Part shown: positions 1-35,295 of the stretch, piece after piece
Layout: the number at the start of each line of letters is the position of its first letter
Numbering within the stretch: position 1 is the first letter of the stretch
Assembly: GCA_002254845.1 (NCBI GenBank)
Contig: NKPT01000036.1
Span: 1-35,295 of the forward strand
DNA: 35,295 nucleotides
Reading direction: 5' to 3'
Origin: Chloracidobacterium sp. CP2_5A
Lineage (GTDB): Bacteria; Acidobacteriota; Blastocatellia; Chloracidobacteriales; Chloracidobacteriaceae
Program-made: the position numbers and the translations under genes
The notes under the pieces: model-generated
Databases searched by the model: none
What the model was told of the DNA's origin: nothing
The model's input: only the letters and a program-made list of their open reading frames with translations

Positions 1-174
1 CAAAATGAAAAACAAGTCCATGATGCCAATCGTCCAGCCCAGATAGTCAGCGACCGACTTGAGCGCGCTCGGCGGCGACTGGCGCGTAATGAGGTGCGCG
101 TAATGAAACAAGACGACCACTAGCGCTCCAAAGCCCCGGATGCCGTCCAACTCGTCAAGTCGCTTCGTGTCCAT
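1..174 (-). CDS. Acyltransferase family 3 membrane protein, N-terminal fragment
   Basis: The reverse strand encodes the first 58 residues of a protein cut by the window edge. It reads RLDELDGIRGFGALVVVLFH, then a second hydrophobic stretch containing MDLFFIL. The LDGxRGxxALxVVxFH opening with its conserved His, followed by a (V/M)D-x-FF segment, is the hallmark of the acyltransferase-3 (OafA/NodX-like) family. These are integral membrane enzymes that O-acylate cell-surface sugars or lipids. The ATG at 174 is chosen because family members usually start just before this motif. The frame stays open upstream to an ATG at 282, and a 15-base imperfect repeat there encodes VDIPR-IDTTR-MDTKR, so a longer N-terminus cannot be excluded. 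The acceptor substrate cannot be told from this fragment. Confidence 0.75.
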   Translation of the reverse strand, partial: MDTKRLDELDGIRGFGALVVVLFHYAHLITRQSPPSALKSVADYLGWTIGIMDLFFIL

Positions 175-281
175 CCGCGTTGTGTCAATCCTTGGTATGT
201 CAACCCTCGTCCAGGAGATCGCGATCGCGCAACCGGAAAAAAATCCAGCTTTAGTCAGTAACAAGTTGTTTACATGGCACA

Positions 282-287
282 TATAAG
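282..287 (+). promoter_or_regulatory. Possible -10 element for the secreted nuclease gene
   Basis: TATAAG lies in the AT-rich stretch between the divergent acyltransferase and nuclease genes. No good -35 hexamer is found 16-18 bases upstream, so this is only a weak candidate. It would give a leader of roughly 120 bases before the preferred start at 414. Confidence 0.25.
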
Positions 288-413
288 GTTGGCGCCACTC
301 TACAAAAAATGCATCCGTCACTGATGAACTTTCTTTCTCACCGCTGCCAATCCGCCGAGGCGTCGCCACTCGCCCTCAGGACCGCAGCCTCAGATTTCGG
401 AGTTGGAACTCGT

Positions 414-3400
414 ATGAGCTTTGGTATGACTGGCGCCCGGTCGTGTCGCGCGACGCTGGCGCTCGCGCTTAGCGCGGCTGTGGGCGCAGCCGCGCTTTTC
501 TATTTGCCCTGGCGGACAACCCGCGCCGACGCTTCGCTGAACAGTCGCGTCACGGTCGCGCCGTCCGCTCCGACGGCGGCCACGACGATGATTCCCTATG
601 TGGAAACCTTTGACAGCCTCGCCAGCGGGCTGCCGGCCGGCTGGACGGTGCGCACTGGCGCCACCGCGGCTGCATTGGGAACGGGCGTGACATTCACCGC
701 TACGCCGGTAGATTGGGCTAACACTTCCGGTGCATTCAAAAACTTCGCTTCCGCGAATAACGCCGGTTTCAGCGACACAACGCCGGCCGCCACGCAGAAC
801 AGCGCCCCCGACCGGGCGCTGGGCATCAGGCAGACCGGCTCCTTCGGCGACCCTGGCGCCGCTTTTACCTATCAACGCGACACGACCGGCGAAACCATCG
901 CCACCGTCAGCTTTGACGCGCAGATGCTGAGCGTCCAGCCGCGCAGCACGACCTGGACGCTCCAGTACGGCGTCGGCGCCGCCCCTACGTCGTTTGTGAC
1001 CCTGGCGACCTACACTGATCCCGGCGTGTGGGGCAACGCCAACGTTTCGGTAACCTTGTCGCCGGCGCAATCCGCTGATGTCAGCAACAAGCCAAGCGTG
1101 TTTTTTCGCATCGTGGCGTTGGCCGGCTCGACTGGCAGCGGCGCCCGCGATAGCTTCGGCATTGACAACTTTACGCTTTCTGGTTCCAGCGGCCCGCCGC
1201 CAACGGCGCCCGTCGTGCCCGCCTGCCCCGGCGCGGTCTCGGCGTTTCAGGGAACGACGGCCGTCGCCTGCGGCTTGAGCGCCACAGACGCCGACAGCAT
1301 TGTGAATAACGCCGTCGTCTTCAGCGTGACGCCCCCCACGGCGGGCTTTTCGATTGTAAACTTTACGCCGGCCAGCGGCGTCGGCGGCACGGCGACGGCG
1401 ACGCTCGAAATCGCCAACACCGTCCCGGCTGGCGCCTACACAGTCGTCGTCCGCTGGTCGAACGACGACACCCCGACGCCCCAGACGGCCGACTGCACAA
1501 TCACGGTCAACGTCGTGCCGCCCGCGACGGTCACGCCCATCAACCAGATTCAGGGAACCGGCAACGCCTCGCCGCTCGTCTCCACGACGCAAACGACCGA
1601 AGGCGTTGTCTATGGTCTGCGCAGCAACGGCTTCTTCATCCAAACGCCGGACGGCTCAGCGCTCGACGACGGCGACCCAAACACGTCGGAGGGCATTTTC
1701 GTTTTCACGGGCAGCGCGCCGCCGGTGCAGATCGGCAACTTAGTGCGCGTGCGCGGCACGGTGGCGGAGTTCGTGCCAGTCAGCGATCCGCAGCAGCCGT
1801 CCGTTACCCAGCTTTCCGGCTCGCTGACGATTGCGCAGCTGGCGTGCAGCGCGCCGCTGCCGGCCCCGACGGTCATTACGCCGACCATTGCCAATACGCC
1901 TTCGGCGCTTGAGCCGACGCTGCCGCTGCGTTACGAGCGGTTTGAAGGCATGCGCGTCCAGGTCAATCATTTGGCCGTCGTATCCCCGACCGGCGGAAGC
2001 GTCAATGAAACCAGTGCGACGGCGACAACCAACGGCGTATTCTACGGCGTGGTCGCCGAGCCATGCGGCGGCGGGTTCTGCTTCAGCCGGCCGTTCCGTG
2101 AGCCGGGGATCCGCTTTCCCGACTCCATACCAAACGGCGGCGTCACGGGAACGCTCCCGCCGCCAGCGAGCGTTCCGCGCTGGGACGCCAACCCGGAAAT
2201 CATCCGCGTTTTCAGCACGGGGCAGCCGGGGACGACGGCGCTCAACGTGCCGGCTGGCAACCCCGCTACATTGCCGCTTGCTGGTATTGTGACCAACTTG
2301 ATTGGCGCGATGGACTACGCCTTCCGCGCCTTTACCATTTTGCCGGAAGCGGCCAACCCGCCGGTTTTCAGTAACCCCAGCGCGCCGGGCGTCGGCGTCG
2401 AAGTCCCGCTCCCCACTGTGCCGTCCGGCTGGGTGACCGTTGCCTCGATGAATCTGGAACGGTTTTTCGATAACCGGAACGATCCGGGGCGCAGCGAGCC
2501 GGTGCTGACGGCGACGGCCTACAACAATCGCTTGAATAAGTTCTCGCTTCAGGCGCGAAACATCCTGCGCAACCCTGATGTCATCGGCTTGCAGGAAGTC
2601 GAGGCCCCGACGGACAACTTGTCGGTCGTCATTAACGACATGGCGGCGCAGCTCAACACCGACAACGGCAACCCGACCAACAGCAATCCGAGCCTGCCGT
2701 TTTACGTCGGCTACATTTTCCCGACGAACGACGTCGGCGGCATCGCCGTGGCGTATCTTGTCAACACAAACCGCATCACGGTGAGCAGCGTGACGCAGGT
2801 CGGCGCAAGCGACACCTATACGCGGCCAGATAGCTCCACCGCGATTCTCAACGACCGCCCGCCAATCATCCTAGAAGGAGCGCTGGGCAGCTACGCTTTC
2901 ACCGTCATCAACCTGCACCAGCGGTCGCTCAACGACATCGCCACCGGCGGCGCGCCGGTCAACGGCTATCCGAACGAGGGCTACCGCGTTCGGCACAAGC
3001 GACAGTTGCAGGCGGAGTTTGTCGCTAATCTCATTCGCCAGCGGCAAATCCTCAACTCGAATGAGCGGATGGTCGTCATCGGCGACTTCAACGGCTTCCA
3101 ATTCAATGACGGCTACACGGACATCTACAACACGATTCTGGGCAATCCGCCGACGCCGCCCGCCAGCGGCCCGAATGACGACCGCGTGGTGTTGGCCCCG
3201 ACCAGCGCCTGGAACCCGCCGAACCCGCCGCTGGTCAGTCTGACCGGAGCGACATCGACGGAGAGCAACTACTCGTTCATGTTCGACGGCAGCGCCCAGA
3301 CGCTCGACCAAGTGGCGGTGACGCCGAACGTCGCCGGCGAGGGCGCGTACGCCGAATCGGCGCGGGTCAACGCCGACTTCCCTGAGGTTGACCGCAACAA

Positions 3401-4079
3401 TCCGGCGTCGCCGCGCCGGCTGTCCGATCATGATCCGAAACGGGTGGCGCTAGTCCCGCCAACGGCGACGCCTGTGCTTCAGAACTGCCGGGTGTCGCTT
3501 AGCGTGACCAGTCAGTCGCTGACGGGCAACACGTGCGGCTTGCCGAACTACGCCGGCGACCTTGTGTTGACGGCCACGCTGAGCAACGTCAGCTCGCAGC
3601 CGATTTCCGATATCTTCTTGCAGGTGCACGGCTTAGGCTATCCGGATAGCACGCCGACGGGCGTCATTGTCGCGGCGCCGAATCCGCACCGACTGCTTAC
3701 GGCCGATGCGACGACGTGCAGCGGCGGCGGTCAAGCCGGAGCCAACCAATCCACGGTCAACGGCCAAGCGCCGATTGGCAGCAACACGCCGATTGGCACG
3801 CTCAATCCAGGCGACAGCCGGACGCTGACCTTCCGTATCGCGCTGCCGCAGGCGCGACGACTGCGGTTCTTCGTCAACGTCTTCGGCGTCGGCGGAACGG
3901 CCTGCCCGGTGGCGTCCAATGAAAGTCGCGCCAACGGCCCGGTCATGGCGACAACAACGACGCTTGACGGCCCGGCGCTCGGATTTGAACTGCTGCGGGA
4001 TAAAAGCGGCGTCACCGTCAAGCCGACTGGAGGTCGTTCGGCGAAGGGCGGCGCGAAGACGGCTGCCGGTCGGCGGTAA
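414..4079 (+). CDS. Secreted multidomain endonuclease/exonuclease/phosphatase-family protein
   Basis: A 1221-residue exported protein. The ATG at 414 is preferred over an in-frame ATG at 309 because a GGAG lies 11 bases upstream and it places a typical signal peptide (SCRATLALALSAAVGAAALF) near the N-terminus. Domains in order: a jelly-roll-like region (about 58-258), a Cys-containing Ig/cadherin-like region (about 268-370), an OB-fold as in ExeM/YhcR nucleases (about 375-460), the DNase I-like catalytic domain (about 675-1010) and a CARDB-like C-terminal region. Catalytic-type motifs are visible: ASMNLERFF (Asn), GLQEVE (Glu), VIGDFNGF (Asp/Asn) and SDHDP (His). Known relatives are extracellular DNases that scavenge phosphate and nucleotides or remodel biofilm DNA. 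That role is inferred here. It is a single-gene unit ending in a strong terminator. Confidence 0.85.
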   Translation: MSFGMTGARSCRATLALALSAAVGAAALFYLPWRTTRADASLNSRVTVAPSAPTAATTMIPYVETFDSLASGLPAGWTVRTGATAAALGTGVTFTATPVDWANTSGAFKNFASANNAGFSDTTPAATQNSAPDRALGIRQTGSFGDPGAAFTYQRDTTGETIATVSFDAQMLSVQPRSTTWTLQYGVGAAPTSFVTLATYTDPGVWGNANVSVTLSPAQSADVSNKPSVFFRIVALAGSTGSGARDSFGIDNFTLSGSSGPPPTAPVVPACPGAVSAFQGTTAVACGLSATDADSIVNNAVVFSVTPPTAGFSIVNFTPASGVGGTATATLEIANTVPAGAYTVVVRWSNDDTPTPQTADCTITVNVVPPATVTPINQIQGTGNASPLVSTTQTTEGVVYGLRSNGFFIQTPDGSALDDGDPNTSEGIFVFTGSAPPVQIGNLVRVRGTVAEFVPVSDPQQPSVTQLSGSLTIAQLACSAPLPAPTVITPTIANTPSALEPTLPLRYERFEGMRVQVNHLAVVSPTGGSVNETSATATTNGVFYGVVAEPCGGGFCFSRPFREPGIRFPDSIPNGGVTGTLPPPASVPRWDANPEIIRVFSTGQPGTTALNVPAGNPATLPLAGIVTNLIGAMDYAFRAFTILPEAANPPVFSNPSAPGVGVEVPLPTVPSGWVTVASMNLERFFDNRNDPGRSEPVLTATAYNNRLNKFSLQARNILRNPDVIGLQEVEAPTDNLSVVINDMAAQLNTDNGNPTNSNPSLPFYVGYIFPTNDVGGIAVAYLVNTNRITVSSVTQVGASDTYTRPDSSTAILNDRPPIILEGALGSYAFTVINLHQRSLNDIATGGAPVNGYPNEGYRVRHKRQLQAEFVANLIRQRQILNSNERMVVIGDFNGFQFNDGYTDIYNTILGNPPTPPASGPNDDRVVLAPTSAWNPPNPPLVSLTGATSTESNYSFMFDGSAQTLDQVAVTPNVAGEGAYAESARVNADFPEVDRNNPASPRRLSDHDPKRVALVPPTATPVLQNCRVSLSVTSQSLTGNTCGLPNYAGDLVLTATLSNVSSQPISDIFLQVHGLGYPDSTPTGVIVAAPNPHRLLTADATTCSGGGQAGANQSTVNGQAPIGSNTPIGTLNPGDSRTLTFRIALPQARRLRFFVNVFGVGGTACPVASNESRANGPVMATTTTLDGPALGFELLRDKSGVTVKPTGGRSAKGGAKTAAGRR

Positions 4080-4104
4080 GCGCCAAGCGCTTTTCGGCAA
4101 TTGC

Positions 4105-4136
4105 GGGTGGCGGAACAATCCGCCACCCATTTTTTT
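4105..4136 (+). terminator. Rho-independent terminator after the nuclease gene
   Basis: A perfect 10-bp stem (GGGTGGCGGA pairing with TCCGCCACCC) with a 4-base ACAA loop is followed by a run of seven T. It starts 26 bases after the nuclease stop codon. Confidence 0.93.
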
Positions 4137-4384
4137 GTTTTTGCCAAGTTTTTTGGACAAGTTCAGTCCCGCCGCTCAGGGCTGTGGTCTGGCGTTGCCT
4201 CTTTCGCAAGAGCGTAGCGTTGGCATTTTGAGGTCGCTAAGACGGCACCCCTCCCAAAGCGCGCCAACTTATGATGGACGACTGGATTCGCCTCAAGTCC
4301 GCTGCATCTTCCTGCCCGTAATCGGCTGTCCGCCCCGACCACGTTATCGGCTAAAGCGGCGCCGTCAGACGCGGCCGCCGGCGG

Positions 4385-4501
4385 TTGAAGGCTTTCTGCA
4401 TTGAAATCGCGCCAGACAAGAGCGGCAAGCTGGCGGCGGGGACGATTGAGGTCTCGCCGGATGTCGCCGTAGAGAGCCTGCGATCAGGCTTCAAGGCATG
4501 A
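4385..4501 (+). pseudogene. Possible coding remnant or small ORF
   Basis: A short open stretch of 38 codons begins at a TTG and ends at TGA. Unlike its surroundings it has a protein-like composition, for example IEIAPDKSGKLAAGTIEV near the middle. There is no clear ribosome-binding site and no recognisable family. It may be the tail of a decayed gene or a chance frame. The terminator-like hairpin at 4583 lies about 80 bases downstream. Confidence 0.2.
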
Positions 4502-4582
4502 GCTGCAAAACGGCTTTCTACGGGGATGTCGGTTCAGCGACGTCAGGGTCCTCACAGCCGGCTGATCTCAACCGTGGCTTTG

Positions 4583-4616
4583 GCGGTCACGCTCCGGGCG
4601 GGCGTGACCGCTTTTT
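4583..4616 (+). terminator. Terminator-like hairpin inside the 4-5 kb gap
   Basis: A perfect 10-bp stem (GCGGTCACGC pairing with GCGTGACCGC) with a 9-base loop is followed by five T. No gene is recognised directly upstream, so the transcript it would end is unknown. Confidence 0.7.
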
Positions 4617-4933
4617 GGTTAGCGCGCTTTCGAGGGCGCAATACCCAGTTCGGTAATCGAGAGCTAGGCGTTTGGCGCGCGGCGGCGTTCCGCCGCTTTG
4701 CGATGGCGCGGCATGCCACAAGCCCCAACCGACCGCGCCCCTCCGCAGTTTCGCTTTTCCCCTTCAGGCGCCCCCCAGCGTTTGGCATCGGTAAGAGCGG
4801 CTGCGCGTCGTCGCAAAAAGCGGGCTAGCGTCAGCCAGCTCGCTGAAGCCGCTGTAATTTCAGGCTGTCTTCATGACAGTGCCAAGCCAGCGTCCCATCA
4901 GGCTCGGGGAGACTTCAAGGCTAAGTTCCGCGA

Positions 4934-4969
4934 GAAAAACGCGCTGTTAGGCGCGACGAGCGGTTTTTC
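4934..4969. terminator. Bidirectional terminator-like hairpin
   Basis: GAAAAAC plus CGC (one bulged G) pairs with GCGGTTTTTC. The stem therefore carries a T-run at its 3' edge on both strands, the shape of a bidirectional intrinsic terminator. No gene flanks it closely on either side. Confidence 0.5.
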
Positions 4970-5073
4970 TAGGACTGAGCGGCGGAGCCGCCTGCCCTTG
5001 AGACTCGCCCCGCTTTGGGCAGTAGCCAAAGCTTGTTTCTGGTCGGCTTTCGTGTCATGGTGATTGACACTTC

Positions 5074-5091
5074 GCCTGACCGTCGTCAGGC
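5074..5091. promoter_or_regulatory. Small palindrome upstream of mltG
   Basis: GCCTGAC and GTCAGGC flank a 4-base spacer, 45 bases before the mltG start and just after a TTGACA at 5064-5069. It could be an operator or a leader hairpin. No matching -10 element is obvious, so a promoter is not claimed. Confidence 0.3.
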
Positions 5092-5135
5092 AGCGGTCGT
5101 CGCTTCCAAACTCGCATGCATCGCGTAGGGCTCGC

Positions 5136-6194
5136 ATGGCACGCTCGCGCCGTTGGCTTACATGGCTTGGTCTGACGCTATCGGCGCTGTCGGTCGCCGC
5201 CGCGGTTGGCTTTGGCGCTTACCGCAGCCTCAAAACCTCTGTCACCCACCACGCCGCCGAGGAAATCATCACGATCGAGCCTGGGATGGGCGCGCGCGAG
5301 GTTGTCGAGCTGCTTTACGAGCGCGGCGTTATCGCCAATCGCTATCCGGCGCTGGCTTACTTGATGCTCAACCCCGCCGGACGCCGCTTGCAGGCGGGCG
5401 ATTACGAGTTTGAATCGCCTATCTCGCCGCTGGCGGCGCTGGATAAGATTCGCCGGGGCGCGGTGGCGACGCGCAAAATCATGTTCCGGCCGGGGCTGAC
5501 AATTTACGAAGTCAACGAGCTTTTGCCTAACCGCCCGCTGGATGGGAAGCTCGACCCGACGCTTCTCGACGCGCGGCTCATCGCCGACCTTGACCCAAGG
5601 GCGACCAGCCTTGAGGGGTACATTTTCCCGGATACCTACACGGTGTCAAAGCGGGCGACGAGCGCTGAAATCCTGGCTGAAGCCGTCGCCCGTTTCCGTC
5701 GGGCGTGGACGCCCGAGCTCCGCCAGCAGGCGGAGGCGCGGCGCATGACGCTGCGCGAAGTCGTCACGCTCGCCTCGCTTATCGAGGAAGAGGCCGCTGA
5801 TGACGCTGAGCGGCCGCTGGTGTCGAGCGTCTTTCACAACCGACTGCGCAAGGGCATGCGGCTCGAATGCGATCCGACGTTTATTTACGCGGCGAAGCTC
5901 GTCGGCGCGTGGGACGGCAATGTGAACAATCCAGCGCACCGGCGGCGGCTTTCAGCTTACAACACCTACGTCTCGATGGGGCTGCCGCCGGGCCCGATCG
6001 CCTCGCCGAGCGAAAAGTCGCTGCGGGCGGCGCTCCAGCCGGCGCAAACTGACTATATTTACTTTGTGCTGAGCGCGGGCGGGCGGCATCGGTTTTCACG
6101 CACTGAGGCGGAGCACCAAGTCGCCGTCGCGGAGTATCGCAAGCTTCAGCAAACGCAGCGCCAGACGCTCCATACGCAAGACATTAAGAAGTGA
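5136..6194 (+). CDS. mltG: Endolytic murein transglycosylase MltG
   Basis: A 352-residue inner-membrane lytic transglycosylase that cleaves nascent peptidoglycan strands and so sets glycan chain length. The N-terminus has basic residues and one membrane anchor (about residues 7-28). Next come a LysM-like region and the YceG catalytic domain with LEGYIFPDTY, ASLIEEEA (catalytic Glu about 217), SSVFHNRL and the YNTY...GLPPGPI block. Length matches the family. The ATG at 5136 is chosen over an in-frame TTG at 5064 because it puts the membrane anchor at the expected place and follows a GGG-rich spacer. The stop lies 13 bases before the next gene, which suggests a two-gene unit. Confidence 0.93.
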   Translation: MARSRRWLTWLGLTLSALSVAAAVGFGAYRSLKTSVTHHAAEEIITIEPGMGAREVVELLYERGVIANRYPALAYLMLNPAGRRLQAGDYEFESPISPLAALDKIRRGAVATRKIMFRPGLTIYEVNELLPNRPLDGKLDPTLLDARLIADLDPRATSLEGYIFPDTYTVSKRATSAEILAEAVARFRRAWTPELRQQAEARRMTLREVVTLASLIEEEAADDAERPLVSSVFHNRLRKGMRLECDPTFIYAAKLVGAWDGNVNNPAHRRRLSAYNTYVSMGLPPGPIASPSEKSLRAALQPAQTDYIYFVLSAGGRHRFSRTEAEHQVAVAEYRKLQQTQRQTLHTQDIKK

Positions 6195-6207
6195 CGAGAG
6201 TGTCGCC

Positions 6208-7311
6208 ATGGGCGATGAGCTGCGCGAGTTGCTGACCGACGCCATCGCGGCCGGCGAGGCGCAAAGCGCCGCGTGGCTGGTCGCCCGGCGGGAAGCCATC
6301 CTTGCTCAGGGCGCGGTGGGAGGGGCGCAGCCGGACGCCATCTACGATTTGGCTTCGCTGACGAAGCCTCTCGTGACGGCGCTGCTGTGCGTGTATTTCA
6401 TCGAGCGCGACTGGCTGACCGACTCCAGCGCGCTGGGCGAGCTCCTTCCGGAGCTTCAGGGCTGTGTCTATGGCGCTGCGACGGTGCGCGAGGCGTTGAC
6501 GCACACGGCGGGTTTCCCTGCTTGGCTGCCGCTCTATGCGCTATGCGACCATCCCAACGAGGCGCTTTCGGCGATTGGGCGCGCCTGTCCGGGCGCGTAT
6601 CGCGGCGGCGCGCGCGACGTGGTCTATAGCGATTTGGGTTACATTGCGCTGGGCAAGGCTTTGGAACGAATTGGCGGCCGTCCGCTAGATACGCTCTTTG
6701 ACGAGCTTGTGGCGCAGCCGCTTGGTCTGAGGGCGACGCGCTTTCATCCGCCGGCCGCGTGGCGCGACCGCATCGCGCCGACCGAGCGCGGCAACGACCA
6801 TGAACGGGCGATGACGCGCCGCCTTGTCGCCAACGGCGACGGACGCTTCAGTTCATCCGAACAAGCGCGACTGTCGAGGTATGACGGCTATCGGCGAACG
6901 CTGATTCAGGGAGAGGCGCATGACGGCAATGCCCACTTTTTGGGCGGCGTCGCCGGGCACGCCGGGCTATTTTCAACGGCGGAAGAAGTCTGGCGGCTGG
7001 CGCGCGAGTTTCTCCCGCGCGGGCGGCTGCTGAAGCCGGCCAGCCTCGAATACTTCACCCGTAATTTCACGCCTGGATCAAATGAAAGCCGCTCATTTGG
7101 CTGGATGCTCGCCCCAACGCCTGGCGCCACGGGCGACGGGCTGTCGCCATTGGCTTTCGGCCACACCGGCTTTACCGGAACAAGCATCTGGTGTGACCCC
7201 GTCACGGAGAGCGTCTATGTGTTGCTGACCAATCGGACGTTTCCCATTCGGACGAGCCTGCAAGATGTGCGCCGGGCCTTTCATGCCCGCGCCGCGCAGT
7301 TGACGCGCTAG
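6208..7311 (+). CDS. Serine hydrolase of the beta-lactamase / penicillin-binding protein fold
   Basis: A 367-residue protein with the three class C-like motifs: SLTK (nucleophile Ser50, Lys53), YSD in the position of the Tyr-x-Asn motif (about 145-147) and HTGFTG near the C-terminus. There is no evident signal peptide, so it may act in the cytoplasm, for example as an esterase or D-amino-acid peptidase-like enzyme. True beta-lactamase activity is not implied. It follows mltG by 13 bases, with a GACGAGAG ahead of the ATG. The coupling makes a cell-wall-fragment role plausible, but this is inference. Confidence 0.8.
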   Translation: MGDELRELLTDAIAAGEAQSAAWLVARREAILAQGAVGGAQPDAIYDLASLTKPLVTALLCVYFIERDWLTDSSALGELLPELQGCVYGAATVREALTHTAGFPAWLPLYALCDHPNEALSAIGRACPGAYRGGARDVVYSDLGYIALGKALERIGGRPLDTLFDELVAQPLGLRATRFHPPAAWRDRIAPTERGNDHERAMTRRLVANGDGRFSSSEQARLSRYDGYRRTLIQGEAHDGNAHFLGGVAGHAGLFSTAEEVWRLAREFLPRGRLLKPASLEYFTRNFTPGSNESRSFGWMLAPTPGATGDGLSPLAFGHTGFTGTSIWCDPVTESVYVLLTNRTFPIRTSLQDVRRAFHARAAQLTR

Positions 7312-7412
7312 GCCAGTGCGCGACTTGAGCGACTGCGCTATGATGAGCGCGCTTCCCCAAGTTCATTGAGGCCAAAGTCGCTTGATTTTTTACTGCGGAG
7401 AGGTTCTGCCCC

Positions 7413-7709
7413 ATGCCGGTCAATCCAGTTGACGCCAAGAAGTTGGCTACTGAAAAGAACACCACCGACCTGCGCCAAATGCTCGAACAGTCCGACGAGC
7501 TGATGCGCGTCGTTATGGAAAAAGGCGATCTGGAAACCGCGGAAAAGGCGGCGCAGGAAGCGGCGGCGGCGGCGGCGGCGCTGATCGTTCGCAAGCAGGG
7601 CGGCGTTCGGGAACTGGCTAAGCGTGTCCGCGAGCGCGTGGCGGGCGACAATGATGACGCGGACGAAGCCGCGCTCGCGCCGCCATCCGCCGAGGGCGGC
7701 GCCGGATAG
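7413..7709 (+). CDS. Small Ala-rich helical protein, function unknown
   Basis: A 98-residue soluble protein that I do not recognise. Residues about 18-62 are predicted-helix type (LRQMLEQSDELMRVVMEKGD, then an Ala-rich segment) and could form a coiled coil. A run of seven GCG codons encodes a polyalanine stretch. The tail is acidic and low in complexity. A good ribosome-binding site (GGAGAGG, 7396-7402) supports the ATG. The type III polyketide synthase starts 59 bases downstream on the same strand, so co-transcription is possible. Confidence 0.7.
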   Translation: MPVNPVDAKKLATEKNTTDLRQMLEQSDELMRVVMEKGDLETAEKAAQEAAAAAAALIVRKQGGVRELAKRVRERVAGDNDDADEAALAPPSAEGGAG

Positions 7710-7768
7710 CCTCTAGTTTTTTGGCCAATCGGATTTTTGACGCCAGTCAAAGGGCGACCGCTTCCTTC

Positions 7769-8881
7769 ATGCCAATCACCATTTCGGGCCTTCGGCGACT
7801 TGACCCGCCCCATGTCACGGCGCAGAGCGACATCCACGATTGGCTGGCGCGCGCCCATGCGACAGCGGACGCCGGCGCCGATCCGACACGCTTGCGGCGG
7901 GCGCTAGATCGCTTTGGCTGTTCGCCTGATCGCATCGCCCAGCGGTTTCACGCCCTTGAAGACTTTACCCATAGCGACTGGGCGCGCATGCGGATTTTCG
8001 ACGCGACACAAGCCCCTGCAGGACGGCGACTAGGCGCGCGCATGGCGTTTTTCGCCCAGGTCGCGCAGGAGGCTTTCGACGCCTTTTACGCCACGGAAGC
8101 AGTCGCGCCAGCGCATATCATTCACGTCACCTGCACAGGCTATGTCGCGCCAAGCGCGGCGCAGCGGCTCGTCGCGGCGAAGGGCTGGACGGAAACCGTT
8201 GTGACGCATGCCTACCACATGGGCTGCTACGCGGCGTTTCCGGCCATTCGGCAGGCGGCGGGCTTTGTCGCCGCCGAGGGGCCGGCGACGCGGGCGGATG
8301 TCGTGCATACGGAACTGTGTACGCTGCACCTCAACCCAACGCTCCGCGACCCCGAGCAGCTCGTCATTCAGAGCCTTTTCGCGGACGGCTTCGCTCGCTA
8401 TTCAGTGACCGGCGAGTTGTCTTGCGCGCCGCGCTTTGAGCTGCTGGCGATGGCGGAGGAAGTGTTGCCGGATTCCGCCGAGGCAATGACCTGGCAGTGC
8501 GCCGAATGGGGCTTTCACATGACGCTGGCGCGCGACGTGCCGGCGCAAATTGCGCAGGCGCTGCCAAAGTTTATCGCCGGACTGGCGCGGCGCGGCGGAT
8601 GGACGGAGGCGGAGGCGCGCCGGGCGGTTTACGCCATTCACCCCGGCGGGCCGAAAATCATCGAGCAGGCGCAGGCGGCGCTAGAGCTGACCGACGCGCA
8701 GACCGCCGCCAGTCGGCGAGTCCTGCGCGCCCGCGGCAATATGTCCTCGGCGACGCTCCCGCATGTATGGGCGGACATTCTTGAGGATGAGGCGGTTCCC
8801 GATGGCGCGCTGGTCTTGAGCTTAGCGTTCGGTCCCGGACTCACCCTCTGCGGCAATCTCATGGTCAAAAGGGCGTCATGA
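7769..8881 (+). CDS. Type III polyketide synthase (chalcone/alkylresorcinol synthase-like)
   Basis: A 370-residue homodimeric-type ketosynthase. It extends an acyl-CoA starter with malonyl-CoA and cyclises it, usually to alkylresorcinols, alkylpyrones or similar phenolic lipids in bacteria. The full catalytic triad is visible: Cys153 in HMGCYAAFP, His291 in AIHPGGPKII and Asn324 in RARGNMSSATLPHVW. The C-terminal GPGLT is also typical. The ATG at 7769 fits family length; an in-frame TTG at 7721 would add 16 residues without a better ribosome-binding site. Its stop overlaps the next gene's start (ATGA), so the two are translationally coupled. Together with the downstream methyltransferase this indicates production of a methylated phenolic or pyrone lipid. 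The product itself is not known. Confidence 0.92.
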   Translation: MPITISGLRRLDPPHVTAQSDIHDWLARAHATADAGADPTRLRRALDRFGCSPDRIAQRFHALEDFTHSDWARMRIFDATQAPAGRRLGARMAFFAQVAQEAFDAFYATEAVAPAHIIHVTCTGYVAPSAAQRLVAAKGWTETVVTHAYHMGCYAAFPAIRQAAGFVAAEGPATRADVVHTELCTLHLNPTLRDPEQLVIQSLFADGFARYSVTGELSCAPRFELLAMAEEVLPDSAEAMTWQCAEWGFHMTLARDVPAQIAQALPKFIAGLARRGGWTEAEARRAVYAIHPGGPKIIEQAQAALELTDAQTAASRRVLRARGNMSSATLPHVWADILEDEAVPDGALVLSLAFGPGLTLCGNLMVKRAS

Positions 8882-9342
8882 CAACGCATTGGCTGCTCGC
8901 GCTGCCATTTTTGCTGCAGGGGGCGGCGATGGTCGCGGACGAGTTTTGGTTTCACTGGCGGCGCGGTCTGGGTCGGTGGGAGCGCATTGGCCATCCGGTG
9001 GATACGCTGACTGTGCTGGTCTGCTACGGCATTGCGCTGCTGGCGCCTTACTCGCCGACCGCGCTGGCGTGGTACGTTGGCTGCGCCGCGTTCTCCATGC
9101 TGTGCGTGACGAAGGACGAGCTCGTGCATGCGCGGGCCTGCTCGCCTGGCGAGCATTGGCTGCACGCCGTGTTGTTTTTGCTCCATCCGGTCACGCTGGC
9201 CGCCGCCGCGCTCATCTGGATGGATGCGCCGCCGGGTGCCGCCGCCGGCAAGAGCTTTCTTGCCGGCGCCTTTGGCGTCAGCGCGGCGTTTGGACTCTAT
9301 CAGTTGCTGTACTGGAACGTCTGGAGGCCGCGCCCGGCATGA
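8878..9342 (+). CDS. Polytopic membrane protein with conserved His/Asp/Glu pairs, in the PKS operon
   Basis: A 154-residue protein with about four membrane segments (near 5-20, 45-75, 95-113 and 125-145). It is not assigned to a named family here. Charged residues cluster at the membrane edges in patterns such as DEFWFH (21-26), GHPVD (38-42), DELVH (80-84), EHWLH (92-96) and LHP (102-104). Such spacing recalls membrane di-iron hydroxylases and desaturases but does not match their eight-His signature, so an oxygenase role is only a hypothesis. It overlaps both neighbours by ATGA junctions and must be co-translated with the type III PKS and the methyltransferase. It may modify, anchor or export their product. 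Confidence 0.85.
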   Translation: MTTHWLLALPFLLQGAAMVADEFWFHWRRGLGRWERIGHPVDTLTVLVCYGIALLAPYSPTALAWYVGCAAFSMLCVTKDELVHARACSPGEHWLHAVLFLLHPVTLAAAALIWMDAPPGAAAGKSFLAGAFGVSAAFGLYQLLYWNVWRPRPA

Positions 9343-10070
9343 CAAGCGTCAACAACGCGCTTTACGACGCCTTAGGCGAGCGGTGGCACGCCGCGCAGGA
9401 CGACCCCGTCGCTCTGCTGCGCGCCGAAGGAAAACTCCGCAACCCGTGGATCGCTTCTGAAATCGCGGCGCGCTGCGGGAAAGGCGCGCCCGTTCTCGAC
9501 ATCGGCTGCGGCGGCGGCTTTCTGTCGAATGAGCTGGCCCGCGCCGGGTTCGCCGTCATCGGACTGGATCAGTCGGTAGAAAGCTTGGCAGTGGCGCGGG
9601 CGCATGACGAAACTGGCAGCGTCCGCTACGAGGCCGGCGACGCGCTCGCGCTGCCATACCCGGACGCCTCCTTTTCCGCCGTATGCGCGATGGACTTTCT
9701 CGAGCATGTCGAAGACCCGGCGGGCGCGATTCGGGAAGCGGCGCGCGTCCTGCGCCCCGGCGGGCTGTTTTTCGCCTCGACCTTCAACCGCAACTGGCTG
9801 AGCTGGCTGGTGGTCATCAAGGGCGTGGAGTGGTTCGTACGCAATACGCCGCCGAATATGCACGTCCTGCGGCTGTTTATCACGCCGGCGGAAATGGAGC
9901 GCTACTGCTTGACGGCCGGACTCAAGGGCGCGTTTTTTCGCGGGATGCGCCCGCGCGTGGATCGCGCCTTTTGGCGGCTGCTGCGAACAGGCGTTGTGCC
10001 CCCGGATTTCGCGTTCGCTTTCGTGTCGTCGCTGGCGACGGGCTACCTTGTCAGGGCTGAGAAATCGTGA
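9339..10070 (+). CDS. SAM-dependent methyltransferase, UbiG/UbiE-like
   Basis: A 243-residue class I methyltransferase. Motif I is VLDIGCGGGFLS, followed by VIGLDQS (acidic end of strand 2), GDALALPYPDASFSAV and the post-motif EAARVLRPGGLFF. The closest recognisable type is the UbiG-like 3-demethylubiquinone O-methyltransferase subgroup, including the FNRNWLSWLV region. Since this organism appears to use menaquinone and the gene is fused by a 4-base ATGA overlap to a type III PKS operon, the likelier substrate is the hydroxyl of a phenolic polyketide. That assignment is inferred from context. Confidence 0.88.
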   Translation: MTSVNNALYDALGERWHAAQDDPVALLRAEGKLRNPWIASEIAARCGKGAPVLDIGCGGGFLSNELARAGFAVIGLDQSVESLAVARAHDETGSVRYEAGDALALPYPDASFSAVCAMDFLEHVEDPAGAIREAARVLRPGGLFFASTFNRNWLSWLVVIKGVEWFVRNTPPNMHVLRLFITPAEMERYCLTAGLKGAFFRGMRPRVDRAFWRLLRTGVVPPDFAFAFVSSLATGYLVRAEKS

Positions 10071-10114
10071 AGCAGCGCAATGCCCCGCGCGGGTAGCCCG
10101 GTTGCCAGAGTCGG

Positions 10115-11242
10115 CTATGTCTGCGGAATCTCCGACGCCGCGGGCATGGCTGAGGTTTCCGGAGTCGGGGCCGGCGAAGGGAGCGACGCCGGCGGCATGG
10201 CCCGCGGGCGCTCCGGGCGGTCGCTCAAGCCGCGCTCGCCCGCCGGGCGCGACTCTTCCGACAGCTTGCCGAAAATCATCTTTCCGGCGGTGGTTTGCAG
10301 GACGCTCGTCACGCTGATGTCCACCGCCCGCCCGATGAAGCGCCGGGCATGATCGACAACCACCATCGTGCCGTCGTCGAGGTAGGCGACGCCTTGGTTG
10401 TATTCCTTGCCTTCCTTGAGGATAAACACCTGCATGGTCTCGCCCGGCAGGACGACCGGGCGCAGCGCGTTAGCCAGCTCGTTGATATTGAGCACCAGCA
10501 CGCCGCGCAACTGCGCCACCTTGTTGAGGTTGAAATCGTTGGTGACAATTTTGGCGTCGAGTTGCTTGGCCAGCTCGATGAGCTTGAGGTCAACCTCCCG
10601 AATGTTGGGGAAGTCCATGTCGGTGATGATGGTGTCGAGCTTTTTGTTTTTCTGAAGGCGCTGAAGGATGTCGAGTCCCCGCCGGCCGCGATTGCGCTTG
10701 GTCGCTTCGGCGCTGTCGGCGACGTGCTGCAGCTCGCGCAGAACAAATTGCGCGATGATGAGGCGCTCGCTCAGGAAACCGGTCTCGGCGATGTCAGCGA
10801 TACGCCCGTCAATGATGACGCTTGTATCCAACACAAGGTTTTGCGGGCGGCTGTCGCCGCCAGCCGCGCCCTTAGCCGAGCCAGCGAAGAGTTCCCACCA
10901 GCGGTCGCTGGCGGCCCCACGCGTCATGCCCAGATAACCCAGGGCCAGCGCGGCGGTCAGGACAAGATAAGTTTTGGACGCTGCCGGCAATCCTGGCTGG
11001 AAGCTAATCAAGACGCCAACGATGGCCGCGGCCGTCAGCCCGGCCAACAGCCCGCCGAAACCGCCAATCAGCATGGCGATGGGACGCTCGCGCAAATAGA
11101 GTTCGAGCCCGATAATGCCGATGCCAACCGTGAGTCCGAGCGCCGCCGACCACAGCGGCGACGATAGCGGCTGAGCCAGCCAGGCCGTTCCTAGCGAAAA
11201 CAAGATAAATCCAGCGCGTAGAACGAGATGATCGCGATTCAT
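10115..11242 (-). CDS. Membrane-anchored PIN-TRAM domain protein (YacL-like)
   Basis: A 375-residue protein. Four membrane segments occupy about residues 8-105. They are followed by a PIN nuclease domain that starts at LVLDTSVIIDGRI (Asp139, Asp145) and includes the acidic FVLRELQHV and VTNDFNLN motifs, and then a TRAM RNA-binding domain (about 270-335). The C-terminus is a Pro/Ala/Ser-rich tail. This layout is that of the YacL family seen in many bacteria and thought to act as a membrane-tethered ribonuclease. RNA targets are unknown. It converges on the methyltransferase gene with a 44-base gap and diverges from the ABC permease. Confidence 0.9.
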   Translation of the reverse strand: MNRDHLVLRAGFILFSLGTAWLAQPLSSPLWSAALGLTVGIGIIGLELYLRERPIAMLIGGFGGLLAGLTAAAIVGVLISFQPGLPAASKTYLVLTAALALGYLGMTRGAASDRWWELFAGSAKGAAGGDSRPQNLVLDTSVIIDGRIADIAETGFLSERLIIAQFVLRELQHVADSAEATKRNRGRRGLDILQRLQKNKKLDTIITDMDFPNIREVDLKLIELAKQLDAKIVTNDFNLNKVAQLRGVLVLNINELANALRPVVLPGETMQVFILKEGKEYNQGVAYLDDGTMVVVDHARRFIGRAVDISVTSVLQTTAGKMIFGKLSEESRPAGERGLSDRPERPRAMPPASLPSPAPTPETSAMPAASEIPQT

Positions 11243-11379
11243 GTGACTCTATGGGGCGAAGGCTCACAGTTGGCTGATTGAGGGCGGAGGTTCAAGGCGG
11301 CGTCATTCGCGGTATTGGAAATGTGACCGATTCGCTATTGTGTCGCAAGGCAATGTGACGGCGCGGATGCGCGCCCAGG

Positions 11380-11442
11380 AAGGCGCGGTCGCCTGCCCAA
11401 GCTGGATGTCGTTGGGCGACCTGTCGTTGGCGACCGCGCCTT
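11380..11442. promoter_or_regulatory. Large perfect inverted repeat in front of the ABC permease start
   Basis: AAGGCGCGGTCGCC (11380-11393) pairs perfectly with GGCGACCGCGCCTT (11429-11442). An inner GCCCAA/TTGGGC pair (11395-11400 and 11412-11417) extends the structure. It ends nine bases before the ATG at 11452, so in RNA it would sit directly against the ribosome-binding site. No T-run follows, which argues against a simple terminator. Confidence 0.6.
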
Positions 11443-11451
11443 GAAGAAAGG

Positions 11452-12567
11452 ATGGAGCTGCTTGTGCAATCCCTAGCCTGGTCGAGCTTAACCTACCGTC
11501 CGGCGCGCTCGCTGGCGACGGCGTTTGGGGTGGCGGTTGGCACGGTGTTGGTTTTGTTGACAACCGGGCTGGCGCGGGGCGTCATTACTGAACGCGCCGA
11601 GCGCGAATCGCGGGTCGGGGCGCACATTATCGTTCGTCCGGCTGGGTCGTTTGGCGGCGGCGTGGTGTCAAATCAGCCGGCCTACCCGCTGGACAACCTG
11701 CCGCGCATCGCGGCGCTGCCCGGCGTCCGCGCCGTTGTGCCGGTGATCCAATACGCGCTGCCTTCCGACAGCGGCATCGGCTTTCGCTTGCTGGAAGGCG
11801 TCTCGTGGGCGGACTACGCCGCCATGAGCGGCGCGCGGATTGTCGCCGGGCGCGCGCCCCGAAACCCGGACGAGATCGTGATTGACCGCGAGCAGGCGCG
11901 GCAAAAAGGGTTCGCCCTCGGCGAGCGGGTGACGCTGGCGAAGCGTACGTTCACGGTCGCGGGCGTGTACGACCCGCCCAGCGGGGCGCGCATCAAGGTG
12001 CCGTTTGAGACGCTCGCGCAGATGCTCGAAGCGCCCGGACGGTGCTCGATGGCGCTTGTGCAGTGCCAGGCGGCGGACGAGCAAGACGCTGTCTATCAGC
12101 GCCTGCGCGAGGCCTTCCCGGTCGATCAGCTTATTTTCGTCAGGGACTTGCCGAGCCTTTACGCTGGAAGCCTGCCGGCGCTGGACGCGTTTTTGCGGGT
12201 GGTGGTCGGGCTGGCGCTGGTTATCAGCTTGTTGATCGTGTCGCTGGCAATGTACACCTCGGTGGTGGAGCGCACCCGCGAAATCGGCATCCTCAAGTCG
12301 CTCGGCGCGACCAACGCCTTCATTTTACTGGCCATTGAGAAGGAAGCGCTGCTGTTGAGCGGTATTGGCGTCCTGTTGGGCGTCGGGCTAGCCTACCTTG
12401 GGCGCTGGTGGATTGTGAGCTTCACTGCGTTTCGCGCCATCGAGTTCGAGCCGGTCTGGTTGGCGACGACGGCGATGGTCGCTTTGGTCGGCGGTTGCGG
12501 CGGCGCGCTGTATCCGGCCTGGCGGGCGATGCGGCTTGATCCGGTGGAAGCGCTTCGTTACGAGTAA
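11452..12567 (+). CDS. ABC transporter permease, FtsX/MacB type
   Basis: A 371-residue permease with one N-terminal membrane segment (about 21-40), a periplasmic MacB-PCD-like domain (about 45-240) and three C-terminal membrane helices. It includes the FtsX signature region VVERTREIGILKSLGA and ends in the typical PAWRAMRLDPVEALRYE. Such permeases pair with a LolD/MacB-like ATPase in mechanotransmission, lipoprotein or peptide export. No ATPase or membrane-fusion protein is adjacent, so partners must be elsewhere. A GTG at 11464, preceded by GGAG at 11454-11457, is a plausible alternative start. The hairpin at 11380-11442 may influence its translation. Confidence 0.85.
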   Translation: MELLVQSLAWSSLTYRPARSLATAFGVAVGTVLVLLTTGLARGVITERAERESRVGAHIIVRPAGSFGGGVVSNQPAYPLDNLPRIAALPGVRAVVPVIQYALPSDSGIGFRLLEGVSWADYAAMSGARIVAGRAPRNPDEIVIDREQARQKGFALGERVTLAKRTFTVAGVYDPPSGARIKVPFETLAQMLEAPGRCSMALVQCQAADEQDAVYQRLREAFPVDQLIFVRDLPSLYAGSLPALDAFLRVVVGLALVISLLIVSLAMYTSVVERTREIGILKSLGATNAFILLAIEKEALLLSGIGVLLGVGLAYLGRWWIVSFTAFRAIEFEPVWLATTAMVALVGGCGGALYPAWRAMRLDPVEALRYE

Positions 12568-12595
12568 CGCCGTCGCGGCGGAGCGACGCTGCCTT

Positions 12596-12625
12596 ATCAA
12601 AGCTCTCTGCATCAAAGCTCTCTGC
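12596..12625. repeat. 15-bp perfect tandem duplication
   Basis: ATCAAAGCTCTCTGC occurs twice head to tail (12596-12610 and 12611-12625) in the 223-base gap between the ABC permease and the MFS gene. Confidence 0.9.
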
Positions 12626-12790
12626 CCTCAGGGGTCGTCAAGCTCCGCGGGGCGGCGTCCCGTCCGCGCCCGTGGCTTGCGCTCCCGCCGGGTGCGGCTG
12701 TTGACGCGGCGACCTTCGCGCCTGAGCCGCCCAGCCGCGGGAACCCGGCCTTGCATCCGGCGGCCAAAAGCCATAGGAAGCGGCGTAGGC

Positions 12791-14074
12791 ATGGCGACCA
12801 TCGGCTACATTGCGCTTCTGCGCCGGAATTCGCGCTTCCGGCGCGTCTGGTTGGCGCAACTCGTCAGCGAGCTAGGCGACTGGCTCAACTACGCCGCGCT
12901 GATGCAGTTGGCGCGGCAGTACGGCGGGGGCGCGGAGGTTGCCGCCCTCATCATCGCCATTGAGCTGCTCCCCTTTCCGCTCTGGAGCCCAGTCGCTGGC
13001 ATGGTCGCCGACCGCTTCAACCGGCGACACGTCATGATGGCGGCCGACATCTTGCGCGCCGTGATTGTCTTAGGCTTCCTGCTCATTGACCGCCCGGAAC
13101 GGCTCTGGCTCATCTATGTCCTGTCGGCGCTCCAATTTTCGCTGGCGGCGTTCTTTGAGCCGGCGCGCCAGGCGCTGATTCCGTCCGTCGCGGGACTGAA
13201 AGAACTCATCACAGCCAATCAGCTCACGAGCATCACGTGGTCGTTCACGCTGGGTTTGGGCGGGTTTCTGGGGGGCGTTGTCGCCAACGCCTTCGGCTTG
13301 ACGGCAGCCTTTCTCGTGGACGCGGCGTCGTTTCTGGTTTCCTTCGCCATTCTGTTCGGCATGGCGGACGCGCCGCGCCCGCCAGCGTCGTCCAGCGCCG
13401 CCGCCGATGCCGGCTTCTGGGTCGCCATCAAATACCTTATCGCCCATCCGGTCACGCTCGCCGTGGCGCTCGTCAAGACCGGGATTTCCATTGCCGGCAG
13501 CGGCGTTTGGCTGCTGGCGGTCGTCTATGGGCAAACGGTCTTCCCGCTGGGCAAAGACGGCGCGCTGGCGGTGGGCATTCTCAACGGCGCGCACGGCCTT
13601 GGCGCGCTGGTCGGCGCGCTGGCGGCGGGGTGGTTCATGCGGCGACGGCTCAACATCGCGTGGAGCATTTTTTGGCTGTTCATGTTGCGCGGCGCGTTCT
13701 TTCTTTGCTGGGCCGGCGCGGTGCGCCTATGGATGGTCGCGGCGGCGACCATTCTCATCACCGTTTGCGGCAGCCTGCTATGGGTAATGAGCACGACGCT
13801 GCTCCAGCGGCTTACGCCGGACGAGCTTCGCGGGCGCGTTTTCGCCATCGAGTTTGGCGCGCTGACCTTTGCCATGGCCGCGTTTCTCTGGATGACCGGG
13901 CGGGCGCTCGATGGCTGGGGCTGGACGCCGGCCTTCACCGTCGCGGCTACGGGCGCGACCGCGTTTTTGGTCGCCGGCGGATGGCTCGCGCTGATGGGCG
14001 CGTCGATGCTGACCAAGCTGAGCGCGGATGCGCCGCCGAAAGAAAAGCCGGTTGGGGAACCGGACGCCGCCTGA
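12791..14074 (+). CDS. MFS transporter, EntS-like (MFS_3) subgroup
   Basis: A 427-residue transporter with about 12 hydrophobic segments. It has the cytoplasmic loop motif GMVADRFNRRHVMMAADILRA after helix 2 and the central LTPDELRGRVFAIEFG segment, both typical of the MFS_3 group that includes the enterobactin exporter EntS. The open frame extends far upstream, but the ATG at 12791 fits the family N-terminus and follows AGGAAG. Substrate is unknown; export of a small molecule or siderophore-like compound is what relatives do. The serpin gene starts 49 bases after its stop, so the two may be co-transcribed. Confidence 0.88.
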   Translation: MATIGYIALLRRNSRFRRVWLAQLVSELGDWLNYAALMQLARQYGGGAEVAALIIAIELLPFPLWSPVAGMVADRFNRRHVMMAADILRAVIVLGFLLIDRPERLWLIYVLSALQFSLAAFFEPARQALIPSVAGLKELITANQLTSITWSFTLGLGGFLGGVVANAFGLTAAFLVDAASFLVSFAILFGMADAPRPPASSSAAADAGFWVAIKYLIAHPVTLAVALVKTGISIAGSGVWLLAVVYGQTVFPLGKDGALAVGILNGAHGLGALVGALAAGWFMRRRLNIAWSIFWLFMLRGAFFLCWAGAVRLWMVAAATILITVCGSLLWVMSTTLLQRLTPDELRGRVFAIEFGALTFAMAAFLWMTGRALDGWGWTPAFTVAATGATAFLVAGGWLALMGASMLTKLSADAPPKEKPVGEPDAA

Positions 14075-14123
14075 TGCGTCCGCAGTGAGGCAAGAAGATA
14101 ATGTTCCTTAGGAGATTGAGCCT

Positions 14124-15428
14124 ATGAAGTCGCATGCGCGTGCGCTCGTTTTCGCGCTCTTGGCGATTTTTCCGCTTCTCGGTCATGATTTGTCGGCGCA
14201 AAAGCGGAAGCGCCGTCCACAGCCCGCGCCGCCGTCCGCCACGCCCTCCGCAACCAAGGAGCCGCTTATGAATTCCGCCACCGCGTTGCCGGATGCCGCC
14301 GCCGGCGTTAATCGCTTTGCCTTCGCGCTGCACCAGCGGCTCGCCCGCCAAACCGATGACAATTTGTTTTTCTCGCCCTACAGCCTTGTTTCCGCGCTGG
14401 CGATGACGGCGCTGGGGGCGCGCGGGGCGACGCTCGCGGAAATGAGCCGGGCGCTCCAGTTCCCAGCGGGCGTGCCGCATGCCGCCTTCGCCGCGCAGGA
14501 TCGCCTGCTGAACGCCCCGAGCGCCCCTTATCGGCTCGCCGTCGCCAATGCGCTCTGGGGGCAGCGCGGGCTCGGCTTCGAGCCGGACTTCCTGACGGCG
14601 ACCAAGGCGAGCTACGGGGCGGGGCTGGAAGAAGTCGACTTTCGCGGCAATCCCGAAGGCTCGCGCAGCCGAATCAACGACTGGGTATCCAGCAAAACCA
14701 ACGGCCGCATTCCTGATTTGCTTCCCCCCGGCTTCATCACGCCGATGACGCGACTCGTCTTGAGCAACGCTATCTACTTCAAAGGCGATTGGGCGGCGGC
14801 TTTCGACCGCGACGGGACGAACGAAAACGACCAGTTCCGGCTGCCGGGCGGCGCAACGACGACCGTCGCCATGATGAACCGAACGGGACGCTACAGCCAC
14901 ATCGACGGCGGAACGTTCCAGGCGCTCGTCCTGCCCTACCGGGGCAATGACCTTTCGATGGTCGTCTTGCTCCCAAACGCCGTTGACGGCCTTCCGGCGC
15001 TGGAGCAATCGCTGACCAGCGAGAAGCTTCAGGGGTGGTTGAATAAAGCGATCGCCCGCGAAGTTCAGGTTGGCTTTCCGCGCTTCAAGCTCGCGCTGCG
15101 GCTTGACAGCCTGTCAAATGATTTGCAGGCGCTCGGCATGAGGCTGGCTTTCACTGAAAGCGCCGATTTTTCGGCAATGACCAAACAGACGCAGCTTTGC
15201 ATTGACGCCATCGCGCACAAGGCGTTTGTAGAGGTGAACGAGGAAGGGACGGAAGCGGCGGCAGCCACCGGCGTCGGCATGCGGACGACTTCGATTGCCG
15301 TCGAGCCCTCGCGTCCGGTGGTCTTCCGGGCCGATCGCCCGTTTTTGTTCATCATCCGGGATAACCGCAGCGGCGCGGCGCTGTTTATGGGGCGAGTGAT
15401 GAATCCGTCCGCGCCAGGCCAAAGCTGA
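14124..15428 (+). CDS. Secreted serpin (serine/cysteine protease inhibitor)
   Basis: A 434-residue protein with an N-terminal signal peptide (FALLAIFPLLGHDLSAQ), a basic/Pro-rich linker (about 27-45) and a full serpin domain (about 60-428). Serpin landmarks include NLFFSPYSLVSALAM, INDWVSSKTNGRIPDLL, LVLSNAIYFKGDW and the C-terminal RPFLFIIRDNRSG-LFMGRV. The reactive-loop hinge EEGTEAAAAT (373-382) has the small residues needed for strand insertion, so it should be inhibitory. Canonical spacing would place the cleavage site near RTTS (387-390), but the segment after it is longer than usual, so the exact P1 residue is uncertain. An AGGAG (14109-14113) supports the start. The target protease is unknown. 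Its last 44 bases overlap the convergent MFS gene. Confidence 0.95.
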   Translation: MKSHARALVFALLAIFPLLGHDLSAQKRKRRPQPAPPSATPSATKEPLMNSATALPDAAAGVNRFAFALHQRLARQTDDNLFFSPYSLVSALAMTALGARGATLAEMSRALQFPAGVPHAAFAAQDRLLNAPSAPYRLAVANALWGQRGLGFEPDFLTATKASYGAGLEEVDFRGNPEGSRSRINDWVSSKTNGRIPDLLPPGFITPMTRLVLSNAIYFKGDWAAAFDRDGTNENDQFRLPGGATTTVAMMNRTGRYSHIDGGTFQALVLPYRGNDLSMVVLLPNAVDGLPALEQSLTSEKLQGWLNKAIAREVQVGFPRFKLALRLDSLSNDLQALGMRLAFTESADFSAMTKQTQLCIDAIAHKAFVEVNEEGTEAAAATGVGMRTTSIAVEPSRPVVFRADRPFLFIIRDNRSGAALFMGRVMNPSAPGQS

Positions 15429-16755
15429 AGCGGTTGAGCAGTCGGCGCGGCCAGCCCCAATCGAGCGCGGCGGCGCGACGCTGGGCCGTCCGTCGCCCTT
15501 CGCTGGGCAGCCAGATGACCAGCGCCGTGCTGATGGTTGTCAGCGCGGCCGCGCCGACGATGACGCCGTGATAGCCGCCGACCACCGCTGTCAGCGGTTC
15601 AAACGCCCGTGGCGCAAGCGAGCCGACGCCCCACGCAAAGCCCATCATCAGTGCCGAAACCGTCGCCGTGCGCTGCGGGACAAGTTCCTGCGCCATGGCG
15701 ACGTTGACCGGAATCGTGGCCCCCAGCGCGAAGCCGCCGAAGGCCAGCAATGGCAGCGTCCAGTGCGCGGGCGCGAGAAACGCCGCCGCCAGCAGCGGGC
15801 CGGAAGTCAGTCCAGAAAGAACCGTGACAGCCCGCCCGCCAAGGCGTTCAGCTATAAAGCCGCCGGCTAGCCCGCCGATGCCGCCCGCCAGCAGAAAGAT
15901 CGTCAGCGCGTTGCCAATTTGGACAAGCGACGCGCCCTGCGCTTGCAAGATGAACGGGTAGTAGGCGTTGATGAGCATCTGCGTCGCCGCCCGCGCCACC
16001 GTGATGACATAGAGCGCCAGCAACGGCGCGCTCGCCAGTTGAATCGCTCGCGCAAGGCTTGGTCCAGCGCCGGCGCGGGCTTCCGCGGCGGCGGGGCGCG
16101 GCGACGGGGACGGCAGCGCCGGCAAATAGAAAAACAAGACGGCGATGGCGATGACCCCGCCAAGCGCCAGAAACGGGGTGTTGTGCAGCCCGCTGCTCGT
16201 CACCGTTTGGGTGACGAGCAGCGGGCCACAGGCGACGCCAACCGTGCCGGCCGCTGAGAAAAGCGCCATCGCCAGCCGGCGTCGCTGACCGCCTGCGACA
16301 GCGGCCATGGCCGCGCCCTGCGGGTGAAACATGCCGACGCCAAGCCCGCCCGCGACCAGCGCGGCTATCAGCCAAGCGTAGCTTGTCGCTTGTCCAATCG
16401 CCGAGAGACAAATCGCGGCGAGTAACGGCCCGGCCAGCGCGAAGCCGCGCCGCGACCAGCGGTCGGAGAGCATCCCGTAGACCGGCTGGAGAAAGTTTGA
16501 AAAGAGCGCGTAAACCGGAATCAGCCAGAACGCCTGCGCCGCCGACAGATGCAGATGCGCCGTCATCAGCGGCAGCAGGGGAAAAATAAAGCTGGAATAA
16601 GCGTCGTTGACGAAGTGCGCCAGACAGACCAGCCACAGCATCGTCGGCGCGGCGAAGCCGGTCGCTCGGGTCGGGGTCAAGGGCGCGGGAAGGGAAGCTG
16701 TCGTTGCCATAAGATCGGCGACGGTAGCACGGGTTACGGCGCGGGCGTCTGTCAT
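15385..16755 (-). CDS. MFS transporter, fosmidomycin-resistance (Fsr)-like
   Basis: A transporter of about 456 residues with 12 hydrophobic segments. The stretches LAHFVNDAYSSFIFPLLPL, YGMLSDRWSRRG and GLGVGMFHPQGAAMA followed by AGTVGVACGPLL are characteristic of the Fsr subgroup of drug/proton antiporters. The start is uncertain: ATG at 16755 or ATG at 16710 (441 residues), neither with a clear ribosome-binding site. The 3' end runs 44 bases into the serpin gene on the other strand. It is divergent from the haem-uptake block, with the Fur-type site lying between them, so iron control of this gene cannot be excluded. Confidence 0.88.
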   Translation of the reverse strand: MTDARAVTRATVADLMATTASLPAPLTPTRATGFAAPTMLWLVCLAHFVNDAYSSFIFPLLPLMTAHLHLSAAQAFWLIPVYALFSNFLQPVYGMLSDRWSRRGFALAGPLLAAICLSAIGQATSYAWLIAALVAGGLGVGMFHPQGAAMAAVAGGQRRRLAMALFSAAGTVGVACGPLLVTQTVTSSGLHNTPFLALGGVIAIAVLFFYLPALPSPSPRPAAAEARAGAGPSLARAIQLASAPLLALYVITVARAATQMLINAYYPFILQAQGASLVQIGNALTIFLLAGGIGGLAGGFIAERLGGRAVTVLSGLTSGPLLAAAFLAPAHWTLPLLAFGGFALGATIPVNVAMAQELVPQRTATVSALMMGFAWGVGSLAPRAFEPLTAVVGGYHGVIVGAAALTTISTALVIWLPSEGRRTAQRRAAALDWGWPRRLLNRFSFGLARTDSSLAP

Positions 16756-16817
16756 TTTGCCGGATTGGCGCGCTGGGATGCTTTTGAGGCGGCGCCGGCC
16801 GCGCGCTCCAAAAGGGC

Positions 16818-16847
16818 TTGACAAGCTCCGCCGCCATAGCGGATGAT
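16818..16847 (+). promoter_or_regulatory. Candidate sigma-70-type promoter of the haem-uptake block
   Basis: TTGACA (16818-16823) and GATGAT (16842-16847) are separated by 18 bases. The -10 is a poor match, but a transcription start just downstream would fall within the Fur-type palindrome, as expected for an iron-repressed promoter. Confidence 0.45.
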
Positions 16848-16857
16848 GCTTTCGATC

Positions 16858-16872
16858 TGAAAATCATTTTCA
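16858..16872. promoter_or_regulatory. Fur-type operator (7-1-7 palindrome)
   Basis: TGAAAATCATTTTCA is a perfect 7-1-7 inverted repeat. It differs from the established Fur motif TGATAATNATTATCA at only one symmetrical position in each arm. It lies between the MFS transporter and the TonB receptor gene, just after the candidate promoter. Iron-dependent repression of the receptor gene is the likely function. Confidence 0.85.
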
Positions 16873-16888
16873 TTTGCGGAGTAATGAT

Positions 16889-17051
16889 GCCGCCGTAAAC
16901 TCGCCTCTCAAGAACGAAGCCTCCCGCGCGGCAACGCGAGAGGCTTCCGCTGCGCAGTTCCACCTAGAGGGAAGGATGGCGAGCGCGGGAGCACTCTACC
17001 CGATGCGCCATCCGAAGCCAAGATATGACCTCCGGCGGCGGCAACCGCCGG
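16889..17051 (+). ncRNA. Structured 5' leader of the TonB receptor gene (possible cis-regulatory RNA)
   Basis: Three consecutive hairpins are visible. A: GAAGCCTC/GAGGCTTC, 16916-16947. B: GGATGGCG/CGCCATCC, 16974-17013, with an inner CGGG/CCCG. C: CCGGCGG/CCGCCGG, 17032-17051. GCCGCCG at 16889-16895 can pair instead with CGGCGGC at 17033-17039, which would disrupt hairpin C. The ribosome-binding site follows hairpin C by ten bases. I see no conserved core of a named riboswitch, so this is a structural call only. Confidence 0.4.
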
Positions 17052-17075
17052 CGCAACAGACAGGAGCGTTTCAAG

Positions 17076-19667
17076 ATGACAAGCAACTGGCTTTTCGCGG
17101 CGTGGCGGGCGGCGCGTCCGGCCGTTCGGGCGGCCCTAATGTGGATCCTAATGTGGATGATGATCTCCGTCGGCGCGCAGGCTGATGAGCGCGGGACGTT
17201 GACCGGCAAGGTCGTGAATGCGCAGGGCGCGCCGGTGGCGGAGGCGAGCGTTCTGGCGCGCAACCTCGCTTCAGGCGCGACCCGCGCCATCCTGACGGCA
17301 GCCGATGGAACGTTTACGCTGAGCGATTTGCCCTATGGCGCGTACCAGATGCAGGTTGCGTGCAGCGGCTTTTCCGACGCCACGCTGGAGTTTCGGCTGA
17401 ATGCGCCCAGCCTCGCGCTCGATCCAGTGACGCTCGCGCCTGGAATGATTCGGGAGGTTGTGACGGTGACGGCCAGCCGCGCCGTTCGGGATGCCATGAC
17501 CACGCCCGAAGCTGTGTCGGTCGTCACGGAGCGGCAGTTACAGGAGCGCTTGCCCGGCACGGCCGCGGACATTCTCCGCGATTTGCCCGGCGCGTACACC
17601 CAATCTCAGGGCTTTCTCACTCGTCCCATCATTCGCGGGCTAGAAGGCAATCGGGTGCTTGTCCTGGTGGACGGCGAGCGGCTCAATCACGGGCGCACGC
17701 CGACCAGTCACGTCGGCAACGGCGTCGAAACCGGGCTAGTGGATGTCGGCTCGCTGCAAGCGGTCGAAGTCATGCGCGGGGCGGGATCGGTGCTCTATGG
17801 CACAGAGGCTCTGGGCGGCACGATCAACTTCATCACCCGGCCGCCCGCGCCCGCGGACGCCGGCGTTCGCGTCAGCGGCGTCTTTGACCCGTTCTTCACC
17901 GCGAATGGTCCCGGCGGGCGCTACGGCGGGAGCTTGAGCTTGTCCGCGCGCCGCTTCGCCGCCCGCGTCCGACAGTCGTTTGAAAACTTCAGCGACTATG
18001 CGGCCGGCGGTCCCGTCGAGGCGGGCTACGCTTCGGCGGTGCCCCAGTTCGATCCCGCGACGCGTCTTGTGACAGGCTCGGCCTATCGAGGCAACGCCAC
18101 CCGCGCCGAGGGGCGCTTCTTTTTCTCCGAGCAGGCATTCGCTCGCTCGAGTTACGAGCGGTTTCAGGCCGCGCCCTACCAGTATCCGTTGCAGTCCACG
18201 TTCAACTTTTTGCTCAACCGCCGCGATAAGGTCAACTTTGGCTTTGTCGCGCGAGAGTTGGGCCGCGTGGCGAGCGTCCAGGCAAGCGGCTACTACCAGT
18301 GGCAGGCGCGGCGCGACCAGGTTGTGGTCCGTGCCCTGCCCGCGCTGTTTCAAGTGTCCGACCGGCAAATCAACCCAACCACGGGCGGGCTTGACGCGCA
18401 AGTGGTTTTGATGCCATTCCGCAAGCACGTTGTCACGGTGGGCGCGAGCTTCTTCCGCGACGCCAGCGCTGACGACCGCATTGTGATTCGCGGCGCGCTG
18501 CCGACGCCGCCTGGCGGCCTGACGCCGGCGCAGGCCCAGGCTCAGGCGGACCGCATCCGCGCTGACGGCGACTTTCTGCGGGCGCTCCGCAACAGCCAGC
18601 CGCGCCGCGACACGCCGAACGCTACCTTTCAAGACTTTGCGCTCTTTGTGCAGGATGAGTTCATTCCCAGCCGTTATGTCCGGCTGGTTGGCGGACTGCG
18701 GGTTGACCGCTACAGCTCGCGGGCGCTGGATACGCCGAGCTACGACATCTTCAACGTCGTGCCGCCCGGCGCGGCTGGCATCAATGGGCTGGAATCGCTC
18801 CGGCACGCGAACGTCGCCGTGACGGGATCGGGCGGCATCGTCTTCAACCCCATTCAGTCCGTCAGTCTGGTGGCGCGCTTGGCGCGCAGCTACCGGGAGC
18901 CGAACATTTTTGATCGCTATAACGCTGGCGCGTCGCATGGGATCAGCCTGACAACGCGCAGCGTGACAGTTCCCAATCCAGACTTGAAGCCGGAAACTGG
19001 CGTCAATCTCGATATCGGCGCAAAAGTTCGCTTCACGCGGCTTTCGGGGTCGCTTACTTACTTCCGAAGCAACTACGATAACTTCATCGGTAACTTTGGC
19101 GCGCCCGTGCCGGGTCTCGCCCCGATTCCGAATCCGCTGCCGGGCGGCGCGCCGCTGACTGTACTCCAGCGCCAGAATCTCGGAAAGATTCGCATTCAAG
19201 GGGTTGAAGCCGAGCTTGAAGCGCCTTTCCGGCTACCGGAAGAATTCCTTCGGTCGTCGTTTTTTACCCTACTGGGGAATGTCGGCGTGACGCGCGGCGA
19301 CGACATCCGCGCCAATCAGCCGGTGGATCCGTTCAACTTCCCCATCGTGCCCGTCAAGGCCATCCTGGGAGCGCGCTGGAACTCCGCGACGAATCGCTAC
19401 TGGATGGAATACCGGTCGCGGATTGTCACGACGCAGCGCCGCCTGCCGCCGGGAAGCCTTTACGCGCAGCCGGGGACGGCGCGGCTTGGCTTCGCCGTCC
19501 ATGACTTGCGCGGCGGCGTCAACTTCGACCGGGAACGCTATGGCGTCGCGGTGACGCTCGGCGTCGAAAACGCGGGCAACCGCTTCTATCAGGATTTGTT
19601 TTCGCTCTTTGACGCGCCGGCGCGCGGCCGCGCGTTTGTGGCGGGGCTGCGTCTCCGGTTCTTTTAG
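17076..19667 (+). CDS. TonB-dependent outer-membrane receptor, probably for haem
   Basis: An 863-residue receptor. It has a signal peptide (about 1-37), a carboxypeptidase-regulatory-like domain (about 43-120), a TonB-box-like EVVTVTASR, a plug domain (RPIIRGLEGNRVLVLVDGER...VLYGTEALGGTINFI) and a 22-strand-type barrel ending in Phe. YREPNIFDRYNAGASHG and VPNPDLKPETG correspond to the FRAP and NPNL regions of haem/siderophore receptors. AGGAG at 17062-17066 fixes the ATG at 17076. A 12-base tandem duplication (17135-17158) repeats LMWI/LMWM in the signal peptide core. A haem ligand is inferred from the HmuS-HmuTUV genes downstream and the Fur-type site upstream. Confidence 0.92.
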   Translation: MTSNWLFAAWRAARPAVRAALMWILMWMMISVGAQADERGTLTGKVVNAQGAPVAEASVLARNLASGATRAILTAADGTFTLSDLPYGAYQMQVACSGFSDATLEFRLNAPSLALDPVTLAPGMIREVVTVTASRAVRDAMTTPEAVSVVTERQLQERLPGTAADILRDLPGAYTQSQGFLTRPIIRGLEGNRVLVLVDGERLNHGRTPTSHVGNGVETGLVDVGSLQAVEVMRGAGSVLYGTEALGGTINFITRPPAPADAGVRVSGVFDPFFTANGPGGRYGGSLSLSARRFAARVRQSFENFSDYAAGGPVEAGYASAVPQFDPATRLVTGSAYRGNATRAEGRFFFSEQAFARSSYERFQAAPYQYPLQSTFNFLLNRRDKVNFGFVARELGRVASVQASGYYQWQARRDQVVVRALPALFQVSDRQINPTTGGLDAQVVLMPFRKHVVTVGASFFRDASADDRIVIRGALPTPPGGLTPAQAQAQADRIRADGDFLRALRNSQPRRDTPNATFQDFALFVQDEFIPSRYVRLVGGLRVDRYSSRALDTPSYDIFNVVPPGAAGINGLESLRHANVAVTGSGGIVFNPIQSVSLVARLARSYREPNIFDRYNAGASHGISLTTRSVTVPNPDLKPETGVNLDIGAKVRFTRLSGSLTYFRSNYDNFIGNFGAPVPGLAPIPNPLPGGAPLTVLQRQNLGKIRIQGVEAELEAPFRLPEEFLRSSFFTLLGNVGVTRGDDIRANQPVDPFNFPIVPVKAILGARWNSATNRYWMEYRSRIVTTQRRLPPGSLYAQPGTARLGFAVHDLRGGVNFDRERYGVAVTLGVENAGNRFYQDLFSLFDAPARGRAFVAGLRLRFF
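17135..17158. repeat. 12-bp perfect in-frame tandem duplication
   Basis: CCTAATGTGGAT occurs twice in a row. It duplicates four residues in the hydrophobic core of the TonB receptor signal peptide. Confidence 0.9.
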
Positions 19668-19683
19668 GGAGGTCTTCAGCCGT

Positions 19684-19941
19684 ATGGACATTGAATCGCT
19701 CTTTCGCTTGCCCGATGACCCGGACGCCGTCCCTGTTCCGACGCGCATGTGGCTGTGTCTCGACTGCGGCAACTTTCACCTGGCGATTGGCGGCGCGCAT
19801 TATACGTTCTCGCCGGAGCAGTTTCGGCATTTTGTCGAAGGCGTCAACGAGTGCGCCGTTCGCTATGGGCTGAGCGGCGTCGGCTTTGCCGACGCGCTGC
19901 GCCGCTGTTGCGAGGCGGATCCGTTCCAGCGTCTAAACTGA
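19684..19941 (+). CDS. Small Cys-containing protein of the haem block
   Basis: An 85-residue protein without signal peptide or membrane segment. It carries a CxxC (LCLDCGNFHLAIG, Cys25 and Cys28) plus Cys57 and a CC pair (75-76). After the CxxC comes a short beta-like stretch, then a helix (SPEQFRHFVEGVNECAVRYG). GGGAGG lies right after the receptor stop, ten bases before this ATG, so it is co-transcribed with the receptor. I cannot name the family with certainty. Metal or haem handling, or redox sensing linked to the receptor, is a guess from context. Confidence 0.75.
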   Translation: MDIESLFRLPDDPDAVPVPTRMWLCLDCGNFHLAIGGAHYTFSPEQFRHFVEGVNECAVRYGLSGVGFADALRRCCEADPFQRLN

Positions 19942-20263
19942 GGCGTTAGCGGCGATGGCTCATCTTCGTGAGCGATTTCGTGAAAACGCCGAAGGGCCGC
20001 GCGACGCGGACGCCCAGCGCATTATAACTGCGCCGCTTAACTGCGCCGCGCGCCGCTCGATGGCGCGGATATCTTTGCTCGGAACGACTGGGGCGCCTGC
20101 CTGCGCCCTGTGCCAGTCGGAAAACGTGAAGAGCGCGAGCTGCGCCGGGAGCGATGGAGTCCTGTCCGGTGGAAGCCATCGGCGACGACGGCGATTCGCG
20201 AAGCGCCCCGAATGCGCGCCTGGTTGATTTCGATCTGACACCCAACAAAGGAGGAAGACGCCG
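19942..20263. other. Gap between the small Cys protein and hmuS
   Basis: These 322 bases hold no convincing gene. Seen in it are a 12-base direct repeat (20025-20036 and 20038-20049), a possible 37-codon ORF (20154-20267) and the hmuS ribosome-binding site AAAGGAGG. No terminator or Fur-like palindrome is visible, so read-through from the receptor gene into hmuS is possible. Confidence 0.5.
20025..20049. repeat. 12-bp direct repeat, one base apart
   Basis: TAACTGCGCCGC occurs at 20025-20036 and again at 20038-20049 in the gap before hmuS. Confidence 0.85.
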
Positions 20264-20267
20264 ATGA
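20154..20267 (+). CDS. Possible 37-residue ORF overlapping the hmuS start
   Basis: A frame starting at ATG 20154 ends in a TGA that overlaps the hmuS ATG (ATGA arrangement), which would allow translational coupling. It begins MESCPVEAIGDD, which looks more protein-like than its surroundings, and its 3' part spans the hmuS ribosome-binding site. There is no good ribosome-binding site of its own beyond CGGGAG, and no family is recognised. It may be chance. Confidence 0.2.
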   Translation: MESCPVEAIGDDGDSRSAPNARLVDFDLTPNKGGRRR

Positions 20268-21352
20268 CGGCCCTAAACTTAGCGACTGAGCCAACCACTG
20301 ACGCCGGTTATACGGCTGAAGATATCGCCCGGCAGTGGTCTGCGCTGCGGCAAGCCGAACCCAAGCTGCGCATTCGTGACGCGGCGACAAAGCTTGGTGT
20401 CAGCGAGGCGCAACTCGTGGCGCTGGGCTGCGGGACGACCGCGACGCGCCTGAGCGCCGACTGGGGCGGTTTTGTCAAGCAGCTTGAGGCGCTTGGCCCC
20501 GTCATGGCGCTAACGCGCAATGACGGGGCCGTTAGCGAAAAGGACGGTCAATACCGCAACGTCGAAATTTTCAGTGGCCACGCGCGCATGGGGCAGGTGC
20601 TCGACAGCGGGATTGACCTGCGGCTGTTTCTCGACCGCTGGGCGCTGGGCTTCGCCGTCCGCGAAGAGTCGGCGCGCGGCCTGCGCCGGAGCTTTCAGTT
20701 TTTTGACGCGGCCGGGACGGCCGTTCATAAGACCTACTTGCGCGAAGCGAGCAATGTTGAGGCGTTTGACGAGCTGACCAGCCGCTTTGCCGCGCCGGAT
20801 CAGAGCCGCGAGCAAGCCGTGACGCCGCCCCTTGCGCCACCCGCCAAAACGCCCGACGCCGAAGTGGATACGGAGGGCTTTCGTCGAGCGTGGCGCGAGC
20901 TCAAGGATACGCATGACTTCATTCGCTTGACGCATCGCTTCAAGTTGAGCCGGACGCAGGCGCTTCGGCTGGCCGACCCGGACATGGCCTGGCGCGTCCG
21001 TCCCGATAGCTTTGCGCGCATTCTGGAAGAAACCGCCGCCGCGAAGGAGAGCGTCATGGTTTTTGTCGGCAATCCGGGCTGCATCCAGATTCACAGCGGC
21101 CCGATTCACAACGTCAAGCTCATCGGCGAGTGGCTCAACGTCCTGGACGACGGTTTCAATCTGCATGTCCACGAGCCAACGGTCATCGACGCCTGGGTGG
21201 TCAAAAAGCCGACCGCGCGCGGCGTTGTCACCGGCGTCGAGTTTTTTGACGCGGCGGGCGAGCAAGTCGCCATCCTGCATGCCAAGCGCAAGGAAGGCGA
21301 GCCGCCGTCCGCGTTCTGGGCGGACCTGTGCGAGCGGTTGCCGCGGGCTTGA
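20264..21352 (+). CDS. hmuS: HmuS/ChuS-type haem-utilisation (haem-degrading) protein
   Basis: A 362-residue cytoplasmic protein made of two structural repeats (about 15-178 and 200-360), as in ChuS/HmuS/HemS. Both repeats show family stretches: MALTRNDGAVSEKDGQY with EIFSGHARMG in the first, and VFVGNPGCIQIHSGPIHNVK with LNVLDDGFNLHVHE in the second. His217 in LKDTHDFIRL corresponds by context to the haem-ligating His of ChuS. Relatives bind imported haem and release iron from it. The start has an excellent ribosome-binding site (AAAGGAGG, 20247-20254). A large hairpin with a T-run follows the gene and separates it from hmuT. Confidence 0.92.
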   Translation: MTALNLATEPTTDAGYTAEDIARQWSALRQAEPKLRIRDAATKLGVSEAQLVALGCGTTATRLSADWGGFVKQLEALGPVMALTRNDGAVSEKDGQYRNVEIFSGHARMGQVLDSGIDLRLFLDRWALGFAVREESARGLRRSFQFFDAAGTAVHKTYLREASNVEAFDELTSRFAAPDQSREQAVTPPLAPPAKTPDAEVDTEGFRRAWRELKDTHDFIRLTHRFKLSRTQALRLADPDMAWRVRPDSFARILEETAAAKESVMVFVGNPGCIQIHSGPIHNVKLIGEWLNVLDDGFNLHVHEPTVIDAWVVKKPTARGVVTGVEFFDAAGEQVAILHAKRKEGEPPSAFWADLCERLPRA

Positions 21353-21412
21353 CGCGAGGTTGGCGGGATGAGTTTTGTCGCGCAGGTAAATCGCTCCTGA
21401 GGCTTGCGCGAC

Positions 21413-21480
21413 CGTCGGGGCGCGGACGGGGTATTGGTTGGTCAGGTCGCGTACTTCGCAACTCGGCCCCGACGTTTTTT
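21413..21480 (+). terminator. Terminator or attenuator between hmuS and hmuT
   Basis: CGTCGGGGC (21413-21421) pairs with GCCCCGACG (21466-21474), and six T follow at once. The 44-base loop contains a small GCG/CGC inner hairpin. It could end or throttle transcription from hmuS into hmuTUV. The unusually long loop leaves room for regulated antitermination. Confidence 0.6.
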
Positions 21481-21554
21481 CTTGTTTGTTTTTCCTTATT
21501 CAGGGCGCAGCGTCAGGGTGACGACGCGCCCAGCATCGGAAAGCGTGGCAAGCC

Positions 21555-22484
21555 ATGATGACAGTTAAGAACATTTGGGCATCCGCTAGCGTCGCCTGGC
21601 TTGCCCTGAGCCTTGTCGTCGGCGGGGGCGGCTGTCGCCGCGAGACGGCGACCCAAGCGGCGGCGCGGACAGTGATGGACGCCAACGGGCAGCCGGTGGC
21701 GATTACGGATGTCTCGCGGGTGGTCGCCGCCGGCGGCTCGGTGACGGAAATTGTCTATGCCTTAGGCGCGGAAGCGGCGCTGGTCGGGTGCGATGCGTCG
21801 AGCCTGTACCCGGAAGCCGCCGCGAAGCTGCCGCAGGTGGGCTACGTTCGGGCGCTGTCGGCGGAAGGCGTCTTGTCGCTGCGGCCAAGCCTGGTGCTGA
21901 CGCTTCCGGAAGCTGGGCCGCCCGACGCGCTCGCGCAGTTACGCGCGAGCGGAACGCCGGTCTTGATCGTTCCCTCCGAGACTTCGCTCGAAGGCGTCAA
22001 GCGCAAGATTCGCGCTATCGCGCAGGCGCTTGACCGCCAAGCGCAGGGCGAGGAGCTCGTTCGGCGGCTTGACGTCGATCTTGCGGCGGCGCGCAACTAT
22101 CTGGACGGATGCCCGGAAAAGCCCAAGGTGATGTTTATTTACGCCCGCGGGCAGGGCGTCGCTCAAGTGGCCGGGCGCGATACGGCGGCGGCGGAAATGA
22201 TTCGTCTCGCCGGGGGCGTCAGCGCCTTTGACTTTGAGGGGTACAAGCCATTGACGGCCGAGGCGGCGGTCGCGGCGGCTCCGGATGTCATCCTGCTGTC
22301 GTCGCGCGGGCTGGAAAGCTCCGGCGGGGTTGCGGGCGTCCTGGCAATGCCGGGCGTCAAGCAAACCCCGGCCGGGCGCAATCAGCGGATTGTCGCCATG
22401 GACGACTTGCTCCTGCTGGGCTTTGGGCCGCGCGCGGGGCAGGGCGTTCTGGAGCTGGCCCGGCTGCTACATCCTGCCAAGTGA
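21555..22484 (+). CDS. hmuT: Haem ABC transporter, periplasmic binding protein HmuT
   Basis: A 309-residue class III (BtuF/HmuT-type) binding protein. The N-terminus has a hydrophobic signal segment ending in GGGGC (Cys27), a borderline lipobox, so it may be a lipoprotein. The two-lobe fold is visible as VTEIVYALGAEAALVGCDAS then LPQVGYVRALSAEGVLSLRPSLVL in the first lobe, and PKVMFIYARG with AAAPDVILLSSRGL in the second. It captures haem in the periplasm and passes it to HmuU. The start lacks a strong ribosome-binding site, and tandem ATG codons occur at 21555 and 21558. The permease gene begins seven bases after its stop. Confidence 0.92.
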   Translation: MMTVKNIWASASVAWLALSLVVGGGGCRRETATQAAARTVMDANGQPVAITDVSRVVAAGGSVTEIVYALGAEAALVGCDASSLYPEAAAKLPQVGYVRALSAEGVLSLRPSLVLTLPEAGPPDALAQLRASGTPVLIVPSETSLEGVKRKIRAIAQALDRQAQGEELVRRLDVDLAAARNYLDGCPEKPKVMFIYARGQGVAQVAGRDTAAAEMIRLAGGVSAFDFEGYKPLTAEAAVAAAPDVILLSSRGLESSGGVAGVLAMPGVKQTPAGRNQRIVAMDDLLLLGFGPRAGQGVLELARLLHPAK

Positions 22485-22491
22485 GCGCGTT

Positions 22492-23574
22492 ATGGCGGCT
22501 ATCAACGCCTTGGCCACGCATCCGCAGGCGATGAAAGTGACGGGCCGGTGGCTCATCGGCGGGTTGGCTGGCGCGCTGGCCGTCATCGCGTTGCTTGCCT
22601 TTGGCATCGGGGCGGTCGCCATCGCCCCGATGCAGAGTCTGGCGATCATCGCTGACCAGCTTGGCTTGGATCTGGGCGTTCCCTTTACTGAGCAACAGCG
22701 CGCTGTCCTTCTGACGATTCGTCTCCCGCGCGTGCTGTTTGGCGCGCTCATTGGCGCGGGGCTGGCGATGGCGGGCGCGACGATGCAGGGCGTCTTTCGG
22801 AATCCTCTGGCCGATCCCGGCATCATCGGCGTTTCCAGCGGCGCGGCGCTGGCGGCAGTGCTGTGCATCCGCGCCAACGGCTGGCTTTTTGGCAAAAGCG
22901 GCGGCGCGCTCGCGGCATATCAGCTCCCGCTGGCCGCCTTTCTTGGCGGGGGCGCGGCGGTTTATGCGGTTTATCGGCTGGCGCGGCGCGAAGGGACGCT
23001 CTCGGTGGGGTTGCTGCTCCTGGCCGGGATTGCGCTGGCGATGCTGACGGAAGCCCTGCGCGGGGCGCTGATTTTCGCCGCGACCGACGACCAGCTCCGC
23101 AGCGTGACCTTCTGGAGCCTGGGGAGTCTGGGGGCGGCGTCCTGGTTCAACTTGGCGCTGGTCGCCCTGTTGGCGCTGCCGGCGATGGTCTGCCTGGGGC
23201 GACTGGCGCGCCCGCTCGACGCGCTGCTGCTGGGCGAGTCCGAAGCGCGACACCTTGGCTTTGATGTCGCCAGTCTTGTCCGAACGACAATGTTGGCGGC
23301 GACGCTCATCGTCGGCTCCGCCGTCGCCTTTGCGGGCATTGTCGGCTTCATCGGGTTGGTAGCCCCGCATCTCATTCGACTAGCGGCTGGGCCGAGTCAT
23401 CGGACGCTGCTGCCGGGGGCGGCGCTCCTTGGCGCGTGTCTGGTCGTGTTGGCGGACTTGCTGGCGCGAACGGTCGTCAGCCCGGCGGAAATGCCGCTGG
23501 GCGTCGTGACGGCGAGCCTGGGCGCGCCATGCTTTCTATGGCTTTTACTGCGCGAGGGAGGTTTCCGGTCATGA
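22492..23574 (+). CDS. hmuU: Haem ABC transporter permease HmuU (FecCD family)
   Basis: A 360-residue inner-membrane permease with about ten hydrophobic segments. FecCD signatures are IRLPRVLFGALIGAGLAMAGATMQGVFRNPLADPGIIGVSSGAAL near the N-terminus, SVTFWSLGSLGAASW in the middle and FAGIVGFIGLVAPHLIRL near the end (given here in parts of the conserved blocks). The open frame extends upstream into hmuT, but the ATG at 22492 gives family length and lies seven bases after the hmuT stop. It ends in an ATGA overlap with hmuV. Confidence 0.93.
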   Translation: MAAINALATHPQAMKVTGRWLIGGLAGALAVIALLAFGIGAVAIAPMQSLAIIADQLGLDLGVPFTEQQRAVLLTIRLPRVLFGALIGAGLAMAGATMQGVFRNPLADPGIIGVSSGAALAAVLCIRANGWLFGKSGGALAAYQLPLAAFLGGGAAVYAVYRLARREGTLSVGLLLLAGIALAMLTEALRGALIFAATDDQLRSVTFWSLGSLGAASWFNLALVALLALPAMVCLGRLARPLDALLLGESEARHLGFDVASLVRTTMLAATLIVGSAVAFAGIVGFIGLVAPHLIRLAAGPSHRTLLPGAALLGACLVVLADLLARTVVSPAEMPLGVVTASLGAPCFLWLLLREGGFRS

Positions 23575-24437
23575 CGCTTGAAGCCCGTCACATCAGCGTT
23601 ATCTTGGGCGGACGCTGCCTGCTGGACGATGTATCGCTCGCGTTGGCGCCGGGCGAAGTCACGGCCTTGCTTGGTCCGAATGGCGCGGGCAAATCAACGC
23701 TGCTCAAAGCGCTGTCGGGCGACTTGCAGCCGACGCAAGGCGCGGTGTATCTGGACGGCCGACCGCTGGACGGCTGGTCGCTTGTTGAGCGCGCGCAGCG
23801 GCGGGCCGTGTTGCCGCAGGAGTCGTCGCTGGCGTTTCCGTTTACGGCGTTTGAGGTGGTTTTGCTGGGCCGCGCGCCGCATGTCGCGCTCGCCGAGACG
23901 CCGCATGACATCGCCATCGCTCGCCAGGCGATGCAGCGGACCGGCGTCGAGCATCTGGCTTTGCAACGCTATCCGTCGCTTTCGGGCGGCGAGCGCCAGC
24001 GCGTCCAGTTTGCGCGGGCGCTGGCTCAAATTTGGGAGCCGCTTCCCCATGGCGCGGCGCGCTGGCTGTTGCTGGATGAGCCGACAGCCAGCCTGGATTT
24101 GGCGCATCAGTACGAAGCCATGGCCGTGGCGCGGCAGCTCGCGCAGGACGGTGTCGGGGTGATCGTGGTCGTTCACGACTTGAACCTGGCCGCCTATGTG
24201 GCCGATCGCGTCGTGGCGCTTGACCGCGGCCGCGTCGCGGCGGAAGGCCGCCCGGAAGACGCGCTGACCCCGGAGCGCATTCGGTCGATATTCGGGCTAG
24301 AGGTGTCGGTGACGCCGCACCCGCGCCACGGTCGCCCCTGCATTGTGCCGCTCCCGCCGCCGCCAAGGATTGAGCGGCGCGCCCGACCGCGCGCGGCGTC
24401 TTCCCAGGGGCTCCGGTTCCGGCTGCTCTCGCGGTAG
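23571..24437 (+). CDS. hmuV: Haem ABC transporter ATPase HmuV
   Basis: A 288-residue ATPase. Walker A is GPNGAGKST (35-43), the Q-loop region is VLPQESSLAFPFTAFEVVLLGR, the ABC signature is LSGGERQRVQFARAL, Walker B is WLLLDEPTASLD and the switch His lies in VVVHDLNLAA. The TAFEVVLLGRAPH segment is typical of HmuV. It powers haem import through HmuU. GGGAGG (23555-23560) and a 4-base overlap with hmuU show tight coupling. The C-terminus has an Arg/Pro-rich tail beyond the usual end. Confidence 0.95.
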   Translation: MTLEARHISVILGGRCLLDDVSLALAPGEVTALLGPNGAGKSTLLKALSGDLQPTQGAVYLDGRPLDGWSLVERAQRRAVLPQESSLAFPFTAFEVVLLGRAPHVALAETPHDIAIARQAMQRTGVEHLALQRYPSLSGGERQRVQFARALAQIWEPLPHGAARWLLLDEPTASLDLAHQYEAMAVARQLAQDGVGVIVVVHDLNLAAYVADRVVALDRGRVAAEGRPEDALTPERIRSIFGLEVSVTPHPRHGRPCIVPLPPPPRIERRARPRAASSQGLRFRLLSR

Positions 24438-24495
24438 CGTCGCCGATGGAGCGGCAAGCCGGCTGAGAGGCATTGCGCGCAAATGCTATCCTCTC

Positions 24496-24523
24496 GCATG
24501 CCAAAATGCGGCATGCCAAAATG
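24496..24523. repeat. 13-bp direct repeat, 15-bp period
   Basis: GCATGCCAAAATG occurs at 24496-24508 and 24511-24523, two bases apart, in the 156-base gap between hmuV and def. Confidence 0.9.
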
Positions 24524-24593
24524 GCGACGCGAAGGGCGCCGGCTTCAACCGCGCCGCGCGCGAGGTCGCCTAAGACGCGAGGGATGACAGAGC

Positions 24594-25097
24594 ATGAAAC
24601 GCGAGATCGTCAAATATGGGGCGAAGGTGCTGACCGAGAAGGCCGCTCCGGTGACGGCATTTGATGAGGAACTAAATCAGCTTGTCGCTGATATGTTCGA
24701 AACGATGTACGACGCGCCAGGCGTCGGGCTGGCCGCGCCGCAGGTCGGCGTCTCCAGGCGGCTTTTCATCATGGATTGCAGCAAGGAAAAAAATCGGCAG
24801 TTTGTCTTCATCAACCCGGAGATTCTTTCAACCGAGGGCACGCAGACGGGCGACGAAGGCTGCCTAAGCTTTCCGGGCATCTACTTTGACGTGGAGCGCG
24901 CGGCGCGGGTCATCGTTCGGGCGCAGAACGCGCGGGGCGAATGGTTCGAATCCGACTTTCTCGACTTAGAGGCCCGCTGCGTGCTGCACGAGTACGACCA
25001 CCTCGAAGGCGACCTTTTCATCGAGAAAGCCAGCCGGCTTCGGCGCGAGCTAGTCAAGCGCAAGATTCAAAGGCTCAAGCGCGAGGGGAAGTGGTAA
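24594..25097 (+). CDS. def: Peptide deformylase
   Basis: A 167-residue cytoplasmic metalloenzyme that removes the formyl group from the initiator methionine of new proteins. All three family motifs are intact: GVGLAAPQ (43-50), EGCLSFPG (88-95, metal ligand Cys90) and HEYDH (132-136, ligands His132 and His136, catalytic Glu133). Length matches the family. The ATG is preceded by a weak GAGGGATGACAG stretch. mqnA follows by seven bases, so the two form a unit by position rather than by shared pathway. Confidence 0.96.
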   Translation: MKREIVKYGAKVLTEKAAPVTAFDEELNQLVADMFETMYDAPGVGLAAPQVGVSRRLFIMDCSKEKNRQFVFINPEILSTEGTQTGDEGCLSFPGIYFDVERAARVIVRAQNARGEWFESDFLDLEARCVLHEYDHLEGDLFIEKASRLRRELVKRKIQRLKREGKW

Positions 25098-25104
25098 GCC
25101 GTCC

Positions 25105-25905
25105 GTGGAGAATGCTTTACCAACCATCGCCGCGTCCGATTATCTGAATTCGGCCGTTTTGATGCACGACTTCTTGAGCGGCGCGCAGCGGGCGCGTTGC
25201 CAGCTCATCACGGACGCCGCCCCGTCGCGGTGCGCGGCGCTGCTGCGCCAGGGCGAGGTTGCGGCGGCGCTGATTCCGGCGATTGAATACCAGCGCATTC
25301 CAGGTCTCTGCCTCGTCGAGGGCGTGGCAATTGGGTCTAAGCGGGCGGTCCGCAGCGTCGTTTTGGCGCTGAAGAAGCCCCTGAAAGAGGTTCAAACCGT
25401 CGCGCTTGACACGTCGTCCCGCTCGTCGGCTTCGCTCGCGCAAATCCTGTTTGCCGAGTTTTACCAGCAGGCGGCGACATTTCATCCCGCCGAGCCGGAT
25501 GCACGGCGCATGCTCGCCGAGCATGACGCCGCCGTGATCATTGGCGATCCGGCGCTGACCTTTGACCGGCGGGGGCTTGAGGTTCTGGATTTAGCCGCGG
25601 AGTGGCGACGGTTCACGGATTTGCCGTTTGTGTTCGCGGTATGGGCTGTCCGCGCCGAGGCCCGCGAGCGGGTTCAATCCCTCGACTTCGTCGCCGCGCG
25701 CGACGCCGGCCTGCGCGCCCGCCCGGACTTAGCGGCGCAGTACGCCCCGGCGCTGGGGTTGCCGGAAGATGACCTGGCTGACTACCTCATGAAAAACATC
25801 CACTACGGCTTGGATGCCGAGGATATTGCCGGCTTGACGCGCTACTGGGCGTTGGCCGCCAAGCGCGGCCTCATCCCGGAAGCTCGCCCGATACGGTGGC
25901 TGTAG
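25105..25905 (+). CDS. mqnA: Chorismate dehydratase MqnA (futalosine menaquinone pathway)
   Basis: A 266-residue periplasmic-binding-protein-like enzyme that converts chorismate to 3-enolpyruvylbenzoate, the first step of futalosine-dependent menaquinone synthesis. Family features are ASDYLNSAVL at the N-terminus, CAALLRQGEVAAALIPAIEY, the VRSVVLALKKPL strand, the LDTSSRSSASLAQIL substrate-binding loop and IGDPALTF. The start is a GTG at 25105, seven bases after the def stop, with GAGGGGAAG inside the def 3' end as ribosome-binding site. Its last 35 bases overlap the convergent flavoprotein gene. Other mqn genes are not in the window. Confidence 0.88.
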   Translation: MENALPTIAASDYLNSAVLMHDFLSGAQRARCQLITDAAPSRCAALLRQGEVAAALIPAIEYQRIPGLCLVEGVAIGSKRAVRSVVLALKKPLKEVQTVALDTSSRSSASLAQILFAEFYQQAATFHPAEPDARRMLAEHDAAVIIGDPALTFDRRGLEVLDLAAEWRRFTDLPFVFAVWAVRAEARERVQSLDFVAARDAGLRARPDLAAQYAPALGLPEDDLADYLMKNIHYGLDAEDIAGLTRYWALAAKRGLIPEARPIRWL

Positions 25906-27088
25906 CGTCCAGCCGCCGCGCGTCAAACAGCGGCGGCGGATTGCCGGTGATGACCATCCGGGCGGCCAGTCGCCCGGCTTCAAGGCCAAAGCCCAGGCCG
26001 TGTCCGTGACAGGCAATTGAAAACCACGCCGGCGCACGTCCGGGCAGTCGCCCCATCAGCGGCAGGCCGTCGCGGGTAAAGCCCATCGTCCCGGCCCAGC
26101 GGCGCTCAATCGGCAAGTCAGCGAGCTCTGGGAAGTGACGGTCTCGGAAGGCTTCGAGAAAGCCTTGGACGGCGGCGGTCGGCGTTTCATCCGCGCCGAT
26201 TTCAGTTTTCGCAAAGGCGCGGCGTCCGCCGCCAAAGAGAAATCGCCTGTCAGGAAGCTGCCGGAAGTATTCATAGCCTTGGTTGGCATAGACGACTTCG
26301 CTGAGCAGGCGGCGGGCGTAGGGCGCAGTCACGAGGATTTGACCGCGGACGGGAAACACTTTGTCCGCGAAGAAGCCATCAAAGCCGCCCGCTTCGCCGT
26401 TGAGCGCCAGCAAGATGCGCTCGGCGCGCAGCTCGCCGCGCGCGCTGCGCGCGAGCAACGCGTTTCCCGCGGCTTCGACTCCCGTGATTGGCCAGTGTTC
26501 AAAAACAGCCGCCCCAGACGCCGCGAGCAGCGCGCGAATGAGCTTGACCGGGTGAACGCCGGCATCATGAGCGTTGCGAATCGCTGCGCGGAAGCCGCGT
26601 CCGAGCGGGTCATGGGGGATAAACGTCACGTCGAAGCCATCTTCGCGCAACAGCGCGGCGGACTGCGCCAGCGTTTCCGCTTCATCGGGCGTTCCGGCCA
26701 GCGTGAGGCTGCCACAGGGCCAGTAGTCGCAGCTCGCCGCGGGATGCCGAGCCAGAAAGTCCCGGATGCGGCGGTGGCTGGCGACCGTGACGGCGAAGAC
26801 TTCGCGGGCCGTCGCTCGTCCGCGCTCGGCGACGGAAACCGCGTAGTGCTCGGCCGTTCCCGCGAGCAGAAACCCGGCGTTGCGCCCAGTCGCGCCGCCG
26901 CCAACCTGACGACGATCCGCGACGGCAAGCTTCCAAGCGGGCTTTTCCTGAGCGAGCGCGTAGGCGACCGACGCGCCAACCATGCCGCTGCCCACAATCA
27001 GGCAATCAAAGACGCGATTTGGCGAAGGTCTCTCAGCGGGGGGCCGCCAGTCGCCGGCTGTCGCTTGCCAGAAGGATGTGGAAGCCAT
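25871..27088 (-). CDS. FAD-dependent oxidoreductase, DAO family
   Basis: A 405-residue amino-acid/amine oxidase-type flavoprotein. The Rossmann dinucleotide motif is LIVGSGMVGASVAYAL (about 30-45), followed by RRQVGGGATGRNAGFLL. The C-terminal GTMGFTRDGLPLMGRLPG and HGHGLGFGLEAGRLAA blocks are as in OrdL/PuuB-like and glycine-oxidase-like enzymes. The substrate is probably a secondary or primary amine or an amino acid but cannot be specified. It ends eight bases upstream-side of the hemA stop without other shared context, and it overlaps mqnA convergently by 35 bases. Confidence 0.82.
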   Translation of the reverse strand: MASTSFWQATAGDWRPPAERPSPNRVFDCLIVGSGMVGASVAYALAQEKPAWKLAVADRRQVGGGATGRNAGFLLAGTAEHYAVSVAERGRATAREVFAVTVASHRRIRDFLARHPAASCDYWPCGSLTLAGTPDEAETLAQSAALLREDGFDVTFIPHDPLGRGFRAAIRNAHDAGVHPVKLIRALLAASGAAVFEHWPITGVEAAGNALLARSARGELRAERILLALNGEAGGFDGFFADKVFPVRGQILVTAPYARRLLSEVVYANQGYEYFRQLPDRRFLFGGGRRAFAKTEIGADETPTAAVQGFLEAFRDRHFPELADLPIERRWAGTMGFTRDGLPLMGRLPGRAPAWFSIACHGHGLGFGLEAGRLAARMVITGNPPPLFDARRLDATATVSGELPG

Positions 27089-27096
27089 AACCCGGA

Positions 27097-28428
27097 CTAC
27101 CCGCGGCGACGGGCGGCGGCTGGGGCTTCCTGCGCGTCGGCGGTAAGCGTTTTGGGTGGCAGGGCGTCCAGCGCGAAGACGCGACGCAGATCAATTTGCT
27201 CGGAACCTTGCTGCGCGGCCTCGCGCAAGCCAAGAATCAGCGGATGCAGCGTCTTGTTGACGATGCCTTCTAAAAGAAAGTCGCGAATGGCGGCTTCCTG
27301 CTCCGGCGTCAGCGCGCCAAGGCGCTTCCGGTGACGCTCAAACTCCGCCGCGCAGATGTCGGTCAGGCGCTCCTTGAGGGCGGCGATGGTGGGTCCAATA
27401 TCCGGTCGGTCAAATGCCGCGAGAAAAGCGACCGTCTCCGCTTCGACAATCGCCTCGGCCCGCTCAGCTTCGCGCCGCCGCTCGCGCTGGTTCGCGGCAA
27501 TGACGCGCTGGAGGTCATCTAAGTCGAAGACGAAGGCGTTGTCGAGCAAGCCGATGTCGGGCGCGATGGTGCGCGGCACGGAAAGATCAAAGAGCAGCAG
27601 CGGGCGATAGCGACGTCGCTCAAGGGCCGCCTGCGCCATCGAGCGATTGATGTGGCAGGTCGTCGCGCCCGTCGAGGCCACGACAATGTCGGCCTCGTGT
27701 AGCCGAGCCGGCAGCTCGTCAAGCCCGATGGCGCGCCCGCCGCCGTGAAAGCAGTCAGCGATGCGCTGGGCGTGGGCGAGCGTCCGGTTGGCGACCAGCA
27801 AGGACTCGATGCCGGCTTCAAAAAAGCATTTGGCTGAGAGTTCCGCCATTTCGCCCGCTCCAATCAGCAGCAGGGCCTTGTCGTGCAAATGGTCGAAGAT
27901 TTTGCGCGCGAGTTCGACCGAAACCGAGCCAAGCGAAATGGCATAGGCGCCGATGCCGGTCTCCGAGCGCACGCGCTTGGCGACCGCGAACGCCCGCTCG
28001 AACAGACGATGTAGATGCCGCCCAACGGTGCCGGCGGCTGTGGCGACGGCGTACGCGCGCTTGACCTGACCTAGAATTTGGGACTCGCCGACGATCATGG
28101 AGTCCAGGCTAGAGGCCACGCGCAGCACGTGCCGGACGGCGGCGCTTGATTGATGCACGTAAAGGTGCGGTCGCACCTGTCCGCTAGGCAGGTCATGGAC
28201 CTCGCAGAGGAAGTTCGTCACCGCCTCGACCGCCTGCGCGGTTGGCGCGTTGGGCACGACGATGACCTCGACGCGGTTACAGGTCGAAAGAATGATCGCC
28301 TCGGCGACTTCGCTCTCGCTTGCCAGACGTTGCAACGCCGCGCCAAGTCGAGCTTCAGGAAAAGCCAGCCGCTCGCGCGCGCCAACCGGCGCCGTAGTGT
28401 GATTGAGGCCGACGAGGAGCAAATTCAT
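27097..28428 (-). CDS. hemA: Glutamyl-tRNA reductase
   Basis: A 443-residue NADPH-dependent enzyme that makes glutamate-1-semialdehyde from glutamyl-tRNA, the committed step of C5 tetrapyrrole synthesis. The N-terminal GLNHTTAPV and catalytic Cys50 in STCNRVEV are present, as are SMIVGESQILGQVK, the NADPH-binding LLIGAGEMAELSAKCF and the C-terminal helical dimerisation domain. The ATG at 28428 puts the family motif at residue 2; the longer open frame upstream is not needed. It lies 67 bases behind a CcsA/HemX-like gene on the same strand, an arrangement also seen as hemA-hemX in other bacteria. Confidence 0.96.
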   Translation of the reverse strand: MNLLLVGLNHTTAPVGARERLAFPEARLGAALQRLASESEVAEAIILSTCNRVEVIVVPNAPTAQAVEAVTNFLCEVHDLPSGQVRPHLYVHQSSAAVRHVLRVASSLDSMIVGESQILGQVKRAYAVATAAGTVGRHLHRLFERAFAVAKRVRSETGIGAYAISLGSVSVELARKIFDHLHDKALLLIGAGEMAELSAKCFFEAGIESLLVANRTLAHAQRIADCFHGGGRAIGLDELPARLHEADIVVASTGATTCHINRSMAQAALERRRYRPLLLFDLSVPRTIAPDIGLLDNAFVFDLDDLQRVIAANQRERRREAERAEAIVEAETVAFLAAFDRPDIGPTIAALKERLTDICAAEFERHRKRLGALTPEQEAAIRDFLLEGIVNKTLHPLILGLREAAQQGSEQIDLRRVFALDALPPKTLTADAQEAPAAARRRG

Positions 28429-28495
28429 GCGCGGGTTTCGCCTGTCCGGGGGCTTGGAGTGAAGCTGCGTTGGCGACGAGCCGGAGGGAAGCGCT

Positions 28496-29320
28496 TTAGC
28501 CAATGACGTGAAAGCCGTTGAGCCAGCCAATGCCAATCAAGCTCGCCAAGACAATGGCGAACCCAACGATACCTAGCCAAGCCGCCCGCCGTCCACGCCA
28601 GCCGGCGGTCAAACGGTAATGAATCACACAAAGGTAAATCAGCCAAGTGGCGAGCGACAAAAATTCCAGCGGATCGCCCTGCCAATACACGCCATTGAGT
28701 CGGCGCGAGCCAAGGATGCCAGTCAAAATGCCAAGCGTCAGCAGCGCGAAGCCGACGACGAGCGCCTTGGCGCTCACGTCGTCGCAGATGTCGAGTGACG
28801 GCAAGCGCGACCAAAGCGGCCCGAACTGCTTCCGCTTGAGCTGTCGCTCCTGAACGATGTAGAGCGCCGCCGCGACGAACAAAATGGCGAACGCCGCGTA
28901 GGCGAGAATGAATAGAACGGCATGCACGGTCAGCAACGAAGCCGTTTGTCCATAAAACTTGAGGATGGCCGCCGTATCGTTCGGCGCCGGCAGAAGCCAC
29001 GCCGCCAGAGCGAAAAGAAACACCATCGGCATGGCGAAGGCGGCAAAGGCTTGCGAGCGATACCAAGCATAGGCGACGAGAAAATACCCCGCGATGGCCC
29101 AGCCGAGGAACGAGCAAACTTCCTGGTAGCTGATCAGCGGGCAGCGAGCGACCTCCCAGCCGCGCGCGATGACCGATGCCGTGTGCATCCCAAAGCCGGC
29201 GATCATCAGCCATAGCGCAAGTCGAAACCAACGCGGGTTGGGGGCTTGCCACAGGGCGAAGATGGCGTGAGCCGCGCCAAAAGCGTAACATGCGACGGCG
29301 ATGAACAGCAGCGTGGACAT
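28496..29320 (-). CDS. CcsA/HemX-type cytochrome c assembly membrane protein
   Basis: A 274-residue protein with about eight membrane helices. The YWQGDPLEFLSLATW segment corresponds to the Trp-rich haem-handling loop of the CcmC/CcsA/HemX superfamily. Potential haem-ligand His residues occur at membrane edges (GMHTAS, LTVHAVL, CVIHYRL). Members handle haem in cytochrome c maturation or, as HemX, modulate HemA levels. Position directly upstream of hemA favours the HemX-like role. The ATG at 29320 is chosen because it starts just before the first helix; the frame is open to a GTG at 29458. Confidence 0.85.
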   Translation of the reverse strand: MSTLLFIAVACYAFGAAHAIFALWQAPNPRWFRLALWLMIAGFGMHTASVIARGWEVARCPLISYQEVCSFLGWAIAGYFLVAYAWYRSQAFAAFAMPMVFLFALAAWLLPAPNDTAAILKFYGQTASLLTVHAVLFILAYAAFAILFVAAALYIVQERQLKRKQFGPLWSRLPSLDICDDVSAKALVVGFALLTLGILTGILGSRRLNGVYWQGDPLEFLSLATWLIYLCVIHYRLTAGWRGRRAAWLGIVGFAIVLASLIGIGWLNGFHVIG

Positions 29321-29490
29321 AGACGGGAGCGGCCCGGCCGAGACATGCGCGTCCTCTTCCGCGACGCGCCGGAGCGCGCGACATACGCCTGCCATGTTAC
29401 GCGCCGGAACGGGCGCGCTCAATCTGTCCGAGCCAGTCAACCGTTGTTGTTTTGTCACCTCATCACTTTAGAAGCTGAATCGAATCCGCC

Positions 29491-30390
29491 ATGAAAGAGA
29501 ATTTTCAGGGCTGCTTGCTGGGCGTTGGCATTGGCGACGCGCTGGGATTTCCGCTCAAGCGCATGAGCGCCGCCGAAATTAGCGAGTATGGACGCTTTGA
29601 ATCGCTCCGCGAATTTCAGCCCGCGCCGTCTGTCGGCTCATCGCCCGGCGAGCTGGCCGACGAAGGGCAGTTACTCCTCTTGACGCTGGAAAGCGTCTGC
29701 ACGCGGCGGTCGCTGGATATGGCCGACCTTGTCCGGCGGCTGAAGGGATGGTTCCGAAGCCGCCCAAAGGACATGACGCCGCTCGCGCGGCATGTCCTCA
29801 GCCGCCTCGACGCGGGAGAGGACGTGGCTGAAGCGTCCGAAGGCGCGTCGTTTGATGCCGAGTTTAACCCGCCCGATGGCGGGCATCTCACGCGCTGCAT
29901 ACCCGTGGCTCTGTATCGCGTGATGGATGCCGAGCGGCGGCGATCGGACGTGACCGCCGTGGCGCGCCTGACGCACTGGAACCCAATCGCCGTGCAAGCC
30001 GCGCTGACGCTGGGAGAGGCGCTGACGCAGCTTGTGCAGGGTAAAGCGCCGCTCCCGGAAGCCTGTCTACCGTCGGACGCCTTGCCTGAAGTTCGAGAGG
30101 CGGTTCAATCCGCGCCTGCGGCCGACCGCTTGGACGCATCGGGAAGCGCGCTGGGCGCGCTGAGCATCGGCTTTTGGGCGCTCCGGACGGCCAAGACATT
30201 TGAGGACGGCTTGGCGCAGGTCGTCTCGCTGGGCGGCGCGACGGATACCAATGCGGCAGTCGCGGGCGCGCTGCTGGGCGCGAAGTTCACGCGCCTGGCC
30301 CTGCCGCAGCGTTGGGTGTATCGCCTGGAAGGCCATGCGCGCTTTGAGGTGCTCGGCGCGCGCCTATTCGAGCTGGCGACCCTGCCCTAA
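29491..30390 (+). CDS. ADP-ribosylglycohydrolase (DraG/ARH) family protein with altered metal motifs
   Basis: A 299-residue all-helical protein. The N-terminal GCLLGVGIGDALGFPL and C-terminal GGATDTNAAVAGALLGA are clear DraG/ARH family landmarks. In the family two metal-binding motifs carry key acids: a DDT-like motif and GGDTDT. Here they read LADEGQ (57-60) and GGATDT (Ala250 replacing the first Asp). Thus at least one usual magnesium ligand is missing, and activity may be lost or changed. Typical members remove ADP-ribose from proteins or small molecules. It is divergent from the CcsA-like gene, and its last 27 bases overlap the convergent PotA-like gene. Confidence 0.85.
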   Translation: MKENFQGCLLGVGIGDALGFPLKRMSAAEISEYGRFESLREFQPAPSVGSSPGELADEGQLLLLTLESVCTRRSLDMADLVRRLKGWFRSRPKDMTPLARHVLSRLDAGEDVAEASEGASFDAEFNPPDGGHLTRCIPVALYRVMDAERRRSDVTAVARLTHWNPIAVQAALTLGEALTQLVQGKAPLPEACLPSDALPEVREAVQSAPAADRLDASGSALGALSIGFWALRTAKTFEDGLAQVVSLGGATDTNAAVAGALLGAKFTRLALPQRWVYRLEGHARFEVLGARLFELATLP

Positions 30391-31515
30391 CAGTTCTTCC
30401 CGTTCCGCGTCAGCGGCGCTTTCCGTCTCGTCGCCGACCTCATCGGGCGTCACAATCACCGCCGCCGCCGGCTGCCAGGAAACCTGAACCAGCGCCCCGA
30501 TCTCCCACGCGCGGGATGGCTCGTGGCGGAGCGCGGCAACGAGGGTTTGTCCATCCGGCAGGCGAACGGTCCAGCGCGTGTCGGCCCCGACGTAAAGTCG
30601 CTCGACAATGCGTCCGGTTAGCCCGGAGGCGTTGTCGCCGCTGGCGCTTTCGAGCTGGACGCCTTCTGGGCGGACGGCGATGACGACCGGCTGCCCGGCG
30701 GCTGCGCCGTCTTGTCGCCAGAGGGCGGGGGCGAGCCTGCCCGCGATGACAACGGTTGCCATCTCGCTCTGCCGACTCCGCGCTTCCCCCTTGAGAAGAT
30801 TGCAGTTGCCGATGAAGGAAGCCACAAAAGCGGTTTCCGGCTCCGCATGCAGTTTTTGGGGAGGGCCGGTCTGAACGATCCGACCGTTGTGCAGAACCGC
30901 GATGCGGTCGGATAACGTCAGAGCTTCGGTTTGGTCGTGGGTGACAAAAATAAAGGTTGTGCCGAGCTGATGCTGAAGACTTTTTAGCTCGCGCTGCATG
31001 CGCTGCCGCAAGCGCGGATCAAGCGCCGCTAGCGGCTCGTCCAGTAGCAGAACCGGAGGCTCGCAAGCCAGCGCCCGCGCGAGAGCGACGCGCTGCTGCT
31101 GTCCGCCAGATAGCTCATGCGGGTAGCGCCAACGCTCGCCTTCCAGTCCAACCAACGCGAGCATCGCCTCAACCCGTTGCCGGATGACTGCCGGCGAGCG
31201 CCTTTGGCGAGTCAAGCCAAAGGCGATGTTGTCATAGGCGTTCAGGTGCGGAAACAACGCGTAGCTCTGGAAAACGGTGTGAACCGGGCGGCGATACGCC
31301 GGCTGATCGGTGACGTCTTGCCCGGCGAGGCGAATGCGCCCGGCGTCCGGCCGGTCAAGCCCGGCAATCAAACGCAAAAGGGTCGTTTTGCCGCAGCCGG
31401 AAGGTCCGAGCAGCGTCAGAAACTCGCCCGCCTCCACCTGGAACGAAGCGTCGGCGAGGGCGATATGCGAGCCAAAGCGTTTGACGAGCGCGAGCGTTTC
31501 GACGGCAGGCGGCAT
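30364..31515 (-). CDS. ABC transporter ATPase, PotA-like (spermidine/putrescine or related)
   Basis: A 383-residue importer ATPase from the ATG at 31515; a GTG at 31521 would add two residues. Walker A is GPSGCGKTTLL, the Q-loop is VFQSYALFPHL, the signature is LSGGQQQRVALARAL, Walker B is LLLDEPLAALD and the switch His lies in VTHDQTEAL. A C-terminal TOBE domain (about 235-360) places it in the PotA/FbpC/MalK-like group, with PotA the best fit. No permease or binding protein lies beside it, so the substrate is uncertain. An acidic tail follows TOBE. Confidence 0.88.
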   Translation of the reverse strand: MPPAVETLALVKRFGSHIALADASFQVEAGEFLTLLGPSGCGKTTLLRLIAGLDRPDAGRIRLAGQDVTDQPAYRRPVHTVFQSYALFPHLNAYDNIAFGLTRQRRSPAVIRQRVEAMLALVGLEGERWRYPHELSGGQQQRVALARALACEPPVLLLDEPLAALDPRLRQRMQRELKSLQHQLGTTFIFVTHDQTEALTLSDRIAVLHNGRIVQTGPPQKLHAEPETAFVASFIGNCNLLKGEARSRQSEMATVVIAGRLAPALWRQDGAAAGQPVVIAVRPEGVQLESASGDNASGLTGRIVERLYVGADTRWTVRLPDGQTLVAALRHEPSRAWEIGALVQVSWQPAAAVIVTPDEVGDETESAADAEREELLGQGRQLE

Positions 31516-31521
31516 AATCAC

Positions 31522-31926
31522 GCTGAGTCGCGGCGCTGAACGCGCCGTACGTCAATGTCCGGGCAGGCGACAGTCTCAAGCAAAGCGGCTCGGGTTAGCC
31601 GGATGTCGAAGCAAAGCGGATAAAAACAGAAGCAGAACATACCGTTTCAAAACCTTTGCATGAACACTGCATTCCTGCCTTCGTGCAAAGGCTCAGCCGT
31701 CACGCCACTTGACCCGATACGCTCTGCTTCTATTGGGCTCGCATTCATTCCCAGCTTTGTTGTTTCGCTGTTGCGGGGCGCTGAGCGCGTTCTAAAAAAT
31801 GCTCAGTCCTGTAGGCTGCGCCCGGCCGAAATTATCCGCCCAACTTGATTATCCGCCCAACTTGCCCGCCAGAGCGCGCCTTTCGAGCGAGGCGTCCGCG
31901 AGCCTCCGCTTCGCAGATTAAAGTCT
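31522..31926. other. Gap upstream of the str operon promoter
   Basis: About 400 bases without a convincing gene. It contains a 17-base tandem duplication (31831-31864) and a CTGAGC/GCTCAG inverted repeat (31781-31806) with an A-rich loop but no T-run. Base composition is less GC-rich than the surrounding genes. Confidence 0.55.
31831..31864. repeat. 17-bp perfect tandem duplication
   Basis: ATTATCCGCCCAACTTG occurs twice head to tail (31831-31847 and 31848-31864), about 65 bases before the str operon promoter. Confidence 0.93.
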
Positions 31927-31956
31927 TGACACGGATTCCTTACTACTCGTAGCATA
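31927..31956 (+). promoter_or_regulatory. Sigma-70-type promoter of the str operon
   Basis: TTGACA (31927-31932) and TAGCAT (31951-31956) are 18 bases apart. This is a perfect -35 and a moderate -10, 116 bases upstream of rpsL, and it is the only good candidate in the gap. Confidence 0.6.
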
Positions 31957-32071
31957 GACGTTTCGTCACTCAAAACCCCAGTCGCTCACGAGGAAGGTGG
32001 CGCCGCCGGGATTTTTGGTGGCGGGCTGCCAAGCGAGGCGGTGTTTCGAGAGAGAGTTTCTGGAGGTTAGC

Positions 32072-32488
32072 GTGCCAACGATTAATCAGCTCGTTCGGAA
32101 GGGACGGGAAAAGGTCAGATACAAGACGAGCAGTCCGGCGCTTCAATCGTGCCCGCAAAAGCGCGGCGTTTGCACGCGCGTCTACACTCAGACGCCCAAG
32201 AAGCCAAACTCCGCCCTGCGCAAGGTGGCGCGCGTGCGACTGGTCAATGGCATAGAGGTGACGACATACATTCCCGGCATCGGTCACAACCTCCAGGAGC
32301 ACTCGATTGTGCTGATTCGAGGCGGGCGCGTTAAGGATTTGCCGGGCGTGCGCTACCACGTCGTGCGCGGAACGCTTGACTCGGTCGGCGTCGCCAATCG
32401 CCGTCAAGGACGCTCGAAGTATGGAGCGAAGCGCCCAAAAGAGGGAGGCAAAGGCGCGCCGGCGAAAGGCCCCGCCAAGAAAAAGTAG
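32072..32488 (+). CDS. rpsL: 30S ribosomal protein S12
   Basis: A 138-residue protein of the ribosomal decoding centre. It matches S12 throughout: [11 protein letters not shown] at the start, [17 protein letters not shown] with the Lys whose changes give streptomycin resistance in other species, and [11 protein letters not shown] with the conserved loop. The start is GTG at 32072 behind GGAGGT (32062-32067); an upstream in-frame ATG at 31997 would add unrelated residues. The C-terminus has a Lys/Gly/Pro-rich tail about 14 residues longer than the common 124-residue form. First gene of the str operon. Confidence 0.97.
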
Positions 32489-32543
32489 TTTGAGCGGGAG
32501 GGGCGTCGCGTCGCTTCTCCCGAAAGAATGGAGCAAGCGAGCT

Positions 32544-33017
32544 ATGCCGCGGAGACGAGTTGCCGAAAGACGGGAAGTGCTTCCCGATCCGATATACAAC
32601 AGCGAGATTGTGACGAAGTTTATCAACTGCTTGATGTGGGACGGCAAGCGTTCCGTGGCTGAGAAAATCTTCTACCGAGCTATGGAGAGCATTCGCGCCA
32701 AGACCGACGACGATCCGCTCAAGATTTTCAAGAAGGCTTTGGATAATGTTCGCCCGCGGGTGGAAGTGCGCTCGCGGCGCGTGGGTGGGGCGACCTATCA
32801 GGTGCCGATCGAAGTGGATTATCGGAGACGCGGAAACGCTCTGGCGGTGCGCTGGCTCATTACCTACGCGCGTCAGCGCGGCGAGAAGGCGATGATTGAT
32901 CGGTTGGCGAACGAGCTTCTCGACGCTTCCAACTTGCGCGGCGCAGCTGTCAAGAAGCGCGACGAGGTGCACCGCATGGCGGATGCCAACCGGGCTTTCG
33001 CGCACTATCGCTGGTAG
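32544..33017 (+). CDS. rpsG: 30S ribosomal protein S7
   Basis: A 157-residue primary 16S rRNA-binding protein that nucleates assembly of the 30S head. [40 protein letters not shown], the [14 protein letters not shown] beta-hairpin and the C-terminal [13 protein letters not shown] are diagnostic. The open frame extends into rpsL, but the ATG at 32544 gives the normal length. It sits 55 bases after rpsL and 24 bases before fusA. Confidence 0.97.
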
Positions 33018-33041
33018 CTTCTATAGGGTGGTAAGAACGCT

Positions 33042-35156
33042 ATGGCACGGAAAGCGCCGCTAAATAGGTTTCGTAATATCGGCATCATGGCGCACATTGA
33101 CGCCGGTAAGACGACGACGACTGAACGCATCCTGTACTACACCGGTCGTAACCACAAGCTGGGCGAGGTCCACGAGGGCGCGGCCACGATGGATTACATG
33201 GTGCAGGAGCAGGAGCGCGGCATCACGATTACTTCCGCTGCCACGACTTGCTTTTGGCGACTGGGCGGCGCGGCCGAAGGCGAGCAGTTTCGCATCAATA
33301 TCATTGACACCCCTGGTCACGTGGACTTCACGATCGAGGTTGAGCGCTCCCTGCGCGTCTTGGATGGCGCGGTCGCGGTGTTTGACGCGGTCGCCGGCGT
33401 CCAGCCTCAATCGGAAACGGTCTGGCGTCAGGCAAATAAGTATGGCGTTCCGCGCATCGCCTTTATCAATAAGATGGATCGCGCGGGCGCTGACTTTTAC
33501 AAGAGCGCCGACTCGATTCGCGTTCGCCTTAACGCTCGCCCCATCCCAATCTTTCATCCGGTCGGGGCTGAAGACGCCTTTGAGGGCGTCGTTGACCTGA
33601 TCACGATGCAGGTGGTTCGGTGGGATGAGGAAAGCAATGGGCAGAAAATGCTTTTTTCGCCTCCAACCGGGAGCCTGTTGGATGAGGCGAAGGCGGCGCG
33701 CGATCGGATGATTGAGTCGCTGGCTGATGTTGATGACGAAATTGCTGAAAAATACCTAGAAGGGACGGATATTTCCGAGGCTCAGCTCCGCGCCGTGCTG
33801 CGGCGCGAGACAATTGCGATGAACATTGTCCCCGTGCTGTGCGGCTCGGCTTTCAAGAACAAGGGCGTTCAGCAGCTCCTCGACGCGGTTGTGTATTACC
33901 TGCCCTCGCCAATTGATATTCCGCCCGTTAAGGGCATCGTGCCAAGAACCGAGGAGGAGGACAGCCGCAAGGCCGCCGATGACGAGCCTTTTTCGGCGCT
34001 GGTCTTCAAGATTCTCTCGGATAAGCACATTGGGCAACTTGCTTTCTGTCGGATTTACTCAGGCGTGTTGTCTTCGGGATCCTATGTGCTCAACTCGACC
34101 AAGGAAACGAAGGAGCGCATTGGGCGAGTTATGCAGATGCACGCGAACAAGCGCGAAGACCTTGAGGAGGCTTATGCCGGTGAAATCGTCGCAGTCGCCG
34201 GGCTGAAGAACGTTGTGACCGGGGATACTATTTGCGACGAAAAGGCGCCCATTATTCTTGAGGCAATGGAGTTCCCGACGCCGGTCATCGAGGTGGCTAT
34301 TGAGCCCAAGACGCGCCAGGATCAAGATAAGCTAAGCGTCGCGCTTGGAAGGCTTGCTCAGGAAGACCCTTCCTTCCGAGTCAAAACCGATCAGGAGACC
34401 AATCAAACGCTGATCGCCGGCATGGGCGAGCTTCACCTTGAGATTATCGTGGATCGCTTGCGGCGCGAATTCAATGTAGACGCCAACGTTGGGCGGCCAC
34501 AGGTAGCTTACCGCGAGACGATTCGCGTGCCGTCCGAGGGCGTCGGCAAGTACGTTCGGCAAACAGGCGGTCGCGGCATGTATGGGCACGCTGAAATTAA
34601 GCTTTATCCGCTTGATCCAGGTAGCGGCTTTGTCTTTGAAAATAAAATTGTGGGTGGCGTTATTCCGCGCGAATATATTCCAGCTGTCGAGTCAGGAATT
34701 AAGGAGGCTATGGAGCGTGGAATCCTTGCCGGCTACGAAGTTGTGGATGTCAAAGTGGAGCTGGTTTTTGGCAGTTACCACGAAGTTGACTCCAATGAAA
34801 TGGCATTCAAAATCGCAGGCTCAATGGCTTTTCAAGAGGCGGCGAAAAAAGCGAAGCCAGTCCTGCTTGAGCCAGTAATGGCTGTAGAGGTTGAATCGCC
34901 AGAGGAGTACTTCGGTTCCGTCACCGGCGACTTGAGCTCGCGTCGCGGGCGGATCGAGGGTTTTTCAGAGCGCGCCGGCTCGCGAGTGATTTCGGCCGCG
35001 GTGCCGCTTTCGGAAATGTTTGGCTACTCGACGGTTTTGCGCTCGATGTCGCAGGGACGCGCAATCTACACGATGCATTTTAAGTCATATGAGGAAGCGC
35101 CAAAGTCTGTCGCGGAAGAAATTATCGCTAAGGCAAAGGGCGCGGCGGCCAACTGA
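33042..35156 (+). CDS. fusA: Translation elongation factor G
   Basis: A 704-residue GTPase that drives ribosomal translocation. G1 is AHIDAGKT (17-24), followed by the switch I region [16 protein letters not shown]3 DTPGH and G4 NKMD. Domain II, III, IV ([26 protein letters not shown]) and V ([32 protein letters not shown]) follow in order, and the length is standard. AGGGTGG precedes the ATG. Third gene of the str operon. Confidence 0.98.
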
Positions 35157-35197
35157 GCGATTTTTGATGAAGGCTTTTAGTTTTTGAGGAGCGAGCC

Positions 35198-35295
35198 ATG
35201 TCAAAGGAGAAATTCGACCGGAGTAAGACGCACGTCAACATTGGGACGATAGGTCACGTGGATCACGGGAAGACGACGTTGACGGCGGCCATCAC
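35198..35295 (+). CDS. tuf: Translation elongation factor Tu, 5' fragment
   Basis: The first 32 codons are present and the gene runs off the window end. It starts [20 protein letters not shown] and continues through the P-loop [14 protein letters not shown], diagnostic of EF-Tu. GAGGAGCG lies about eight bases before the ATG. It follows fusA by 41 bases, completing the usual rpsL-rpsG-fusA-tuf order. Confidence 0.97.

Follow-up and report, generated by a model that had tools for sequence, protein, structure and literature searches.

A conserved operon encoding a type III polyketide synthase, a small membrane protein and a UbiG-type methyltransferase, with a predicted role in phenolic lipid synthesis

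Organization and conservation of the operon

In the window analyzed herein (the whole 35,295-nucleotide stretch of contig NKPT01000036.1 from Chloracidobacterium sp. CP2_5A), a type III polyketide synthase (PKS) resembling ArsB/ArsC, a membrane protein of 154 amino acids belonging to an unnamed family (MEM) and a UbiG-type SAM-dependent O-methyltransferase (MT) were found to be encoded consecutively, and this trio was revealed to be a conserved unit shared by several phyla. We propose, with about as much confidence as doubt, that the operon directs the synthesis of a long-chain phenolic lipid of the hydroquinone or quinone type, oxygenated and O-methylated, by way of the PKS, a hydroxylation by MEM and the action of MT.

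The genes for PKS (7769..8881), MEM (8878..9342) and MT (9339..10070) all lie on the plus strand and, as the preliminary description of this DNA had pointed out, are joined by 4-base ATGA overlaps, in which the PKS stop meets the MEM start (8878-8881) and the MEM stop meets the MT start (9339-9342). Such overlaps were not universal, being present at the PKS/MEM junction in 15 of 66 trios and at the MEM/MT junction in 7 of the 58 unfused trios. The PKS most likely starts at the ATG at 7769, because an ATG occupies the conserved MPI/MPV position in the window and in all six other loci of the genus that were compared, and the alternative TTG at 7721 was thus rejected. Upstream of the PKS, on the same strand, lies a gene for a small helical protein of 98 amino acids (7413..7709), which had initially been noted as preceding the set. 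This protein gave no match in NCBIfam and a single sub-threshold match in Pfam (E 0.32), and was found at 9 of 98 PKS loci, all from the genus Chloracidobacterium (seven genomes, two of them represented twice); being confined to the genus, it was rejected as a component of the system and probably lies outside the conserved unit.

The search for conservation of the gene order, which had been suggested as a check, identified the PKS-MEM-MT order at 66 of 80 loci (PKS relatives in named genomes from several phyla), with MEM fused to MT in eight of the 66. Since the order is retained at so many loci across several phyla, the grouping goes beyond chance. A search starting from MEM gave matches in 45 of 151 Chlamydiota-group genomes, and complete trios were found at 29 of the best 30 MEM loci, the remaining one stopping at a contig edge. 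Furthermore, the pairwise distances of PKS, MEM and MT were correlated with one another (r = 0.54, 0.71 and 0.61; n = 66; highest value in 999 permutations, 0.14), these being raw pairwise values to which the shared ancestry of the genomes may also contribute.

Where MEM lies away from the PKS, in four genomes (G007, G011, G013 and G291), the MEM-MT pair was intact, and, in one set of scanned genomes, a close MT (E <= 1e-70) was found in all six with a MEM match vs one of eight without (G329). At 5 of the 80 loci, one of them at a contig edge, MEM follows the PKS and MT is not adjacent, and at another (L042) PKS and MT are contiguous, MEM being absent from both the locus and the genome. MEM without an adjoining PKS occurred with MT at loci L112 and L108 and without MT at L113 and L173. 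Partners outside the trio were patchy in the neighbor clustering, as exemplified by a thiol peroxidase (named from one representative) at 16 of the 80 loci. A description of the trio was not found in the open-licence PMC literature; other literature may hold one.

Properties of the methyltransferase

MT, which had been regarded as UbiG-like, indeed passed the cut-off of the NCBIfam UbiG model TIGR01983 (129 bits; cut-off, 102.95). Its best PDB match was the UbiG chain 4kdc (110 bits), in an alignment spanning NRNxxSW...HxxxxFIxPAE, whereas the shortened UbiG chain 4kdr, which lacks the segment that MT matches in 4kdc, scored 80 bits. This segment corresponds to the membrane segment of UbiG.

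Sequence and predicted structure of MEM

The MEM of the window showed no match in Pfam (E <= 1) or NCBIfam (E <= 0.1). Among 72 MEM homologs, the Pfam and NCBIfam matches were scattered and weak, each involving three members at most (the best being PGPGW at E 0.0002 and TIGR02611 at E 0.00043, respectively, in one member each), and a PDB profile search returned a single match at E 0.84; assignment to a known family was thus rejected. At a mean pairwise identity of 47%, the homologs shared 19 invariant columns, 12 of which are Asp, Glu or His, including D21, E22, H26, H39, D42, D80, E81, H84, E92, H96 and H103. The AlphaFold2 model of MEM was helical with a mean pLDDT of 94.9, and, with the helix limits taken from this model, 18 of the 19 invariant residues appeared to face the positively charged loops, that is, the predicted cytoplasmic side, while H103 was located mid-helix. 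The mean K+R counts of these loops were 3.9, 2.0 and 2.5, vs 0.25 and 0.68 on the opposite side. No PDB match to the fold was obtained with Foldseek at E <= 0.001, and the top VIA-align matches were bestrophins (Z up to 10.3, with an rmsd of 3.3-3.7 across 136-140 residues), values in a range that is common for helical bundles, and MEM was assigned to no family on this basis.

MEM is proposed to be a metal-dependent ring hydroxylase, and two established groups of metalloenzymes were considered. Members of the membrane fatty acid hydroxylase/desaturase superfamily carry three histidine boxes, HX3-4H, HX2-3HH and HX2-3HH. MEM was rejected as a member, since the window protein has no HXXHH box and no Pfam match to the superfamily, no such family being present among the 25 listed of the 29 Pfam families for the 72 MEM members. 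The COQ7/alternative oxidase di-iron proteins are characterized by two ExxH motifs and two further Glu residues; MEM was rejected here as well, as its invariant residues include one exact ExxH (E81-H84) and the window protein had no Pfam match.

The position of MEM and its possible replacements

In bacterial phenolic-lipid operons like srs of Streptomyces, a type III PKS is combined with a methyltransferase and a flavin hydroxylase. Among the proteins of the present operon, no FAD-family match was obtained in Pfam or NCBIfam, and the earlier proposal that the membrane protein sits in the place of the hydroxylase was strengthened by four Riflebacteria loci without MEM, where a U32 protein stands in its position or a flavin monooxygenase is encoded nearby. 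At three of them (L053/L122, L073/L123 and L124), a U32-like protein directly follows the PKS, both of the two scanned matching Pfam Peptidase_U32, and at the fourth (L057/L125), the opposite strand carries an MT gene and one for a FAD_binding_3 protein downstream of the PKS. In PMC6747719, UbiU-UbiV, which belong to the U32 proteins, are described as O2-independent ubiquinone hydroxylases. Four other loci (L059, L085, L087 and L089) had no evident replacement of MEM. The two U32 genomes that were scanned for a close UbiG-type MT (G326 and G327) had none, and their product therefore need not equal that of the trio. COX1 or CydA was detected in all 41 MEM genomes tested and, over the cut-off, also in seven of the nine genomes tested in which MEM does not adjoin the PKS, so that the O2-dependence of MEM gains slight support from this distribution. 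A clean split, in which MEM goes with O2 and U32 without it, was likewise weakened by the third U32 genome (G351), which has both COX1 and CydA.

MEM might instead be a non-enzymatic membrane platform or lipid-presenting subunit for MT, the product then being a simple alkylresorcinol methyl ether. This is unlikely in our view: while the fused trios, and the four genomes in which MEM and MT are contiguous with the PKS elsewhere or not found, would fit such a role, the 19 invariant residues retained at this level of identity seem to exceed the needs of a scaffold, MT itself already matches the membrane segment of UbiG, and the divergent MEM copy at L113, which has no MT alongside, keeps 16 of the 19 residues. 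The precedent for such a product is hierridin synthesis, in which HidA methylates both phenolic hydroxyls, as described in PMC10896814.

It is rather improbable that MEM uses the lipid instead of making it, as a redox or quinone-binding protein engaged in electron transfer or quinol oxidation. The L113 copy is indeed encoded between a multi-CXXCH protein (motifs identified by eye) and YceI, and, according to PMC9927152, polyketide quinones carry electrons in Mycobacterium and Streptomyces. However, the window MEM matched no haem, Fe-S or flavin family in Pfam, MEM is flanked by two biosynthetic genes in the trio and fuses to one of them, and the genes replacing it in Riflebacteria are from families that include hydroxylases.

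Family and likely product of the PKS

The Cys, His and Asn residues of the PKS catalytic triad, already recognized as intact, were identified in HMGCY, IHPGG and GNMSS, and both Chal_sti_synt_C (75 bits) and Chal_sti_synt_N (32 bits) exceeded the Pfam cut-off of 27. The best PDB sequence matches were the chains 3vs9 and 3vs8 (233 and 227 bits) of Azotobacter ArsC, a pyrone synthase; according to PMC6274091, Trp281 of ArsB and Gly284 of ArsC set the outcome between resorcinol and pyrone. At this column, Trp was observed in all 95 readable PKS relatives. Because Steely1 also has Trp there in the alignment of the PDB match, the column is permissive rather than diagnostic, and the ArsB-like Trp favors a resorcinol over a pyrone without proving it. 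That the PKS makes alkylpyrones, with MT methylating the pyrone hydroxyl and MEM performing some other tailoring, is very unlikely, for although the relationship to ArsC and the shared Trp of Steely1 leave room for it, the Trp is uniform among the relatives and UbiG-type MTs, to our knowledge, act on catechols and phenols, not on pyrones.

Proposed pathway

Synthesis by the operon would take place at the cytoplasmic membrane, on its inner face. The PKS, assigned by family and with a predicted product, would condense malonyl units onto a long acyl starter and close the ring by aldol condensation to give a 5-alkylresorcinol. MEM, in the position that a flavin hydroxylase occupies in other phenolic-lipid operons, would bind one or two metal ions and hydroxylate the ring beside an existing hydroxyl, and the membrane-seated MT, likewise assigned by family, would methylate the new putative catechol in the manner of UbiG. 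Since the MEM and MT genes usually adjoin and are sometimes fused, the intermediate is probably passed between the two proteins. The preliminary view of a phenolic-lipid operon with a different tailoring set was thus retained, its choice between resorcinol and pyrone was sharpened toward resorcinol, and the lipid itself remains a prediction.

More tentatively, MEM may be the first of a new class of small integral-membrane aromatic hydroxylases using metal bound by carboxylates and histidines, and the trio a polyketide-based equivalent of the ubiquinone pathway in Acidobacteriota, Chlamydiota, Bdellovibrionota, Myxococcota and Fibrobacterota, through which a phototrophic acidobacterium and environmental chlamydiae would acquire a redox-active membrane lipid. 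If MEM is a hydroxylase, it would represent a new class of enzymes that oxygenate rings within the membrane, and the operon may then yield an unrecognized respiratory or protective quinone.

Comparison with known systems

In ubiquinone synthesis, UbiG methylates after hydroxylation. The trio would follow the same hydroxylate-then-methylate logic, with an MT that passes the UbiG cut-off and matches the segment missing from 4kdr; its substrate, however, would be a polyketide phenol instead of a prenylated phenol. We know of no MEM or UbiG-type MT in the Azotobacter ArsB/ArsC system, which includes the nearest solved PKS (233 bits) and has the catalytic triad and the ArsB-like Trp in common with the trio. 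A further difference is that the Azotobacter starters are supplied by the FAS protein ArsA, as described in PMC6274091.

The polyketide-quinone operons pkqABC and srsABC of Mycobacterium and Streptomyces, as presented in PMC9927152, share the Trp at the ArsB 281 position, whereas in the trio the oxidoreductase is absent with the unnamed membrane protein in its stead, the order is PKS-MEM-MT and the MT is of the UbiG type. Thus, of the components typical of srs, pkq and hid operons, a PKS with the triad and an MT were found here, and a FAD oxidoreductase/hydroxylase was not. The hidABC operon for hierridin and the methyltransferase-oxidoreductase-PKS operons of Planctomycetota also combine an alkylresorcinol PKS with an MT, usually together with an oxidoreductase, but their gene orders differ from that of the trio, and the excerpts of PMC10896814 and PMC8086630 at hand mention no MEM-like gene. 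In the same sources, the clusters of S. maiorica and 'S. ferox' and one Nostoc cluster lack the oxidoreductase, which most others have. Co-expression of the Planctomycetota MT and FAD oxidoreductase is described as leading to a single, probably C-, methylation, the role of the oxidoreductase having stayed unknown (PMC10896814), and this counts against the hydroxylate-then-O-methylate scheme for the trio.

A 2026 description of Chloracidobacterium (PMC12816986) gives MK-8(H2) as the major quinone, and its main text contains neither 'polyketide' nor 'resorcinol'. For Chlamydiota genomes, PMC9666466 notes clusters with a type III PKS, but the main text of that paper does not contain the words methyltransferase or resorcinol, and the present analysis tied the PKS of the Chlamydiota group to an exact three-gene unit, found at 29 of the best 30 MEM loci and recurring in other phyla.

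Conservation of the operon

In the window, the genes of the type III polyketide synthase (PKS, 7769-8881), the membrane protein (MEM, 8878-9342) and the methyltransferase (MT, 9339-10070) lie consecutively on the + strand, and the joining of the three genes by ATGA overlaps, as given in the preliminary description, was borne out at 8878-8881 and 9339-9342. A TTG at 7721 lies within the open frame of PKS, and ATG 7769 corresponds to the conserved MPI/MPV start, at which ATG was found in the window and in all six other loci of the genus compared. The contig belongs to a 3.4 Mb genome in 385 contigs, whose closest named relative is a Chloracidobacterium MAG (PKS identity 84%).

The sequence directly shows the gene content, order and protein families of the trio, and the comparisons show its conservation. 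A PKS-seeded search of named genomes yielded 134 relatives, and among the best 80 that were retained, a contiguous one-strand PKS-MEM-MT arrangement was found in 66 loci, so that the proposed check of the three-gene order across phyla turned out in its favor. In five of the 80, MEM followed PKS without an adjoining MT: MT lay upstream in L022, L056 stopped at a contig edge, and MT was absent from the flanks examined in L025, L054 and L086. MEM did not adjoin PKS in the other nine. The 98-aa helical protein described as preceding the set (7413-7709) was found in this genus only, at 9 of the 98 PKS loci (two genomes counted twice), and is thus a local neighbor of the trio.

The pairwise distances of PKS, MEM and MT correlated with r of 0.54 to 0.71 (highest permuted value, 0.14), a correlation that partly reflects the shared ancestry of the genomes, which was left in. 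In 8 of the 66 trios, MEM and MT formed a single open frame; since these hosts, labelled as four Geothrix/Holophagaceae, two other Acidobacteria, one Oligoflexia bin and one deltaproteobacterial bin, come from several lineages, the fusion probably arose more than once.

Because the first search had taken the window PKS as its query, a second one was started from MEM. Matches were found in at least 14 of the 297 genomes from the phylum to which the window belongs, in 45 of 151 genomes of the phylum of L036 (labelled Chlamydiae), and in at least 2 of 235 genomes of the phylum of L069 (labelled Polyangiaceae), the first and last counts being lower bounds with at most 12 to 15 candidates scored per genome. 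Among the best 30 of 47 MEM matches in the Chlamydiota group, PKS was upstream in all 30 and MT downstream in 29, the sequence of the sole exception ending after 102 bases. Three of the SZAS bins, which are labelled Verrucomicrobia, fell inside this group (G340, G397 and G399).

Two genomes (G007 and G291) carried a MEM-MT pair without PKS alongside, and a PKS match was absent from the whole genome of G007; in G011 and G013, PKS was on one contig and MEM-MT on another. In one set of 14 genomes, a close MT (E <= 1e-70) was present in all six with a MEM match, as against one of eight without MEM (G329); in G334, labelled as a cyanobacterium, the close MT did not adjoin MEM. Thus, MEM and MT are closely associated, and MEM can be present where PKS is not.

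PKS and methyltransferase

The best solved relative of the window PKS was Azotobacter ArsC (3vs9, 233 bits; 3vs8, 227 bits), with Steely1 (102 bits) and plant enzymes scoring far below. In an alignment of 97 PKS sequences including that of the window (L018 was dropped from the 98 loci for lack of a PKS-profile match), the Cys/His/Asn triad, described earlier as intact, was retained almost throughout: Cys in 80 of the 82 enzymes with MEM (two gaps), His in 80 (one Ala, one gap), Asn in 80 (one Ser, one gap), and all three residues in 15 of 15 without MEM. The column separating ArsB (Trp281, resorcinol) from ArsC (Gly284, pyrone) (PMC6274091) was occupied by Trp in all 95 sequences having a residue there. 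This points to a resorcinol product and falls short of proof, since Steely1 likewise has Trp in the printed alignment.

MT exceeded the cut-off of the UbiG family, in agreement with its initial assignment as UbiG-like. The nearest PDB chain was UbiG 4kdc (110 bits), and the alignment spans NRNWLSWLVVIKGVEWFVRNTPPNMHVLRLFITPAE, a stretch corresponding to the membrane-binding region of UbiG; the shortened chain 4kdr, which misses part of this stretch, scored 80 bits, as did the similarly short 5dpm. Since MT is of the UbiG type, and the substrate of UbiG is the catechol produced by the preceding hydroxylase, this analogy suggests that hydroxylation would come ahead of the MT step in this operon.

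Membrane protein

The window MEM had no match in Pfam at E<=1 or in NCBIfam at E<=0.1, and among 72 homologs these databases gave only weak family matches, each in at most three members. Nineteen columns were invariant in the 72 homologs (D21, E22, H26, R29, E35, G38, H39, D42, S73, K79, D80, E81, H84, E92, H96, L99, F100, H103 and Q142), and they remained so in a wider 82-locus alignment, which contains double-fetched genomes, except for L99 (81 of 82). The second, divergent MEM of G026 (L113) replaces E81 with D, L99 with V and F100 with L, and retains the others. In this locus (1477-2735), MEM is flanked by a multihaem-like protein with several CXXCH motifs, as judged by inspection, and by YceI, a lipid-binding protein family that also precedes PKS in L042. 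In L173, MEM adjoins an apparent RND-type adaptor, as read from the sequence.

The AlphaFold2 model of MEM was of high confidence (mean pLDDT 94.9) and helical, with helices at 3-29, 33-55, 60-78, 81-87, 90-114 and 121-149; no significant match to any solved fold was obtained, and VIA-align matches were of a strength commonly seen for helical bundles. Mean K+R counts were 3.9, 2.0 and 2.5 for loops 1, 3 and the C-terminus, and 0.25 and 0.68 for loops 2 and 4, and thus the former are predicted to be cytoplasmic by the positive-inside rule. MT, fused to the C-terminus of MEM in some genomes, is thereby also predicted to be in the cytoplasm, where SAM is. By inspection of this predicted topology, all but one of the 19 invariant residues are in cytoplasm-side helix halves or loops, the exception being H103 at about mid-helix. 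The dense Asp, Glu and His residues, in a protein of no recognized haem, flavin or Fe-S family, suggest a putative metal site.

Oxygen-related enzymes and loci lacking MEM

No MEM was detected at E<=0.001 in the genomes of eight loci (L042, L053, L057, L059, L073, L085, L087 and L089), which are MAGs in which gaps are possible; the ninth genome without an adjoining MEM (L098) has a weak match elsewhere. PKS and MT are contiguous in L042, and inspection of L059, L085, L087 and L089 revealed no clear replacement for MEM.

In Riflebacteria, 9 of 39 genomes had a PKS match, five of them close. The downstream flank could be read in four; in three of these, a U32-like protein directly follows PKS (L122, L123 and L124), and in the fourth, L125, genes for a methyltransferase and a FAD_binding_3 protein lie downstream of PKS on the other strand. 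Pfam Peptidase_U32 was confirmed for L122 and L123 through the same loci under other handles (L053 and L073), and L124 is U32-like by sequence likeness. Those at L053:9182-10348 and L124:286-1494, right after the type III PKS, have a Cys-rich C-terminus. The U32 proteins UbiU-UbiV are described as O2-independent ubiquinone hydroxylases (PMC6747719); the Riflebacteria proteins have several Cys, yet the exact UbiU spacing was absent by inspection. It is possible that they are O2-independent phenol hydroxylases. A close MT of the UbiG type is missing from two of the U32 genomes (G326 and G327), whose end product may therefore differ.

Oxygen-related enzymes were surveyed in 50 of the 80 genomes, comprising all nine without a PKS-adjoining MEM and 41 with one. 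COX1, a family that also takes in NO reductases, was found in 44 of the 50 and CydA in 38; at least one of them was present in 41/41 genomes with MEM and 7/9 without MEM beside PKS (14 well-known control genomes: COX1 in 8, CydA in 10). G326 and G327 had neither, and the third U32 genome, G351, had both; in its phylum, COX1 and CydA were found in 9 and 5 of 35 genomes, respectively. An O2-using MEM is compatible with these data, which do not establish it.

Proposed pathway

MEM takes the slot of the hydroxylase in the operon; this, together with its metal-like site, its pairing with an MT of the UbiG type and the fusions of the two, leads us to favor MEM as a candidate ring hydroxylase supplying MT. 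We infer the activity, step order and product as follows: MEM would hydroxylate the ring, preparing the substrate of MT, and the operon would yield a polyketide phenolic or quinone lipid, analogous to the quinones of polyketide origin in Mycobacterium and Streptomyces (PMC9927152) and to hierridins (PMC10896814, PMC8086630). The analogy calls for caution, as the MT and the FAD oxidoreductase of Gimesia maris jointly produced a single methylation, probably C-methylation; that study gives the role of the oxidoreductase as unknown and the enzyme as missing from some related operons (PMC10896814).

A VitK2_biosynth gene in the window (25105-25905) suggests that the organism has a menaquinone route too, and cultured Chloracidobacterium relatives contain MK-8(H2) (PMC12816986), so that the proposed lipid, if made, would be additional to menaquinone.

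Other features

A thiol peroxidase (Tpx) family gene, named from the copy at L081:11049-11564, occurs in 16 of the 80 loci, downstream of PKS and at a median distance of about 2.9 kb from its start. The window further contains a 1256-aa open frame with no Pfam match at E<=0.0001 (309-4079), a full-length serpin in a bacterial genome (14124-15428, 376 bits), and a haem uptake cluster composed of a TonB receptor, HemS/ChuX, a periplasmic binding protein and a FecCD permease (17025-23574).
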